NCBI GenBank assembly: GCA_024642205.1
Contig: JAHEBQ010000005.1
Span: 905-64,904 of the forward strand
Length of the DNA stretch: 64,000 nucleotides
Direction of reading: 5' to 3'
From: Planctomycetaceae bacterium
GTDB taxonomy: Bacteria; Planctomycetota; Planctomycetia; Pirellulales; Pirellulaceae
Part shown: in pieces, positions 1-64,000 of the stretch
How the letters are laid out: each line of letters opens with the position of its first letter
How positions within the stretch are numbered: the stretch's first letter is position 1
Program-made: the position numbers and the translations under genes
Notes under the pieces: model-generated
Told to the model about the DNA's origin: nothing
Database searches by the model: none
What the model saw: only the letters and a program-made list of their open reading frames with translations

Positions 1-160
1 TCACGAAAAACGATTAAAAATCGTCCTCAAAATAGCGGATGAATGGATATACCGTCAGCCGCGCCTCGAGGGAAGAATTTGTCCTTTGGGCCAATCGCGA
101 AACATGTTGAATAGCAGGGACTGCGACGCATGGGATTGTCAATCAACAGGAAATCGACCA

Positions 161-2251
161 ATGTTAATGCACATGCGACACACCCATCCCAAACTCCAAT
201 TCACGCACATGCTGCCTTATGGGGCAGTCATTCATGACCATGGCGTCCAGTTTGTCGTCTTCAGTCGCAACGCCAGCGAAATGCGGCTTTTGCTCTACGA
301 CGACGTCAACGACCTCGATCCCGCCGAAATCATTACCTTTGATCCAACGTCTGATCGCTGGGGAGACATCTGGAGTATCTTCGTACCCGAAGTTGTTCCC
401 GGCCAGCTGTACCATTTCCAGGCCAACGGACCCAATGACCCGAGTCGAGGCCTCCGGTTTTCTCCTCATGCGCGATTGATCGATCCGTACGCCAAAGCCC
501 TGGCAGGGACCTTTCAGTCTTCCGCCGATGGTATCACGCGTCCACCCAAGTGCGTCGTCATCGATGATACCTTTGACTGGGAAGGAGATCGTCATCTCCG
601 ACGCGAACTTTCCGAATCAATCATCTACGAGATGCACGTCCGTGGTTTTACGAAACATGAATCAAGCGGCGTCGAAAATCCGGGCACTTACCTTGGTGTG
701 ATCGAGAAGATCCCCTACCTGCAATCGCTGGGCATCACTGCCGTTGAATTGATGCCCGTTCACGAGTTCCCAATCCTTTCGACCGACGGCTCACAGAGCG
801 AACGCCCCAACTATTGGGGTTATGACCCGCTGGCGTTTTTTGCGCCGCATCGTGGATATGCCGCCGATCCGACTCCCGGCGGACAAGTTGTCGAGTTCAA
901 GCAGATGGTCAAGGCATTGCACGACGCCGGCATCGAGGTCATTCTCGACGTCGTTTTCAATCACACGTGCGAAGGCAACGAACGTGGCCCGGTTCATAGC
1001 TTCAAAGGCCTTGAGAACCCGGTCTATTACATGCTTGAACACGACAAACGTTACTACAAGAACTATTCGGGCTGTGGCAATACGGTCAACGGCAATCACC
1101 CGATCGTCCGCGAGATGATTTTTCATTGCCTTCGCCACTGGGTTCACAACTACCATATTGATGGCTTCCGGTTTGACCTCGCCTCGATACTCAGCCGTGA
1201 CCGCAATGGAAACCTGGTACCTAATCCACCTCTGGTTGAGGCGATCGGTGAAGACCCACTCCTGGCCGATACGAAAATCATCGCGGAAGCCTGGGACGCC
1301 GCCGGAGCCTACCAGGTCGGCTCGTTCGGCGAGGACCGTTGGGCCGAATGGAATGGTCGGTATCGCGATGACGTCCGCAGCTACTGGCGAGGGGACAGCG
1401 GTACACGCGGACCGCTGGCGACGCGACTTGCCGGTTCAGCCGACCTTTATCAACCCGGGGGACGACCGCCGTGCAGCAGTATCAACTTTATTACCTCGCA
1501 CGACGGATTTACGCTTAACGACATGGTCAGTTATCGTGAAAAACATAACCTGGCCAATGGCGAAGACAACCGCGACGGCGACAATCACAATTTCAGCGAG
1601 AATTTCGGGGTCGAAGGACCGACAAATCAGCCGATTATTGACCAGCTTCGGTTACGTCAGATCAAAAACATGATCGCTACGTTGATGCTCAGTCAGGGCG
1701 TGCCGATGATGGTTGCCGGTGACGAGTTTCGCCGAACCCAAAACGGGAACAACAACGCGTATTGCCAGGACAACGAGATTTCGTGGCTGGATTGGAAGCT
1801 GGTGGAAGAAAACGCCGAACTGATTCGATTTTGTCGATCGTTGATCGAATTCCGACGAAACCAACCGACCGTTCGTCGTCACCATTTCCTGACGGGAGTT
1901 CCCAACAGCAAGGACGGCTGGTCCGACGTCAGTTGGTACAACCCGCTGGGTACTGCTGTTGACTGGCATGTTCCGGAGCAGCCGATCATCTGCCTGCTTG
2001 CTTCGCCCTTGCCCGCCGACGATCCGGAAGGACTGGGGCGTGATGTCCTGTTGATGTTGAATTCAGGAAGCCTGGGTTCCCGGTTCCTGATTCCGACAAT
2101 TGCAAAGTCACGAAAATGGCGGCTGTTTGCCGACACCTCCCTGCCGTCTCCCCATGACGTTTACCCGGAACTCAATGGTCCGATTCTGGGTGTCAGCGGA
2201 ACCCACACGCTTCCGCACAAGTCGATGGCGGTCTATGTTTCCGTCAAGTAA
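161..2251 (+). CDS. glgX: Glycogen debranching enzyme GlgX (GH13 isoamylase family)
   Basis: Hydrolyses alpha-1,6 branch points of glycogen or limit dextrin in the cytoplasm. The protein opens with a CBM48-like beta domain (about residues 10-110, ending near YHFQANGP) and continues as a GH13 barrel with all four conserved regions: DVVFNHT near residue 264, DGFRFDLAS near 334 (the nucleophile Asp is in RFD), IIAEAWD near 375 (general acid Glu) and FITSHDG near 447. The length, about 696 aa, fits GlgX/TreX. The frame is open from 86, but I chose ATG 161 because AGGAAA lies at 148-153 with good spacing and the residues before it look unlike the family. The gene stands alone on its strand, about 95 bp before the bestrophin gene; no other glycogen gene is in view. 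The family is secure; the start is moderately sure. Confidence 0.93.
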   Translation: MLMHMRHTHPKLQFTHMLPYGAVIHDHGVQFVVFSRNASEMRLLLYDDVNDLDPAEIITFDPTSDRWGDIWSIFVPEVVPGQLYHFQANGPNDPSRGLRFSPHARLIDPYAKALAGTFQSSADGITRPPKCVVIDDTFDWEGDRHLRRELSESIIYEMHVRGFTKHESSGVENPGTYLGVIEKIPYLQSLGITAVELMPVHEFPILSTDGSQSERPNYWGYDPLAFFAPHRGYAADPTPGGQVVEFKQMVKALHDAGIEVILDVVFNHTCEGNERGPVHSFKGLENPVYYMLEHDKRYYKNYSGCGNTVNGNHPIVREMIFHCLRHWVHNYHIDGFRFDLASILSRDRNGNLVPNPPLVEAIGEDPLLADTKIIAEAWDAAGAYQVGSFGEDRWAEWNGRYRDDVRSYWRGDSGTRGPLATRLAGSADLYQPGGRPPCSSINFITSHDGFTLNDMVSYREKHNLANGEDNRDGDNHNFSENFGVEGPTNQPIIDQLRLRQIKNMIATLMLSQGVPMMVAGDEFRRTQNGNNNAYCQDNEISWLDWKLVEENAELIRFCRSLIEFRRNQPTVRRHHFLTGVPNSKDGWSDVSWYNPLGTAVDWHVPEQPIICLLASPLPADDPEGLGRDVLLMLNSGSLGSRFLIPTIAKSRKWRLFADTSLPSPHDVYPELNGPILGVSGTHTLPHKSMAVYVSVK

Positions 2252-2345
2252 TCCGGAAGTCATCCATCCTGAACTGGCAGTCGATGAAAAAGCTTGAGAA
2301 ATTCGCGAATCGGGTTGTTATGTCTTTTTGACACCAGGATATTTC

Positions 2346-3224
2346 GTGTTCCGTCGACTCATACCAACCTATGCGCTACGCCGGGCGATGTTGTTATCAT
2401 CCCTGGTTGCGATTTACAGCGGGCTTGCTGTTTGGAAGGAGCAAGGACCCTACTCGCGATTTGCGGACTTTCCACCGGGACTGGAAGCGGCCCTCACGTT
2501 GGCCTTGGGGCTGCTGTTGGCGCTGAGAGTGAATCGTGCGTTTGACCGTTGGTGGGAGGGGCGAATTCTATGGGGAACACTGGTCAACGCCTGTCGAAAC
2601 CTGGCAGTCAAAGCAAACAACGTTGTGGTTAAACACGATAGTTCGTTCGACCGCCTCCACCGGCTGGTGGTCGCTTTTCCGTTTTCGCTTCGAGATCACT
2701 TGCGGGGCGTTACAGGAGCCTCTCGCATTCCTGACATGTCGGGCGAGCATTTCAGCGGTCAGCATATGCCGAGCTGGATCGTTAACCAGATCTATGGAAT
2801 CTTCGAAGTCTGGAAGCGGGAAGAACGAATTCAATACGGCGAATTTCGGATGTTGGACCGCGAATCAAAAGTACTCCTGGAAGTGTGCGGCGGGTGTGAG
2901 CGAATCAAGAATACTCCGATCGCCGTCTCTTACCGGGTCCTGCTGCTCCATGCGTTGGCGCTGTTCTTGTTGACATTGCCCTGGGGGCTGGTTGATCAAT
3001 TTGGCGTCTGGACAATTCTGATTGTATTTCTGACTTCTTATCTGGTCCTCGCCGCGGAGATTGTCGCGGAACATATTGAACAGCCTTTTGAAGCCGTCGG
3101 GGACAATCTTGATCTGGATGGAATCTGCGAAACGATTGAACGCACGGTCGACGAAATCTTGACCACCAAGACCGTAAGCCAATTGATGTCGGAGCGCATT
3201 CCCGACACTGATTCGGCCGGATAA
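2346..3224 (+). CDS. Bestrophin-like (RFP-TM / UPF0187) anion channel protein
   Basis: Probable inner-membrane anion channel of the bacterial bestrophin family, about 292 aa, the usual bacterial size. Visible marks are the N-terminal hydrophobic helix after FRRLIPTYALRR, the conserved stretch LALRVNRAFDRWWEGR followed by WGTLVNACRNLA, and a second membrane pair in the C-terminal half (LLLHALALFLLTLPWGL and WTILIVFLTSYLVLAAEIV) followed by the cytoplasmic sequence HIEQPFEAVGDNLDLDGICETIE, which is typical of the family. I prefer GTG 2346 because AGGA at 2336-2339 is well placed; the frame also allows TTG 2328. It is followed within about 120 bp by dprA on the same strand. The transported ion cannot be read from the sequence; chloride and other small anions are known for relatives. 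Confidence 0.85.
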   Translation: MFRRLIPTYALRRAMLLSSLVAIYSGLAVWKEQGPYSRFADFPPGLEAALTLALGLLLALRVNRAFDRWWEGRILWGTLVNACRNLAVKANNVVVKHDSSFDRLHRLVVAFPFSLRDHLRGVTGASRIPDMSGEHFSGQHMPSWIVNQIYGIFEVWKREERIQYGEFRMLDRESKVLLEVCGGCERIKNTPIAVSYRVLLLHALALFLLTLPWGLVDQFGVWTILIVFLTSYLVLAAEIVAEHIEQPFEAVGDNLDLDGICETIERTVDEILTTKTVSQLMSERIPDTDSAG

Positions 3225-3345
3225 TCCCGATTCCCCAATGAGTCTCCGTTACCCCAGTTGCTGCGGTGTCGACTTGATGCGACGCCAATGTCCGATAGAC
3301 TGGTCCCAGGCTTCTCGATATTTTCTTTTCCCAATCGAGCTGACT

Positions 3346-4476
3346 GTGAGCGAGCAAAAACAACCGATCTTGTTTAAGCACGAAACCGAAGCGGCACTTT
3401 GTTTGAAACTCGTTGCCGGCATCGGACCCGTTGTCTATGCGGATCTGATTGCAGCCTTTGGATCTCCAGCAAATGTCCTCAACGCCGCCCCGGCTCAACT
3501 GCACGAGGTTCCCGGGGTTGGCGCAAAACTGGTTCATGCGATTGTCACCGCTCGGGAAACCATCGATGTCCAGCAGCAACTTGCGGTTTGCCACCGTCAG
3601 GGAATTCAAATTCTGGAACGTGGCAGTGATCAATACCCGGAACGGTTGAGCGAAATTTACGATCCACCGACGATTCTGTTTTGCCAGGGAAAGATCCTTC
3701 CTGCCGACAGCATTTCCGTGGCAATTGTCGGCACACGACACGCCTCCCATTACGGAACAAAAACGGCTGGGCAACTTGCGAGAGGGCTTTCGATGGCCGG
3801 TGTAACTATCGTTTCCGGGCTTGCCCGGGGCATTGATGCGGCGGCCCATCGAGGTGCCTTGGAATCCGGCGGCCGAACGATCGCGGTGCTCGGTGGTGGC
3901 CACTTGAAAATGTACCCAGCGGAACACAGCGACCTGGCAAAACAGATTTGCGAACAGGGCGCCGTCGTGAGTGAATCGCTTCCCGAGTGTCCTCCCAAAA
4001 GCGGTTCATTTCCACGTCGCAACCGCATCGTGACCGGTCTGAGCCTTGGCGTAATCGTTGTTGAAGCCGCGGATCGAAGCGGTGCCCTCATTTCCGCACG
4101 ACTGGCAATGGAACAGGGCAGGGAAGTGTTCGCCGTACCCGGCCGAATCGACAACCGAAACTCACGAGGGTGTCACCGGCTGATTCGAGACGGCGCGAAA
4201 CTGGTAGAGAGCGTCGACGATGTGCTGGAAGAGCTCGGCCCGATGGCAACGCCAGCCCAGGTGGATGACGAAACAACGATTCGATTTCCGGCGGAACTCA
4301 AACTTACGGAACAGGAATCCAAAGTCCTCAACGCAATTACCGAGGAAGTCACCCAATTCGACGTGATCGTTGCCCAAACAGGGCTGCCGCCGGCACGCGT
4401 GCTTTCGACCATCAGCATTCTCGAAATGAGAAGACTGGTTCGCCGCGTGAGTGGAACAACCATGGTCCGCATCTAG
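3346..4476 (+). CDS. dprA: DNA processing protein DprA (Smf)
   Basis: Loads RecA onto incoming single-stranded DNA during natural transformation. Three parts are visible: an N-terminal helix-hairpin-helix/SAM-like region (GIGPVVYADLIAAFG, then EVPGVGAKLVHAIV), the central Rossmann-like DprA fold (GTRHASHYGTKTAGQLARG, VSGLARGIDAAAHRGAL, FPRRNRIVTGLSLGVIVVEA, SGALISARLAMEQGREVFA), and a C-terminal winged-helix-like domain beginning near LTEQESKVLNAI. The frame is open from ATG 3238, but those extra 36 codons match nothing in the family, and GTG 3346 (VSEQKQ) gives a normal protein of about 376 aa. No clear Shine-Dalgarno sequence decides between them. No competence uptake genes lie nearby, so its role here may be general DNA processing. 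Confidence 0.93.
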   Translation: MSEQKQPILFKHETEAALCLKLVAGIGPVVYADLIAAFGSPANVLNAAPAQLHEVPGVGAKLVHAIVTARETIDVQQQLAVCHRQGIQILERGSDQYPERLSEIYDPPTILFCQGKILPADSISVAIVGTRHASHYGTKTAGQLARGLSMAGVTIVSGLARGIDAAAHRGALESGGRTIAVLGGGHLKMYPAEHSDLAKQICEQGAVVSESLPECPPKSGSFPRRNRIVTGLSLGVIVVEAADRSGALISARLAMEQGREVFAVPGRIDNRNSRGCHRLIRDGAKLVESVDDVLEELGPMATPAQVDDETTIRFPAELKLTEQESKVLNAITEEVTQFDVIVAQTGLPPARVLSTISILEMRRLVRRVSGTTMVRI

Positions 4477-4606
4477 CCTTGGTTTTTTGCGCGGGCACTT
4501 GACGATTCCGCATCCGCTGGTGTTTGAATCATTTGCCGGTTTTGCTTGAAATCGACGTCGATTAACGCCAAGATAGGGCATCCATTTTCCAACGCCGAGG
4601 AATGCC

Positions 4607-6178
4607 ATGAAGCCACGTCAGTATGTTGCACTTGTGATTGTTTTGTTTTCCGTCCTTCCCTGTTCCAGCGGATGGGCGCAGCTCAAGCTCCCGTCCTTCT
4701 TCAGCGACGACATGGTGCTCCAGCGCGAAAAACCGGTTGCCATCTGGGGCTGGGCCGACGCGAATGCCAAAACAACCGTCGCGTTTGCGGGGCAGACTCA
4801 ATCCGCAACCGCCGACGAGACAGGAAAATGGATGGTGAAACTTCCCGCATTGAAAGCCAGCAGCGAAGGATCGAGTCTTATCGTCGAGAGCGGATCCGAG
4901 CGAATTGAGATCAAGAACGTGCTGGTGGGTGAAGTCTGGTTTGCCAGTGGCCAATCGAACATGGATTTTCTGCTTCTCAAGACAGACGAAGCTGAACAGG
5001 ACATTGCTGCAGCCGAACATCCTGGCATCCGGATGTTCCTGGCCGCCAACACGCCGGCGGCGGATCCCCAGACTGACATTCGAGGATCCTGGCATGTTTC
5101 CACGCCCGAGACGGCCGGGTCGTTTTCCGCGGTTGCCTATTTTTTCGCCCTGCGTCTTCACGAAGAGACGGGCGTCCCCGTCGGCGTCCTCAAATCATCC
5201 TGGGGAGGAAAACGATCTGAGTGCTTTACCAGTCGGGAAGCAATGCTGTCCAACGAGCACGGCCGGAAGATGATTGATGAACTGGACAAACTGGCTGAAC
5301 AGTTTGACGCAAAAAATGCTGCCAACACCTACGAAAAAGCGCTGGCGGCCTGGAAAGAGAAAACGGCAGAAATTCGTGAATTCAACAAAGGCAAGGAACC
5401 GTCCGAAAAGAAACGTGTCCCGCGGCAACCTCAAAAATCCAAACCGGTCTACGAAAACGAACGTAATCCCACCGTCCTGTACAATGGAATGATCCATCCG
5501 TTCGTTGGGTATACGATGCGTGGCGCGATCTGGTACCAGGGTGAGGCTAACGCGAAACCGGAGCTTGCCGGGATTTACCAGGAGATGTTCACATTGATGA
5601 TTCAGGACTGGCGAACCCGTTGGGGCGATGATTTCCCGTTTTACTTTGTCCAGTTGGCGAACTTCCAGGATCCCACGACCGAACCCGGCAACCGTAGCGA
5701 TTGGGCAACGGTTCAGAACAATCAACGATTGACACTGGAATTGCCCGGAACGGGGATGGCCACAATTAACGATGTTGGTGCGGCCAAGGACATTCACCCT
5801 AAAAACAAGAAAACCGTTGGCAACCGATTGGCGCTCTGGGCCTTGAGAAACCAGTACCACAAAGACGTCGTGGTTAGCGGACCGATCTACCGTACTCACC
5901 AGATCGAAGGCGACCAGGTGACGATTGAATTCGATCATGTGGGAAGTGGGCTCAAGAGCCGAGATGGCAAGCCACTTGAGCGTTTCGAGATTGCCGGCGA
6001 AGACAAGAACTGGCACTGGGCAAATGCCCGTATCATCGGGGATACCGTTGTCGTGGCCTGCCCTGACGTCCGCAAACCGAAGTCGGTTCGATATGCCTGG
6101 TCGGCCAACCCGGAAGGCGCGAATTTGATTAACGCCGAGGGTCTCCCGGCTTCGATTTTCGAAACGGCATCACGGTAA
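4607..6178 (+). CDS. Exported sialate O-acetylesterase (SGNH hydrolase)
   Basis: Removes O-acetyl groups from sialic acids or related acetylated sugars outside the cytoplasm. A signal peptide is clear (MKPRQYVALVIVLFSVLPC, cleavage likely after GWA). The mature protein starts KLPSFFSDDMVLQREKPVAI, the typical family opening, followed by a small beta domain. The catalytic motifs are present: GEVWFASGQSNM near residues 108-119 with the nucleophile Ser in GQSNM, AIWYQGEANA near 307, and DIHPKNK near 395 supplying Asp and His. The length of 523 aa is normal for the family. Such genes are abundant in planctomycetes that degrade marine polysaccharides; substrate choice cannot be read from the sequence. 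The gene stands alone, with 130 bp before it and a long noncoding stretch after it. Confidence 0.92.
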   Translation: MKPRQYVALVIVLFSVLPCSSGWAQLKLPSFFSDDMVLQREKPVAIWGWADANAKTTVAFAGQTQSATADETGKWMVKLPALKASSEGSSLIVESGSERIEIKNVLVGEVWFASGQSNMDFLLLKTDEAEQDIAAAEHPGIRMFLAANTPAADPQTDIRGSWHVSTPETAGSFSAVAYFFALRLHEETGVPVGVLKSSWGGKRSECFTSREAMLSNEHGRKMIDELDKLAEQFDAKNAANTYEKALAAWKEKTAEIREFNKGKEPSEKKRVPRQPQKSKPVYENERNPTVLYNGMIHPFVGYTMRGAIWYQGEANAKPELAGIYQEMFTLMIQDWRTRWGDDFPFYFVQLANFQDPTTEPGNRSDWATVQNNQRLTLELPGTGMATINDVGAAKDIHPKNKKTVGNRLALWALRNQYHKDVVVSGPIYRTHQIEGDQVTIEFDHVGSGLKSRDGKPLERFEIAGEDKNWHWANARIIGDTVVVACPDVRKPKSVRYAWSANPEGANLINAEGLPASIFETASR

Positions 6179-6852
6179 ACGTATTCTTCATTCCCTTCCA
6201 AAAAAGTATCGGAGGGACCAGAACCCGCAGCGACAGATCCGTTGGTTAGCCGGACTGGTCCTTCCGTTTCCCCGGCGTACACCTCTTGCGTCCCGCCTGA
6301 TCAAGCGAAGGTGGAATGTGTATTGAATTGGAATACGCGGTCTGGAGACGCCGAATTTCCCCAAAATGCATGACAATCTTTCATGAATCGTCCGAAGGGT
6401 TGAACCCAGGTTGAATGCCGCCAGCACATGAGGAGCTCTTCCGCGTCCACTCACGTCAGGTTCGGGCCAGCGTTTGAGGATTCACCGATATTCGGTAAGT
6501 CATCGGGGAACTGCCGAATTGTTTTGCGGATCAGTCAGCCGTCGTAGAATTTGAGTAGATTCATGAGTGGACAGAGGGAATAATATTGTTCCTTTTTGGC
6601 ATGAATGCTCTTTTCACATCGCCCCGTCGAGTGTATTTTTTTGGCCGCGAATCGAATCGCGCATTAAGAAGTTAATGTCCGGAAATATGGGCTTGAAAGC
6701 TTCAAGAATTTCGCCCGGAAATATGGCATTACAGTCAACCTTTGATCGTCACCTTTTTTTGGGAGACCAATTGGCTGTTTTGTTGTTTTTGGCGAGTAAC
6801 CCCTGCAACGCTGGTTGTTCTTGGAACTTTTTGGAAATGGAGACACAAGCCT
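6179..6852. other. Noncoding interval with one long inverted repeat
   Basis: No convincing gene is seen between the sialate O-acetylesterase and the SET-domain gene. Short open frames on both strands lack family features. The only structure noticed is an 11-bp inverted repeat, 6211-6221 against 6255-6265 (GGAGGGACCAG with CTGGTCCTTCC, one G-U pair), enclosing 33 bases. It lies 33 bp after the esterase stop and might form a terminator or a structured 3' end, but no T-run follows. The rest, rich in short A/T runs near 6580-6780, may hold the promoter of the SET gene. Confidence 0.4.
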
Positions 6853-7329
6853 ATGTATCCGGAATCATTCGGAACAAATCCACTTTACCCTCGCTCTGAC
6901 GATTTCAAAGTAATCTACAAAGACGAAACCAATGGCCTCGGCGTCATGACGTATCGGTCCTTTGAACCGGGTGACCTGATCGCCGAATTCAACGGTGAAA
7001 TTGTCACTGAGATGACGCAGCACACCCTGCAGATCGAACCGGGCCGGCATATCAACGACCTGTATTTTGTCGGCTATTTCCTGCACAGTTGCGATCCGAA
7101 CGTCCACTTGGAAATGAATTCGAAGCAGGTCTTTGCGATCAGCGCAATCCGCCGGGGCGATTTCCTTTACATGGACTATGCACAGACCGAAGATCAGCTA
7201 TTTCGTCAATTTCCTTGCAGCTGTGGTGCAACATTGTGCCGTGGCTGGATTACGGGCCGAAAAGAATTGCCGGATGAATCCAATCCGCTTTATCAGGAAG
7301 CGATGCGTTACCGAAAGGCCGTTGCGTGA
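6853..7329 (+). CDS. Small SET-domain protein (putative lysine methyltransferase)
   Basis: A single-domain SET protein of 158 aa, predicted to transfer methyl groups from S-adenosylmethionine to lysine side chains. Visible signatures are NGLGVMTYRSFEPGDLIAEF near residues 27-46 (SAM-binding start of the SET fold), the FLHSCDPNVHLE motif near 77-88 (the NHSCxPN-type pseudoknot element), FLYMDYA near 104-110 (catalytic Tyr region), and a post-SET cysteine cluster C122-x-C124-x4-C129. ATG 6853 is used although the frame extends to 6742, because the added residues are unlike the fold. The stop codon overlaps the GTG start of the next gene (7326-7329, GTGA), so the two are almost certainly translationally coupled. 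The substrate is unknown; bacterial SET proteins of this size are poorly characterised. Confidence 0.85.
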   Translation: MYPESFGTNPLYPRSDDFKVIYKDETNGLGVMTYRSFEPGDLIAEFNGEIVTEMTQHTLQIEPGRHINDLYFVGYFLHSCDPNVHLEMNSKQVFAISAIRRGDFLYMDYAQTEDQLFRQFPCSCGATLCRGWITGRKELPDESNPLYQEAMRYRKAVA

Positions 7330-8540
7330 GTATTGCGGTATCTACTGATTGGTGGGCCAGGCCGGACTTGGCATTTCAGAAGGACAATTTGATTTTTGCC
7401 GGCCGCGGCGTCAACGAAATGGCCAGCCAGTTTGGCACACCGACGTTCGTCTACAGCGGAAAAAGAATCATTGACAACGCCAGTCGATTGCATGATGCGC
7501 TCTCAAATGCCGGCTTTGCTGATCGATTCAGAATTTATTTCGCGATGAAAGCCAATCGCTTTGCTCCCTTGTTAACTCATCTGAAATCAAGTGGAATGCT
7601 TGGAATTGATGCTTGCTCACCGAATGAAGTCGAACATGCGATCAGCTGCGGATTTCGTGAAGACGAAATTTCATTTACTGCGGGCAGTCTTTCGAACCGT
7701 GATTATCAAAAACTGGGAAGGTTTCCTGGAATTCGAGTGAATTGCGATTCTTTGTCCACGATCCGGCGTCTCGGTGAACTCCGGGCAGGAACGGCGATTG
7801 GAATTCGGGTCAACCCGGCCATAGGTGTCGGGCGGGCGGAAAACGACAAACTGCATTACGCCGGCCACCAGACGACGAAGTTTGGGATTTATCGCGAACA
7901 GTTTGACCAAGCCCTCGATCTGGCTGGAAAGTTTGATCTGACCATCGAAACGATCCATTTTCATACGGGTTGTGGATACCTCACTCCGCAGCTGGATCGG
8001 TGGGACGAGATCATTCAACGTGCGCGGTGGTTTATTGAACAGGTGCCTTCACTTCAGACTATTAATGTCGGCGGTGGGCTTGGCGTCCCGCACGTTAACT
8101 CCGATCAACCACTTGACCTGGCGCACTGGTCGGGCGTTCTGGCAAATCATTTTCTGGACTCGAACTTGACCATCGAAGTCGAACCTGGAGACTATCTTGT
8201 CAAGGACTCGGGCCTGTTGTTGTTGAGCGTGACAACAGTTGAGCAAAAACAATCAACCACGTTTGTCGGTCTGGATGCCGGATTCAATCTTGCGGTGGAA
8301 CCGGCGGTATACGGATTGCCGTTTGAACCGGTTCCGGCCGTGCGCAACGCCGGTCAATCCCAAACTGTCACGGTTCACGGAAACATTAATGAAGCGCTTG
8401 ACATCTGGTATCGGGATATTGAGCTGCCACCCCTGAATGAAGGCGATATTGTGGCCCTGATCAATGCCGGAGCTTATTCATCTTCGATGGCGTCCAACCA
8501 TTGCATGCGTGGCGAATTCAAGGAAATGTTGTTGCTTTAG
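7326..8540 (+). CDS. Fold-type III PLP enzyme, diaminopimelate/ornithine decarboxylase-like, catalytic Cys absent
   Basis: An alanine-racemase-fold PLP enzyme of 404 aa resembling LysA and ornithine decarboxylases. The PLP lysine is in YFAMKANRF (K75); other matches are TKFGIY, HFHTGCGY near residue 219, the phosphate-binding INVGGGLG near 246 and VEPGDYLV (family EPGR). The C-terminal GAYSSSMASNHCMRG matches the LysA ending. However, the position of the active-site cysteine (family GPxCxSxD) reads GNINEALDIW at residues 352-361, with Asn355 where Cys is expected. The gene begins at GTG 7326 inside the stop codon of the SET gene. The missing cysteine and EPGD instead of EPGR suggest an altered reaction, perhaps on a different amino acid, or non-decarboxylating chemistry. 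It is probably not the housekeeping lysA. Confidence 0.82.
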   Translation: MSIAVSTDWWARPDLAFQKDNLIFAGRGVNEMASQFGTPTFVYSGKRIIDNASRLHDALSNAGFADRFRIYFAMKANRFAPLLTHLKSSGMLGIDACSPNEVEHAISCGFREDEISFTAGSLSNRDYQKLGRFPGIRVNCDSLSTIRRLGELRAGTAIGIRVNPAIGVGRAENDKLHYAGHQTTKFGIYREQFDQALDLAGKFDLTIETIHFHTGCGYLTPQLDRWDEIIQRARWFIEQVPSLQTINVGGGLGVPHVNSDQPLDLAHWSGVLANHFLDSNLTIEVEPGDYLVKDSGLLLLSVTTVEQKQSTTFVGLDAGFNLAVEPAVYGLPFEPVPAVRNAGQSQTVTVHGNINEALDIWYRDIELPPLNEGDIVALINAGAYSSSMASNHCMRGEFKEMLLL

Positions 8541-9034
8541 TGCTTCGATGTTTTCCAACCTGCGATCGGTCGATTCTCCCGTCCCGGCGAGACGGATGGC
8601 GTTAATCCCGTCCATTTTCTCACGCTCCTGCAATATTTGCGAAATTCGCTCATTTCTCCCTGTGCCCGCCTGAGTTAAAAGGGGCCCGATCAAAACGGAC
8701 AATTGTTCGTATTTCCAACTAACGATTTGGCCGGTGACTCGTCATATGGATGTGGCTATGTGGCTCGGATTGCCGAATGTGAACCTCAACGAACTGCGTT
8801 CATTTTTCGGTCAGGAAGGTAAAATCCAGGTCATACGCAATGTAACGTCGTTGTAACAGCAGCAATTCCCGACGCGCCATCGATAATAATAGGCGGACGG
8901 TAAATAGTTACGGAAGTTGAATCGTTGCTCCTGTTTGCCCGACGATTGGCATTGTAGAAACGCACTCCGATCACGCCCACGGGCAGCCCGTCGTCGACCT
9001 ACCCCAACTGATTTAGACCGAATCGAGTCGAAAC
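8541..9034. other. Noncoding interval upstream of the giant-gene pair
   Basis: About 494 bp without a supportable gene. A short minus-strand frame (8478-8702) overlaps the end of the PLP gene and has no family features. This interval presumably carries the promoter and leader of the long transcript for the two giant genes that follow; I did not find a convincing -35/-10 pair. The start codon at 9035 has no strong ribosome binding site. Confidence 0.4.
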
Positions 9035-12000
9035 ATGAGACCCCTGAGATTCTCCGCTGCGGTACTGTTGTTGATTTTTCTCTCGTTCGGTTGCGTGGCC
9101 GTTGGTGTCACCCAGGAGCCAAATAGTGGATCTGACGATCCCGAATCGATCAACGAACAAACAATCTACATCCCCTACGAAAAACTCCGCGAAGTTTTCG
9201 AGCGAGATGGCCGAGGCGTATTCCTGCCTTACGACAAATTCCAGCAACTGTGGAATGAAGCCCGTCGGAATCAACCCAGGAAGTCCGACCTCAGCGCCCC
9301 TTTGGGAGCCTTGATGACGGATATCGAAAGTACCGCGACCCTCGGAATGGAAATCGTCAACGTCGATGCAACGATCAAGATCGAACTCCTCCGCAAAGGC
9401 TGGCACCGGATACCGCTGCGACTGGCCAACGCGGCGATTCGTCGCGCCGAGATCGACGGAAAGGAAGCCAGGATTGTATCGGGCCAGGACGGGCAATATG
9501 AGTTGCTCGTTTCCTACGATGATGACCAGCCGAAAACGATCGAGCTGAAGCTGTCGTATGCCAAAGCGTTGGCCAAATCGGGCGGACAGAGTTCCGTTGC
9601 ATTTCAGTCGCCACAGGCACCTGTCAATCGTTGGACCATTCGCACGGGGCAAAAGGATATCGACGTTCAAATCGAACCCATGATTGCCTCGTCCAAGAAA
9701 CTGGGCAACCCTGAGGGAGAAGATCGACCGAACGAAGGTGATGAAATACTGGCGTTTGTCGGGGCTGCACCCGAAGTCAAAATCATGTGGACGCCCAAGG
9801 CAGAAGGAGCCTCGGGATTGGCCGCACTCATTTCAGCAGATACTCAGGCCCGTTTTCAAATCGATCAGGGAGTTGCCCGTACCAGCGCTGCGGTCACGCT
9901 GGATATTTCTCGGGCAGAAATAAGATCTGTTTCACTCAGCGTCCCGTCAGATCAAAAAGTAGTCAGCGTGTTTGATCGGAACGTCAAGAAATGGGAAGTC
10001 GAAAAGGCAGAAGAGGCTCAAACCATCCGGATTGAATTGTTTGAGCCGACCCTCGGGCAACAACTCCTGGCGGTGGAACTGGAAAAATTTATCGACGAGA
10101 TCGAAGATACGACCATCAACGTACCCCAGATCAAGGCCAACGATGTTTCGCGAAACAGCGGAATCTTCCTGGTCAATTTGTCATCCGGATTGCGGGCCGA
10201 ACCAGAGACGAAAACGGGGTTACTCCAGATGGACGCCGCAGAACTACCAGAAGACCTGCAGAAACAGAAATGGGAATTCGCTTATCGCTATGCGTCGCTT
10301 CCATTTGCGCTGTCCCTGAATGTGAAAAAGATCCAACCTTTAATCAACGTGGAGCAACTGGTCGAAGTCTCGGTTCGCCCGGAAAAGCTCGATGTCGAGT
10401 TGTCTGCCATATATGACATCCAGCTGGCTGGCGTCTTTCAACTCGACCTGGAAATTCCCCAAGAGTTTGAAATCCGCGAAATCCGGCCACTCTCCCGCAA
10501 TGACCTGATCAACGTACCCGTGGACACGTTTTACCGTGACCCCAATAACGAGAACCATGTTCTGATCACGCTGGGAAAGAAGGCAATCGGGAAAATGGGA
10601 TTGCTGATTTCGCTTGACCGCGAACTCAAAGATGCAAATCTGCTTAGCCCCACCGATGTTGCTTCCAGGATTGGATTCTCAATCCCCAAAGCGATGATCG
10701 GCAGTGTCGAGTTTTCACAGGGAAACCTCGTTGTGTATGCGCCCGAAAGCCTGCAGCTCAATGCCGCGGAAACCAGGGGATTACGGAACGATAGTTTCCA
10801 AAACGCGTTTTCCCGACAACCTGCCGCCATGAACCTGTCGGCGGTGAGGCCCATCCTGGCATTCAGTTTCTCGCATACCGCGGCATCGATCGAACTGGAA
10901 GCCAAACGGCGACGACCCCAGGTCACGGTGGAACAGATCGTCGTGGTCTCGATTCAGTCGGGAGTCGTCAAGTATGACGCGCGTCTTTTTTATGAAGTCC
11001 TGTACAGCGGAGTCAAGTCGCTACGACTCGATGTGCCCAGTTCGCTGGTCAACGAACTGCGAAGCCGTTCGACGAACATCCTGAAACAGCCCTTCGATCC
11101 ACAGCCAGACAATGTCCCGGTTGGATACACCGCCTGGGAACTGACAGGAGACAATGAGTTTTTTGGTCTGCATGAAATTCGTTACACCTGGGAAGAAAAA
11201 ATCGCTGATCTGCAACTGGGTAAAAGTGCCGATGTTGGCGTGGACCGGTTGATTCCTGCGGACGTCGATCGGGCCAACGGACAAATCGTGTTGACCAAAT
11301 CGGAAACCATTGACGTCCGCCCAAAATCCGATGCAACGGGCTTGCGTCCGATTGATCCACAAACGGATTTGGCTCAGGGTGTCGCGGTTGACAATGCAGC
11401 AATGGCTTTTGAGTTTGTTGATGATTGGACGTTGAACCTGACGGCAACCCGGTTTGAACTCCAGGAATTGAAGCGAACCAGTATCTCTAGGGCTGTCGTT
11501 CGAGCAGTGGCACTTCGCGAAAACGGACTCTCCGTTCAATGTCTGTTCCAAATGCGAAGCGTCAGTCAGCGGATTTCAATTCAAATGCCGGCAGGATTCG
11601 ACGAGGCAACGTCATTTGACGATCAACCGATTCGCATCAATGGAGCCAGGATCACTCCCGAGCGGGGAGGTCAAGACCTGATTTACGTTCCGTTGAACGG
11701 CGTGAACTCGGACGAACCTTTTCTACTGGAGATCCGGTACACCATCGACCGCGATCCGCACCAGATCGATTTACCAATATTTACCGACGAACCAGCCGTT
11801 CAAAAAGTCTACTTATGCGTTTACCTGCCATTTGAACGGGCGTTGTTGCGTCAATCCGGTCCCTGGACGGACGAAGCGGTAGACGAACATTCCACTTCCA
11901 TCGCAGGCCTTTTCAATACGAACAATCCGAATTCCCTGGTGACGAGGATGTTCCGACGGCGCAGCGAAAATGTGGATCAATTATTGAGCTGGGTTCATTC

Positions 12001-12529
12001 AGGCGTGAATTGCGACGTGTCGACCAGTCAGAAGTTTGAGATCGATGGTCGGCCTTATGTGTTCTCAGCATTGCGACCGGAGCCGGCACCCAACGGTTCG
12101 CTTCACCTCCGTACGATCAATCTGAAACTCCTGAACGTAATCGTATTGGGAATCATTGGCTTGCTCGGCCTGGCGCTGGTTCGTGCCCGACTGACCACGC
12201 AACTGGCAGGCGTTATGCTCGTGCTTGCTGCATTCGTCGCAGCAGGTGTCTTTTTCCCGCTGATCACGGAACATGTCTTTAGCGAAGCTCTATTGCTGAC
12301 GGTCGGAGTGACCGCTCTGACCTGGTTGACATCCGACGCAGTTCGCTGGTTCCGTGGACTACGGATCGCCCGTCGAGCAAACCAGGCTCTCATGGCGGGA
12401 CAGTCAGATTTCGCAATCGCCGGTCTGCCATCGCCGGTGCCCGAATCTGCGGATTCCACCGCGTTTCCTCCAGGTGTGAGTGATTCTCCATCGACTTCCG
12501 CAGACCACGAGGAAGGAGACTCACAATGA
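9035..12529 (+). CDS. Large exported/membrane protein of unknown function, module copy 1
   Basis: A 1164-aa protein of no family I recognise. A signal peptide is clear (SAAVLLLIFLSFGCVAVGV within the first 30 residues). Near residue 44 it has the paired motif YIPYEKL ... VFLPYDKF, followed by a long beta-rich region without cysteine clusters or enzymatic motifs. Near the C-terminus (about residues 1030-1105) there are several hydrophobic helices (NVIVLGIIGLLGLALV, LAGVMLVLAAFVAAGVFFPL, ALLLTVGVTALTWLT) and then a short cytoplasmic tail. The protein therefore probably has a large extracytoplasmic part anchored at its C-terminus. The opening motif and overall plan recur twice in the next gene, so the three regions look paralogous. 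The stop codon overlaps the ATG of that gene (12526-12529, ATGA), indicating coupled expression. Confidence 0.8.
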   Translation: MRPLRFSAAVLLLIFLSFGCVAVGVTQEPNSGSDDPESINEQTIYIPYEKLREVFERDGRGVFLPYDKFQQLWNEARRNQPRKSDLSAPLGALMTDIESTATLGMEIVNVDATIKIELLRKGWHRIPLRLANAAIRRAEIDGKEARIVSGQDGQYELLVSYDDDQPKTIELKLSYAKALAKSGGQSSVAFQSPQAPVNRWTIRTGQKDIDVQIEPMIASSKKLGNPEGEDRPNEGDEILAFVGAAPEVKIMWTPKAEGASGLAALISADTQARFQIDQGVARTSAAVTLDISRAEIRSVSLSVPSDQKVVSVFDRNVKKWEVEKAEEAQTIRIELFEPTLGQQLLAVELEKFIDEIEDTTINVPQIKANDVSRNSGIFLVNLSSGLRAEPETKTGLLQMDAAELPEDLQKQKWEFAYRYASLPFALSLNVKKIQPLINVEQLVEVSVRPEKLDVELSAIYDIQLAGVFQLDLEIPQEFEIREIRPLSRNDLINVPVDTFYRDPNNENHVLITLGKKAIGKMGLLISLDRELKDANLLSPTDVASRIGFSIPKAMIGSVEFSQGNLVVYAPESLQLNAAETRGLRNDSFQNAFSRQPAAMNLSAVRPILAFSFSHTAASIELEAKRRRPQVTVEQIVVVSIQSGVVKYDARLFYEVLYSGVKSLRLDVPSSLVNELRSRSTNILKQPFDPQPDNVPVGYTAWELTGDNEFFGLHEIRYTWEEKIADLQLGKSADVGVDRLIPADVDRANGQIVLTKSETIDVRPKSDATGLRPIDPQTDLAQGVAVDNAAMAFEFVDDWTLNLTATRFELQELKRTSISRAVVRAVALRENGLSVQCLFQMRSVSQRISIQMPAGFDEATSFDDQPIRINGARITPERGGQDLIYVPLNGVNSDEPFLLEIRYTIDRDPHQIDLPIFTDEPAVQKVYLCVYLPFERALLRQSGPWTDEAVDEHSTSIAGLFNTNNPNSLVTRMFRRRSENVDQLLSWVHSGVNCDVSTSQKFEIDGRPYVFSALRPEPAPNGSLHLRTINLKLLNVIVLGIIGLLGLALVRARLTTQLAGVMLVLAAFVAAGVFFPLITEHVFSEALLLTVGVTALTWLTSDAVRWFRGLRIARRANQALMAGQSDFAIAGLPSPVPESADSTAFPPGVSDSPSTSADHEEGDSQ

Positions 12530-15500
12530 GAAACGTTGCTCTGATCACGATCGTTGCTGTCGCTATGGGTTCGTTTCCCGGCGAGCGGCTTTTTTCCCAG
12601 GACTTGCCGACGGTCGACACAGCGCCGAAGGCATTCCAGCGACAGATTTTTGTACCCTTTGACAGTCTGGACATCTTGCTGGATGGAAACTCGAACCGGG
12701 TTCTGCTGACACGTGCCGAATATGAGGCACTACTGAAGTCGGCTCGCACACGGGAAGTCAAGCGGGCTCCTCTGGATAGCGCCATCGTTTCCGCCAAATA
12801 TACCGGGAAGATATCGGAAGGCGTTGCGCTGATCAAGGGCGAGTTAATCGTTGAGCCATTGAACGAAGGCCTCGTGCAAATTCCGTTGCCTTTTAGCGGG
12901 GTTGCCATTCGCCAAGCAAACCTGGGTGACGAGCCCGCCAAACTATGGCGAAACCCGAGTGGCCAGATCGTTTTGCTGACATCCAGCCAGGCGCGCGAGA
13001 CGTTGAATATCGAAATGACCGTTCCGATGCAGACATCGGCTGCCAGACAGTCGATGTCGATTCAGTTACCCTCACCATCGGCAACGTCGTTTCGCCTGAC
13101 AGTGCCGGGCAACGTCGAAGTCAAGAGTGGCGTACCAGTCGCCCTCCGGCTTTACGATCAGGATCGCAACACGACCGAGTTTGACTTGCTGGCGACTCGT
13201 GAACCAATGAATATTGTGATGTCGTTAAACAACCGGTTGTTGAAGGACGAGCGCGTCGCGGTTTCTCGCAGCGTCATGATTCACAAGCTCTCAGCCCACA
13301 CACAGGAAATGCATGTGACGTGTTCCATGGATGTGATTCATGGCGCACTGGAAGAGGTCGAGTTCACGGTTCCACCTGGATTCCAGGTCAGCCAGGTTGC
13401 AACGGAACTCCTCAGCCAATGGGTAATCAAGGATCCACCCGAGGGTGCGGATGATTCCGGGAAACGGTTGCTCGTCAAGCTTCGTCAGCCTACCCGGGAG
13501 GATTTTGTATTGAACATCACGGCAGAACGAAACCGGGGGGCTGTGGGCCACTGGAAGGCCGAGGAGATTCGACCAGTCGAGGTCGCAGGCCACGTGTCCG
13601 TCGTGGGTGTGCTGGCAGATATCGAACTGGAATCTGCGAAACTCGTTTCGGAAGGAGTGATTCCGATCGATCATGAGTTCTTGATGGCGGCAATCCCCGA
13701 GTCTGTACGATCGACCGATCGTGGAAACCAGTCGATCATCGTGGCCGCGTTTTACGCACCACAGAGAGACTACTCCATCACAAGCCATTTTTCCGTGCCT
13801 GCTCCCGAGTTGATCGTCCGGTCCAATTCTCGCCTGGTGATCGGTGACCAGAGTCTTCAATGGCAAGGAGGAATCTCGTTGGTCAGCCGGCACGACTCCC
13901 GTTTCGGCTTCAAAATGACGCTTCCCAACGGATGGCGACTGGACCAATTGACGGGAATCGACGGCCAGGCGATTCGGTTTGACCGAGTGGGCGTCAATGG
14001 AAGTTCCGATTTTCTCGTGCACCTTCCGGACAGAATCCCGTCCGCTTCGGCAGTCAAAGTCTTCCTGCAGGCAAGTCTGACGCGAGCGGGATGGCTGGAG
14101 GAATGGGAATCGAATCAGGTTGAATTTCCTTCCGTTAAAATTGAGGGAGAAACGAAACATACCGGCGCAATCGCGATTTCGACAACGGAAGATCTGTCGA
14201 TTCGACCGGCAAATGTCGTAAATCTCGAATTGCTTGACGAAACGGACAAACAGAAATTCGAACTCGATCGAACCAATGCGCCACTCGCGTTTCAGTTTGA
14301 GAATTCGAACTACGGACTGAGTCTCGAACTGGAACGCCTCCAGCCTTCCATCATGGCCAGAACGTACAATTACGTCAAAATCATGCCGACTCAAATGAAG
14401 GTTCACGCAGAATTGATGTACGACATCAAACAGGCCAGAGAGGCAGAATTCCAGTTTGATCTGCCGCTGGAAACACCTGCATCGATTTCGATCAGGGCTG
14501 TCAACGACCAGCTCAAGGACTATCGCAGCGAAAACACGGAAACGACTCGACGCTGGACCGTTCAACTCGCCAAACCCAGGCAGGGACAGGTCCATTTGTT
14601 GATCGATTTTCAAATGCCACTTGAAGAGTCGCAACTGGCAGAACTCAAGCTGGCTCCCGTCATCATTCGCAATGTGAATTTTCAATCGTCGATGTTTGCA
14701 GTCGAAGGCAGCACCGAGCTGGACACGGAAATTGAAACCGCGGCCCGAACCGTGGACGTGGGCGAGTTTTCGCAAGCCTTCTACCAACCCGGTCGGTTCC
14801 TCCTGGGGGTCTATTCCTGGCCCAACGAATCCATGTCGCTGACCATAAAGAGCCGTCGACGGCCCGTCTATCAACTGCCCGGCGCAATCGTCCAACGGGC
14901 AGAAATGGTGACGTCGATTTCCGACAACGGCAAGGCTCAAACGGCCGCGAGATTCCAGTTGGTCACCAAGCAACAACCCTTTTTACGCGTCGAGCTACCG
15001 GAAAATGCGACACTCTGGTCCGTTCAGCTGGATGGCCAACCAGCAAAGCCGCAACTGGAAAACGGTTCGCTATTGATCAGCCTGGTGGGAAATGAAGCCG
15101 GCAAACTGCGCGATTTGCAAATCGTATTTGAATCGACTGCCAGCTCGTTTCGACTTGTCGGAAAAGTCCAGGCAGAGGCGCCGACGCTCTGGATCATCGA
15201 CGCGGGCGATGCCCAGGGCATTCGCGTTCCCCTCGTTGACTTGCATTGGCGATTGATCATGCCGGACGGATTCAGCATCTCTCACGGCGATGGCAAGTTT
15301 CAATCGGACCAATTGGTTGGCCGACCTTCTCCCATCCGCCAGCTTGCCGATTGGGTTTACCGCCTTGGTGGCGGCATTGGAGCATCGAGTTTTGGCCGAC
15401 AACTGGCCTCGGAAGCCGGTTTCACCGGCGGAGGAGGTCGATTGGCTCCGCCCGACGCCAGGATCGCCGATGCGATGGCTGCCGATGAAGTAACACTTCC

Positions 15501-18500
15501 CGTTAGAGAATCAAACTTGCCAAAAACACTTCCGGCAGATCAACCCGTTGCAGACATGAAGAGACCGTCAGCCGCACCTCCGGCCCCTGGAAAGAGCGGC
15601 GAAGTTCGGGGGTTGAAAAGCGAGCCCGCCGATCCATCCAGTCGTGGACTTGGACCACTCGACGCGGCAAAAGCACCGACAAACTGGGCGCTGAGTGGGT
15701 TGAGAAGCCTGGACATTGTGCTGACGGACACCGGCAATTCGATCGAGTTTTACAATCTCGGTGAACAACCGACGTTGACAGCAACGATCGTCAATCAGTC
15801 TCGGCTTAACTGGATCGCAATTGCCTTGGCGATGATGATCGCCGCGCTCGGCGTCTTGCTGACCCCTCGTCGGCGAAAATCAAAACTGGTTTATGTGTTA
15901 CTGGTTCTGCTGATCGCCTGCCTGGTTCCACTGGCTGGCGTCGCGTTCGATGCGTTTCGAACGATCATCGACCTCGCCATTCTCGCGGCGGTTTTTGTCG
16001 CGATCTACTATTTGCTGGCTGCCATGATCCGGCTGTTCGGAAGATCCGTCGCATTGTTCGCTGCCCGGATTCCGTTGTGTTTCCTGGTGTTCGCCATTTC
16101 CATTGGCTTTGCTTGTCAAGCCAGTGCGCAGGAAGTTGTCACCGACATATCGGATCTGCAACGACTGCTCCAGACTCTACAGACCGAACCCAAAGTGAAA
16201 CTACCGGACGATGCAGTTATCATCCCCTTCGACCCCGGGGATCCACGAGGGCGTAAGAATGCGGAACGTCTGTTGCTGCCCTATGAGAACTACCTGGAGC
16301 TGATCAACCGTTCGGATCTGGAAACCAGGCCAAAGCAAGTCAGTGCACCAGTCGATTATGTGCTGTCTTCGGCTCACTACAACATTCAGCTGACCCTGGA
16401 TGAGGATATTTCGATCAAGGGCAGGCTGGTCATTGAGCTGTTGACCGAGGGGCCCGTTTCCGTTGCACTGCCGCTGTTCGGAGGGGCGCTTGCCGACGCA
16501 CAAGTCGATGGGAAGCCGGCGAAGCTACAGTTTCAGAGCGTGGCCAATTCCGAGCAGGCCGCACATCAGACCGGCCAACCGACCAATACCAATATGATTC
16601 AGCTTCACCTGGAAGGCCGTGGTGCAAAGGATTTTGAATTCACGGTGCGAATCAAACCATTGCGTCAGGGTGGCTGGCGATTGCTTGACGTAAGACTGCC
16701 CGTTGGTATGACAAGAGGATTGGATTTGACATCGCTGGATCAACGCACCGAAGTACGCTTGAATTCCGATTCCGATCGTCGTTCAATCGAAGCGAAACCC
16801 AACGAGAGAATTGCCACGGTTCTCAATGAGGACGGGTCATTGCGTCTGCAGTGGAAACCGTCAACGGCAACTCAGGCAGTTGATCAAAGCCTGACGGCCC
16901 AGTCTGAAGCGGTATTTGATGTTCGGGAGGACGGGTTACGATTGACCTGGCGAGTTGAACTTGACTTCCGTGGAGCCGAAAGAGACGTGTTCACGCTGAA
17001 TCTGCCTGAAGGATTCCTGGTCGAGCAGGTGAGTGGAGAAAACGTCCGGGCTTGGGATGTCAATAAGGAGGATGCATCAAAACGTCTTAATGTGACCCTG
17101 CTAAGTCCCGCCAAGGACAAAGAGGCGTTTACCATCGAATTATCCCGTCGAGACTTTGCCGTCAGCGAGGCTGAGTTGCAGTTCGACGCACCCTATCTGA
17201 CCGTGGAAGGAGCGGCGCTGCACAAAGGCATTTATTCGGTTCGCCGCAGTCCGATCATTGAACTCAAAACAACGAATCAACGATCGGCCAGTCGCATCGA
17301 CACCGATCAATTCCAATCCAGGGTTGACATTGCAGGGATTGACTCGAAATCCAGCCCGCTGGGAATTAGATCTTTTCAGGATCTGCAATTTGTGACCACG
17401 CCTTTTCAAATTGGTCTGAAAGCCAACCTGGTTCCCCTTACGATCAAGGCCGAAACACAGTCGATCATGAGAATAGGCCAGACCGAAGCCGATCTTGAGA
17501 TGCGAATCAACATCTCGGCAGGTCGTCGACCGATCTACAAATTGAGCTTTGACCTTCCCAAAGAAGTTCATATTCGATCACTTTCTGCCGGTTTAGGCGA
17601 GACCTGGACGTCGGAGATCATTGACGGGATTCAACGCATTGAGTTACTTTTTCCGTCCGGGGTCGTAAACGACTTCCCGATCATTCTGGATGCGGCCCTG
17701 GCTGAATATTCTGGCCAAACCGAATGGGTGATTCCAAGAATAAAAGTCAACGAAGTCACCGAACAAAACGGATTCGTGGTAATTCAAGTCGATCCTGCCT
17801 TGGCCGTATCATCCAGTAATCTAAAGAACTGCGAAACAGTCCTCCTCCAGCAGGTCGAAAGCTGGCTGAATCGGAACCAGCGCTCAACCACACGGCTGGC
17901 TTTGCGAACCAGGGGAGCCGATTACGATGCCACCCTTCGTTTCACCAGGATTCAACCGCGTGTTACCGTAGAAACGGTGACCAACGTGAGAACCACCTTG
18001 TTTGCGATCGAAGAGACAATCCTGCTGGATTTCAATATTCAGCAGGCGGGAATTCGACAAATTCAATTCGAACTTCCGGCCGACATGCAAAACGCCCGCG
18101 TCAACGCCCGGTTGGTAAGTGAAATTCTTCGGGACGATGTTGCCGGTAATGCAAATACCGTTCGAATAACGTTGAATCTGCAGGACGAAGTAATTGATTC
18201 CTATCGCGTCGTCATCGAGAACGACCGACAGTTAGGTGAAGCGCGGCAAAATGTCCCCATCCCGCGGGTTTTGACCGGGCTCACCGAGCAACGATTCGCA
18301 ACGCTTCAAAACGCGGGTCGGGACGAGATCAGCGTGATCCAGGGAGTCGATTTTCAACCTCTCAATCGCGAGCTGGACCAGTTTACTAAATTGAAGCAAA
18401 AACTATCTGGCAGTGAAGTAACAATGGCGTATGCCGCCGACAAAAAAACCGAATCGCCGATTCTTCAATACGAGACCAGACAGCGAGAGGTCTTTGACAC

Positions 18501-20319
18501 GGTGGCCGCCAGCATTGAATTCTCGAAAACGGTCATGGTCGTGGATTCCAGCGGCGCCTATCGGGCTCTGCAAAATTTCCAGGTCAACAATCGCTCCGAA
18601 CAGTATCTAGAGATCGAACTGCCATTCGGGGCTCAATTGTTGACCGTGCTCGTCGAGGGCCAGCCCGTCAAGCCGGTTGCCTGGCCCGCAGCTCAAAACG
18701 AAAGAAGGCTGCGAATTCCTTTGGTCAAAACTCAACTGGGTGATCTGGATTACCCTGTGCAACTGAAATTTTCGGGGCGTTTGGGAGAACTGTCGAGTTT
18801 CAACGAGGTGGAATTCCCCGTCATTGAAACACTGAACATCAACGTTCAGCTAAGCCAGCTTCATCTGCGGTTACCCGATTCCTATCGCTGGATGAATTTC
18901 CACGGGACGATGACGAAAGTCGACGATCAGGGCGAACTCGAAGAAAGTTACCTGAATTACAAGAGTCGACAAATCCAGCAACTTGCCGAACAGATTCAAA
19001 GCAAGTCATCCCAGTTCGGTTCATTTTCCAAATCGCGTGCCTACTCAAATCTATCACAACTTCAACAGGAAATGGTTGAGTTCGAATCCGCAAATCCGGC
19101 AATCCAATCAAAAGCGGATGAACAATTACTGGATCTGGTGCGAGGAAACAACGACGCCATTCAGCGAGCCCAGGAATCATACAGCGACCAGAACTCCCGA
19201 TCCTCTGGAATCTCGATCGACAATCGCGACAATTTCAATGGCCTGATCGAAGGCCAATCGGCCAGGATTGGTCGTAACCTGATCAACAAGCAAGAGCAGA
19301 ATTTCAGACTGGATGTTGCGCAATCCGGGAAAAACCCGGACGATTCGAAAGGTGAAAAGAATACTGCCGGGAATGTCGACCCAGCCAACAAGGCGTTTGA
19401 CAGTGGGTGGCTGGATCGGAACCAGCTGAGTGGCATTCCGGGAGGAGAGGATGCAAAACCTCAACAACAGCACGAAGCGGAAGGACTGACCGATCGACGG
19501 TCTGGCGAGCGATTTCGAACGCCGATCGCAAAGCCCGAAATCAAGCAACTTGATGATTCGATCAGTTTTTTCAATCCCATCGTTCGCTCCGATCTCGGTG
19601 ACCCGGAAAATCGGGAAAAACTGGAGGCCGACAAGGAATCGGGCGGTCAGGTTGGAGGAATGGCAGCCGGCCTGGCCGGCCCTGAAGGGAAATTCCAGGG
19701 AGGTGGACTCGGCGGCGGTGGTGGATTCGGGCAGGAACTGCCACAGGAACCCGGAGAAATAAAAACCAGATTCAGTGCTTCAAGGGAAGCGCTGAATCGC
19801 CCGATTGGCGGCAACCTGGATCGACGTCTTTCCGATCTACAATCGGGATCGATCGTCAGTCACTCGGCTGATTCAGCCAGTGGACCGGATCCAAGGAACG
19901 AGGTCGCTGCGAATACCGCGCGGCAGGACGACGGCATTTTCTCCTCGGCACTGTCAAGTCTGGACATTGAAATTCCAGAGCGGGGAGTTAGTTTTTACTT
20001 CAAATCACCCCGCGGCAAGGCAACGGTCACCGTTCGACCGCTTGAATCCCGTACCTTCTCCCGTTGGTTATCTGCCGTCATCACGATCGGCGTTTGCCTG
20101 GGAGTCTGGCTGGCGTGCTGGTGCGTGATCTGGTTTTGGCGAAACTCCACGTTGCGAGTGATCGCCAACCTCGGTCTCCTGCTGGGTGGGTTGGCCAGTT
20201 TGGTTTTTGCGGTATTGCCGGTCTACGGTTTGCTCGCGCTGATCGCCGCGATCGTATTATTTGTGGATCGGATTGCGCACATGATCGGTCGAAACGAACC
20301 TCTTGAGATGCCTCGGTAA
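12526..20319 (+). CDS. Giant exported/membrane protein of unknown function, module copies 2 and 3 fused
   Basis: A 2597-aa protein, unrecognised. It starts with a signal-like segment (ALITIVAVAMGSFPGERLF) and, near residue 36, the motif FVPFDSL ... VLLTRAEYEALL. A beta-rich region follows to about 1000, then a Pro/Gly/Ser-rich linker (about 1005-1050). Hydrophobic helices occupy about 1093-1195, the last of which looks like a second signal peptide (LCFLVFAISIGFACQASA). Immediately after it the opening motif appears again (VIIPFDPGD ... LLLPYENYLEL, about 1230-1262), and a second beta-rich region runs to about 2350. Next come a Gly-rich stretch (about 2380-2410) and C-terminal membrane helices (about 2505-2585). 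The layout suggests two genes of the type of the preceding one joined end to end. I see no enzyme motif; a structural, adhesive or envelope role is conceivable but unproven. Confidence 0.8.
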   Translation: MRNVALITIVAVAMGSFPGERLFSQDLPTVDTAPKAFQRQIFVPFDSLDILLDGNSNRVLLTRAEYEALLKSARTREVKRAPLDSAIVSAKYTGKISEGVALIKGELIVEPLNEGLVQIPLPFSGVAIRQANLGDEPAKLWRNPSGQIVLLTSSQARETLNIEMTVPMQTSAARQSMSIQLPSPSATSFRLTVPGNVEVKSGVPVALRLYDQDRNTTEFDLLATREPMNIVMSLNNRLLKDERVAVSRSVMIHKLSAHTQEMHVTCSMDVIHGALEEVEFTVPPGFQVSQVATELLSQWVIKDPPEGADDSGKRLLVKLRQPTREDFVLNITAERNRGAVGHWKAEEIRPVEVAGHVSVVGVLADIELESAKLVSEGVIPIDHEFLMAAIPESVRSTDRGNQSIIVAAFYAPQRDYSITSHFSVPAPELIVRSNSRLVIGDQSLQWQGGISLVSRHDSRFGFKMTLPNGWRLDQLTGIDGQAIRFDRVGVNGSSDFLVHLPDRIPSASAVKVFLQASLTRAGWLEEWESNQVEFPSVKIEGETKHTGAIAISTTEDLSIRPANVVNLELLDETDKQKFELDRTNAPLAFQFENSNYGLSLELERLQPSIMARTYNYVKIMPTQMKVHAELMYDIKQAREAEFQFDLPLETPASISIRAVNDQLKDYRSENTETTRRWTVQLAKPRQGQVHLLIDFQMPLEESQLAELKLAPVIIRNVNFQSSMFAVEGSTELDTEIETAARTVDVGEFSQAFYQPGRFLLGVYSWPNESMSLTIKSRRRPVYQLPGAIVQRAEMVTSISDNGKAQTAARFQLVTKQQPFLRVELPENATLWSVQLDGQPAKPQLENGSLLISLVGNEAGKLRDLQIVFESTASSFRLVGKVQAEAPTLWIIDAGDAQGIRVPLVDLHWRLIMPDGFSISHGDGKFQSDQLVGRPSPIRQLADWVYRLGGGIGASSFGRQLASEAGFTGGGGRLAPPDARIADAMAADEVTLPVRESNLPKTLPADQPVADMKRPSAAPPAPGKSGEVRGLKSEPADPSSRGLGPLDAAKAPTNWALSGLRSLDIVLTDTGNSIEFYNLGEQPTLTATIVNQSRLNWIAIALAMMIAALGVLLTPRRRKSKLVYVLLVLLIACLVPLAGVAFDAFRTIIDLAILAAVFVAIYYLLAAMIRLFGRSVALFAARIPLCFLVFAISIGFACQASAQEVVTDISDLQRLLQTLQTEPKVKLPDDAVIIPFDPGDPRGRKNAERLLLPYENYLELINRSDLETRPKQVSAPVDYVLSSAHYNIQLTLDEDISIKGRLVIELLTEGPVSVALPLFGGALADAQVDGKPAKLQFQSVANSEQAAHQTGQPTNTNMIQLHLEGRGAKDFEFTVRIKPLRQGGWRLLDVRLPVGMTRGLDLTSLDQRTEVRLNSDSDRRSIEAKPNERIATVLNEDGSLRLQWKPSTATQAVDQSLTAQSEAVFDVREDGLRLTWRVELDFRGAERDVFTLNLPEGFLVEQVSGENVRAWDVNKEDASKRLNVTLLSPAKDKEAFTIELSRRDFAVSEAELQFDAPYLTVEGAALHKGIYSVRRSPIIELKTTNQRSASRIDTDQFQSRVDIAGIDSKSSPLGIRSFQDLQFVTTPFQIGLKANLVPLTIKAETQSIMRIGQTEADLEMRINISAGRRPIYKLSFDLPKEVHIRSLSAGLGETWTSEIIDGIQRIELLFPSGVVNDFPIILDAALAEYSGQTEWVIPRIKVNEVTEQNGFVVIQVDPALAVSSSNLKNCETVLLQQVESWLNRNQRSTTRLALRTRGADYDATLRFTRIQPRVTVETVTNVRTTLFAIEETILLDFNIQQAGIRQIQFELPADMQNARVNARLVSEILRDDVAGNANTVRITLNLQDEVIDSYRVVIENDRQLGEARQNVPIPRVLTGLTEQRFATLQNAGRDEISVIQGVDFQPLNRELDQFTKLKQKLSGSEVTMAYAADKKTESPILQYETRQREVFDTVAASIEFSKTVMVVDSSGAYRALQNFQVNNRSEQYLEIELPFGAQLLTVLVEGQPVKPVAWPAAQNERRLRIPLVKTQLGDLDYPVQLKFSGRLGELSSFNEVEFPVIETLNINVQLSQLHLRLPDSYRWMNFHGTMTKVDDQGELEESYLNYKSRQIQQLAEQIQSKSSQFGSFSKSRAYSNLSQLQQEMVEFESANPAIQSKADEQLLDLVRGNNDAIQRAQESYSDQNSRSSGISIDNRDNFNGLIEGQSARIGRNLINKQEQNFRLDVAQSGKNPDDSKGEKNTAGNVDPANKAFDSGWLDRNQLSGIPGGEDAKPQQQHEAEGLTDRRSGERFRTPIAKPEIKQLDDSISFFNPIVRSDLGDPENREKLEADKESGGQVGGMAAGLAGPEGKFQGGGLGGGGGFGQELPQEPGEIKTRFSASREALNRPIGGNLDRRLSDLQSGSIVSHSADSASGPDPRNEVAANTARQDDGIFSSALSSLDIEIPERGVSFYFKSPRGKATVTVRPLESRTFSRWLSAVITIGVCLGVWLACWCVIWFWRNSTLRVIANLGLLLGGLASLVFAVLPVYGLLALIAAIVLFVDRIAHMIGRNEPLEMPR

Positions 20320-20397
20320 TCGCCAATGCTGGTTGCGATTGCCAGTAACGCAGATCCGCGTGGTCGACGGCCGATCGACATTCCGTCTCGCGGAGTG

Positions 20398-20868
20398 TTA
20401 ACGATCTGCCTCGACATGATTGTTGCTCGGCACGTCCGATCGTCGTTTCGTAATTTCGATCGAATTCCCCTTGGCATTGTAAACAACAACGTCAACGAAG
20501 TTCATGATCAACATCACGCCTCGACCACAGTCTTTTTCCAGGTTCTCTTCGGCAGTCGGATCGGGCAACGCGTCTGGATCAAAACCGCAACCCTGGTCAG
20601 TGATTTTGGAATAGAAACGATCATCGAATAATTCGACCAAAACATGAACATCTTTGTCAGGAGCACAATGATTGCCGTGGTGGATTGCATTCATGATGGC
20701 CTCTTCCATCGCCATATGAATGCCGAATGTATCCTTGTTACTCCAGCTGGATTTTTCGAGTTGTTCAAGAATCAAGCTGATGACATTTGCGCAATAATCC
20801 GGTTGACTCGGAATCCGATTATCGTATCTCCATGGCTTTGCCGCTTTTTCCATCGTTTGGCCGGTCAC
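20398..20868 (-). CDS. RsbW-type anti-sigma factor / serine kinase (HATPase_c)
   Basis: A small single-domain GHKL ATPase of about 156 aa, of the kind that binds a sigma factor or effector and phosphorylates a STAS antagonist. The N box is AMEEAIMNAIHHGN, the G1 box is DQGCGFDP, and the G2 box is GRGVMLIMNFVD. The first codon in frame is GTG 20868; ATG 20853 (MEKAAKPW) is an equally plausible start, and neither has a strong ribosome binding site. A STAS antagonist gene lies directly upstream on the same strand (20974-21336), which fits a partner-switching pair. No sigma factor gene adjoins it, so the final target must lie elsewhere or be a non-sigma protein. Confidence 0.88.
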   Translation of the reverse strand: MTGQTMEKAAKPWRYDNRIPSQPDYCANVISLILEQLEKSSWSNKDTFGIHMAMEEAIMNAIHHGNHCAPDKDVHVLVELFDDRFYSKITDQGCGFDPDALPDPTAEENLEKDCGRGVMLIMNFVDVVVYNAKGNSIEITKRRSDVPSNNHVEADR

Positions 20869-20973
20869 TCGAACTAGGTGTATCTCAGATAGTCTAACGC
20901 GAAATCAATTTTGAATCTGGGCTCAATTGAAAATCAAGATCAGGCACGGCGGCCAGTCAATTGCATTCTCCAT

Positions 20974-21336
20974 TCATTTTTTTTCAAAGGACGCAAGGGC
21001 TTCTTCCTGTTCATCTTTAATCTGAAACATGGAATCGAGATTCGTATAGCTGAACAGGTCCCGAACCTCGGGACGGAGATTGCTCAAACGAATCTGTCCA
21101 CCTTGGGACCGAATGCGTTTCTCCAACACGATCAGTTTGTTGATCGCCGCACTGGAGAAGAAGCTGACATTGTCAAAATTGATCAACATGCGTTCTGAAT
21201 CATTGCCGGCCAACAGGGACATCAGTTCCTTTCCCATCGTTTCGATCCGGGCCGGGTCCATCACCTTGTGGTCTTTGAACTTGACGACAAACACCTTGTT
21301 GATGTTATCCAGTTCAATGCATTCAAAATCATCCAT
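20974..21336 (-). CDS. STAS-domain anti-sigma factor antagonist (RsbV/SpoIIAA type)
   Basis: A 120-aa single STAS domain. The motif around the phosphorylatable serine is NVSFFSSAAINKL, matching the SSAGL-type signature of SpoIIAA/RsbV. The fold-typical pattern (VFVVKFKDHKVMD, RMLINFDNVSFF, GGQIRLSNLRPEVRDLF) is complete. It lies about 105 bp upstream of the RsbW-type kinase gene on the same strand and is probably its substrate: unphosphorylated it would release the kinase's partner. It resembles the other STAS protein in this window (27769-28119) closely enough to be a paralogue. Confidence 0.88.
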   Translation of the reverse strand: MDDFECIELDNINKVFVVKFKDHKVMDPARIETMGKELMSLLAGNDSERMLINFDNVSFFSSAAINKLIVLEKRIRSQGGQIRLSNLRPEVRDLFSYTNLDSMFQIKDEQEEALASFEKK

Positions 21337-21831
21337 AACTCAATTCTCATTCAAGAAAAAACCTGCCACCTGATTGTTCCGAAGTCGGCAAAAGGCGCTT
21401 GTACCATTCTAGACCGTTGCACCGTGCCGTCAAAGCGGACGCCCCAATCCCGGCTTTCGGGTCCAACTCGGAGTACTCGCTGGGGATGCCGGGCAAATAA
21501 CTCGTCTGGTGACGAAGAATCAGGACGCAACAAATCGTTCCATCTGAATCCCGGTTCATTCTGGATCAGGGCAAAACGCAGATCCAAGAAAAAAACACTA
21601 GCCGCCACGTCCCCGAATGATTGACCAGAATCTCATCCGTTTACGCGTTGAACTAGTGTTTTTGATTCGCTTATGCGGCCGTATTGTCGATTGGTTGCGG
21701 GGTTATCGGCGACTCACGGGTTTTGAACAGGAATTCAGTCTTCAGGTTTTTCATCGCACCAGAGGGTGTCGCAGGTTGAAACGTTTTTCAAAAAATTTCG
21801 CTGTTTTTCAGATTTCATCACGATGTTCGAA
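21337..21831. other. Noncoding interval between STAS and small membrane protein genes
   Basis: About 495 bp. Overlapping short frames exist on the minus strand (for example 21347-21559) but have no recognisable features and no ribosome binding site. It probably holds the promoter of the STAS/kinase pair. No hairpin with a T-run was found. Confidence 0.35.
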
Positions 21832-22203
21832 CTATTCGCGTTGAACTGACAGACCGTGCAAAAACACCACGGTCCCCAGGAACAAAACCGGCCAGCAAAG
21901 CCAATTCGGAGGTGAAAACGATTTTGGAGTACCCAACATTGTTTGTCCGATGCCTGCCGTTGGCTGCTGGTTTGCCAGGGAACCACCGCCGGGATAGGAC
22001 GCCTGGTAATAGGGGGAATTGAAAGCCGGGTTGTTGGCATTTCCTGACATCGAATAGGAAGCTGATTGCGGATCTTCCCGAGGTGCGTTTTCCATCAGAA
22101 AGTTGGAAACCCGGGGCGTCAACACATAGGTTTCCACCAGGTTCAACTGGATTCCAATAAAGACCAGCACAAATCCAAGCGTCATGATGGAAGTTCGTTG
22201 CAT
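21832..22203 (-). CDS. Small two-helix membrane protein of unknown function
   Basis: A 123-aa protein, not recognised. It has an N-terminal hydrophobic helix (IMTLGFVLVFIGIQLNLVET), a Pro/Gly/Ser/Asn-rich loop of about 60 residues (including PYYQASYPGGGSLANQQP) and a second hydrophobic helix near the C-terminus (WLCWPVLFLGTVVFLHGL). The loop is probably outside the cytoplasm or disordered. A GGAAA sequence precedes ATG 22203 at a workable distance, which supports a real gene. It lies upstream of the STAS/kinase genes on the same strand but almost 500 bp away, so a joint role is only a possibility. Confidence 0.65.
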   Translation of the reverse strand: MQRTSIMTLGFVLVFIGIQLNLVETYVLTPRVSNFLMENAPREDPQSASYSMSGNANNPAFNSPYYQASYPGGGSLANQQPTAGIGQTMLGTPKSFSPPNWLCWPVLFLGTVVFLHGLSVQRE

Positions 22204-22611
22204 TGCTTTTTTCCAGAGAAGAACTCATTGTGGAAATGACCAACCGCTTATCGATTGGAGTTTGACGGACACCGTTTGGCGACCAGAACTCCCTTTTACG
22301 GTTCACTCGCAAAATATTGTTCCACTGTTTGTTATCGTTTGAAAGGACTTTTGTACTTGAACGCCGGACCGTCAAATCTGTTTGAAGTTGTGATCGGGTT
22401 CCGTTTTTTTGGGTTTTAGTGAACGCATGTCCGAAAAACTCTGGGGAACCGGTTCTGAATTCTCGGTTTGGCGATCGTTAAGGGATAATCCGGCATTTCC
22501 TGTTACAGGCTAATGCCGGTAGATTGGAGGACGAACTCCGTTCACGACAGTCTTCCGGGTGCCGGGTTGGAGTATCTCAAGAGCCGCAAGTCGCATGGAT
22601 TAAGTACAAGT
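22204..22611. other. Divergent intergenic region
   Basis: About 408 bp between the small membrane protein (-) and the LplT-Aas fusion (+). It must contain both promoters. No strong -35/-10 pair, operator or RNA gene was recognised. The first 33 codons of the frame open from 22513 fall here and are judged noncoding, because the fusion protein's sequence resembles MFS relatives only from about 22612. Confidence 0.35.
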
Positions 22612-25600
22612 ATGAATTCATCTTCCAGTTCGGTCTTTCCCAAGACAGGCGGACTAGGGTCGCCGAGTTTTCAGGGTCTGCTTTGGACGCAGTGGCTGAC
22701 CGCGATCAATGACAACGTCTTTCGGTGGTTTGTGATTGGGGTCGGTAAAGACCAATTCGCGCGAGAAGATCAGGCGGTATTGCTGATCGTCGGTTCTGCG
22801 TTTTTCATTGTGCCTTACATATTGTTTGCCTCCGTTGCCGGGTGGTTGGCCGACCGTTACATGAAACGCAATGTCATCATTGGCTGCAAAATCGCCGAAA
22901 TCGCGATCATGGTCCTCGGTGTGTTGGCGGTCAGTTGGCTTGAGACTCCCAATCCCGCGGCTGGGGTCGATCGCTTTTTCTGGCTGCTGTTGGCCGCCGT
23001 GTTCCTGATGGGCATGCAAAGCGCTTTGTTTGCGCCCGCCAAGGTAGGAACGATTCCCGAACTTCTGGACGAAACGAACATTGCTGCCGGCAACGGAATT
23101 TTCAATCTGGCCACGCTCTCGGCGACCGTCATCGGAATGGCACTCGGTGGATGGCTTTCCGACGCCACGGTGCGCGGACAGGAAAACATCGGGCTGGCGG
23201 CATTCGTACTCGTTGGCATTGCTGTCGTGGGGACCCTGTTGAGTTTCCTCGTACGGACCTTGCCGGCGGCGAATCGTCAGGCAAAATTCCCGGTAACCCT
23301 GGTTGGTGAAACTCTGCGGGACATCCTGCAGTTGTTTTCTTACCGGACGCTTTTCAGAGTCGCCCTGGGGATTACGTTCTTCTGGGCGATTGCTGCGTTC
23401 GCTCAACTCAACATTGATGTGTTTTCTACCGAAAGCGGGGGCCTCGATGAATCCGATCGGACGCCTTTGCTGGTCGCGGTTGTCCTGGGAATCGGAATCG
23501 GCAGCGTGTTTGCCGGAATAATTTCGGCTGGACGCATCGAGCTTGGGCTCATCCCGATTGGTGCGATTGGCGTGGCGTTATTCTCCTTCCTGCTGTGGTT
23601 GTCTCCAGAAGGATTCATCAACGACTCCCCGTTTAATGCCAGCAAGATACTGGTCTGCTTGTTGCTCGGAGGATTGGGCTTCAGCGCAGGAATTTTTGAC
23701 GTACCGCTGGCATCTTTTCTTCAACACAACAGTCCAATCGAGAAACGCGGCTCCATGCTGGCCGCAACCAATTGCATGGCATTCAGTGGAATCCTCTTGA
23801 TGTTTGGCGTCTTGTATTTCTGCACGGCGCCCGGTTCGGACGGTTCAGTGGCCAACCTTCCGCGTGAGTTAACGTCGGCAGGCCTTTCGGAAGTGCAAAA
23901 ATCGGAATTGCAAACGCTGATCTCGGAGTTCGAGGCGACGCCCATTGGCGAAAGCGCGAACATCAAGGCATTTGTGGACCGTGCCGAACCGGAAAGTCAA
24001 ACCGCCGCGCTCACGGAATTGGTGATGATCGATTCCAAACGTCGCCGAACGGCCGTACGTTCATTAACGCTACAGCAATATCGCGATGAGTTCAAACCGG
24101 ATCCAAGCCACCCGCTCAGCCCTGAAATGAAAATCACGCAGGGTCGTCTGGGGCGGCAGATTAGTCAGGCGATCACGCAAAGTGGACCACTTCCGTGGCT
24201 CAGTTCGCGACAAGTCTTCCTCGTCATGTGCCTGATGACTCTGCCCGTCGTTGGTTACTCGCTTTATCGATTGATTCGCCAATTTGTGCGGTTACTATTC
24301 TTGATGGGCCTTGGGGTGATTTATCGAATCCGCGTCACCGGCGCCGACAACCTGCCAACCGAGGGTGGCGCGGTCGTGGTGGCCAATCACTCCTCGTGGA
24401 TCGACGGTGTACTCTTGTTGGTCCTGGTCCCTCGCTTGCCACGCGCCATCGCCTGGGCGGGTAATTTCCAGAATTGGCTGATGAAACAATGGGCCGACTT
24501 TTGTGGTGTGATCCTGATTTCCGGTGGACCGAAGTCCATTCGCAAAGGTCTTCAAACTGCCCGGGAAGCCGTTGAAAATGGCGAAGTGATCGCAGTGTTC
24601 CCGGAAGGCGGAATCTCGCAGGATTGCCAGTTGAAGTCGTTCAAGCCCGGCCTCTCAAAGATCATCGATTTCGAAAATCCGGCACCGGTGGTTCCCGTGT
24701 ATTTCGACGAGCTCTGGGGAAGTATCTTCAGCTATTCGGGTGGCAAGTCGATCAAGAAATGGCCCAGTTCATTTCGACGCCCCCTGTCGGTTCACATCGG
24801 AAAACCAATCAAGAAACCTGATACAATGTTTCACATTCGACAGGCAGTCCAGGAATTAAGTGCAACGACCATGGATAATTACTCTGGCAAGTTCGTCCCC
24901 GCTCCCTCGGCGTTCATTAAGGCTTGCAAAAAGAGCAAGTTCCGCTCCAAGATCGCCGACTCAACAAACCAGGAAGAAACCGGTGGCAAGCTTCTGACAC
25001 GCGTACTGATTCTGAGGAAACTTTTGCGCAAACACGTGTTGGGAAAAGATGAACAGAATGTCGCCGTCCTGATTCCGCCATCCGTCGGGGGGGCGATCGT
25101 CAATCTGGCTCTGGCGCTCGATCGACGCGTAGCGGTCAACTTGAACTACACCCTTTCCAATCATCTGATCAATCACTGCATCGAAGAAGCAAAAATCAAA
25201 ACCGTTTTGACGACGCGAAACGTCGCGCAAAAGTTTGAATTCGATTTTGATTGCCAGGTGTATTACCTCGACGATCTCAAAGACAAGGTTAGTGCGGTTG
25301 ACAAGGCAATCGGAGCGTTTCAGAGCTTTGTACTTCCGGGCATTGTCCTCAAGCGTTGGCTGGCCCTGAACCGGGTCCAACCCGACGATGTCCTCACCAT
25401 CGTGTTCACCTCGGGTTCGACCGGCGTGCCCAAGGGAGTCGTGCTGACACAACGAAACATCATGAGCAACGTTGAGGGAATTGAAAAAGTCGCTGCACTG
25501 GTTCCACAGGATACGATTATCGGCCTATTGCCATTTTTTCATTCAATGGGATACACCGTCACGTTTTGGGTCCCGATGACATCCTCAATTCGTGGCGTCT

Positions 25601-26496
25601 ATCATTTCAATCCGCTCGATTCAAAAATTGTCGGCAAGATCACCAAAAAATACTCGGGGACGATCCTCGTCGCAACGCCCACGTTTTTGAGATCGTACAC
25701 GCGCCGATGTACGCCAGAGCAGTTCAAAAGCCTGGACATGGTGATCGCCGGTGCCGAGAGATTACCACCCGAGCTATGTGAAGAGTTCGAAAAGAAATTT
25801 GGGGTTCGGCCCGTAGAAGGTTACGGCACGACGGAATTGTCCCCGGTCGCGGCGGTCAACATTCCCTACTCGCGGCAGTCCGGAAAGGACTTCCAGATCG
25901 ATGCCAAGGAAGGAACCGTTGGACGCCCGATGCCCAACACGGCGGCCAAGGTAACGGACCTGGATTCAGGTGAGCCACTTGGTCCAAACGAACCCGGCAT
26001 GCTCTGGATCATGGGTCCCGGCGTGATGAAAGGCTACTTGAACAATCCGGAAGCAACCGCCGAAGCCCTCCAGGACGGTTGGTACAAGACCGGCGATATC
26101 GCGTTGATTGACGACGATGGTTTCGTCAAAATCACCGGACGAATGAGTCGATTTTCCAAAATCGGTGGCGAGATGGTTCCCCACCTGAAAATAGAAGAAG
26201 TGCTTTCCGAATTGCTTGACTCAACCCCTGACGACGACTCTGACGATCATTTGCTGGTTGCCGTGACCGCGGTCCCGGACGAAAAGAAAGGCGAACGACT
26301 GATTGTGCTGCATACCGCGACTCAAAAATCGGTCGAAGAAATGCAGCAATCGCTTAAAGATGCCGGTCTTCCGAATATTTTCATTCCAACACCCCAGAGT
26401 TTTTTCCAGGTCGAGCACCTTCCGATTCTCGGAACAGGGAAACTGGATTTGCGAGGCATCAAGGATTTGGCGATGGAAAAATCCCAATCGTGTTGA
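22612..26496 (+). CDS. LplT-Aas fusion: MFS lysophospholipid flippase + acyltransferase + acyl-ACP synthetase/AMP ligase
   Basis: A 1294-aa three-part protein for lysophospholipid uptake and re-acylation at the inner membrane. Residues from about 20 form an MFS transporter (WTQWLTAINDNVFRWFVIGV opening, as in LplT, then about twelve helices). A loop of roughly 130 residues sits between the last two helices. The PlsC-type acyltransferase follows, with NHSSWID near residue 591 and FPEGGIS near 663. The C-terminal AMP-binding ligase has FTSGSTGVPKGVVL near 931 and later GYGTTELSP and GWYKTGDIALID. In E. coli these are two genes, lplT and aas. ATG 22612 was chosen over 22513 because the MFS part begins there. 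A putative terminator lies just after the stop. Confidence 0.88.
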   Translation: MNSSSSSVFPKTGGLGSPSFQGLLWTQWLTAINDNVFRWFVIGVGKDQFAREDQAVLLIVGSAFFIVPYILFASVAGWLADRYMKRNVIIGCKIAEIAIMVLGVLAVSWLETPNPAAGVDRFFWLLLAAVFLMGMQSALFAPAKVGTIPELLDETNIAAGNGIFNLATLSATVIGMALGGWLSDATVRGQENIGLAAFVLVGIAVVGTLLSFLVRTLPAANRQAKFPVTLVGETLRDILQLFSYRTLFRVALGITFFWAIAAFAQLNIDVFSTESGGLDESDRTPLLVAVVLGIGIGSVFAGIISAGRIELGLIPIGAIGVALFSFLLWLSPEGFINDSPFNASKILVCLLLGGLGFSAGIFDVPLASFLQHNSPIEKRGSMLAATNCMAFSGILLMFGVLYFCTAPGSDGSVANLPRELTSAGLSEVQKSELQTLISEFEATPIGESANIKAFVDRAEPESQTAALTELVMIDSKRRRTAVRSLTLQQYRDEFKPDPSHPLSPEMKITQGRLGRQISQAITQSGPLPWLSSRQVFLVMCLMTLPVVGYSLYRLIRQFVRLLFLMGLGVIYRIRVTGADNLPTEGGAVVVANHSSWIDGVLLLVLVPRLPRAIAWAGNFQNWLMKQWADFCGVILISGGPKSIRKGLQTAREAVENGEVIAVFPEGGISQDCQLKSFKPGLSKIIDFENPAPVVPVYFDELWGSIFSYSGGKSIKKWPSSFRRPLSVHIGKPIKKPDTMFHIRQAVQELSATTMDNYSGKFVPAPSAFIKACKKSKFRSKIADSTNQEETGGKLLTRVLILRKLLRKHVLGKDEQNVAVLIPPSVGGAIVNLALALDRRVAVNLNYTLSNHLINHCIEEAKIKTVLTTRNVAQKFEFDFDCQVYYLDDLKDKVSAVDKAIGAFQSFVLPGIVLKRWLALNRVQPDDVLTIVFTSGSTGVPKGVVLTQRNIMSNVEGIEKVAALVPQDTIIGLLPFFHSMGYTVTFWVPMTSSIRGVYHFNPLDSKIVGKITKKYSGTILVATPTFLRSYTRRCTPEQFKSLDMVIAGAERLPPELCEEFEKKFGVRPVEGYGTTELSPVAAVNIPYSRQSGKDFQIDAKEGTVGRPMPNTAAKVTDLDSGEPLGPNEPGMLWIMGPGVMKGYLNNPEATAEALQDGWYKTGDIALIDDDGFVKITGRMSRFSKIGGEMVPHLKIEEVLSELLDSTPDDDSDDHLLVAVTAVPDEKKGERLIVLHTATQKSVEEMQQSLKDAGLPNIFIPTPQSFFQVEHLPILGTGKLDLRGIKDLAMEKSQSC

Positions 26497-26516
26497 AAAC
26501 ATCAATCACCAACTAT

Positions 26517-26535
26517 GATCAACGATGATCTTTTT
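26517..26535 (+). terminator. Putative intrinsic terminator after the LplT-Aas fusion
   Basis: A GATCA stem, ACGA loop and TGATC stem (26517-26530) are followed directly by five T residues, 20 bp after the stop codon. An outer repeat (CAATCAC 26503-26509 with GTGATTG 26536-26542) could extend the fold. The stem is short and AT-rich, so this is tentative. Confidence 0.45.
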
Positions 26536-26614
26536 GTGATTGGCATCGGAACACAATTCGATGACCCGAATCCGTCGGTGTCGACGTCGGATCGCCAAAC
26601 TCGGTCGTTCGCGA

Positions 26615-27622
26615 TCATTGGTCCTCCAGGCCACCGTCAGCACCAGCAGGTCGCCGGGACCCACTGGCAATCTCCAACATCAACAATGCCAGATTCTGAT
26701 GGCACACTTCTCTGAGCTTCAGGTAGGACATCGTCAGACGTGGGTTGATTTCGATCAGACAGTCCCCTGTCTCTGAGCGATCACTCAGCACCATGTCGAT
26801 CCCAACGTAACCTTGCGTTGGCGGCATCGCCCGGATCGCTTGCTTGGCCAGCTTACCGGCTCGCCAGGCGAGAGCTGGATCGAGGGGAAAACCGGCCCCG
26901 ACATAGTTGCCAAACGGCAGTTGATCAAATAACTGCCTGGATGGCGGAAGGCAATAGTATTCGCGGGGCCCGCACAGGACAGAAACACTCACTGGAATAC
27001 CGTCGATGAACTGTTCCAGTCGATAGTGCTCCGGCGATTGGGAAATGATCCGATTCCACGTTTTCCAGTTGTCAATCAGCTTGACCCCGTCACTTCCGGC
27101 ACCGTCGATCGGTTTGATGACTGCAGGCAGTCCAATCTGTCGTTCCATTCCTGGTTGAAATTCGGCAAACCCCAACCCGTTCGGAACCGATCTGAATCCG
27201 TTGGCACGCAGGCAGTCAATCGTCGTTTGCTTGTTCGATGCAATCCTGACAAATTCGTTGCCGGGACAGATCAGCTTGGCGCTGAACGAATGAAGCCACT
27301 CCAGACAAGCAAGTAAACACGAATTTGATTCCGGAGCAATCAGCAGAATGTGGTCGACCTGTTCGGCCAATTCAACCAGACATGCAGGCAGTTCATCGGT
27401 TGCCCACAAGACATGCTTTTCCATCCCGATTCGATGCGTGAACCTGTCTTCCCCGCGTCCATCGAGAGGGATAACAACGTCCACGCCGGCGGCGAGAAAA
27501 TCCTGCGTGATCGCCTCCAGCATCCGCTCGCCTTGCAACCGGATGGCGCCGTCCGGATCATGAACTTTCCGATCAAGCCACAGCCCACCACCGGACAACC
27601 ATTCGAATATCAGGATCTTCAT
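26615..27622 (-). CDS. ATP-grasp ligase, MfnD / COG1821-like
   Basis: A 335-aa ATP-grasp enzyme that probably joins a carboxylate to an amine with ATP in the cytoplasm. It opens MKILIFEWLSGGGLW, an unusual start that I associate with the COG1821 group, whose characterised member is the archaeal tyramine-glutamate ligase MfnD. The ATP-grasp features are visible: CPGNEFVRIASNKQTT, then LPAVIKPIDGAGSDGVKL (phosphate-loop region), LEQFIDGIPVSVSVL, and the metal-binding end GDCLIEINPRLTMSYL. Planctomycetes carry genes for tetrahydromethanopterin-linked C1 transfer, and relatives of this ligase have been linked to that cofactor; the link here is inference. The gene converges on the LplT-Aas fusion and diverges from a STAS gene. 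Confidence 0.72.
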   Translation of the reverse strand: MKILIFEWLSGGGLWLDRKVHDPDGAIRLQGERMLEAITQDFLAAGVDVVIPLDGRGEDRFTHRIGMEKHVLWATDELPACLVELAEQVDHILLIAPESNSCLLACLEWLHSFSAKLICPGNEFVRIASNKQTTIDCLRANGFRSVPNGLGFAEFQPGMERQIGLPAVIKPIDGAGSDGVKLIDNWKTWNRIISQSPEHYRLEQFIDGIPVSVSVLCGPREYYCLPPSRQLFDQLPFGNYVGAGFPLDPALAWRAGKLAKQAIRAMPPTQGYVGIDMVLSDRSETGDCLIEINPRLTMSYLKLREVCHQNLALLMLEIASGSRRPAGADGGLEDQ

Positions 27623-27768
27623 GCGTCTGGATTTCCCCGCTCCAATTGGATTCTAATTGCCTCGGTCATCCTCGGTTTGCTTTACAACAGCACCAAAAGG
27701 ACTACAATCCGGATTGACGTTTTTCGGCCTGACAAGATTCTGGCCTGAACAAGTAAAAGGAAAATAAC

Positions 27769-28119
27769 GTGGCTACCATGCTTACCCGATCGGATGGCGA
27801 AGTTCTTCTCGCTTATTTTCAAGATGTTCGCATCATCGATGAATCCAGAATAAACAGTCTCGGGCAAGAACTCTCTGAGTTGATTAACAACAGTGAAAAC
27901 AGCAAAATTATTTTGAATTTTCAAAATGTGAGCTTCATGTCGTCAGCCATGATCGGCAAGCTTGTTTTGTTTGGCAAGAAATGCAAGACGGCCAAGGTCG
28001 ATCTTCGACTTTGTAACATCAATGAAAACGTCGATGAAGTTTTCAAGCTGATGAGACTGAACAAAGTGTTTGCAATCGACAAGGACGAAGAAACATCGTT
28101 GAAGAAAATTAAAAAATAG
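27769..28119 (+). CDS. STAS-domain anti-sigma factor antagonist, second copy
   Basis: A 116-aa single STAS domain. The phosphoacceptor region is NVSFMSSAMIGKLVLF, nearly matching NVSFFSSAAINKL of the STAS protein at 20974-21336. It starts at GTG 27769, preceded by an AAAAGGAAAA ribosome binding site at about 27756-27765. No kinase or phosphatase gene adjoins it, so it is an orphan that may be served by the RsbW-type kinase 7 kb away or by another elsewhere. The Lys-rich C-terminus (SLKKIKK) is unremarkable. Confidence 0.87.
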   Translation: MATMLTRSDGEVLLAYFQDVRIIDESRINSLGQELSELINNSENSKIILNFQNVSFMSSAMIGKLVLFGKKCKTAKVDLRLCNINENVDEVFKLMRLNKVFAIDKDEETSLKKIKK

Positions 28120-28308
28120 CATTTCTTCCATTCTGAATCGGTGTTGCTGGATGGCTGGCGGAGATGGCCCGCTGAAAAACTGATAACGATCGATCTGGTG
28201 TGCACCCTTCCGGCAACTGAGCCGAAACTTGTTCGACACCATGGGCGACGTAGCCGGGCGTTGCTGGAAAACGCCCTGACTTTCCACCGGATCCGAGTTG
28301 AGGCGAAC

Positions 28309-29325
28309 CTATTTGGATTCGGGTTCCCTGCCGCCGATCAACGAGATTCCCGCCGTGACACCAAAACCAAGTCCAACCAGCAGCATCGAACTGGCAACTT
28401 GAGCCCCGGTTGGCAGAAATCGTCTGGTCTTCCAGTCTTCTGGGTCGATTTCATCCAGATTTTCCTGCGTCACAAGCACCCCCTTGATTCTGTCGCCGGC
28501 TTCGGGAGAGACACCTTCCTGGAATGGCCACAAACCGACAGTGGAGCCGAGCAGCAATCCAATCAACACCCCGAGTGTTACTTGACGAAATCGACGCAGC
28601 AGCCACTCAAGAAGATTACCGACAATGACGACTCCCGAAACGACGCCGACCCCAACTGGAAGCAGGACTCCCAGGGCCGGGACCATGGCGGCCTCGATAT
28701 CGCGAGCTGAAATCGCGTCCTTGAACTGGTCAATCGCATTAAGGATCGGCACGTATTGACCCAGCAGCAACAACAGGTATCCACCCGAGACACCTGGCAA
28801 AATCATGGCGCTTGCACCGGCTAATCCCGCAAAAAACAAAGTCAGGAAGTTCGCATGGCCGGACCCGACGATTCCCAGTGATTCCAGAATGGAGAGTGAG
28901 ACCATCACCAGTAACGACAAACTTGCCGCCACAATCAATCCGGTTGTTGCAGGATGGGCCATTCGCCAAACAATCGGTAGCCCGCCGAGCGTCAAACCGA
29001 TGAACAGGCTGTACATTACCCAACGTTGATTCACAACCAGCTCTTTTAGCGTTCCAGCGAGCAATAGGATTCCCAGTCCCGCCGCACCGACAACACAGCC
29101 CATCACCAACATTGACCGAAAACGGAACTTCAATCGCGTCATGTCGGCGAGCGCATCGATAAAGACCGGGTAAATCCCCGCGGCCAACAACATCGTCCCG
29201 CCGCTAATCCCCGGAACCAGGTTGGCCAGTCCCATTAAAAAACCACCAAATGTCGAGCGTGCAATCAATGTAGAATTCGACATCTGGACCAATTCATCGT
29301 TTCCGGTCCCTGTTTCTTTTGTCAT
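28309..29325 (-). CDS. DUF368 membrane protein, PopT-type undecaprenyl phosphate translocase
   Basis: A polytopic inner-membrane protein of about 338 aa. The family hallmark is FLMGLANLVPGISGGTMLL near the N-terminus, with a second inverted-repeat-like copy, GASAMILPGVSGGYLLLLLG, in the middle. DUF368 proteins (PopT) were identified as carriers that return undecaprenyl phosphate across the membrane for peptidoglycan and glycan synthesis; the function is transferred from that work. ATG 29325 is preferred because AAGGA lies about 8 bases upstream; the frame remains open to 29502 without supporting features. Eight to ten hydrophobic segments can be counted by eye. It stands between the STAS gene and ispE. 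Confidence 0.85.
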   Translation of the reverse strand: MTKETGTGNDELVQMSNSTLIARSTFGGFLMGLANLVPGISGGTMLLAAGIYPVFIDALADMTRLKFRFRSMLVMGCVVGAAGLGILLLAGTLKELVVNQRWVMYSLFIGLTLGGLPIVWRMAHPATTGLIVAASLSLLVMVSLSILESLGIVGSGHANFLTLFFAGLAGASAMILPGVSGGYLLLLLGQYVPILNAIDQFKDAISARDIEAAMVPALGVLLPVGVGVVSGVVIVGNLLEWLLRRFRQVTLGVLIGLLLGSTVGLWPFQEGVSPEAGDRIKGVLVTQENLDEIDPEDWKTRRFLPTGAQVASSMLLVGLGFGVTAGISLIGGREPESK

Positions 29326-29791
29326 GCGTTTTCCTTGAAGATCTATCACCCGAGCCCGTGATCGACGATTACAGTGCCCGAGTAACCCTGCCAACGCTTC
29401 GAGCGACTCGACCGCCAGCCAACGTGTTTTGCCTGTTTTCCCGAGTTTCACACGAACTCGGGATGGGGACATGATATTGGGACAACCGATACAAGTGAAC
29501 ACCGATCTCTTCCTTGTCTTCCGGAAACCCGTCGCGACCGCGAAGTCTCACCTGACAGTTGCTGTTTGTTTAACTTACGACGATACCCAAAAGAAACTGT
29601 CGATTGGAAAAACAATTCAGTTGGTTAGTAGCGATTTGCGTGAACCGTGATAGATTGTGGGGGCCGAAACCGCAGAAGACAGACCGGCAGCTCCATGACC
29701 GAGTCGACTGGCTGCCGAGAAAGTCATTTTTTGTGAGTCAGTGTTTGCCGATGAAGATTGGTCGAAGGCGCGATCCAAATTAATAGCAACT
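29326..29791. other. Divergent intergenic region between DUF368 and ispE
   Basis: About 466 bp with no supportable gene. Frames in both directions extend the neighbours (to 29502 on minus, to GTG 29741 on plus) but carry no family residues. It must contain promoters for both genes; none could be assigned confidently. Confidence 0.35.
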
Positions 29792-30745
29792 ATGATAATA
29801 CACACGCGGCATAATCAAATCGAGATTGCGGCACCTGGCAAGGTGAATCTTTTTCTGGAGTTGCTTGCCCGTCGCGACGATGGATTTCACGAGTTGGAAA
29901 CCGTGATGTCCAGTGTTTCCATCTTCGACTTCCTCAGGTTTACCTTGCGCAAGGATTCTCAACTGGTACTTTCGATGAGTCTGACTCGTCGAGGATCGTT
30001 GCCGCACGATCCGGACGACATTCCGAATGACGAGCGAAACCTGGTGATTAGAGCCCTTGATTTGATTCGGACAACGGCAAACAGGGAACTTGGGCCTGAG
30101 AAATGCTTCGCCGGGATCAACGTTCACCTGCAAAAGAACATCCCGTCGGCTGCTGGATTGGGGGGGGCCTCGAGCGATGCAGCCGCTGCCTTGATTGCCG
30201 CAAATCGATTATGGAGATTGAACTGGTCCGTTACCAGACTTTCCGAGTTGGCGTCCCAATTGGGAAGTGACATTCCTTTTTTTCTGTATGGCGGGACGGC
30301 GGTTTGCCGCGGCCGAGGGGAGCTCGTTCAACCGATCGATGTTCAGGCCCAAATTCCGATCGTGGTTGCGAAACCACCTTTTTCGCTTTCGACGGCAGAA
30401 GTTTTTGGCAGCGTTTCACTTAACGATAATCCGACCGATAGCGCGGGGCTGATACAAAGCGTCCAGCGATTTGAATCCAAATCTCTGGGTGACCGGATGT
30501 TCAACCGGTTGCAGCAATTCGCCGAGCTGTTGGACCGGAGAATCGCCGGCCAATTTGCCCAATTACGAGACGAGTTCTCACGACTGAACTGTCTGGGTCA
30601 CCAAATGAGTGGCAGCGGTTCGAGCTATTTTGGCGTGTTTTCCAATCCACGCGTCGCTCGTCGGGCCGTTGACTGCTTGTCGTCACGACTTCCACACGTA
30701 AGGATTATTTCTAGTCAGACCCTCAATAGGCCCGCAACAACCTAA
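29792..30745 (+). CDS. ispE: 4-diphosphocytidyl-2-C-methyl-D-erythritol kinase IspE
   Basis: Phosphorylates the 2-hydroxyl of CDP-methylerythritol in the non-mevalonate isoprenoid pathway. A GHMP kinase of about 317 aa with APGKVNLFLELLARRDDGFHEL at the N-terminus (substrate-binding Lys and His), the ATP loop PSAAGLGGASSDAAAAL near residue 118, GSDIPFFLYGGTAVCRGRGE, and GSGSSYFGVF near the C-terminus. ATG 29792 matches the family start, although no strong ribosome binding site precedes it; GTG 29741 is an alternative. The following gene is spoVG, 36 bp downstream, an order reminiscent of Bacillus, where ispE and spoVG lie in one neighbourhood. Confidence 0.94.
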   Translation: MIIHTRHNQIEIAAPGKVNLFLELLARRDDGFHELETVMSSVSIFDFLRFTLRKDSQLVLSMSLTRRGSLPHDPDDIPNDERNLVIRALDLIRTTANRELGPEKCFAGINVHLQKNIPSAAGLGGASSDAAAALIAANRLWRLNWSVTRLSELASQLGSDIPFFLYGGTAVCRGRGELVQPIDVQAQIPIVVAKPPFSLSTAEVFGSVSLNDNPTDSAGLIQSVQRFESKSLGDRMFNRLQQFAELLDRRIAGQFAQLRDEFSRLNCLGHQMSGSGSSYFGVFSNPRVARRAVDCLSSRLPHVRIISSQTLNRPATT

Positions 30746-30781
30746 ACACACAGCTACCAGGGCCACGCGAAGGAGCACGTA

Positions 30782-31414
30782 ATGGAGATTACGGAAGTTA
30801 GAATCAAGTTGATCGACAGTGCCGAAGATCGACTTCGAGGGTTTTGTAGCATTACGTTTGATGATTGTTTCGTAGTTCGCGATCTGAAAATAATCGAAGG
30901 CAACAACGGGCCGTTCGTAGCGATGCCAAGTCGAAAGTTGACGTCGAACTGTTATAAATGTCGAACGAAAAACCACTTGCGCGCAAGCTATTGCAACAAC
31001 TGTGGTAGCCGACTGAAAAACGATCACATCGAACACGACCAGGGCGGCCGGGCCAAACTCTATGCGGACATCGCGCACCCGGTCAATGCGGCTTGTCGCG
31101 AGATGATTCAAGATCGAGTAATCAAAGAACTCAACCAAGAGATGGAGTTGGCCGCGCAACCGGGGTACTGTTCGCGCTACGATGAAGTCTACAACGAAGA
31201 TGTAATCGCGATGCCTCCGGCCGATCCAATACCGAAAACGTCAGCACCCAACGATCGCAAAGTTTCTTATACAGACGGCAAACACCGGTCCCCGGAAACC
31301 CGTGTGGATCAAGGGTCAGAAAAACAGGCCACTCCGCATAAACCGAACCCCGATGTCTCATCTGGCCGCTCCAAACCGTCAGTCGAAGAATTCGGCAAAG
31401 GAATTTTTGACTGA
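30782..31414 (+). CDS. spoVG: SpoVG-family protein with an inserted zinc ribbon and long tail
   Basis: SpoVG proteins are small nucleic-acid-binding regulators. Residues 1-50 match the family (MEITEVRIKL, FVVRDLKIIEGNNGPFVAMP), and the second half of the domain resumes at YADIAHPVNAACREMIQD near residue 94. Between them is an insert of about 40 residues with four cysteines, C57-x2-C60-x10-C71-x2-C74, a probable zinc ribbon (CYKC ... CNNC). After the SpoVG core, a tail of about 90 residues, rich in Pro, Ser, Lys and Asp, looks disordered. Bacillus SpoVG is about 97 aa and has only a short loop at the insertion point. An AGGAG ribosome binding site precedes ATG 30782, and the gene is probably cotranscribed with ispE. 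Confidence 0.85.
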   Translation: MEITEVRIKLIDSAEDRLRGFCSITFDDCFVVRDLKIIEGNNGPFVAMPSRKLTSNCYKCRTKNHLRASYCNNCGSRLKNDHIEHDQGGRAKLYADIAHPVNAACREMIQDRVIKELNQEMELAAQPGYCSRYDEVYNEDVIAMPPADPIPKTSAPNDRKVSYTDGKHRSPETRVDQGSEKQATPHKPNPDVSSGRSKPSVEEFGKGIFD

Positions 31415-31860
31415 TTGATCGCTTCATGACTGGTCGAAATATCCAACGTCCGGTCAAATCACGTCGCAATTGAGCCGGGTGTCAATGGCCCCGGAGATTC
31501 AAGGTTGTGCCGAGAAACAGGCGGTTTTTTTGAGGTTTTGCGAACGGTTTATCGCGATTTCGATCAACATCGGATCTTTGAAACAGATCCTTCATTGGCG
31601 ATTTTCCCTCAAGGCTGGATCTCGATCCCACCTTGGTCGGGCGCTTCAATTCGGTTGTTTGGGTTGATCATCATAATCGCAGCAACCGATTTTCGACATT
31701 TAATGCAACGGAACCCCTAAAACTTGACCCTGTGAAACCTGGTCAATTATACTTGAAACGTAGATTTTGACGGCAGATTTACCGATATTTGGGGTTGGTT
31801 GCAGCGCCCTCAATTCACCCCTCCAATCCCGATTCAACTCCATTTGACTGGCACACTACC
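31415..31860. other. Intergenic region carrying a promoter for the next gene
   Basis: About 446 bp without a supportable gene; two short plus-strand frames (31470-31667, 31505-31720) overlap each other and show no features. A good promoter-like sequence lies at 31724-31753 and is listed separately. Confidence 0.4.
31724..31753 (+). promoter_or_regulatory. Putative housekeeping-sigma promoter
   Basis: TTGACC at 31724-31729, an 18-bp spacer and TATACT at 31748-31753. It would start RNA near 31760, about 100 bases before the exported protein gene at 31861. It is among the closest consensus matches I found in an intergenic stretch of this window. Confidence 0.5.
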
Positions 31861-33144
31861 ATGCAGAGTCACCGTGTACTTTCTGGTTTCGCATTTCTTG
31901 TCCTTCTTTCGGGAAGTTGGTCCGGCAGTGCGCAAGCTCAATCGGGCCAAGCGAGACCGCTGGCCAAGGGCGTGTTGATAACGATCCCGTCGGACCTCAA
32001 TCCGCGCGACATGTTTACGCTCCCAATGGTTCCTCCGGATCTTGACGCGACGAAATTCGAACCCAAAACAGTCTCAAACCAGGATACGCTGTACGGGCAA
32101 TCCCGACGCGTGATTTTGTTTCGCAACAACGTCTGGCAGTATGAAATTTCGTTCGTTCCGCTTCGTCAGGCAAAACTGAAAATCCCGACCGGTAACGACG
32201 GAGTCGTCGAACGTAACATCTGGTACATGCTATTCCGGATCCGCGACATCGGTGAAACCATGACTTTTGACCAAGTCAAACAAAATCCGGAATTCGATCA
32301 CATGGTGAACGAACTAAAGGTGGGAGAGCCTCTGTCTTCGGAAGAAAAAAAATTCCTCCCGCGTTTTACCCTCGAAGGCTGGATCCCAACCGCCAAAGCC
32401 GGGGTCTACCAGAAGGTTGTCTATCGTGACTCGGTAGATCCCATCGTATTGGCCCAGATTCGTCAACGTGAGGATCCCAACCAGGTTTTGCTGGACATGC
32501 ATGAAATGTCAAAAGCCAAGATCCCGGTCTCCAAGAACGACGGCGATCCGGGAGTTTGGGGAGTCGCGATTTGGGAAGATGTCGATCCACGACTCGACTA
32601 TGTCAGCGTGTATGTGAAAGGACTCACGAATGCGTTTCGGCTCGGCCAAAATGCGAATGATCCGTCGAAGTTTAAGACGCTTCAGCTGAATTTCTGGCGT
32701 CCCGGCGACACGGTCAATGAGAACGCGGACGCCATCGATTTTGGAATTCCGCTCGTCGACGACGCGCGCCAACAGGTTTTGATCACCGAGCGATACGACC
32801 TGCCAGGGCCCGTGATTCGTGGTTATTTCGTCAATAAAGACGCCAAACGCGATGTTCTGGTGGTCGAAACCGATGCCCAAGTCAATCTGAAGGATTTCAC
32901 GTCCGCTCTCACGCCGACGCTCGACCAGGGTACATTACCCCCTTCGGTTGCCCAGGCGTTTGCTGAATCCGGTATCACGGTCGATAAGGCGGCGGCCGTG
33001 ACAACGACGATCCCAGGTCGCAAGTGGTCGTTAAAACAAGGCGAAAATGAGTATATTTTGGTACTGGAACCCCAGTATTGGGAACCGTATTCCGGCGGGA
33101 TTCGGTTCATCAAAAGCCTTGATCATTTCTGGATTTACCGCTAA
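31861..33144 (+). CDS. Exported protein of unknown function
   Basis: A 427-aa protein with a clear signal peptide (HRVLSGFAFLVLLSGSWSG, cleavage probably after AQA). The mature part is mixed alpha/beta without cysteines or recognisable catalytic motifs; notable stretches are GVLITIPSDLNPRDMFTLP, NVWQYEISFVPLR, NIWYMLFRIRDIGE and the C-terminal GGIRFIKSLDHFWIYR. It is probably periplasmic. The frame is open from 31789, but ATG 31861 places the signal peptide correctly. A promoter-like sequence lies about 110 bp upstream, so it is likely a separate unit from spoVG. I do not recognise the family; it appears to be a planctomycete-type hypothetical. Confidence 0.78.
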   Translation: MQSHRVLSGFAFLVLLSGSWSGSAQAQSGQARPLAKGVLITIPSDLNPRDMFTLPMVPPDLDATKFEPKTVSNQDTLYGQSRRVILFRNNVWQYEISFVPLRQAKLKIPTGNDGVVERNIWYMLFRIRDIGETMTFDQVKQNPEFDHMVNELKVGEPLSSEEKKFLPRFTLEGWIPTAKAGVYQKVVYRDSVDPIVLAQIRQREDPNQVLLDMHEMSKAKIPVSKNDGDPGVWGVAIWEDVDPRLDYVSVYVKGLTNAFRLGQNANDPSKFKTLQLNFWRPGDTVNENADAIDFGIPLVDDARQQVLITERYDLPGPVIRGYFVNKDAKRDVLVVETDAQVNLKDFTSALTPTLDQGTLPPSVAQAFAESGITVDKAAAVTTTIPGRKWSLKQGENEYILVLEPQYWEPYSGGIRFIKSLDHFWIYR

Positions 33145-33263
33145 AATCTCGCTTCCCGACCTTGATGCAGAAGTGGCACCCGGTTGGGCCTATTATGGCT
33201 CGCGGGCACGAATCGCCAATTCAGACATATCCGAAGAGAATTTGAGATTAAGAAAGTAGATCA

Positions 33264-33515
33264 ATGGCCCACAAAAAGGGACAAGGCTCCAGTCGCAACG
33301 GTCGTGATTCCAACGCCCAGCGTCGCGGTGTAAAGAAATTTGGCGGAGAACGTGTGATCGCTGGCAACATTCTGGTTCGTCAGGTTGGCAATAAGTGGCA
33401 TCCAGGGAAAGGTGTTGGCCAAGGAAAAGACTACACGCTGTTTGCATTGATCGATGGAAACATCATGTTCGACCGCAAAGGCCGACGAATCAACGTCGTT
33501 GCGGAAAACAACTAG
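33264..33515 (+). CDS. rpmA: Large ribosomal subunit protein bL27
   Basis: Ribosomal protein of 83 aa close to the peptidyl transferase centre. The sequence begins [20 protein letters not shown] and contains [19 protein letters not shown] and [20 protein letters not shown], all standard for bL27. There is no N-terminal extension of the kind cleaved in Firmicutes. In most bacteria rplU (bL21) precedes rpmA; here an exported protein gene lies upstream, so the rplU-rpmA pair is broken. A clear terminator follows at 33617-33647, before obg. Confidence 0.97.
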
Positions 33516-33616
33516 TGCCTCTTCCGAATGGTCCTGGAATCCATTGGTTTCCAGAGCTGCGAGGCGCTCAAGGAATTTCCGTTCGTTGACATCTCGGTGC
33601 GATTCGAAACAATACC

Positions 33617-33647
33617 AAGGATGCCAGATCTGGCATCCTTTTTTTTT
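33617..33647 (+). terminator. Intrinsic terminator between rpmA and obg
   Basis: A perfect stem AAGGATGCCA / TGGCATCCTT with loop GATC (33617-33640), followed by seven more T residues to 33647. It lies about 100 bp after the rpmA stop and is the clearest terminator in the window. It should separate rpmA from obg, which would then need its own promoter in the remaining 68 bp, or rely on read-through. Confidence 0.88.
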
Positions 33648-33715
33648 CCGATTACGGTTCATCAATCAATACTTGACTTCCAGGCCCGCCTGGTGCCTCC
33701 AACCATTGGATTTCC

Positions 33716-34717
33716 ATGTTCGTCGATCAAGTCCAGATTGAAGTTATCGGCGGACGCGGTGGCCATGGTTGCATGAGCTTTCGAAGGGAAAAGTACGTGC
33801 CGCGAGGTGGTCCCGATGGAGGTGACGGCGGCAACGGTGGAAGCGTCATGTTGGTCGCCAAACATGGAGTGAACAGTCTTGTAGCGCTTGCCAACCGCCA
33901 TCATATTCGCGGCAAAAACGGCAACAATGGTGAAGGCTCCGGTCGCCATGGTGCCAACGCGGATGACATTACCATTCTGGTTCCCGCGGGAACGATTGTC
34001 ATCGATTCGGAATCAGGACTGATCATCAAGGATCTCGCGGAAGATGGAGATTCGGTCATCGCAGCCCGCGGAGGCCGCGGGGGCCGCGGAAATACCCGAT
34101 TCAAGTCATCCACGAATCAAGCGCCTCGGCAAGCAACCCAGGGAGGTGAGGGTGAAAAAAGAACACTCATCCTTGAACTCAAAGTGATTGCCGATGTCGG
34201 TCTGATTGGGAAACCAAACGCCGGGAAGAGCACGCTCCTGAGTCGGCTTTCCAGCGCCAAACCGGAAATCGCGGACTATCCGTTCACGACCAAGTTTCCC
34301 AACCTCGGCCAGGTCCAGATCGATTCTGAGCGAACATTGATCATGGCAGACATCCCGGGCTTGATCGAAGGTGCTTCGGAGGGCGTTGGACTGGGGCACG
34401 ACTTTCTGAAACATATTGAACGTTCTGGAATCCTGGTCCACCTGGTGGAACCCATGCCGATGGATCAGACTGATCCGGTTGAAAACTACGACTCGATCCG
34501 TCATGAACTCGAAATGTACAACGATCAACTCAAATCACGCCCGGAGATTGTCGTCGTCACCAAGTCAGAACTCCCGGACGCCAAACGCGTCGCCGAAAAA
34601 TTGGCATCCAAAATCGACAGCGAAGTATTCCTGATTTCCGCCGCAACCGGTGACGGATTGCCAAAATTGATGAACCGGATTTCCCAGGTTCTGGAGCAGC
34701 ATGCAGCATGCAACTAA
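33716..34717 (+). CDS. obg: Obg/CgtA ribosome-assembly GTPase
   Basis: Essential GTPase of large-subunit assembly and stress signalling. The 333-aa protein has the glycine-rich Obg fold (residues 1-155, for example GGRGGHGCMSFRREKYVPRG and GGRGGRGNTRFKSSTNQAPR) followed by the G domain: GKPNAGKSTLLSRLS (P loop), the switch sequence ADYPFTTKFPNLG, DIPGLIEGASEGVGLGHDFL and TKSELPD as a variant of NKxD. There is no C-terminal OCT domain, which many bacteria lack. The G4 motif reads TKSE instead of NKxD, a variation worth noting. Its last 10 bases overlap coaX. Confidence 0.95.
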   Translation: MFVDQVQIEVIGGRGGHGCMSFRREKYVPRGGPDGGDGGNGGSVMLVAKHGVNSLVALANRHHIRGKNGNNGEGSGRHGANADDITILVPAGTIVIDSESGLIIKDLAEDGDSVIAARGGRGGRGNTRFKSSTNQAPRQATQGGEGEKRTLILELKVIADVGLIGKPNAGKSTLLSRLSSAKPEIADYPFTTKFPNLGQVQIDSERTLIMADIPGLIEGASEGVGLGHDFLKHIERSGILVHLVEPMPMDQTDPVENYDSIRHELEMYNDQLKSRPEIVVVTKSELPDAKRVAEKLASKIDSEVFLISAATGDGLPKLMNRISQVLEQHAACN

Positions 34718-35517
34718 TCGCGGCAGACATCGGAAACAGTTCAATCAAAATTGCCATCGAACACGCTGCGGACGACGATCGGTGGTGTCTGGAGACGATT
34801 TTCCGAGGTGACGAACCACTGGACTTGGACCTCGATTCACTCGATGTGGGAAGCGAACCTGCTTTCTGGTGTGCCTCCAGTGTAAATCAGGCGCGACAAC
34901 AGCGCCTGACCGACTGGATTCAAACGCATCGCCCCGATGACCGTTTTCACGCGATTGAATCGGATGAAGTTGAACTCGAAACCGACGTCGAGTCGCGTTT
35001 GCAATTGGGGCGAGACCGGTTGATCGGGGCGTGGATGGCAGTTCAACTGAACGATCAATCTGGACCCGTCGTCGTGATCGACGCCGGCACCGCGGTGACC
35101 ATTGATTTGATCGATAGCAACCTCGTTTTTCAGGGAGGGGTCATCTTCCCCGGAGCGGAATCGAACTTCCGACGTCTGGCCGAATATACCCACGCGTTAC
35201 CTGACCTGGGCCGGGAAAACCGACCCAATGCCTCCCGGGGACCATTTTCAAATGTAATTGGAAAGTCAACCAACGACGCGATCATCAAAGGCGTCTATCA
35301 ATCACAGATTTCGGCGATTCGAAGCATCACGGAACAAATGGCGTCATGCTCCGCTCCGCGCGCCACGGTTTTTGCCACCGGTGGTGGTATCAGCGATATC
35401 TCGAATGATCTGCCCCAATCATGGGATTTCGTGCCAGATCTTGTGTTGCGAGGGGCCAGATCGATCGGTCGAAATTTGCTTAACCAGTCCAGGCCAGGAC
35501 CATCAGACCCAGAGTGA
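34708..35517 (+). CDS. coaX: Type III pantothenate kinase CoaX
   Basis: First step of coenzyme A synthesis, phosphorylation of pantothenate. The 269-aa ASKHA-fold protein starts MQLIAADIGNSSIKIAI (phosphate 1 motif DxGNS), has GRDRLIGAWMAVQ (pantothenate-binding GxDR region), DAGTAVTIDLI (phosphate 2) and VFATGGG near the end (adenosine motif). Its ATG lies inside the end of obg (10-bp overlap), and the mnmE-like gene follows 12 bp later, so obg-coaX-mnmE-like probably form one transcript. Confidence 0.93.
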   Translation: MQLIAADIGNSSIKIAIEHAADDDRWCLETIFRGDEPLDLDLDSLDVGSEPAFWCASSVNQARQQRLTDWIQTHRPDDRFHAIESDEVELETDVESRLQLGRDRLIGAWMAVQLNDQSGPVVVIDAGTAVTIDLIDSNLVFQGGVIFPGAESNFRRLAEYTHALPDLGRENRPNASRGPFSNVIGKSTNDAIIKGVYQSQISAIRSITEQMASCSAPRATVFATGGGISDISNDLPQSWDFVPDLVLRGARSIGRNLLNQSRPGPSDPE

Positions 35518-35529
35518 GACATTTCTCGA

Positions 35530-36669
35530 TTGGAAAAACACCCCGACACCATTTGCGCTCGATTGACTCCACCGGGACGTGGCGCCGTTGCAGTCGTTGG
35601 CCTGCAGGGAAAAAACGCGGAGTCAATTGTCGACATGCACTTTCGTCCGGCAGATGGTAACTCATTTTGCCGGACCCGGAATCGGCGAATCGTCTACGGG
35701 ATATGGCAACCAACCGGGGAAGACCTGGTGGTTTCACGTCGTGGAGACCAAGCCTTCGAAGTTCATTGCCACGGAGGAAATTCAGCGTGTTCGGCGATTC
35801 TCAGCTCACTGGCTGACTCGAATGTCCGCCAGGTTTCTCCCGCCGAGTTGATCCGGGCATTTGAAAATCCGTGGACCGTCAGTACACAACTGGCATTGAC
35901 TCAAGCGACAACCGCGAGGACGGCGAAGCTCTTGCTCCATCAATTAGGGATACTTCCGGAATCGATCAGGAAAATTGGCGAGTTAACCAGGACCGATCAG
36001 GTCCACGCGGCGATCGAACAACTCGAGCGGATGCTCGGGTGGTCCGATTTTGGGATCCAACTGACCAAGCCACGTTCGGTTGTCCTTTGTGGCCAACCGA
36101 ACGTGGGAAAAAGCAGTTTGGCGAACGCGATGATCGGATTTCAACGCGCCATCGTTCACGACGTTGCGGGAACCACACGGGATGTCGTTTCCCAGTTGAC
36201 CGCAATTGACGGTTGGCCAGTTGAATTGAAAGACACAGCCGGGCTACGCCAGGCGACCGATACCATTGAAGCCATCGGGATTGAAAAAGCCAGGACTGAG
36301 ATTGAATTGGCCAGCCTCAGTATATGCGTTTTCGATCATAGCCAGGCCTGGACCCGACAGGATCAGGACCTCCTGGAGTCAATCGTTCCAGACCTGGTTG
36401 TCTTCAACAAGACCGATTTGGCGAGCATGTATTCCTCCCACCCTGACCGCCCCGGGGGAATGCAAACTTCGGTTAAGACAGGACGGGGAATCGAGCACAT
36501 GATTGATTGTGTTGGACGGTTGTTGGTACCGGAACTTCCTGCTCCCGGCCAGGCATACCCGGTTACGGAGGCACAGCGGTTGAAACTTGCCGATTTCCTC
36601 GACCGTTTGCGTAGCCCTCAGCAAGTGGATCCGAAAGAAATCTCGGAGCTTCTGGTTGATATTGAGTGA
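35530..36669 (+). CDS. MnmE/TrmE-like tRNA modification GTPase, shortened
   Basis: Resembles MnmE, which with MnmG modifies uridine 34 of certain tRNAs. The N-terminal folate-binding part is recognisable (DTICARLTPPGRGAVAVVGL, then VHCHGGNSACSAIL). The G domain is complete: CGQPNVGKSSLANAM, TTRDVVSQ, DTAGLRQATDTIEAIGIEKA and NKTD. However, the protein has only 379 aa against about 450, several N-terminal segments are shortened, and it ends at ISELLVDIE without the usual C-terminal CIGK-type motif whose cysteine is essential in E. coli MnmE. It begins at TTG 35530, 12 bp after coaX, with no better start in frame nearby. It may be a divergent paralogue with a different role, or an MnmE that works without the cysteine. 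Confidence 0.82.
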   Translation: MEKHPDTICARLTPPGRGAVAVVGLQGKNAESIVDMHFRPADGNSFCRTRNRRIVYGIWQPTGEDLVVSRRGDQAFEVHCHGGNSACSAILSSLADSNVRQVSPAELIRAFENPWTVSTQLALTQATTARTAKLLLHQLGILPESIRKIGELTRTDQVHAAIEQLERMLGWSDFGIQLTKPRSVVLCGQPNVGKSSLANAMIGFQRAIVHDVAGTTRDVVSQLTAIDGWPVELKDTAGLRQATDTIEAIGIEKARTEIELASLSICVFDHSQAWTRQDQDLLESIVPDLVVFNKTDLASMYSSHPDRPGGMQTSVKTGRGIEHMIDCVGRLLVPELPAPGQAYPVTEAQRLKLADFLDRLRSPQQVDPKEISELLVDIE

Positions 36670-36697
36670 CCGATTCTTGCATACGAAGAAAGCGGAT

Positions 36698-36713
36698 CGG
36701 CACTTGGCTTGCA
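36698..36713 (+). promoter_or_regulatory. Sigma-54 (-24/-12) promoter-like element, antisense to DUF58
   Basis: GGCAC at 36699-36703 and TTGCA at 36709-36713 with the exact GG-N10-GC spacing of sigma-54 promoters. It lies in the 70-bp convergent gap after the mnmE-like gene and points into the reverse of the DUF58 gene. No sense gene follows, so it is either chance or drives an antisense RNA. Confidence 0.3.
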
Positions 36714-36739
36714 ATTTTCTCCGGCGTATGAAGTAGCGA

Positions 36740-38206
36740 CTAGAGCAGGTGTCGGGCTTTGATTTCCAGATATTGATTCACCATTTGGGACGTCAACTGT
36801 TCCGGAAACAGGTCCAGCGCCAACACGCCTTGATGCCGCAGGTCACGAATTACCTGGTGCCGCCAGGTCAATACATCGGCCGCGGCTGCGGCTTGAAAAA
36901 TCATGTTGCGATCAGGATTCGGAACTGACTCAAACTCATCGACCGCCGCATATAGATCATGGTCTCGCAGCAACACACCCAGCGGCAGGTGCCGCCCGGT
37001 TAACGAACCCAGGTACTGTTTGATTTGATGCGAATTGATCTCGTCGATTACATTGGTTATCAAGATCACCAGCGACCGTTTCAGACAATGCGTTCTCAAA
37101 TACAGGAATGCATCGTCATATCTTGATTCGACATAGGTCGCTCGCTGGTTGTACGACGCGTGAAGCAGCCGATTGATGTGTTTTACTCCACTTCTCGCGG
37201 GCGTGTAATTGTGAATCCGATCACTAAAACTGATCAGACCTACCGAATCTCCCTGACGCAAAGCGACGTAGCTGAGCATCAACATGGCGTTGAGCGAATG
37301 GTCAAGCAAACTGATATCAGCTGCCCTGCCGGTCATCATCCGCCCGCAGTCAACCATAAACACAATCCGCTGACTCTGGTTCGCCTGAAAATCCCGAACT
37401 GTTAACTTGCGGCGTCGTGCGGTAGTCCGCCAGTCGATGTGTTTGTAGTTGTCATCCTGCGTATAATCTCGCAGTCGTTCAAACTCATTATCCTGGCCGA
37501 TCTTTCGAGATCGACGCATTCCCAGCAAACTCAGGCGATTGGTCCGTGCCAACAAATCGTACTCGGCAATCTGTTTCATGTCCGGGTACACGTTTACCGT
37601 CGACTCAACGGGAACCTGATAAAATCCGCGCCAAAGCTTGAACGGGCTGAGGACGAGCAAATGCACACATTCCAGAACTGATTTGCCCCGCTCGTTGCAG
37701 ATGAAGTCATAGGTAAACTGTGTCTTGCTCCTCCCCTGAATCCGCACATCAAACCTGTCCGGTTCGGCCACAAATGACTGAGCCAAATCGTCTCGCACCG
37801 AAATGTAACAACCTCGCCTGGAGGCGTTTGTCAATTCGATCTCGACTTCCTGCCGTTTCCCCTGGGAGGCGATTCGCTGCAGTTTCCGCGTGCAGGAAAA
37901 ATGGGGAGCACCGACAATCGCAAGCATATCGAGGATCGCCGTCAACAACAGGACCCCGTCCAACGCCAATACGGTAGCCAAAGTCCATTGTTTGAAGGAC
38001 CATCCCGCGAAAGAGGCTCCCCCCGCTGGATCTTGAATCATCAATACAGAACCGACTGCCGGAATCGCGGACAGGAAGAGCAACCTGCGATCGGGATATA
38101 AACCCCTTTGCCGAGCCAGCCACAACAGCGGCATCCCCATCAGTACCAGCAGCAGAATTGGGCTGTGAATCAGGAGATCGATTGTGGCGTCGATGGTTGT
38201 GGTCAC
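36740..38206 (-). CDS. DUF58 domain protein of the MoxR cluster
   Basis: A 488-aa membrane-linked protein. Two hydrophobic helices lie at the N-terminus (about residues 10-30 and 60-95, LLVLMGMPLLWLA and TVLALDGVLLLTAILDMLAI). Then comes the DUF58 signature, FERLRDYTQDDNYKHIDWRT with TARRRKLTVRDF, and a von Willebrand A-like domain starting RIVFMVDCGRMMTG (a degenerate MIDAS: DxGRM instead of DxSxS). DUF58 proteins are encoded next to MoxR ATPases and are thought to act with them in maturing membrane or secreted complexes. It is the last gene of the seven-gene minus-strand block, 109 bp after MoxR. Confidence 0.88.
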   Translation of the reverse strand: MTTTIDATIDLLIHSPILLLVLMGMPLLWLARQRGLYPDRRLLFLSAIPAVGSVLMIQDPAGGASFAGWSFKQWTLATVLALDGVLLLTAILDMLAIVGAPHFSCTRKLQRIASQGKRQEVEIELTNASRRGCYISVRDDLAQSFVAEPDRFDVRIQGRSKTQFTYDFICNERGKSVLECVHLLVLSPFKLWRGFYQVPVESTVNVYPDMKQIAEYDLLARTNRLSLLGMRRSRKIGQDNEFERLRDYTQDDNYKHIDWRTTARRRKLTVRDFQANQSQRIVFMVDCGRMMTGRAADISLLDHSLNAMLMLSYVALRQGDSVGLISFSDRIHNYTPARSGVKHINRLLHASYNQRATYVESRYDDAFLYLRTHCLKRSLVILITNVIDEINSHQIKQYLGSLTGRHLPLGVLLRDHDLYAAVDEFESVPNPDRNMIFQAAAAADVLTWRHQVIRDLRHQGVLALDLFPEQLTSQMVNQYLEIKARHLL

Positions 38207-38315
38207 TTTATCGTTTCAAGATACATGCTACGGGCCAAAATAGTTCAATCAGTCGTTCGTACCCAAGGCCGTGGTAGATGCCCTGGCCTGAAATCCGGGT
38301 GTCGCAGTGTGGGAA

Positions 38316-39611
38316 TCACTTCAACCGGGGAACCTCGATGGTCCGAATCAAATCTATCAAGAGCTCATCGACGCTTTGGCCTTCGACTTCCGCTTCGGCC
38401 GTCAATTGAACACGATGGCGCAAGGCCGGTAACGCAATTTGCACAACATCGTCAGGGACCGCGTAGTCGCGACCATGAAACGCTGCCAGCGTTCGCGCAC
38501 CCTGCATCAGGCTGATGCCCGCGCGTGGCGATGCCCCCATGAAAAACTGGGGCCATTGTCGAGTCAGTCGCACGATCTTGTTAATGTAACCCACTAACAA
38601 CGGATCGATCCGGATCTCGCCATTATCGAGCGTCACCCGGACAATTTCCTCCGGGGTAGTAACCTGCTCGATTCCTTCTTCCAGTTGATGATTCAAATCC
38701 TGCTGACCGCCATGCCTCATCAGGATCTCCGCTTCCTGTGCTTCGCTGGGATAGTCCGCAGCCAGTTTGAACATGAACCGGTCCAGCTGGGCTTCGGGCA
38801 GATTATATGTCCCTTCCGACTCGATCGGGTTCTGCGTCGCGACGACGAGAAAAGGCAACTCGAGAATATGGGTTTTTCCGTCAACGGTGACCCGTTTTTC
38901 CTGCATGATCTCCAACAGTGCCGCGTGGGTTTTTGCGGGTGAGCGGTTGATCTCGTCCGCCAGCAGAAGCTGGGTAAATACCGGCCCGGCACGAAACTCG
39001 AACTCTTGCGTCTTCATATTGAAAATCGGTACCCCAGTGATGTCGGAGGGCATCAAGTCTGCCGTGAACTGAATTCGTCCGAACTGACAACCAAGGATTT
39101 TTCCCAAGGTTCGGACGAATAGGGTTTTCCCCAGCCCGGGAACACTTTCGATGAGGACGTGTCCGCCTGAAAACAGAGCAACCAAAGAGCCTCGAACCAG
39201 TTCCTCTTGACCCACAAAAATTTTGGCGATTTCGTCGGTTATGCGCTGGTACAATTTCCGCGTTTCTGTTTCCACCCCTACCTCCCGGTGCCGGGGCGTG
39301 TCCTGCTCAACGGTTGACTCCAGTCGTTGCGGCTCTGCCAATTCTGATGAAACCACCACTTGCGAGGAATTCGGGTTAACGGAATTGGATTCTGGCAGGT
39401 CACCTTCTCCTCTTGAATCTTGGCCTCGGTCCGGTACCAGGGAACCCGGACCAGGCTGTGCATGCCCAGGCACATCGGAGACTCCGTGACAACTCGGGCA
39501 TTTCGCGGGTTGGCCGACGATCGAGGAAGAAACCCTCAATCTCATTGAACAGTGTGGGCAGTCGAACTCGACAAATTTTCCGGCAGGATTTCCAAATTCA
39601 TTCATATTCAT
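38316..39611 (-). CDS. MoxR family AAA+ ATPase with N-terminal zinc-ribbon-like segment
   Basis: A 431-aa AAA+ chaperone-like ATPase. The ATPase core, from about residue 110, has Walker A ESVPGLGKTLFVRTL, Walker B LLADEINRSPAKTHAALLEI, sensor region ATQNPIESEGTYNLPEAQLD, and the C-terminal lid SPRAGISLMQGARTLAAFHG. Before it sits an unusual leader with C18-x2-C21 and C38-x2-C41 (CPHC ... CPSC), which looks like a small zinc ribbon, then a Pro/Ser/Glu-rich linker. The ATPase probably remodels the products of the adjacent DUF58/DUF4129 genes. ATG 39611 or 39605 are both possible starts. Confidence 0.92.
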   Translation of the reverse strand: MNMNEFGNPAGKFVEFDCPHCSMRLRVSSSIVGQPAKCPSCHGVSDVPGHAQPGPGSLVPDRGQDSRGEGDLPESNSVNPNSSQVVVSSELAEPQRLESTVEQDTPRHREVGVETETRKLYQRITDEIAKIFVGQEELVRGSLVALFSGGHVLIESVPGLGKTLFVRTLGKILGCQFGRIQFTADLMPSDITGVPIFNMKTQEFEFRAGPVFTQLLLADEINRSPAKTHAALLEIMQEKRVTVDGKTHILELPFLVVATQNPIESEGTYNLPEAQLDRFMFKLAADYPSEAQEAEILMRHGGQQDLNHQLEEGIEQVTTPEEIVRVTLDNGEIRIDPLLVGYINKIVRLTRQWPQFFMGASPRAGISLMQGARTLAAFHGRDYAVPDDVVQIALPALRHRVQLTAEAEVEGQSVDELLIDLIRTIEVPRLK

Positions 39612-39647
39612 GACTGCTCTCAGTGCTGGTCGTCTTGATCGACGAGT

Positions 39648-40814
39648 TTATTGGTCTGGTCTGTTTCGTCTGGATTCGCCGGAAGCCAGGTGCTGGTACT
39701 CACGAATCTTATCGATGGCCCGATTGGGCTGATCGCTTCGTGCAATTAATTTCCCCATCGCGTTAATGTGGGCTCGAAACGTCGAAGTGTTTCGTTTTTT
39801 GATTCGCTTCGGACGGCCGAAAATCGGAAAGAAGACAAGACAGAACAAGATCCCCCACATCAAGAAATGTGGAACGATGTACCGCAGGGGCGGCTGAGCG
39901 ATCCACGCCCAGTTGTTGTGGTGATCCTTATCCGTGTCACTGACTTCAATCCCGCGAGTGCCGCTCTCAAGAAACACAACACCTCCTGTCGGGTCGCATT
40001 GATCGATCAGGTTTGATGCAAGTTGGCGGTGCCCCTGGTCGACCAACGCGAAGTTCAGCAAGAATGAACCATTGGAAACCAGGATCAATCTGCTTCCACT
40101 GTTGCTACGACTGTTAAGCTCAACGACAAACCCCAATCCGTCGGCATCGAGCAGTGTCCGCGGACTCCAGTCGTTTTGTTCATCGGCCTGGGTCCGGAGG
40201 ATGGTTGAAAGCTCAATTTCCGTGGTTTGCAAGGTCACCCCCGACGTCAATGATCCGGAGAGTATGTTGGTCTTCCGCCGTTTAACGCGTTCCAACTCGA
40301 ACCACTCGCACTGAGTTGTATCCTCTTCAAACGAGAAAATGTCGGAGTCGTGGGAAAGACGGGCCTGGATATACCGGCCTTCGGCGATTTGCCGCAACAA
40401 TTCCTCTTTTTGTTCAACGGGCGCCGTCATCAGCACTTCGCTCAAGTAATCGGTGCGAGAATCATAGTCTCTTCCAACGTAGATCAAGGTCCGGCCAGAA
40501 TCTTGTTCGAGCCACTGGGTCAGTGCGGTGACCGCTTCGGATGAGGGACAGGAATAATCATCGGGGAACCAGACGATCGTCCCGAAACCATTGATCTGCG
40601 GAGAGATCTTCCGGCGGCGTTTGACCGTGAACCCACGTTCCAAAAACATGTCAGCCAACACACTGGTGCCATTGATACTGTCGCTTCCTGTCACGCCCGT
40701 AATTTTTCCGTACTCCGTGCTCAGGTTCGGTTCCCGACAACCGGTAACCAAACAGACGCAAATCAGCGTGAGCCACACCAGCTTGACTTCAATTCGGATT
40801 CCTGGTTCAACCAT
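39648..40814 (-). CDS. DUF4350 domain lipoprotein of the MoxR cluster
   Basis: About 388 aa. A lipoprotein signal is visible (KLVWLTLICVCLVTGC, the Cys becoming the lipidated residue). The periplasmic part follows a DUF4350 pattern: SINGTSVLADMFLERGFTV, then TIVWFPDDYSCPSSEAV and the rest of the domain. A membrane helix lies near the C-terminus (FLMWGILFCLVFFPIFG), followed by a basic cytoplasmic tail. ATG 40814 is chosen over 40910 because it places the signal peptide properly and overlaps the DUF4129 stop by 8 bp, as expected in this tight operon. Confidence 0.8.
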   Translation of the reverse strand: MVEPGIRIEVKLVWLTLICVCLVTGCREPNLSTEYGKITGVTGSDSINGTSVLADMFLERGFTVKRRRKISPQINGFGTIVWFPDDYSCPSSEAVTALTQWLEQDSGRTLIYVGRDYDSRTDYLSEVLMTAPVEQKEELLRQIAEGRYIQARLSHDSDIFSFEEDTTQCEWFELERVKRRKTNILSGSLTSGVTLQTTEIELSTILRTQADEQNDWSPRTLLDADGLGFVVELNSRSNSGSRLILVSNGSFLLNFALVDQGHRQLASNLIDQCDPTGGVVFLESGTRGIEVSDTDKDHHNNWAWIAQPPLRYIVPHFLMWGILFCLVFFPIFGRPKRIKKRNTSTFRAHINAMGKLIARSDQPNRAIDKIREYQHLASGESRRNRPDQ

Positions 40815-41640
40815 GAGCGACCTGCGAAGTCCGTTCGATGTCCTTCTGAAATTCGTCCAGCTGGTTCCAACAGCTTTCGAACTCCTGTTTGTCCAGTTCA
40901 TGGTCGCCAAAAAACGTCGCTTCGAAGGGAACCATCACGCGCTGGTAGAAATCCGCCAGTGACCGGTAGGGGCGTAGCTCACCAAGATATTGACGATTGG
41001 TTTTTCCTTTGCGAAGTCGTATATGTCCTTTTTGATCAAGGGAAACAAGCACATGGCTGAACAAATAGATGATCGCCTTCCGGTAATCTCCCGCCAGGTA
41101 GCCCAGGCGAGCCGCCTGCCGAAAATCACCAGACTCGGAGTCGAGCTCAAACGGAAGTTGCTTGATACTCTCGGCCATCGATCGTCCCTGAGTTGATGCC
41201 TCGTCCGTCGGTACGTTTGACTGCAAGCTCAGAAAAGCCCAAAACAACATGGCAGTAATCACCGCGATCAACAGGCCAATCGCCACCCAGGCGAACAGGC
41301 TCAGCCCTTTGAGCAGCGACCCCGGGTTTCCCCGGTTCGTTTTTGTTTTCGCGGCGATATTCACCGGTTTCAGGGGAATCAGGTTGCGATTGCCGGATCG
41401 AATCTCAGGTCGATCGTTCATCTCAATTCGTTGTGCCTGACCGGTTTGTGGGTTATACCAGGGATACTTTCTCTTCGAAAACGCCTTCCCGCCGAGATCT
41501 TCCTGTGCCGCGACGATCCCGGCACTGCAAAACATGACCCACCACAACAACAGCAAAGTGGCAGTGAACCGGATTATTCCCGTACCCAACCAAATGTTGG
41601 TTTTTGAGGACTGCGATCCAATAAGGAAGTCCAATTTCAC
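40807..41640 (-). CDS. DUF4129 membrane protein of the MoxR cluster
   Basis: About 277 aa from GTG 41640. A signal peptide (FTATLLLLWWVMFCSAGIVA) precedes a periplasmic stretch, then a membrane helix (LFAWVAIGLLIAVITAMLFW) and a cytoplasmic DUF4129 domain with ARLGYLAGDYRKAIIYLFSH and RLRKGKTNRQYLGEL. The open frame runs up to 41871, but that part overlaps the previous gene heavily and has no family features. The exact start is uncertain. The gene is sandwiched in the RDD-SpoIIM-membrane protein-DUF4129-DUF4350-MoxR-DUF58 order. Confidence 0.8.
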   Translation of the reverse strand: MKLDFLIGSQSSKTNIWLGTGIIRFTATLLLLWWVMFCSAGIVAAQEDLGGKAFSKRKYPWYNPQTGQAQRIEMNDRPEIRSGNRNLIPLKPVNIAAKTKTNRGNPGSLLKGLSLFAWVAIGLLIAVITAMLFWAFLSLQSNVPTDEASTQGRSMAESIKQLPFELDSESGDFRQAARLGYLAGDYRKAIIYLFSHVLVSLDQKGHIRLRKGKTNRQYLGELRPYRSLADFYQRVMVPFEATFFGDHELDKQEFESCWNQLDEFQKDIERTSQVAHG

Positions 41641-41683
41641 TTGATCCAACTCGTAACAAAAAATCAGTATCACTAAACTCGGG

Positions 41684-42565
41684 TTACTCGATCGCGTCCA
41701 ACAAAAGTCGAGCTTCCGCCCGCATACGAAGTTCGACCGCCCAGCCTTCCTGACGAATTCGGGTGTCAATATAGGACAGGAACCGTGCGACGCAAATGAA
41801 TCCGGCAACCATCCATTGAGCCAGAATCCAATAATACGGCAAGAACGACCTCCCGGAGCTGGAGCGAACATTCAGGACGGAATCGATCGTGATGAATAAT
41901 GCAAGGCAGGCAAACCCCAAGGGCAAGGCAATCATGGCACTGATGACAAATCTGCCGAAAAGATCCGAATTTCCAGCAACATGCAGCGTCCTGGATCGCC
42001 GTTGAAAACAAACCTGCTTGTCGTCCCTGCTGGAAATCGGCGTTTTTTCCAACAGCAGGATTTCTGAAACAAACGGGCGAAGTGCCCGGACCCCTAATCC
42101 AATTGCGGCTAGTCCGGGAATCAAAAACAAGCCAAACAACAGGGCAGTCTCCGGATTGTCCTGATTGACCAACCCGCAACACAATACAACCGGTATCACC
42201 ATCCGGAGTACCCCGTGCGACCACCAGAAGTAAACGCCCGTTCCGAAAACGCTTTTCACGGTTTTCCAGATTCCTGGCCTGCCAACAAACATGGCCTGGC
42301 CAAGATAATGCGTCATGAACGACGTTCCTATTTGCGCCTGGCTCACAATCAACAACAACATCACCCAGTAATAAAGTCCAGTAAGATCATCGGTGTCCGA
42401 CATCCATCCGACCAACCACCAATCCAACGAAACCCAGGGCGTCGCTCCGATTACCAGTAGCCAAAACAGGGCCTGGAAATGGTCCGTCACCACCAGCAGT
42501 GAAAGGTCAAAAATCTCCAGGATACTTCGATCTCGAATCGCGATGAACGTCTTGTCAAATCTCAT
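41684..42565 (-). CDS. Polytopic membrane protein of the MoxR cluster
   Basis: About 293 aa with at least five hydrophobic segments (for example ALFWLLVIGATPWVSLDWWL, YYWVMLLLIVSQAQIG, VLRMVIPVVLCCGLV, LLFGLFLIPGLAAIGLG, FACLALFITIDSVL). It ends with FLSYIDTRIRQEGWAVELRM, a pattern I associate with membrane proteins of this gene block. ATG 42565 is used because GGAAG lies 9 bases upstream, and the gene then overlaps the SpoIIM stop by 11 bp. No defined function is known; it probably belongs to the same membrane complex as its neighbours. Confidence 0.75.
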   Translation of the reverse strand: MRFDKTFIAIRDRSILEIFDLSLLVVTDHFQALFWLLVIGATPWVSLDWWLVGWMSDTDDLTGLYYWVMLLLIVSQAQIGTSFMTHYLGQAMFVGRPGIWKTVKSVFGTGVYFWWSHGVLRMVIPVVLCCGLVNQDNPETALLFGLFLIPGLAAIGLGVRALRPFVSEILLLEKTPISSRDDKQVCFQRRSRTLHVAGNSDLFGRFVISAMIALPLGFACLALFITIDSVLNVRSSSGRSFLPYYWILAQWMVAGFICVARFLSYIDTRIRQEGWAVELRMRAEARLLLDAIE

Positions 42566-43559
42566 TGAGGTCATCTTCCGATTCGTGACGTGGGTACCCC
42601 AACACGACAAAGTAAATCATCAACAAACAACTCGAAACCACCGCCACCGCCCCCTTGACCCACCACGGCAGCACATCACCACCGATCGGCGAAACAAATC
42701 CCTCAATCATCGCGGCCAGACAGAAGAGCACAACCGCACACATCGCAATCGGCAATGTCTCCCTGGCCGTCTTGACCAGCGAGTCCTTGCGGCTCAAACC
42801 ACCCGTCATCAGCCAGCTGAGCCCGATTTTCATTCCAGCCCCGGCTGACAATACAATCGCGGTTAATTCAAAAGGTCCGTGCGCCGTCACAAAATTCTGA
42901 AAATTGACACTGGCATCGCCCAAATCCGGGCGAAACATGTATCCGAACACCGTTCCCAGATAGACCGCGTTGTAGGAAAGCGTTATCAAGCCAGGCAAAA
43001 CGAAAAGCATTGTGACGAAACAACTCAGCCCAATCGTCGCATTGTGGTTCACATAGATCCCCGTCATCAACGAATTGACTCCCAGGCCCCGATCGCCGCC
43101 GAACCCCTTGTACATGTCACACATGGACTCAAGTTCGTCCTCACCGACCACCGTTTCGGCAAATCCGGGCCACACCGAATGTTCACCGGCCAAAGTCGCC
43201 GAGATCAGAAACAGTCCCCAGAACATGACCGTGACAAGATGAATGCAGGGATCTTTGAAGATCAGTCCAGGTGTGATTTCGAAAATCGTCCGGTACCAGT
43301 CACTCCACTGAAATCGACGACTGCGGTAGAGCTGATTGTGGGCCCTGGCGACCAGCCGATGCAAGTAGTCAACTGTACTGGGTGGAAGCTGGTATGACTC
43401 GGCCAGTGCCAGGTCCGCACACGCGGCTCGATACAGACTCGCAAACCGCGTCACAGTTTCCAGATCTGCTCCTTTTTTTCGGGAACCAACCACGTCGCAC
43501 AGCGTTTCCAACTCCACCCAAAGTGGCGAACGTTTTTCAATCAGTTCCGCGACTTTCAT
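42555..43559 (-). CDS. Stage II sporulation protein M-like membrane protein
   Basis: A 334-aa SpoIIM-family protein. The family pattern is visible in the N-terminal cytoplasmic helix bundle (LWVELETLCDVV, FASLYRAACADLALAE), the conserved segment around FVTAHGPFELTAIVLSAGAG, and five or so membrane helices. In sporulating Firmicutes SpoIIM belongs to the engulfment complex; in planctomycetes it occurs beside RDD, DUF4129 and MoxR genes and has nothing to do with spores. It begins within the stop codon of the RDD gene (ATGA at 43556-43559), so the two are coupled. Confidence 0.87.
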   Translation of the reverse strand: MKVAELIEKRSPLWVELETLCDVVGSRKKGADLETVTRFASLYRAACADLALAESYQLPPSTVDYLHRLVARAHNQLYRSRRFQWSDWYRTIFEITPGLIFKDPCIHLVTVMFWGLFLISATLAGEHSVWPGFAETVVGEDELESMCDMYKGFGGDRGLGVNSLMTGIYVNHNATIGLSCFVTMLFVLPGLITLSYNAVYLGTVFGYMFRPDLGDASVNFQNFVTAHGPFELTAIVLSAGAGMKIGLSWLMTGGLSRKDSLVKTARETLPIAMCAVVLFCLAAMIEGFVSPIGGDVLPWWVKGAVAVVSSCLLMIYFVVLGYPRHESEDDLNEI

Positions 43560-44620
43560 TCGTCTTCCCGGATCTTCAAACTCGATTGATTCGCCGCCGA
43601 CGCGTCCGACACATTTAGATTCGGGTCCACTGGAGATTCCAACGTTTCTCCTGCCAGCCGACTTTCACGTGACTCGGAACTACGACCGGGATTACCTCGA
43701 TCTCCTCCACCCACGGCCGTCTGCACAACCGGGATCACCGATGCTGGCTGAAATCTGCCGCCCCCTGGCCACGAAATCTCTCCCTCGCGAACATTGTTTT
43801 CTGCCGTCATAAATGTCCTGTAGTAAAATGCGCACAGAAACAGATCGTAATCGGTATCGGGTCGAATTCCCAATTTCTCCATCAGGGGAACGGCCAGATG
43901 ACCGGCGATCTCGGAGGCCCGTTGGAAGGGAAGATATTTTCTCCGGTCGATATAATCGGCGATCACGCGGACCATGCTGGCAGGCGCCACAAAACCGGTT
44001 GGAATCAACTCGGCCAATTGGGGTACTCGATCGTCCAAAAAGGTTTCGAGATTCGGACGACGCTTCCGCTCTTCTATCACGACGACCGTTCCGGCAACCA
44101 GGTCACCTACTCGCTGAAAGTTCTTACCAAGTGTCATGATGACCAAACCGACCAGACAGCTCGGCAAGCCAACGGAAAACGACTGGTCGAGCTGAATCAA
44201 GGCGGTCAAAGGCACCATCGGCATGATATCGAGGAGTCGAAAAAAATTTCGCAACGTCGCCTGGACACCGTCGATGGCGTGTCCATCGGTTGAAATGACA
44301 CGCATGTTGGTGATTCGTTTGCCAAACGTCTGGCCATTGAAATAGGTCTCCATGCAGGTCCCGTAAAACCAATACACAAGGAAATACCCGATGCTGATCA
44401 ATCCCGCCAATACACCCATCAGGGCTTCCACCCACGCATTGCCTCCCAGCATGCTGGCCAGCGGCAGCACGACAAAAACAAACAGCAGATAAATGATGAA
44501 AACGAGGCCAAAATAGCCTCCCAGGGAAATCAACAAATCCAGCCCATAGGCGACGGCCCGCTGAAACGGCCCGGTGATTTGATAATCAAAAGAAATGTTC
44601 TCCGGCGTCCTGACTTTCAT
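43556..44620 (-). CDS. RDD family membrane protein, first gene of the MoxR cluster
   Basis: About 354 aa. The RDD domain covers roughly residues 10-190: FQRAVAYGLDLLISLGGYFG (the Arg and Asp of the family name), a run of hydrophobic helices, GQTFGKRITNMRVISTDG and GLVIMTLGKNFQRVGDLVAGT. A soluble region with FVAPASMVRVIADYIDRRKY and a Ser/Asn-rich tail of about 80 residues follow. ATG 44620 (MKVRTPENISF) fits the family better than ATG 44734. It heads the seven-gene block; a 13-bp palindrome lies about 190 bp upstream. Confidence 0.85.
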   Translation of the reverse strand: MKVRTPENISFDYQITGPFQRAVAYGLDLLISLGGYFGLVFIIYLLFVFVVLPLASMLGGNAWVEALMGVLAGLISIGYFLVYWFYGTCMETYFNGQTFGKRITNMRVISTDGHAIDGVQATLRNFFRLLDIMPMVPLTALIQLDQSFSVGLPSCLVGLVIMTLGKNFQRVGDLVAGTVVVIEERKRRPNLETFLDDRVPQLAELIPTGFVAPASMVRVIADYIDRRKYLPFQRASEIAGHLAVPLMEKLGIRPDTDYDLFLCAFYYRTFMTAENNVREGEISWPGGGRFQPASVIPVVQTAVGGGDRGNPGRSSESRESRLAGETLESPVDPNLNVSDASAANQSSLKIREDE

Positions 44621-45046
44621 CGTCGTATCCAGCACGTGGGTTTCGCGCCGGGACATGGGTGATCGCCAATGCGCCGTCGCCTTGACCGGAACACCTTTCT
44701 GATTCGACAATTTGGAATCGTCCGCCATGTACATTCAACCCTTCTCGCGTGCACCATTTTCTGGGTGTGGCGCTCCGTAGGTTGACGCACTGGAAACCCA
44801 ATTCAGTGTATTCTCACCGTGAGAGGAAACCTTCGCAAGTTGCAATTCAATAATTTGACATTCGACGTTCGCCAGAAGTGTCAATCCATCAGAAAGTTCG
44901 ACCGAGCAACGGACCGCCTGCGTCCGTCCATGTCGGAGCGGAATCCAATCCGCCGAACAAGGCGTTCATTTGCAAAGCCCGGATCATTCCGGCAATCCGA
45001 AGGACAAAGCAATCCTGGATGGTTGCAGGGTTTTGGCCAAACCAAA
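44621..45046. other. Intergenic region with two palindromic elements
   Basis: About 426 bp between rpoN and the RDD gene, no gene seen. Two symmetric elements stand out: TCTCAC-C-GTGAGA at 44812-44824, and TTGACA at 44855-44860 mirrored by TGTCAA at 44879-44884. Either could be an operator for the RDD-MoxR block. The minus-strand TTGACA has no matching -10, so it is not called as a promoter. Confidence 0.35.
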
Positions 45047-46552
45047 TCAGCTCGAGGATTTCTTCTTTGACCAGTCTCTCCGCTGTCGCGAACTTGGTAT
45101 CGAGAGTTTCTCACGATACTTGGAAACGGTACGTCGGGCGACGACAAAGCCCTGGTTCTTCAACAACTGCATGATCTCTTCGTCGCTGTAGGGCTTGGAC
45201 TTGTCTTCGCCATCGATCAGTTTCTGCAGTTCAATTCGGACCTTGTTCCAGGCCACATCCTCCCCGTCGTCGGTCGTCGTACCGCCCATGAAGAACATTC
45301 TTAACGGCAAAATCCCGCGATTGGTCTCAATCCATTTCTGATCGACCGCGCGGCTGACCGTCGTCACGGCAACACCAACCTTTTCAGCGATCTGATCCAT
45401 TTTCAATGGTTTGAGAAACTCTGGCCCATCGTCAAAGAACTCCTTTTGATGGTTGACGATTTCCTGCGCGACACGCGTCAACGTACTGCGACGCTGTTCG
45501 ATGGACTCGATCAGCCACTGGGCAGCGGTAACCTTCCGCTTGATAAACTCCTTTTCTTCTGCCGTGGCCTGTCCGTTTGCCAGTCGTTGACGGTAGTACT
45601 TGCTGATGTACAGATTGCGCGTCGGGCCTTCTTCCATTCTGACGATGTAGTTTCCTTGATCGTCCTGTTCCAGCCACATGTCAGGGGTGACCGTCGGAAC
45701 AAAGTCGTCGGCGAACCGACTTGCCGGCCGCGGGTCAAGTTTTCGAAGTTCGTCCCAGGCTTCGTTGATTTCATCAATCGTGAGCCCCGTCGACTTTTCG
45801 ATCTGTGGCATTCGATTGTGCTGCAAATCTTCGAGATGATGAAGTATCAGCGTACGAACATTTTTCAAGTGGACAATATCCGATGACAGTTGAAGCAACA
45901 GACATTCACACAGGTCGCGGGCACCCACGCCTGGCGGGTCAAGTTGCTGAATGTGAGCCAGTGCTTCCTCGGCCAACTCCAGATCTTCCGGCCCTGCATC
46001 CGATGGCAATAAATCGTTGAGGGCGACTTTCAGGTAACCACCGTCTTTTGCTGACAACGACGAAACAATCCGCTCGCACATCCGGAGCAGTTTGGGATTC
46101 AAATCCATTTCGTGAAGCTGAGACGTCAGATGGCTCTGCAACGTCTCGCCGCGGTCGACGATATTGGCGATTAAATCGTGTTGGCGATCCCCGCTTTCCT
46201 GAATCCGGTTGGACGACGGCCGCGTGCTTTCGTCAAAATAATCGGGGATGTCCTTGTCCAGATTTAGCAGCCGTTCAAAGTCATCCTCGCCACCCTGGTC
46301 TTCGTCGACGACAAGCTCTTTTTCTTCGACGTCTTTTGATTCCTTTACAGGATCAAGCGTGTTTTCTGGCTGATCTTCCGGAAACGAGGTTTCATCCGCC
46401 CGCTCCAGGGCCGGATTCTCAATCAGTTCCTGCTCGATTTTTTCATCCAGCGCAGCCTGGGCCATCTGCAATATCTCCATCGACTGGATCATGCGCGGAG
46501 CCAGTTTCTGGGTTTGCTTTTGGGACAGGTGTTGGCCGAACGATATTTTCAT
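45047..46552 (-). CDS. rpoN: RNA polymerase sigma-54 factor RpoN
   Basis: A full-length 501-aa sigma-54. The activator-interacting region I is MKISFGQHLSQKQTQKLAPR with MIQSMEILQMAQAALDEKIE, followed by an acidic region II (about residues 50-120). The core-binding region has DLCECLLLQL and LDPRPASRFADDFV. The DNA-binding end has VGVAVTTVSRAVDQKWIETN (helix-turn-helix, -12 recognition) and the RpoN box ARRTVSKYREKL near residue 480 (-24 recognition). It lies apart from the dnaX operon. Its presence means that -24/-12 promoters should exist in this genome. Confidence 0.96.
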   Translation of the reverse strand: MKISFGQHLSQKQTQKLAPRMIQSMEILQMAQAALDEKIEQELIENPALERADETSFPEDQPENTLDPVKESKDVEEKELVVDEDQGGEDDFERLLNLDKDIPDYFDESTRPSSNRIQESGDRQHDLIANIVDRGETLQSHLTSQLHEMDLNPKLLRMCERIVSSLSAKDGGYLKVALNDLLPSDAGPEDLELAEEALAHIQQLDPPGVGARDLCECLLLQLSSDIVHLKNVRTLILHHLEDLQHNRMPQIEKSTGLTIDEINEAWDELRKLDPRPASRFADDFVPTVTPDMWLEQDDQGNYIVRMEEGPTRNLYISKYYRQRLANGQATAEEKEFIKRKVTAAQWLIESIEQRRSTLTRVAQEIVNHQKEFFDDGPEFLKPLKMDQIAEKVGVAVTTVSRAVDQKWIETNRGILPLRMFFMGGTTTDDGEDVAWNKVRIELQKLIDGEDKSKPYSDEEIMQLLKNQGFVVARRTVSKYREKLSIPSSRQRRDWSKKKSSS

Positions 46553-46876
46553 CTACATCTTTCAGGTAATGAATCGAATGAATGTGAGTAGCATCTCAGC
46601 TCACTTTTATCGGATCAAACGTATCGCCGTAAGGCGAACTCCCGCATTTTCCATTTTAACGTTCAAATCCGCGGCAAACGCTCATTGCTGAAAGAATTTA
46701 CGTTTTGAACGCCGTTTGTGGTGCTCAATTCCGGCGCTTTTTACGCAAACACCAGACAGTTAACCAGTGTTCTGCTCAATGTTGTTAAATCTGGTAACAC
46801 CAATCCCCGGGATTCGTCGCTGGTTCCTGTAATCCAACCCCATACCGGTCGCCTGAATCAGACGTCTGTCCAACAA
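46553..46876. other. Intergenic region between rpoN and recR
   Basis: About 324 bp, on the minus strand between the end of recR and the start of rpoN. It should contain the rpoN promoter and the end of the dnaX-ybaB-recR transcript. No stem with a T-run and no convincing -35/-10 pair was found. Confidence 0.35.
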
Positions 46877-47476
46877 TCACAGCGGCTGCCGCCCGGCGAG
46901 TGCGTCTGCCAATATTTCCTTGTTGGTGTATTCAAGTACACTCCCAGTCGTGATGCCTCTCGCCAACCTCGATAGTCTTACGTCATCATCGGCCAACAGG
47001 TTCGAAATATGCAAAGCAGTGCCATCGCCTTCAACCGTCGGATTGGTCGCCATTATGACTTCCGCAAATGTTCCTTCGGCAATCCGTCCAACGAGCCGAT
47101 CGATCGTCAACTGGTCTGGACCAATATTTTCTAGTGGTGCGATCCGACCCAGCAAAACATGATACAGCCCTTTGTAGGTCCCAGACTGCTCCAATGCCAT
47201 CAAATCTCGTGGCTGTTCAACCACACAAATCAAAGTCTGGTCCCGCGCCGGGTCACGACAAATGTTGCACATCTCGCTCTCGGCAAGGTTGAAACAGATG
47301 TCGCAATACCGGACGTTTTCACGCACCGATCGAATCGAATCCGAAAGCGCAAACGCCTCGGATTCAGGGACCCGCAAGAGGTGATACGCCAATCGCTCAG
47401 CTGACTTTCGACCGATACCCGGCAATCGCGAAAGCTGATCGATCATATGCGATACTGAATCGGAAAGTTCTGCCAT
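46877..47476 (-). CDS. recR: Recombination mediator protein RecR
   Basis: Acts with RecO (and RecF) to load RecA on gapped DNA. The 199-aa protein has the helix-hairpin-helix LSRLPGIGRKSAERLAYHLL near the N-terminus, a four-cysteine zinc finger (CDIC ... CNIC near residues 57-71), the Toprim start LICVVEQPRDLMALE, and the C-terminal GDGTALHISNLL and LARGITTGSVLEYTN. Length and order are standard. It is the third gene of dnaX-ybaB-recR, 62 bp after ybaB. Confidence 0.97.
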   Translation of the reverse strand: MAELSDSVSHMIDQLSRLPGIGRKSAERLAYHLLRVPESEAFALSDSIRSVRENVRYCDICFNLAESEMCNICRDPARDQTLICVVEQPRDLMALEQSGTYKGLYHVLLGRIAPLENIGPDQLTIDRLVGRIAEGTFAEVIMATNPTVEGDGTALHISNLLADDDVRLSRLARGITTGSVLEYTNKEILADALAGRQPL

Positions 47477-47538
47477 TCGACCGTTACATTCTCCCTGTCA
47501 ATTTGACCTCGTCGCTCGCCGCCCGTCGAACTCAATGA

Positions 47539-47910
47539 TCAACCGATTTCCTCGTCTGCCTCTCCCATCAACTGCTTGAGCATGTCTTGCATGTTACCGG
47601 GTATCGGGAGATCTTCGGTGACCGCCTGCATCGCCTCCATCCGCAACTGTTGCTGTTTTTCCAATGCATCGTTGATCGCCGCAGGCAGCAAATCCCGGAT
47701 CATCTCGAGATCCTTTTTTTCTTCGAGGACGGGATCAATTTCGATCCTCAGGATTTGACCTCCCCCGTCGGCATGGACCTTCACCATTCCACCCCCGGAA
47801 ACGCCACAAACCTGGATCGTCTTTAACTGTTCCATCTGCTCTTGCATCCTGGGCCCCATGGTTCTGGCCTGCTTCATCAGCGATGCAATATTTCCGATTC
47901 CCTTAAACAT
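47539..47910 (-). CDS. YbaB/EbfC family nucleoid-associated protein
   Basis: A 123-aa dimeric DNA-binding protein. MFKGIGNIASLMKQARTMGP begins the long helix, followed by VSGGGMVKVHADGGGQILRI (the strand region) and DLEMIRDLLPAAINDALEK. This matches YbaB in length and pattern. It sits between dnaX and recR, as in most bacteria. The N-terminal helix and the Met/Gln-rich sequence (RMQEQMEQLKTIQV) are normal. Confidence 0.94.
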   Translation of the reverse strand: MFKGIGNIASLMKQARTMGPRMQEQMEQLKTIQVCGVSGGGMVKVHADGGGQILRIEIDPVLEEKKDLEMIRDLLPAAINDALEKQQQLRMEAMQAVTEDLPIPGNMQDMLKQLMGEADEEIG

Positions 47911-47972
47911 CTGATTCTCCAGAGAAGTGATGGCATTGACGTTGCGAAGACAATTGAACGCGTTCGACCGAG

Positions 47973-49976
47973 TCAGATTTTATCCCGTCGACCATTTTTT
48001 GTCCGCGCCGGTTCCTGGTACCCCGTAATTTCGGCATCAAAAAGTGAAATCGTCTGTTTGATCAGCGAGACATCCTGCAGTTTCCGGATTTGTTGTGCTC
48101 GTGATAACTTGGGGACCGGTGTGTGTTCCTGTCTGGCTCGCGCGGAAGCCATGAAATCCACCCGGATTTTCGACCCGGTAATCCGCTCCAATGCCATCTC
48201 GAATTTCTGCTTTCGCTCAGGTTTCGAACAGAGTTCCTTACTGGCCGAATCGGGCAGCGTGACGACCAGTTGATCGGGCAGCGTCAATTCAACCGCTTCA
48301 TAGTCCGAGGCCATGTCGGCAGTCATATCACCCATGTCTTCGAGCATCCGTTTCCAAAACAATTCGATATTGCCAGTGGTCACAGCGTCCAGTTGGGAAG
48401 CTCCAGTTTCAACCGTCGTGGGCGCCGTTTCGACAGCCGTTGGTTCGATCGCGGCCGGTTGCACCAAACCATCATCTTCGTTGCCGAGATTTGGCAGTTT
48501 CGTTTCCGGCGAGGGAGGCCGAAGCTCAACTGCGATTGATTCTGGTGCCCTTCCTGGGGTGACTTCAACGGCACCGGGAACCCTCTCAATCGCAGTTTCC
48601 ATCGTTGCGTTGTTAACATTCAATTCGACAGATTCCACCTTCAAAAAACCGCTAGCTAATTCGTTTTTTTTTGATGGCGGTTCGGGCTCCGGTTTCTTGT
48701 ATTCGACTTGTTGAAACTGCACACGCGGTCGGGCTCGCGCTGCCGATCGATCCGCGGATGGTTTTGATTCTCCCGCTTTGGACAGACTCTTGACCAAATC
48801 CGAGATTGAATCCAGTTTTTCCAGATTGCAAATGCGGACCGCTGCAGACTCCAACAGCGTGCGTGAATGCAAACTCGACTGCATCCTGACGATCGACGCA
48901 TCGAGCAACTGGACAACCGACAGGATCGTTTCCAGACCAATGGCATCGGCCAATCGCGTGAGGTGCTCCATGTCCGACGAAGTGCAGTTGAGCATCGTGT
49001 CTTCGCCGCAACCGACTCGAACGGCCATCATGTCGCGAAAGTAGCCCAGCAGCTGTTCCGCCATTTGCCCGGCATCCACACCATCAGCCATACCTCGATG
49101 AATCAAGTTTAGCGTCTCGGTTGGATCGGCGTTTGTCATCGCGGTCGCAATCGCGGCAATCCGGCTCATGTCTGCCGTTCCCAGCAATTGATGGACTTCG
49201 TCGACCGAGATTTCCATTCCACAAAACGAAAACAACTGCTCAAGAAGCGACTGGCTGTCTCGCATCGAACCGTTTGCGCGCCTGGCAAGCAGTGCCAGCG
49301 CCGAATCGTCTGCGACAACACCCTCGTTCTCAGCAATCTCTCTCAACCGGTTGGCGATCTCCACGGTTTGAACCGGAGAAAAATCGAATCGCTGGCAGCG
49401 CGACAAAACTGTGATTGGAATTTTCTGTGGATCGGTTGTGCAGAAGATAAACTTCACGTGCGACGGCGGCTCCTCCAAAGTCTTGAGCAATGCGTTGAAA
49501 GCCTGCATGGTCAACATGTGAACTTCGTCGATGATGTAGATCTTGTATTTGGACCGACTGGGTCTGACCGCCGCGTTGGATCTTAACTGGCGAATCTCAT
49601 CGATTCCGCGATTACTCGCGCCATCGATTTCAAGCACATCGACGTCCTCCCCCGCGGAAACTGCCTCGCAGACATCACACTGATTGCACGGCGTCATGGT
49701 GGGGCCTTTTTCGCAGTTCAGACACTTGGCGAAAATTCGCGCCGACGATGTCTTCCCGACTCCCCGTGCCCCGGTAAACAAATACGCATGGCCGACCCGG
49801 TTCTTTTCAATCGCGTTGGATAGCGCCGTCGCGATATGAGCTTGACCGACCAGGTCACCAAACGACTGAGGCCGGTACTTGAGCGCAACAACTTTGTATT
49901 GACCGTCTTCAGCTGGCTGTTTTGCGTTCATCAGGGAATCTGGGGCTACGACAATTGTTCGGGCGTTGGGAATCAT
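47973..49976 (-). CDS. dnaX: DNA polymerase III tau/gamma subunit DnaX
   Basis: Clamp-loader ATPase of the replisome. From ATG 49976 the protein has 667 aa. The N-terminal ATPase has LVGQAHIATALSNAIEKN, Walker A GARGVGKTSSARIFAK, a zinc module with C-x8-C-x2-C-x2-C (CLNCEKGPTMTPCNQCDVC), Walker B IIDEVHML, and the SRC motif VLSRCQRFDF. The linker is Pro/Glu-rich, and the C-terminal domain (from about 545) would bind polymerase and helicase. A run of nine A residues on the coding strand (48672-48664) encodes part of SKKN at residues 435-438; the +1 and -1 frames both stop within a few codons. The open frame starts at TTG 49997, but ATG 49976 seems likelier. A weak TAGAAT sequence (49998-50003) could be a -10 box. 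Confidence 0.96.
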   Translation of the reverse strand: MIPNARTIVVAPDSLMNAKQPAEDGQYKVVALKYRPQSFGDLVGQAHIATALSNAIEKNRVGHAYLFTGARGVGKTSSARIFAKCLNCEKGPTMTPCNQCDVCEAVSAGEDVDVLEIDGASNRGIDEIRQLRSNAAVRPSRSKYKIYIIDEVHMLTMQAFNALLKTLEEPPSHVKFIFCTTDPQKIPITVLSRCQRFDFSPVQTVEIANRLREIAENEGVVADDSALALLARRANGSMRDSQSLLEQLFSFCGMEISVDEVHQLLGTADMSRIAAIATAMTNADPTETLNLIHRGMADGVDAGQMAEQLLGYFRDMMAVRVGCGEDTMLNCTSSDMEHLTRLADAIGLETILSVVQLLDASIVRMQSSLHSRTLLESAAVRICNLEKLDSISDLVKSLSKAGESKPSADRSAARARPRVQFQQVEYKKPEPEPPSKKNELASGFLKVESVELNVNNATMETAIERVPGAVEVTPGRAPESIAVELRPPSPETKLPNLGNEDDGLVQPAAIEPTAVETAPTTVETGASQLDAVTTGNIELFWKRMLEDMGDMTADMASDYEAVELTLPDQLVVTLPDSASKELCSKPERKQKFEMALERITGSKIRVDFMASARARQEHTPVPKLSRAQQIRKLQDVSLIKQTISLFDAEITGYQEPARTKNGRRDKI
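48664..48672 (-). promoter_or_regulatory. Slippery A9 tract in dnaX, candidate site for gamma-subunit production
   Basis: Nine A residues on the coding strand within TCA-AAA-AAA-AAC. One inserted base reads S-K-K-K-R-I-S then TAG; one lost base reads S-K-K-T-N then TAG. Either slip would give a protein of about 440 residues with the intact ATPase part, close to E. coli gamma. Thermus dnaX uses an A9 run for transcriptional slippage. Confidence 0.55.
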
Positions 49977-50233
49977 GGACAACTGGTTCCGACTCAAATT
50001 CTACCCGATTTTGAGGTTGAGTAAGTAGGTCCGGAAATCAGGTGAAAAACCCAGCCATGATGACGTTCGTGTGGATAACCGTGGACAATCTGACGAAGTT
50101 CTGCGTCAAGTGAATTCAGCCGATCAGAACACCGTGTTTCGTCCCGACAAACACACCGTTACATGGTGCTGTGGGGTTGGAAAAGTGGCAGCCAGGCAGA
50201 TCGAGTTTCGTGTCGAACCGGAATCTGCGCAAG

Positions 50234-50246
50234 AAAAAATCTGCAG
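50234..50246 (-). terminator. 3' end of the SRP RNA, helix followed by T-run
   Basis: On the minus strand CCTGCAGA is followed by TTTTTT (50239-50234). The last bases pair with the 5' end of the SRP RNA, so the RNA's own stem probably serves as the terminator hairpin, and dnaX would then need its own promoter. Confidence 0.5.
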
Positions 50247-50346
50247 GTGAGAGAGCCCCGCACAAGAGTACCCCGCTTAGGGCTGCTCCATATTTCAGGC
50301 CTGACCCACTTCACGGCTCCCCCTCGCGGAGCTCACTCACCAACAG
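50241..50346 (-). ncRNA. ffs: Signal recognition particle RNA (small bacterial 4.5S type)
   Basis: Scaffold RNA that binds Ffh and FtsY for cotranslational protein targeting. On the minus strand the domain IV core is GTCAGG (50300-50305 region) and AGCAGCCCTAAG, which matches the Bacillus/E. coli SRP consensus. The outer arms form a long helix: GGTGAGTGAGCTCC near the 5' end with GGGGCTCTCTCACC near the 3' end, extended by CTG/CAG outside. The RNA is about 106 nt, ending before six T residues at 50239-50234. The tip between the two conserved strands has 12 bases instead of the usual 10 and does not contain GGAA. It lies upstream of dnaX on the same strand, as scr does in Bacillus. No Alu domain is present. 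Confidence 0.88.
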
Positions 50347-50359
50347 ACTTGGTACTCAA

Positions 50360-50388
50360 GTTTTATTCCCCCGCACCCGTTTCGTCAA
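50360..50388 (-). promoter_or_regulatory. Putative promoter of the SRP RNA gene
   Basis: On the minus strand TTGACG (50388-50383), a 17-bp spacer and TAAAAC (50365-50360). Transcription would start near 50353, a few bases before the SRP helix. Distance and spacing fit well; the -10 box matches four of six positions. Confidence 0.6.
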
Positions 50389-50566
50389 ACCGAAATAAGA
50401 AGTTCTCTTGAGTTTTGAGGCCAGCCGCTGGATCCCCTGCTTTTCGACAAGCCCGAGAACCACCCCCGTCGGATCTGATCTGGAATCACGGAAGATTTGT
50501 CGTTGTCAGAGTATTCTCGATCCAGACGTCATCACCGGTTCCCGGCAAAGAGCACCCAACGATTCT

Positions 50567-52477
50567 TCACCGAAACAAATGCGAGTGCGCCGGGTTGTTC
50601 ACGATGTGACTCGCAATCCGCTCGGAGAGGGCCCCAATGGTCATGTACGGATTAACACCTAATGCAGTTGGGACAACCGATCCGTCGGCAACGTACAAAC
50701 CATCGTGAACGGCTGGCAAACCGGTCCCGGAATCGACATAACCTCCGCCGTTATAGTCGTAGACCTGTCCCAGCTGGTTGACCGGCCCGCAATCCGGGCT
50801 GTCGGACATGACGCATCCACCAAGCGGATGGACCGTCACCAGATTATTGCCAAAGGCTTTGAGACGTTTGTACTTTCCACCATGCGCTGCAGCCAGTTTT
50901 TCGAACTCACCAAAGACCATTTTACGGTATTCGCTTTCCTCCAGCCCCTCCCATTTCACCTGCCATCGACCCGACTTCTTGATCAACCGACCCTCTGCGG
51001 TATCATGCCCCATTCCGAGCATTGCCATCGAACGGTCTAAATCCGGATCGCGAAGCAATACGGAAAACAGGTTGCTGACGCCCCGCGGAATCGCGGCGTC
51101 CTGAATCAACAATCGTTTGCGTAGCTCAATGTCGCCATAAAAATTCAGCGACGTCTGAACGGTTGGACCGACCGGTCCGCGACACGGGGGATACGCCCCA
51201 AACCCGCCAATGTTGTTCTCCGGCGGCAAGCCGACGACAAACCCGATCGTGTCGCCATTGCCGGACCAGTTGTAGCCGAGTTTTGGCGAAAACTGAAAAC
51301 CATCAGCCTGAGAGTCAAGCAGGATCGCTGCACTGCTCGGGCTCCCTGCACTGACCACGACCATTTGCGAATTGACGCTGATTGGATGACGCGTGATTTT
51401 CTCATGTTGGTCATCGATATAGGTCATGTGGATTCGATAGTAACCGACGCGTTTTTCAATTGAATTGACTTCGACCTGTGTGAAAATTTCCGTCCCATTG
51501 TGCTTGGCTACCGGAAGGTAGTTCATGGCCAAGGTATTTTTTGCTCCGATGTTGCAGCCATTAATACAATCACCACACAACGTACACGGTCGCTGGATCA
51601 TGCCTTGCGGATTCCTCATCTGATCGTCCAGGTAACGATAGTCATACATCACCGAAATATTGGATCGATCGCAAAACGTGGGGGATTGGCTCAACCGTGC
51701 CGCAGCCAGGCGTCGCGACCGAACTTTGGGAGTCTGGTCAACCGGTGTTCGACTGGGACTGAGCGAGCGGGCAACCTGATCGTAATAAGGCGCGAGTACT
51801 TCTACGTTTTTCAAGGCCACTGGCCAACGTGGTTGCTCAAAAACTTCGCGGTGAGGACGGAGCGCAATGCTCGCGTTGATTAACGATCCTCCCCCCAGTC
51901 CATTTCCGGACAGGATATTGACTTCGTCATTCATCATCAGGTTGAACAGCCCCAACGGCTGGATCACCTGCCCCTTGGTCGGCCCTGCCAACACCGACCG
52001 AGCATTGCCAAATACATTGGCAAAGGTGTCCGGAAACGTCCCTGGAACCCATTCCTTCCCACGTTCGACAACGCACATTCGATGGCCGGCACCCAGTTTC
52101 TGGGAGAGCCGGGCCGCCGTAATCGATGCCCCATATCCGGATCCGATAACCAACACGCCAAAGTGAATCGAATCCTGATCCTCGGCTGTCAGAAACAGTT
52201 CGCGGATTGGATTGGAAAGTCGACCGCCATACGATTGCAGACTCCGCTCGTAGTCTTCTACCGCACGTTGTTTTATTGGCGTATTGCAAGTCCTGGTTCG
52301 CTGACCGATCTGAACCAGTTTGCCAATCGGACCGTCTGCCTTCACCGCTTGGGAACCCGATAACATACCGGTTGCTGCAGCGGTAAGTGCCGACTTGAGC
52401 GCGAATCTTCGATTGACCGATATGCCTTTCGAGTCTCCGAGCTTCGAATCTGGTTTACGTTTTTTGTGAGCTGCCAT
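50567..52477 (-). CDS. Exported GMC oxidoreductase, cholesterol oxidase type
   Basis: An FAD-dependent alcohol or sterol oxidoreductase of about 636 aa. The N-terminus carries a twin-arginine-like signal (NRRFALKSALTAAATGML), so a folded, cofactor-loaded enzyme is probably exported. The FAD fold begins VLVIGSGYGASITAARLSQK; GNGLGGGSLINASI is the second nucleotide-binding signature. A four-cysteine cluster, CTLCGDCINGCNIGAKNT, lies near residue 295, as in ChoD-like enzymes. The C-terminal VHPLGGCVMSD and GLYVADGSVVPTALGVNPYM contain the active-site His region. ATG 52477 is favoured over 52528 because it places the signal sequence properly. The real substrate is unknown; hopanoid or sterol alcohols are possible. 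Confidence 0.88.
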   Translation of the reverse strand: MAAHKKRKPDSKLGDSKGISVNRRFALKSALTAAATGMLSGSQAVKADGPIGKLVQIGQRTRTCNTPIKQRAVEDYERSLQSYGGRLSNPIRELFLTAEDQDSIHFGVLVIGSGYGASITAARLSQKLGAGHRMCVVERGKEWVPGTFPDTFANVFGNARSVLAGPTKGQVIQPLGLFNLMMNDEVNILSGNGLGGGSLINASIALRPHREVFEQPRWPVALKNVEVLAPYYDQVARSLSPSRTPVDQTPKVRSRRLAAARLSQSPTFCDRSNISVMYDYRYLDDQMRNPQGMIQRPCTLCGDCINGCNIGAKNTLAMNYLPVAKHNGTEIFTQVEVNSIEKRVGYYRIHMTYIDDQHEKITRHPISVNSQMVVVSAGSPSSAAILLDSQADGFQFSPKLGYNWSGNGDTIGFVVGLPPENNIGGFGAYPPCRGPVGPTVQTSLNFYGDIELRKRLLIQDAAIPRGVSNLFSVLLRDPDLDRSMAMLGMGHDTAEGRLIKKSGRWQVKWEGLEESEYRKMVFGEFEKLAAAHGGKYKRLKAFGNNLVTVHPLGGCVMSDSPDCGPVNQLGQVYDYNGGGYVDSGTGLPAVHDGLYVADGSVVPTALGVNPYMTIGALSERIASHIVNNPAHSHLFR

Positions 52478-52828
52478 TGGTGACGTTACTTCCTGGTAAA
52501 TCCCTGGGAGCAAATTCGGCGAATCCAAGTCTGCATCAAGTACACAACAGGCGGTTCAAACAACCATCCGTGACTCAATACAGGTATCGTGTGGCTCGAT
52601 GGTCAGGTTGTAAGCAAAATGCGGACTCCAACCGTTTGCTTGATCGTATGGGGCCAATTGATCCGGACGAGTCGATCAAAGCGGACAGCGAAACCTGGCC
52701 ACAATTGAGAGATGGATCGATCAGGTAAACTCTGCGGACACAGGAGGCTCGATCGAACGCGCATTGATTCCGAAGATACGGGAACGGGCGGTCGTCAAGA
52801 CCGACAGAAACGAACTAGCGTCCAGAGC
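52478..52828. other. Noncoding interval between HtrA-like and GMC genes
   Basis: About 350 bp. Plus-strand frames here (52477-52728, 52712-53020) have no family features and the latter runs antisense to the protease. Nothing regulatory was recognised, although the GMC promoter should lie here. Confidence 0.35.
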
Positions 52829-54061
52829 CTACTCGGGAAGCGTACCAACGGTGACTTCGGTCAGATGCTCCTGACCGTCGCGAACCAGACTCACTTCGAC
52901 CCGCGTATCCGGGCTCGTCATTTCGGCAAGACGAAACAGATGTTTGTAGTCCTTCACATCGACGCCATTCCACGTGCGGATAATGTCCCATTGGCGAATT
53001 CCCGCGAAATAGGCAGGTGAACCAGGTTCGACCCACTCTAGCCGGGCACCATCAAGATCCGGAAGGTGCATTTGCAGTGCGTAACGATGGTCGACTTCCC
53101 CGAGCCTTGCTCCCAGATAGCCGCGAGTCACTCTGCCATTGTTCAACAGTTGTTGGTACACAAATTTCGCGGTCGTACTTGGCACCGCAAAACTAATTCC
53201 TTGAAACGAGTCGCCGTAGATTGACGTGTTAATGCCGATAACGAGACCCTGAGCGTCAACCAGGGGACCACCGCTGTTTCCGGGGTTCACCGCCGCATCC
53301 GTTTGCAGCAAACTCTGTTTCGGGTGGTCTTGATCACCAGGCCGATCTTTCCCGCTGATAATCCCGGACGTCACGGTTTGCTGAAAACCATACGGGCTCC
53401 CAATCGCCCACACAATCGATCCCACACTCACGCCTTCGCTGTCGCCCCAGGTGGCTGGCTTCAGGTTCGGCGCGCTGATTTTCAACAAGGCCAGGTCACT
53501 GGTGCTATCGGTTCCGATCAAGCTGGCTGAAAACTCTCTTCGATCGTGCAGTTGAATCCTCACGTCGGATGCTCCCTCGAGCACATGGGCGTTGGTCAAA
53601 ATGAAACCGTCGGCGGACATGATCACGCCAGAACCAAGCCCGTTCCCTTCCGTAACGCCGTAAGGACTGGTGCGAATTGATTTGACACTTACGACACTTG
53701 GACGAATACGTTGCGCAACCAACTGATACGCGTAGGACACGTTTTTCAACGGTTGATACCCGAGCGTCGTTACCGCATTTTCATACTCGGCTCGGGCACG
53801 ACCCAGCGTCGCGGCGTAGTGATATTCTTCGACCAAACGAGGACCTATGAACCAAATCCCGAACATCAATGCGGCGGAGGCCAGCAAAAAGTACAACCCA
53901 TTCATCCCCTGGGAGAGACCAGGTTCCTGCTTGCCACGTTGAGCCCGTATTGGCTTGGCAACTGCCCCTTCAACCGGCGTGGAAAGAGTGGGATCGTTGG
54001 GGATCAACAACGGACGCTGAATCGAACCCGTCGTCGTTTTGATTTCAGGACTCGAATCCAT
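52829..54061 (-). CDS. Membrane-anchored HtrA/DegP-like serine protease with one PDZ domain
   Basis: About 410 aa. A short cytoplasmic stretch with basic residues precedes one membrane helix (GLYFLLASAALMFGIWFIG), so the protease domain faces the periplasm. The catalytic triad is complete: LTNAHVLEG (His), SDLALLKI (Asp) and NPGNSGGPLV (Ser). A C-terminal PDZ domain includes GYLGARLG and AYFAGIRQWDIIRTWNG. It has one PDZ domain, as in DegS. ATG 54061 is chosen because the frame's earlier start (54118) adds residues unlike the family. Role: probably envelope protein quality control. It stands alone on its strand, upstream of the GMC gene. Confidence 0.9.
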   Translation of the reverse strand: MDSSPEIKTTTGSIQRPLLIPNDPTLSTPVEGAVAKPIRAQRGKQEPGLSQGMNGLYFLLASAALMFGIWFIGPRLVEEYHYAATLGRARAEYENAVTTLGYQPLKNVSYAYQLVAQRIRPSVVSVKSIRTSPYGVTEGNGLGSGVIMSADGFILTNAHVLEGASDVRIQLHDRREFSASLIGTDSTSDLALLKISAPNLKPATWGDSEGVSVGSIVWAIGSPYGFQQTVTSGIISGKDRPGDQDHPKQSLLQTDAAVNPGNSGGPLVDAQGLVIGINTSIYGDSFQGISFAVPSTTAKFVYQQLLNNGRVTRGYLGARLGEVDHRYALQMHLPDLDGARLEWVEPGSPAYFAGIRQWDIIRTWNGVDVKDYKHLFRLAEMTSPDTRVEVSLVRDGQEHLTEVTVGTLPE

Positions 54062-54306
54062 TGGACTTGCTTTTCGGCAGAATAAAAGTATTCGGACTAA
54101 CTTCAGTATACCAATCAAAGCCAGTTATGGTTTAGCAATTTTCTCATTGAGATTCCGATAACCCACTGATTACCGTATCAAATCCAACAAGTCTTGTCTG
54201 ATATCATTGCCAACCCGAGCCAATCGCGGCAGACAATGACAGCAAACCAGTCGGGACCTGTCGGCCCCGGCTACCTCACCGGAAATCAACGAAAGTCCGC
54301 TTTGCT

Positions 54307-56832
54307 TCAATTCAGATTGCGCAAGACCGAGGCGTAGTCACCTTGATCGGAAACGCCCTGTTCTTCCAGAATCGCTTTGATTTCCGTTCGGCCCACCAAT
54401 GCACCCCAGGCTTGAAGCCAAGCCGTGCAGGCAACTTCATTCCAACCTGGCGACTGGTAACCTGCAGCTTGAGCCAACCCCAGGCTGCGAATGTTGTTGT
54501 GTATCTGCTTTTGCTCTTCGGATTTTCCCTTGATATCACACCAGAGGTTCCAACGAATCAGCTGACCCACCAGATTCCTAGCATCTTTCTGGGACCAACC
54601 AATTCCTGGCAAGAACAAGGGTCCACCATTCCAGGGAACTATCTCGGCCATATTGTCAAATGCCAGCTCTTTCGAGACGATACCGGCAACATTCTCCGCC
54701 TCGCCCTGCTGGGCCAAGGCACCCAGGTAACCCGCCGCAGTTCGACGTACGTTCTGATCTTTGGCATGTAACATCACGTTGGTCAATTGCCCAGCGCCAA
54801 AGGCCATGATTGTGGGAGCCAGTGCCGATTGAAGCTGAGGCACCTGCTGGGTCACAGCCAGTACTTTTTCCGGATCGGCCTGGGATGAATCCTTCGTCAA
54901 TTGTTCGACGATTCGAATGCCGATCGGGCGGCCCAATGCCGGAAACTGAGGAATCAGGCTTGCTTTTTCGATCAAACCGTTGACCGTCCGCGTCATCGAG
55001 ACTCGTGCTGCTGCCGCCCAGGTTCGAACAATTGTTTTTTGTTTTTCGTCGGCATGTACGTTTAACAGATATTCATCAACGTCCTGACCACCAATTTCCG
55101 CAAGTGCCGCGATCGCCCAACCACGTTTGGGCAGACTCTCGTCGGTTTTCACCACCTCCAGCAGTTCTGCAATGACCGTTTCCCGGTTGTCATCGCTTTC
55201 GGCTGCGAACTCGCGGATCTCCTTGATGGCCACGTGGGCGGTTTTCGAACTGTCGAGTCGCGCTATCCATTCATCTTGCTGGATGAATGTTCCCGGTTCA
55301 CGGCCGAAAGCCGTTCCGGCAAACAGCCCGAACAGGATTGCGATCAACAGTGCTGCCTTGGGACGCCGCAAAACCAGCGTACCGAGCATTCCCAGAAAAC
55401 CCAACCCGACGAGCGTACCAAGTGCGTATCGCGTGTATCGTTGTTCACGAGTAATCTGTCGATCCACGTCACTCCAGTCGATCAAACCCACTTTCAAGAT
55501 GCCTTCTTTTTTTGCTCCCGGACCAAACCGATTCGCATCATAGCTGCGAGCGTCGTTGCGGCTACGGGGCATTTTATATTCGGCAAATGTGAGATTCTCT
55601 TTGGAAATGACTTCACGAGGGAAATCACCATCGACGACCGTCAATGTCATATCCTTGAGCATGGTCAGCCCACCTTCGACGGTTTTCTTGCGATCTTCCG
55701 CAAGTGCCAGCGCATTTTCACGGTCAACTTCGCCGCCCCGCAATCCAAAATGCTCACCCACTCGCAGGAGTTCCTTTTCCTGTTCTTCGTGAACCAGCGA
55801 CAAGTCGCCGGTTGAGACCGCCAATAAATCGGACGCAAAGAGTTCCTTGGCAATTCCATTTTTCGGTTCCGGATCACGTCGGGTCGGCAATGACTGTCGT
55901 TGAAATTCCGGAATGTCTTTTTCGGTACCACCAATGATTCTCAGCGGCAATGGCTCAGTAACGTTGGCTAACAGCTGCTGGCCCGAAACCTGGCGAACCA
56001 CGTACTCTTCGGGAATGGACCGGATTTTTCGCGGTCCGTCAGTCAAGAGGTAGACCACGTTACGGAGTTGGCCATCGTTGAAAGCCGAAAGCCGCATGGG
56101 AACGATCAGCTTGTCCGATTTAAAACGAAACCCCATGCCTTGGACGTTTCCGTCGAAGACGCTGCCGCTGGGGAGCTCGGGGCGAATGTTGCGTTGTCCG
56201 GCCCGGGGATTCGCGGCTGCCTGTTGACCGACCCTGGTTTTGACCGCGACAAAACACCAACCGATGTCGACGTATTCATTGGTGACTTTGTCCATTCCTT
56301 CCGGGTATTTATAGCCATTGGTGTCCATCCATTTCTTGAGCGCCGCTGCACTGCCCGCTTCCAACACCGCGACTTCATACATGCCGACCGCTTCCTGCTT
56401 GAGAACCGTAAGTTTGTCCCTGGCAAATTCCAGCTTCTTTTCAGAGACCGCGGCTGCCGGAGCGCCTCCTCCCATGGCTCCTGCAAACCGACGTAAACGA
56501 ACTCTCAAATCAACGACTACCTCCGGCGGATCCACGGCATTGGCAACCTGCTCAAAAATATCATCCGCGACCTTCCGCAATTCGGGAGGGTTGGGAAACG
56601 GAATCAGCATCCCGAAATTGTCGACTTTGCCGGAAAATCCTGGACGAATTACAAACGTTTCCACGCCGTCTTTGTGAAAGACGTAGGTCTTTTGCAAGCC
56701 AATTCTCGCGATCGGCGACGCGTTTCCGACGTAGATCGGCGGCACCATTCCACACGGGTCCGCATGCACGCTGGAGAGAACAACCAGACCAACGACAACC
56801 GCCGTCAGCACTTTGAAAGTAAATCGTTTCAT
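54307..56832 (-). CDS. DUF2330 protein with long HEAT-like C-terminal extension
   Basis: An 841-aa exported protein. A signal peptide (LTAVVVGLVVLSSVHA) is followed by DPCGMVPPIYVGNASPIARI, the DUF2330 opening, and domain segments such as TFVIRPGFSGKVDNFGMLIP, VGMYEVAVLEAGSAAALKKW and VVYLLTDGPRKIRSIPEEYV. A membrane segment lies near residues 465-500 (ALGTLVGLGFLGMLGTLVLR, then a second helix ALLIAILFGLFAGTAFG). The remaining 330 residues are helical and look like HEAT repeats (RGWAIAALAEIGGQDVDEYL, AAGYLGALAQQGEAENV). It is strongly similar to the next DUF2330 gene upstream (56926-58416), which ends after the membrane helix. Function unknown. Confidence 0.82.
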   Translation of the reverse strand: MKRFTFKVLTAVVVGLVVLSSVHADPCGMVPPIYVGNASPIARIGLQKTYVFHKDGVETFVIRPGFSGKVDNFGMLIPFPNPPELRKVADDIFEQVANAVDPPEVVVDLRVRLRRFAGAMGGGAPAAAVSEKKLEFARDKLTVLKQEAVGMYEVAVLEAGSAAALKKWMDTNGYKYPEGMDKVTNEYVDIGWCFVAVKTRVGQQAAANPRAGQRNIRPELPSGSVFDGNVQGMGFRFKSDKLIVPMRLSAFNDGQLRNVVYLLTDGPRKIRSIPEEYVVRQVSGQQLLANVTEPLPLRIIGGTEKDIPEFQRQSLPTRRDPEPKNGIAKELFASDLLAVSTGDLSLVHEEQEKELLRVGEHFGLRGGEVDRENALALAEDRKKTVEGGLTMLKDMTLTVVDGDFPREVISKENLTFAEYKMPRSRNDARSYDANRFGPGAKKEGILKVGLIDWSDVDRQITREQRYTRYALGTLVGLGFLGMLGTLVLRRPKAALLIAILFGLFAGTAFGREPGTFIQQDEWIARLDSSKTAHVAIKEIREFAAESDDNRETVIAELLEVVKTDESLPKRGWAIAALAEIGGQDVDEYLLNVHADEKQKTIVRTWAAAARVSMTRTVNGLIEKASLIPQFPALGRPIGIRIVEQLTKDSSQADPEKVLAVTQQVPQLQSALAPTIMAFGAGQLTNVMLHAKDQNVRRTAAGYLGALAQQGEAENVAGIVSKELAFDNMAEIVPWNGGPLFLPGIGWSQKDARNLVGQLIRWNLWCDIKGKSEEQKQIHNNIRSLGLAQAAGYQSPGWNEVACTAWLQAWGALVGRTEIKAILEEQGVSDQGDYASVLRNLN

Positions 56833-56925
56833 GATTCGACCAAACTAACTTATTCCAGATTTTCTGTTCGACAAAAAGACAACAGGCCCGACCGCAACGT
56901 GGCCGAACATGGATTTCCCCTGAGT

Positions 56926-58416
56926 TCACTCGTGATCCCTGGATTTCGATCGGCGCAAGACGAATTGTGAAATCAGCAGCAACATTCCCGCAAATCCAAT
57001 TGCCGCGTAAAACTTGCGAGGAGCTCCAAGACTGCCGTCGGGCAACTCGCCCAGTTCGCAACTGATTAGAATGCCCTCGCGTTTTTCGGCCGGCCCATGC
57101 AGCTTGGCATCGTAACGATCGGCTCTGTTTCGATTCGCGGCGATTTCAAATTCACCGAACGTCAAGTTCTGATTGGCGATGACGTTTCGGGGAAAATCAC
57201 CATCCACGACCGTCAACGTCAACGCTTTGAGCTTCGGCAATGCGTCAGCGATCATTTTTCTCGAGTCTTCTGTTGAGATCGCTTCGATCTCGACATCGAT
57301 CTCGGCGCCGCGCAACCCGAGGTTTTCACTGACCCGGAGAAGCTCCTTTTCCGACTCCTCGTGTTCGAGCGAGAAACCCTCAACGGTTGTCGCGACGATA
57401 TCCGAAACAAAAATCTGCTTAGCCACACCGTTGTGTGGCGTCGGATCGCGTTCTGCCTTCAATCCCTGTCGACGCCAAGCGGGAATCTGTTTTTCGGTTC
57501 CGCCGATGATTCGTAACGGAAGCGGGTTCGTCAAATGGCCGACAAGATCATCTCCAGAGATCTGCCGAACCACATACTCTTCTGGAATCGCGCGGATCTT
57601 CTTGCCGCCGCGGGACAATAGATAGACCACATTTCTCAATTCGCCCTCATTGAACGCCGAAAGCCGCATTGGCACAACAAGTTCGTCTGTCTCGAATCGA
57701 AAGCCCAATCCCTGCACGTTCCCGTCGAAAACACTTCCCCTGGGCATCTGCGGACTGGCGTTGCGTTGACCCGGGCGAGGCTCAGCATCCGACTTGGCAC
57801 CGACCTTGGTTTTCACTGCGACGAAACACCAGCCGGCGGTGATGTACTCCTCGGTGACCTTGTCCATACCTTGGGGGTATTGATATTGATTCTGATCCAT
57901 CCACTGCTTGAGTGCTGCAGCACTACCGGCTTCGAGAACCGCGACTTCATACATCCCGACCGCTTCTTCCTTGAGGACCGTAACTTTCCGCTTTCTCTCC
58001 TCAAGCATCAGTTGGCCTCCACCCCCACCACTGGGAGCGGCGGCATTCATCGGCAGCATCAATTCAGGGCGAGGCCGCAAATCGACAACGACTTCTGGTG
58101 GATCGACCGCCGCCGCAATCTGCTCGAAAACACTGTCAGGGACCTTTCTCAATGCCGGCGGATTGGGAAACGGAATCAACATCCCGAAGTTGTCGACCTT
58201 TCCCTGAAAACCGGGGCGAATCACAAACGACTCAAACCCGCTGTCAAAAAAAACGTACGTCTGTTGCAATCCGATCCTCGTAATCGGCGAGCCCGGACCA
58301 ACATAAATGGGGGGCACCATCCCACACGGATCCGAGAGCACAGGGCTGGCCACCCAACAGGTCAGCAACAACGCAATCACGGATTTCAGCAGTCGGTTGA
58401 CACTACGAATCTTCAT
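56926..58416 (-). CDS. DUF2330 protein, short paralogue
   Basis: A 496-aa exported protein. A signal peptide (SVIALLLTCWVASPVLS) is followed by DPCGMVPPIYVGPGSPITRI, virtually the same start as its neighbour, and the same domain segments recur (FVIRPGFQGKVDNFGMLIPF, VGMYEVAVLEAGSAAALKQW, VVYLLSRGGKKIRAIPEEYV). It ends with one membrane helix (YAAIGFAGMLLLISQFVL) and a short basic tail, with no HEAT-like extension. The pair is a tandem duplication, 93 bp apart, with the longer copy downstream. ATG 58416 is used because the first 24 codons of the longer frame precede the signal peptide. Function unknown. Confidence 0.82.
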   Translation of the reverse strand: MKIRSVNRLLKSVIALLLTCWVASPVLSDPCGMVPPIYVGPGSPITRIGLQQTYVFFDSGFESFVIRPGFQGKVDNFGMLIPFPNPPALRKVPDSVFEQIAAAVDPPEVVVDLRPRPELMLPMNAAAPSGGGGGQLMLEERKRKVTVLKEEAVGMYEVAVLEAGSAAALKQWMDQNQYQYPQGMDKVTEEYITAGWCFVAVKTKVGAKSDAEPRPGQRNASPQMPRGSVFDGNVQGLGFRFETDELVVPMRLSAFNEGELRNVVYLLSRGGKKIRAIPEEYVVRQISGDDLVGHLTNPLPLRIIGGTEKQIPAWRRQGLKAERDPTPHNGVAKQIFVSDIVATTVEGFSLEHEESEKELLRVSENLGLRGAEIDVEIEAISTEDSRKMIADALPKLKALTLTVVDGDFPRNVIANQNLTFGEFEIAANRNRADRYDAKLHGPAEKREGILISCELGELPDGSLGAPRKFYAAIGFAGMLLLISQFVLRRSKSRDHE

Positions 58417-58564
58417 TTGCACGCTCCATTTCAATCTTGATCTCAACCTGCCCCTGGCAATCGTGCTCACCATTGCTGACCCAGACATGCCCTACCGGCT
58501 GCCAGTCATCCCCGTTTTTGTGAACCGTGAACCACGGCCCAGCCACAAAGTGCACGCCTTCGAG

Positions 58565-59332
58565 TCACAATCGCGTCCACAGGTGATTCAGCCCGACCCG
58601 CTTGACCGTTCCACTGGTAACAAGTGGCTGAATGTTGTTCGTCTGCATCTGAAAAACATGACGCCGGTCAAACGGAACCCGCGTTGGATCGATCCAGGTT
58701 CGAACCTCACCTTGTTCGTCCACGACCCGAATCGAGATCCTGGCGTGAGTGAAACTCAACGCGTCCCAAAGAAACCTGGCGCGTTCCGAATCCAGCTCGC
58801 CGACTCCGGCAGACTCAATCAACTTGCGCGTCTGCGGCCCAAAATAGACCAGCTCTTCCAGTGATTGATTCGTGTCATCCATGGACCCCTCAGCGAACGA
58901 CGTCAGCAGTCGCTCGAATCTGGACTTCGTCAGTGTCGACGTTGGGTGGCGACTGACGGCGCAGCCCGAAGCACACATCTGTTCACCGTGGGCTTCAAAC
59001 ATCGCGGATTCGTCATGCGAATAATCATCAAACAATACGTGACTCGCCCGAATTCCCGGATTTCCGTTTTGGTAGATTGAGTTCAGGATCGCATAGTTTC
59101 CTGGCAACTGAATCGGTGGGACCAGGCCCGACGACAACTCGGCCGACTTGAGGCCACGTGGCAGGGCGGAAACTTGAGTAGCTTCCTCGGACACCGTTCC
59201 GATCGGCCGATCGATCGTCCTGGGTAGGTCAAGCTCCTCCGCCGGAGAACCCAATATGATTCGGACGAGCCAACCCAAACCGATTCCCAGCAGTATCAGG
59301 CTGACTCTGGTTTTAAAAAATTCACGTTGCAT
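58565..59332 (-). CDS. Membrane-anchored protein of unknown function upstream of DUF2330 pair
   Basis: About 255 aa from ATG 59332. One N-terminal membrane helix (VSLILLGIGLGWLVRIILG) is followed by a soluble, mostly helical region (SRFERLLTSFAEGSMDDTNQ, FGPQTRKLIESAGVGELDSE) and a beta-rich end (ISIRVVDEQGEVRTWIDPTR). No family recognised. The frame is open to 59533, but the first 67 residues are Arg/Ser-rich and unlike a protein start. It lies 148 bp upstream of the DUF2330 genes on the same strand and may share their transcript. Confidence 0.7.
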   Translation of the reverse strand: MQREFFKTRVSLILLGIGLGWLVRIILGSPAEELDLPRTIDRPIGTVSEEATQVSALPRGLKSAELSSGLVPPIQLPGNYAILNSIYQNGNPGIRASHVLFDDYSHDESAMFEAHGEQMCASGCAVSRHPTSTLTKSRFERLLTSFAEGSMDDTNQSLEELVYFGPQTRKLIESAGVGELDSERARFLWDALSFTHARISIRVVDEQGEVRTWIDPTRVPFDRRHVFQMQTNNIQPLVTSGTVKRVGLNHLWTRL

Positions 59333-59623
59333 GCTTGATTTTGTCCTGGTTTGGGAACCCTGAAAAAACCTCTGTTTCAATTGGGACGTGAGACTTTTCA
59401 CTGGAGTTCCCCGCAACCTGCAAAGACGGAGCAATGGTCCCGCATCCAACTCACAAATATACCGTGATTCTCGCGAGGATGGAAAACCGATCGCTATCGG
59501 AATAGACGAATTCGGCTCATTTCCATTAGTCATAAAATACTCGTTTCTGCTAGACTAACGAAGGCAATTTCGGCTTTCGCCTCCAGTTAGCTCGCTATTT
59601 CAGCAGGACCCGATCTCGCGATC

Positions 59624-61240
59624 ATGTGTGTTTCACATCCCTTCCGAACAAGCCCTCAACGATTGCTGTTGGTGTCATTGCTCATTTGGGGACACATGAT
59701 GCTGTCGAATTCCGACGCGATGACTCGAACGGATGAGATTCAGCGACTCGACGGCGAACCATCTGGCCAGGAACCCATACTGCCGGAAGGGGCAATTTGG
59801 AAATTCGGTAATGAGCCCGATGCCAACGGAATCTATCGGCTTGCCTATTCTTCCAATGGGAAGCTTCTGGCGACCCGGAACCGCAAGAACGTCATTTCCA
59901 TCTTCGATGTCCGTGCTCGAAAGTTGCTATGTGAAATCGATGGCCATGACAACAACTGGGTCGAAACGATCGATTTTTCTCCCGACTCAAGATTTTTTGT
60001 GACCGCCGCCGGACCCGGTGAAAAGGTCAAAATCTGGCAGGCGCAGACAGGAAAACTCGAAGCGGAAATCAAAACCGATGGCTACGCCGCCTACTTCAAC
60101 CGAAACGGATCCTCGATTCAAGTCCTCGCTGAAACCCATGTCGAGACCTATTCCTGGCCCGGCGTCCAATTGACAGCGCAACGAAAATGGAAAAATGGCG
60201 CCGACGTTCGCGCTGGTATGTCGAGGGACGGGCGGATCGTCGTTACGTACCAGACAATCAATCGCCAGATCCAACGTACGCAAGTGATTGACCTGGAGAC
60301 AAAATCAAAAATCCAACTCGATGGCCCAACGGAAATTCCGAAGTCGGTCGCAATCTCACCCAATCGGATCTGGATCGCCGTTGCCTATCATCGAGACGAA
60401 AAAATCCAGCTCTGGGACTTGCGGGATCCACACCAAAAAAAATACGTCCTGGCCAAACACGATGAGACCGTTCAGTCCCTGTGTTTCTCGGCGGACAGCC
60501 GATTCCTGGTCTCGTCGGGATGGGATGAAAAAGTCATCGTTTGGGATATTCTGACGCGTCAACCGATCGCGCAGTTCATGGGCCACACCGAGCACGTCAA
60601 TGCAACCGCGTTTTCACCGCTGGACATGACATTCGCAAGCGGAGCATCCGGAACATCGGACACGTCGACCATCGTCTGGGATTTGAAACAATCCCTGCCG
60701 CAACCGGAAACCGTGAAAGCGGCCCTGGATTATGACCAGGTCTGGAATAGCCTGGGCGCCCAATCGCTCCCGGACTCGTTGCTCGCAACTACGCAGTTCA
60801 TGGCAGGCGGGAATGAGTTTTTGGATCTGCTGGAAGAGCGCGTAGGCCAGATGCTCGATGCCAAAACGAGTGGCTCGACTGATGAATCCATCAAACTGCT
60901 GGATCACCCCGAGTGGGAAGTTCGCGAGAAGGCCACATTGCAACTGGTAGCGATGCGGGGCCAAATGGATACCGAACTCCGTCTGGCATTGGACGCGGCA
61001 TCCTCCCCGGAAATCAAAGCACGGCTTTCCCGGATTCTCAGGGAGAAATTCACGAAACCCGAAACCAACCTTGTCGATCTTCGCCGCTGGAGTCGAATTG
61101 TGTTTGCCCTCGAACGGCTCAACACGCCGCGAACCCAGAAGATTCTTCAGGATATCGCTACTGCGTCGGTTGATTTGGATATTTCGTTGGATGCCAAGGA
61201 GGCTTTCGAGCGCAACCAGCGACGAAACCAGTTGCAATAA
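59624..61240 (+). CDS. Exported WD40-repeat protein
   Basis: A 538-aa protein with a signal-like N-terminus (QRLLLVSLLIWGHMMLSNSD). From about residue 45 to 350 it has WD40-type repeats, for example LAYSSNGKLLATRNRKNVIS, IDFSPDSRFFVTAAGPGEKV, ISPNRIWIAVAYHRDEKIQL with WDLRD, LCFSADSRFLVSSGWDEKVI with VWDIL, and a final repeat ending STIVWDLKQ. The last 180 residues are helical (WEVREKATLQLVAMRGQMDT) and resemble HEAT-like units. Such proteins are common in planctomycetes and are probably interaction scaffolds outside the cytoplasm. It diverges from the 58565-59332 gene and converges on the kinase-aminotransferase fusion. Confidence 0.87.
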   Translation: MCVSHPFRTSPQRLLLVSLLIWGHMMLSNSDAMTRTDEIQRLDGEPSGQEPILPEGAIWKFGNEPDANGIYRLAYSSNGKLLATRNRKNVISIFDVRARKLLCEIDGHDNNWVETIDFSPDSRFFVTAAGPGEKVKIWQAQTGKLEAEIKTDGYAAYFNRNGSSIQVLAETHVETYSWPGVQLTAQRKWKNGADVRAGMSRDGRIVVTYQTINRQIQRTQVIDLETKSKIQLDGPTEIPKSVAISPNRIWIAVAYHRDEKIQLWDLRDPHQKKYVLAKHDETVQSLCFSADSRFLVSSGWDEKVIVWDILTRQPIAQFMGHTEHVNATAFSPLDMTFASGASGTSDTSTIVWDLKQSLPQPETVKAALDYDQVWNSLGAQSLPDSLLATTQFMAGGNEFLDLLEERVGQMLDAKTSGSTDESIKLLDHPEWEVREKATLQLVAMRGQMDTELRLALDAASSPEIKARLSRILREKFTKPETNLVDLRRWSRIVFALERLNTPRTQKILQDIATASVDLDISLDAKEAFERNQRRNQLQ

Positions 61241-61314
61241 CGCCAGTGGTCTCTCGCGATCCATCGACGCCCAAACCTGTGGATTGGCCACAGATAACGC
61301 CACCGCATTGGGCT

Positions 61315-63681
61315 CTATTTCGCGAGCTCATTTAATGTTTCGCGCAGCGTCATCACCAGACGCTCGGCATCGCCACGACTGAAAACCATCGGCGGTTTGA
61401 ACTTGATTACGTTCTCGAATGGTCCATCGGTACTGAGTAGAATCCTCCGCTGCTTCATTCGCTCAACCACCGCGCCGGCCAATTCCGCTGCCGGTGTCCG
61501 ATTTCCTACATCCAGGACGAACTCGATGCCAAGGAACAGGCCACTTCCTCGCACGTCTCCGATACACGCAAACTCGCTTTTCAGCTGGTTCAGACGCCCG
61601 GACAACCAATTGCCCAATTCCCATGCGTGCTGCTGCAAGCCTTCTTTTTCGATGACATCCAGCACGGCCAACCCGATCGCACAGGAAACCGGGTTCCCGC
61701 CAAAGGTATTGAAATACTCCATCCCGTTGTTAAACGCATCCGCGATCTGGCGCGTCGTTACGACAGCGGCCAGCGGATGACCGTTTCCGATTGGCTTACC
61801 CATGGTGACAATGTCAGGCACCACGCCGTGTTGCTCAAAGCCCCAAAAGTGAGTGCCGACTCTTCCAAATCCGACCTGCACTTCATCGGCAACGCAAACT
61901 CCCCCTGCAGCGCGGACCGATGAATAGACTGCATTCAAATAGCCCCCTGGTAGCGGGACTTGCCCCCCGCAGCCCAGAATCGACTCGGCAAAAAAGGCGG
62001 CGATTGTCCGTCCGTTCGAATTTGCCTGCTCGATAACCTCGTTCGCCATGGACGCATATTTCCTGCCACAATCCGGGTCCGCGTCCTTGTACGGACCCCG
62101 GTAAGCGTCCGGAAGCGGAACGACGTGAGTCTGATCAGGTTTGCCAGCTCCACCTAGTTGGTTGAATTTGTACGGACTCAATTCTATCAGCGAACTGACG
62201 TGACCATGGTACGCATGATCAATCACCACACAGTCTTGGTGGCCGCGAAACGTGCGTGCCAATCGCAGAGCCAGGTCATTTGCTTCACTTCCTGAATTTA
62301 CAAAGAAACAGACTTCCAAAGATTCGGGTAATGTCGCGGTCAACCGCTGGGCATAACGGACGACGTTCTCATGAAGGTACCGGGTGTTTGTGTTCAGCCG
62401 ATTCATCTGCCGGTGCGCCGCCTGGACAACGTCGGGATGACAATGGCCGACATGACAAACGTTATTGACGCAATCCAGATAGGTCACATCGGATGGGTCG
62501 AACAGGTATTGACCACTGCCCCTCACGAAGTGCAGCGGCTGCCGGTAGGAAAGACTCAGTGACGGGGCGACATGTTGCCTGCGCAGTTCGAGAATCCGTG
62601 ACGATTCGATCTGGCCGGAACCGGAAATGCGTTTCTTGATCGTTGAGCAGGCCTGGGAAAAACGCTGATGTACATCGGCAGGATCAAACTCCACAAGCTG
62701 CGTCAGCGCATCCCATGCGGGTTGTTCCGTGATGCCAAGATACGCGTTGTCCGGTTCAAGTTGTTGCTGATAGTGAGCCAGACAAACGCTTTGACATAAA
62801 CGCATGCACATCAAGGGAAACAGGACCGAAAACTCTGTTTCGCCGAGACGATACAACTGGTGATACCCCGCAACCAGTTCGCCGGCCGCAGAAATCGGGT
62901 CCTGTTTGCCGAGCATCATGTAGCTGCCGCAGATCGCCAGTTCAAAAATCGTCGTGGAGAACACGATGTCGCCAAAGTCAATCAGCCCCAGCAGCACCCG
63001 TCCGGTTGAATCATCCTGGTCAACAAGAATATTATAGTCATTGGCATCGTTGTGGATGACTGATTTTGGCAAGGCATCGATTCGTGCCGCAATCTGCCGG
63101 AAGTTCGCGAGGCACTTTTCCAGGAGCAATCGTTTTGAGGCTTCTTCGATGGATGGAACACGCTCGGCGACAATGGAGGCCGCATTCTTCAGGTCCCAGT
63201 ACAGTTCCCGTTTGCCAGCCGGACTGTGATTCAAAGCGGTCAGACCAAGATCCAGCGCTCCCAACTGTCGACCGATTTCCCGTAGCAGCGCAGGTGAATG
63301 GGCTTCGAATCTTGCCAATGGCTGACCCGGTAAAAAACTGAGACACCGCGCATGGCAGGCCCGTTTGTTGGGATCCTGCAGCAAGACGATCGCACTACCA
63401 GCCTGGGAACGGATCAACCTCGGGGTTTCGAACGATCGGGAACCGGCTTCGTCCAGGCTCCCGGCGATCTCAATGGCGGCATTCTGCAACTCCAGAGAGC
63501 TTAACTCCACATCGGGATTCGCGATCTTGATCACAAAATCTTGAGTCGCGCCGGTGAGCCTGAAATTCTGGTCACGCTCCCCTGGCAACGCCGTCGCGAC
63601 ACCCTTGATTCCGAAATGCGCCAACGCAATGCCGGCCGCGTCGTCGAGGGTAAAAGCTGGCTTGTTAAGGACGTTTTCCAC
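61315..63681 (-). CDS. Kinase (APH fold) fused to class III aminotransferase-fold phospho-lyase
   Basis: A 788-aa two-domain enzyme. Residues 1 to about 330 are an aminoglycoside-phosphotransferase-fold kinase with SVIHNDANDYNILV near 210 (catalytic Asp and metal Asn) and GLIDFGDIV near 236 (DFG-like). From about 365 to the end comes a class III aminotransferase fold: VNNVCHVGHCHPDVVQAAHR, FFVNSGSEANDLALRLAR, VCVADEVQVGFGRVGTHFWG and the PLP lysine in VTMGKPIGNGHPLAAVV near 628. The arrangement recalls the human pair hydroxylysine kinase and 5-phosphohydroxylysine (or phosphoethanolamine) phospho-lyase. A likely job is phosphorylation of an amino alcohol or hydroxylysine followed by phosphate elimination. 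The family is clear; the substrate is inference. Confidence 0.87.
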   Translation of the reverse strand: MENVLNKPAFTLDDAAGIALAHFGIKGVATALPGERDQNFRLTGATQDFVIKIANPDVELSSLELQNAAIEIAGSLDEAGSRSFETPRLIRSQAGSAIVLLQDPNKRACHARCLSFLPGQPLARFEAHSPALLREIGRQLGALDLGLTALNHSPAGKRELYWDLKNAASIVAERVPSIEEASKRLLLEKCLANFRQIAARIDALPKSVIHNDANDYNILVDQDDSTGRVLLGLIDFGDIVFSTTIFELAICGSYMMLGKQDPISAAGELVAGYHQLYRLGETEFSVLFPLMCMRLCQSVCLAHYQQQLEPDNAYLGITEQPAWDALTQLVEFDPADVHQRFSQACSTIKKRISGSGQIESSRILELRRQHVAPSLSLSYRQPLHFVRGSGQYLFDPSDVTYLDCVNNVCHVGHCHPDVVQAAHRQMNRLNTNTRYLHENVVRYAQRLTATLPESLEVCFFVNSGSEANDLALRLARTFRGHQDCVVIDHAYHGHVSSLIELSPYKFNQLGGAGKPDQTHVVPLPDAYRGPYKDADPDCGRKYASMANEVIEQANSNGRTIAAFFAESILGCGGQVPLPGGYLNAVYSSVRAAGGVCVADEVQVGFGRVGTHFWGFEQHGVVPDIVTMGKPIGNGHPLAAVVTTRQIADAFNNGMEYFNTFGGNPVSCAIGLAVLDVIEKEGLQQHAWELGNWLSGRLNQLKSEFACIGDVRGSGLFLGIEFVLDVGNRTPAAELAGAVVERMKQRRILLSTDGPFENVIKFKPPMVFSRGDAERLVMTLRETLNELAK

Positions 63682-63751
63682 TTTGGATGATTCTCATGTT
63701 CCGGCCAGCTCATTCACCAGTCGTACAAGTTTATCGCGAACGCGGAATCGT

Positions 63752-64000
63752 TCAAGCCACGCGACGCGACGCGACGACATGCTGAAACACGTGCTCGACT
63801 TGCCGCGTCAACTGAATCGGGTCGAATTCCTGTTGAACCATCCTCCGCCCGTTTTCACCCAGTCGCTCTCGCTCAGATTTGGACTGCGCCAACTCGATGA
63901 TGGCTTGGGCAAGTTGGTGTGGATTCCTGGGCGGAACAAGAATCCCATTTTCGCCAGGACGAACAATTTCCGGCAGTCCACCGATTCTGGAAGCGACCAC
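63752..64000 (-). CDS. Glycosyltransferase family 4-type, C-terminal fragment (cut by window edge)
   Basis: The last 82 residues of a GT-B glycosyltransferase. The nucleotide-sugar signature SRIGGLPEIVRPGENGILVP is plain, followed by helices SERERLGENGRRMVQQEF and the end VEHVFQHVVASRRVA. The gene continues beyond 64000. It ends 70 bp upstream of the kinase-aminotransferase fusion on the same strand. A short (GCGAC)3 tandem repeat encodes its last residues. Confidence 0.85.
   Translation of the reverse strand: MVASRIGGLPEIVRPGENGILVPPRNPHQLAQAIIELAQSKSERERLGENGRRMVQQEFDPIQLTRQVEHVFQHVVASRRVA

Follow-up and report, generated by a model that had tools for sequence, protein, structure and literature searches.

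The dnaX gene of the window, the whole 64,000-nucleotide stretch of DNA analysed here, contains a run of nine A residues that we judge, with a probability of roughly 0.78, to be a programmed transcriptional slippage site. Across much of the window's class, the run is conserved in the same place and in company with nearby stop codons in the two alternative reading frames. We propose that slippage of RNA polymerase on these A's would leave part of the dnaX mRNA with A's added or lost. On mRNAs shifted by a number of bases that is not a multiple of three, the ribosome would stop within a few codons and release a gamma-like DnaX of about 424–441 residues comprising only the ATPase, lid, and domain III; unshifted mRNA would give full-length tau, including the C-terminal region. 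A single gene could in this way supply two clamp-loader subunits in a ratio determined by the run. The pattern appears to fit such polymerase slippage, with a gamma-like DnaX made beside tau, better than ribosomal frameshifting of the E. coli type.

The A9 run and alternative-frame stops in dnaX

The dnaX gene occupies positions 47973–49976 on the minus strand, and translation of its open reading frame from the ATG at 49976 gives a full-length, tau-like protein of 667 residues. Its identity as DnaX (DNA polymerase III gamma/tau) is secure. The NCBIfam dnaX_nterm model scored 445 bits over residues 27–383, compared to a cut-off of 250, and the AAA+, lid, and domain III models also exceeded their cut-offs, with Pfam matches to PF13177 (residues 45–202), PF22608 (206–252), and PF12169 (257–397). 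The clamp-loader ATPase, lid, and domain III together span residues 45–397 (positions 48786–49844, minus strand). Because domain III ends at residue 397, a product of 439–441 residues would still contain the entire clamp-loader part and lack the C-terminal region. This tau-only region (residues 506–660, positions 47997–48461, minus strand) is conserved, with a mean pairwise identity of 0.42 and 3% gaps among 25 same-genus proteins; for the linker just before it, these values were 0.19 and 38%. A methionine occurs at the position of Met16 in five same-genus relatives (L004, L005, L007, L008, and L010), and conservation upstream of Met16 is poor; thus, the natural start may be the ATG at 49931, which would give a full-length protein of 652 residues and short forms of 426 and 424. 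The genome assembly that includes the window comprises 6.8 Mb in 158 contigs and is 92% complete. Among 80 dnaX loci with titled records, the closest DnaX was that of Aporhodopirellula aestuarii (61%; family Pirellulaceae, class Planctomycetia). The window probably comes from this family or from close to it.

The run lies at positions 48664–48672 on the minus strand and extends from the third base of codon 435 to codon 438 of 667, where the coding strand reads CCA TCA AAA AAA AAC GAA TTA GCT AGC. Gain of one A, or a −1 ribosomal shift, leads through S435-KKK-R-I-S to a TAG at 48654–48652 (minus strand) and a 441-residue product, and deletion of a single A, or insertion of two, leads through S435-KK-T-N to a TAG at 48658–48656 (minus strand) and a 439-residue product, with the stops 4 and 2 codons beyond the run, respectively. 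The run position and both product sizes given in the preliminary description of this DNA are therefore exact.

Within the window alone, the evidence that the run and its stops exceed chance is modest. Two A9 runs were observed in the 64 kb compared to 2.64 expected by chance. Only 1 of 400 synonymous redraws of the window dnaX had stops in both frames as near as those observed, and 3.25% of the redraws closed both frames within 7 codons. The case beyond chance rests on relatives rather than on the window, as nine or more consecutive A's occur a short way past the ATPase part in 118 of the 148 dnaX loci examined from this class.

Conservation of the run in relatives

We extracted dnaX loci from related genomes at each rank from genus to phylum. 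Genomes without a usable locus were G002 and G058, which gave weak, paralogue-like matches, G134, with no match at the cut-off, and G141, with a partial one. Within the genus, 26 of 27 loci had at least nine A's in a row, and the exception is truncated at a contig end. The corresponding counts were 17 of 21 for the rest of the family, 19 of 26 for the rest of the order, and 56 of 74 for the rest of the class, and such runs occurred in 23 of the 26 families of the class. Among the 148 class loci, L025, which lies at a contig end, was counted as lacking the run, and L025 and L172 were excluded from the redraw tests. At the level of genera, 69 of 84 carried such a run, compared to 7.7 expected when codons were redrawn synonymously with the amino acids kept and 0.64 expected when codon order was shuffled. 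With one locus taken per genus, the run lay 5–61 residues past the aligned N-terminal part, which itself ends approximately where domain III does, and runs of 9 or 10 occurred in all three phases.

The longest run, again scored in one locus per genus, was 9 in 43 genera, 10 in 26, and at most 7 in 15, with none at 8 and none above 10, whereas the null expectation was 7.7 genera at 8 and 5.7 at 7. This distribution behaves like a threshold. All 117 measured class loci with a run had lengths of 9 or 10 only; L136, which falls outside the one-per-genus set, is the one class locus with A8 as its longest run. Mean pairwise identity among the 25 same-genus proteins was 0.77 in domains I–III and 0.71 in the run codons, compared to 0.28 and 0.19 in the linker segments that precede and follow it, respectively. 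Thus, the run is a conserved feature within an otherwise drifting linker.

In other classes of the phylum, 14 of 58 loci had a run of at least nine A's, a figure that is only indicative because the sample is uneven: the 58 loci came from 187 genomes searched, and included 18 best matches and a next 20 of which many were picked for short frames. Counted by record title, the run was present in 10 of 14 Planctomycetota and 5 of 66 others among the 80 titled loci, which overlap partly with the lineage sample (e.g. L219 and L051, and L231 and L134, each look like one genome). The titled Planctomycetota with the run include Aporhodopirellula aestuarii, Gemmata sp. IIL30, and an uncultured Schlesneria. 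Five loci with titles of Ignavibacteria, Verrucomicrobia, Phycisphaerae, and Bacteroidetes (L240, L244, L258, L273, and L292) have A9 or A10 in dnaX and both frames closed within 11 codons; it is possible that they represent further lineages with the signal.

Conservation of the stops

Both alternative frames stopped within 7 codons of the run in 48 of the 69 run-bearing genera, compared to 5.4 expected from the redraws, in which the highest value of 400 simulations was 13. Taken singly, the +1 frame was closed within this distance in 56 genera (18.3 expected) and the −1 frame in 59 (24.4 expected), and the median distance to the stop was 3 codons after gain of an A and 4 codons after loss of an A, compared to 14 and 24, respectively, under the redraw. 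Both-frame closure at the run (69.6%) was also far more frequent than at 1035 positions located 15–59 codons downstream in the same genes, 5.3% of which closed both frames as fast (these control positions overlap one another within a gene), or at 255 positions in linkers without a run, for which the value was 0.8%. The stops go together with the run. Rapid closure of both frames, which the preliminary description took as a sign of selection, was found in most genera with the run, but in the remaining 21 of 69 one or both frames stay open beyond 7 codons. Its reading had also been exposed to refutation by homologues with interrupted runs or open alternative frames, and it survived this comparison of dnaX genes.

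The run and stop statistics bear on three further explanations. Chance could have combined a lysine-rich linker, an A-rich stretch, and coincidental stops, and an A9 run is unsurprising in the window taken alone. Against this, genera with the run exceed the number expected for the same amino acids about as 69 to 7.7, the stops exceed both sets of controls, and the run occurs even where the G+C content of the locus reaches 72% (L122 and L155), which leaves chance with a negligible share of the probability. Alternatively, the lysine peptide itself might be selected, for example for DNA binding, with the short protein irrelevant, as the run encodes two or three lysines in same-genus loci. Outside the run, however, lysine codons were more commonly AAG than AAA (703 vs 507), so that selection for lysine alone would not maintain pure A, and it would also leave the closure of both alternative frames unexplained; we regard this explanation as very improbable. 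The run could also serve to switch dnaX at the DNA level by slipped-strand phase variation, since homopolymers of such length mutate readily and the zero frame is broken at the run in L023, a locus of the same genus. This break is confined to L023 among the 118 run-bearing class loci (L172 is truncated at a contig end) and may be a one-base assembly error, run length is restricted to 9 or 10 in the measured loci, and tau is expected to be essential, all of which make phase variation a still fainter prospect than peptide selection. We set aside chance, lysine-peptide selection, and DNA-level phase variation on the basis of the run and stop statistics, codon usage, and intact zero frames.

Polymerase slippage compared to ribosomal frameshifting

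E. coli-type frameshifting in dnaX uses an A_AAA_AAG heptamer, an SD-like element, and a stem-loop. Programmed −1 frameshifting by ribosomes on the A-run could yield the short product in this style with no slipping by the polymerase. The −1 frame does close fast in most genera, A_AAA_AAA is contained within the run in 69 of 69 genera and A_AAA_AAG in 13 of 69, and tRNA-Lys(UUU) was the sole lysine tRNA found among those read in the window genome (see below). Because any run of at least nine A's contains A_AAA_AAA, ribosomal slipping could occur alone or in addition. However, an E. coli-type shift needs closure of the −1 frame only, and the rapid closure of the +1 frame, which is useless for a −1 shift, is unexplained by it. 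Moreover, seven A's would be enough for the ribosome, yet with one locus per genus no longest run was 8, and A_AAA_AAG was missing in 56 of 69 genera. SD-like elements and downstream structure were no commoner than at control places: an SD-like motif preceded the run in 3 of 69 genera compared to 29 of 414 control places, and the 55 bases downstream of the run folded with a z of −0.26 compared to −0.27 for the control (69 genera). In the window, the run contains the heptamers A_AAA_AAA and A_AAA_AAC and lacks A_AAA_AAG, an upstream SD-like element and a downstream stem-loop are absent, and the downstream stretch gave a fold z of +1.0, worse than its own shuffles. Closure of the +1 frame, the absence of SD or fold enrichment, the use of all phases, and the near-absence of A8 together point to RNA polymerase, and ribosomal frameshifting in place of polymerase slippage seems unlikely, although it merits more weight than the explanations set aside above.

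Runs of nine A or T are efficient sites of RNA polymerase slippage according to excerpts of PMC5009743, in which the presence of two lysine tRNAs is also suggested to favour polymerase slippage in Thermus. Among the 36 loci of the window genome read with ARAGORN, we found tRNA-Lys(UUU) and no tRNA-Lys(CUU). This set of lysine tRNAs among those read, as in E. coli, counts against Thermus-like slippage. The 36 loci were drawn from 46 tRNA places detected with RF00005, for which 150 of 293 candidates were scored; of the places without an anticodon, L330 was unclear and one in L329 was uncalled, and the eight places left unread, at 82–89 bases, match leucine, serine, or tyrosine tRNAs in size. A lysine tRNA pattern search gave no match.

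Absence, doubling, and possible reversal of the run

No run of at least nine A's was present in 30 of the 148 class loci, 29 of which have readable linkers. The run was absent from all four loci of genus g34, which belongs to the same family as the window (L064–L067), 3 of 3 loci of family f17 (L056, L078, and L081), 3 of 3 loci of family f26 (L119, L137, and L170), and 5 of 6 loci of genus g51. A search of the 29 readable run-less linkers for X_XXY_YYZ heptamers and homopolymers gave no clear substitute signal. The heptamers found were GGGAAAG in the four g34 loci, AAAAAAT in L074, AAAAAAA in L118, TTTAAAC in L119, and AAAAAAC in L136, and among these loci only L118 (A7) and L136 (A8) reach a −1 stop within 5 codons. 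The short product would thus be dispensable in such loci or made otherwise there.

On a FastTree tree of 205 DnaX N-terminal parts, run presence changed 26 times, compared to a mean of 61 for shuffled presence, and the starred branches force 16 changes. Within the class, 17 changes were counted on a FastTree tree of the class rows and a few outgroup rows; both counts are of changes in either direction. Six loci of genus g48 (L094, L096, L097, L132, L139, and L143) have two neighbouring runs, arranged as A9-TTG-A9 or A9-TTG-A10, with stops right behind. In three loci, L023 (genome G009, same genus), L180 (G155), and L183 (G257), dnaX is reversed: the zero frame stops just past an A10, and one extra A opens a long frame. 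A similar reversed arrangement was present in L277, an Opitutaceae record. These four loci could reflect one-base assembly errors or miscalled run lengths. A broader reading, which we hold tentatively and at somewhat less than even odds, is that the gamma:tau ratio in Planctomycetia is set by polymerase slippage on a tuned A9 or A10, with repeated losses or gains of this trait, a doubling in a single genus, and, in some lineages, a reversal by one A that makes gamma the default and tau the slipped product.

In four other loci, L177, L178, and L184 of family f35 and L179 of family f75, the dnaX frame ends 9–16 codons past the N-terminal part with no A-run of 7 or more at its end. In each, a second frame that overlaps the first (−1 in f35, +1 in L179) continues for 467–626 bases past the stop and has, by eye, a tau-like C-terminus.

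Relation to known dnaX systems

Transcriptional slippage in dnaX of Thermus thermophilus was reportedly described by Larsen et al. in 2000. In the excerpts of PMC5009743 and PMC1088944, the sense strand of Thermus dnaX has a run of nine A's, tau is read in one frame, the other two frames close nearby, and a short gamma is made; the gene is a leading cellular example of slippage that makes two working proteins. As far as those excerpts describe the Thermus gene, the window dnaX resembles it in carrying nine sense-strand A's in the linker, an unshifted tau, close stops in both other frames, and a predicted short gamma-like product. The two cases differ in that slippage was measured in Thermus, whereas the planctomycete evidence comes from sequence, and in that the planctomycete signal extends over most of a class, in which the runs are 9 or 10 long and occupy three phases. 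The preliminary description had put forward slippage of the Thermus kind, with a defined short product under selection, and the conservation of the run and stops in relatives argues for this proposal.

E. coli gamma, at 431 residues, is similar in length to the predicted short product. The E. coli gene uses programmed −1 ribosomal frameshifting according to excerpts of PMC5009743. It differs from the window dnaX, which lacks the combination of A_AAA_AAG, SD-like element, and stem-loop, and from the relatives, in which these elements are unenriched and the +1 frame is closed too. Two-frame dnaX genes identified by GeneTack contain A-runs of 7–10 for which slippage was proposed, and reversed arrangements in which tau needs a shift are reported in other bacteria (excerpts of PMC3711429). 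As described there, these genes share a poly-A run with the window dnaX but require a shift to make tau, whereas tau is unshifted in the window, where dnaX is a single open frame of 667 residues and the tau C-terminus does not lie in a shifted frame; L023, L180, L183, and L277 resemble the GeneTack type.

The single mention of a planctomycete in the excerpts of PMC3711429 is a table row. Among the matches listed in a literature search, which covered mostly sources other than subscription journals, there was no report of dnaX slippage in Planctomycetia. The slippage mechanism in Thermus and poly-A dnaX genes elsewhere are thus already known, and what appears to be new is conservation across most of Planctomycetia. 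If our reading is correct, slippage in dnaX would extend to a second lineage, comprising most of a class and far from Thermus, and would be a solution that recurs and has been retained for a long time. Because some relatives have the run and others do not (none of the four loci of genus g34 in the window's family carries it), gamma's role could be tested by comparison, and the named carriers Gemmata sp. IIL30 and Aporhodopirellula aestuarii make the trait accessible in culture.

Two further features of the window were observed. The sole other A9 run, at 33639–33647 on the minus strand, lies inside a putative, mechanically called ORF of 134 residues (33261–33665). The minus-strand segment at 45047–49976 contains dnaX followed by three further genes, which we take to be, in order, YbaB/EbfC-like, RecR-like, and RpoN-like.
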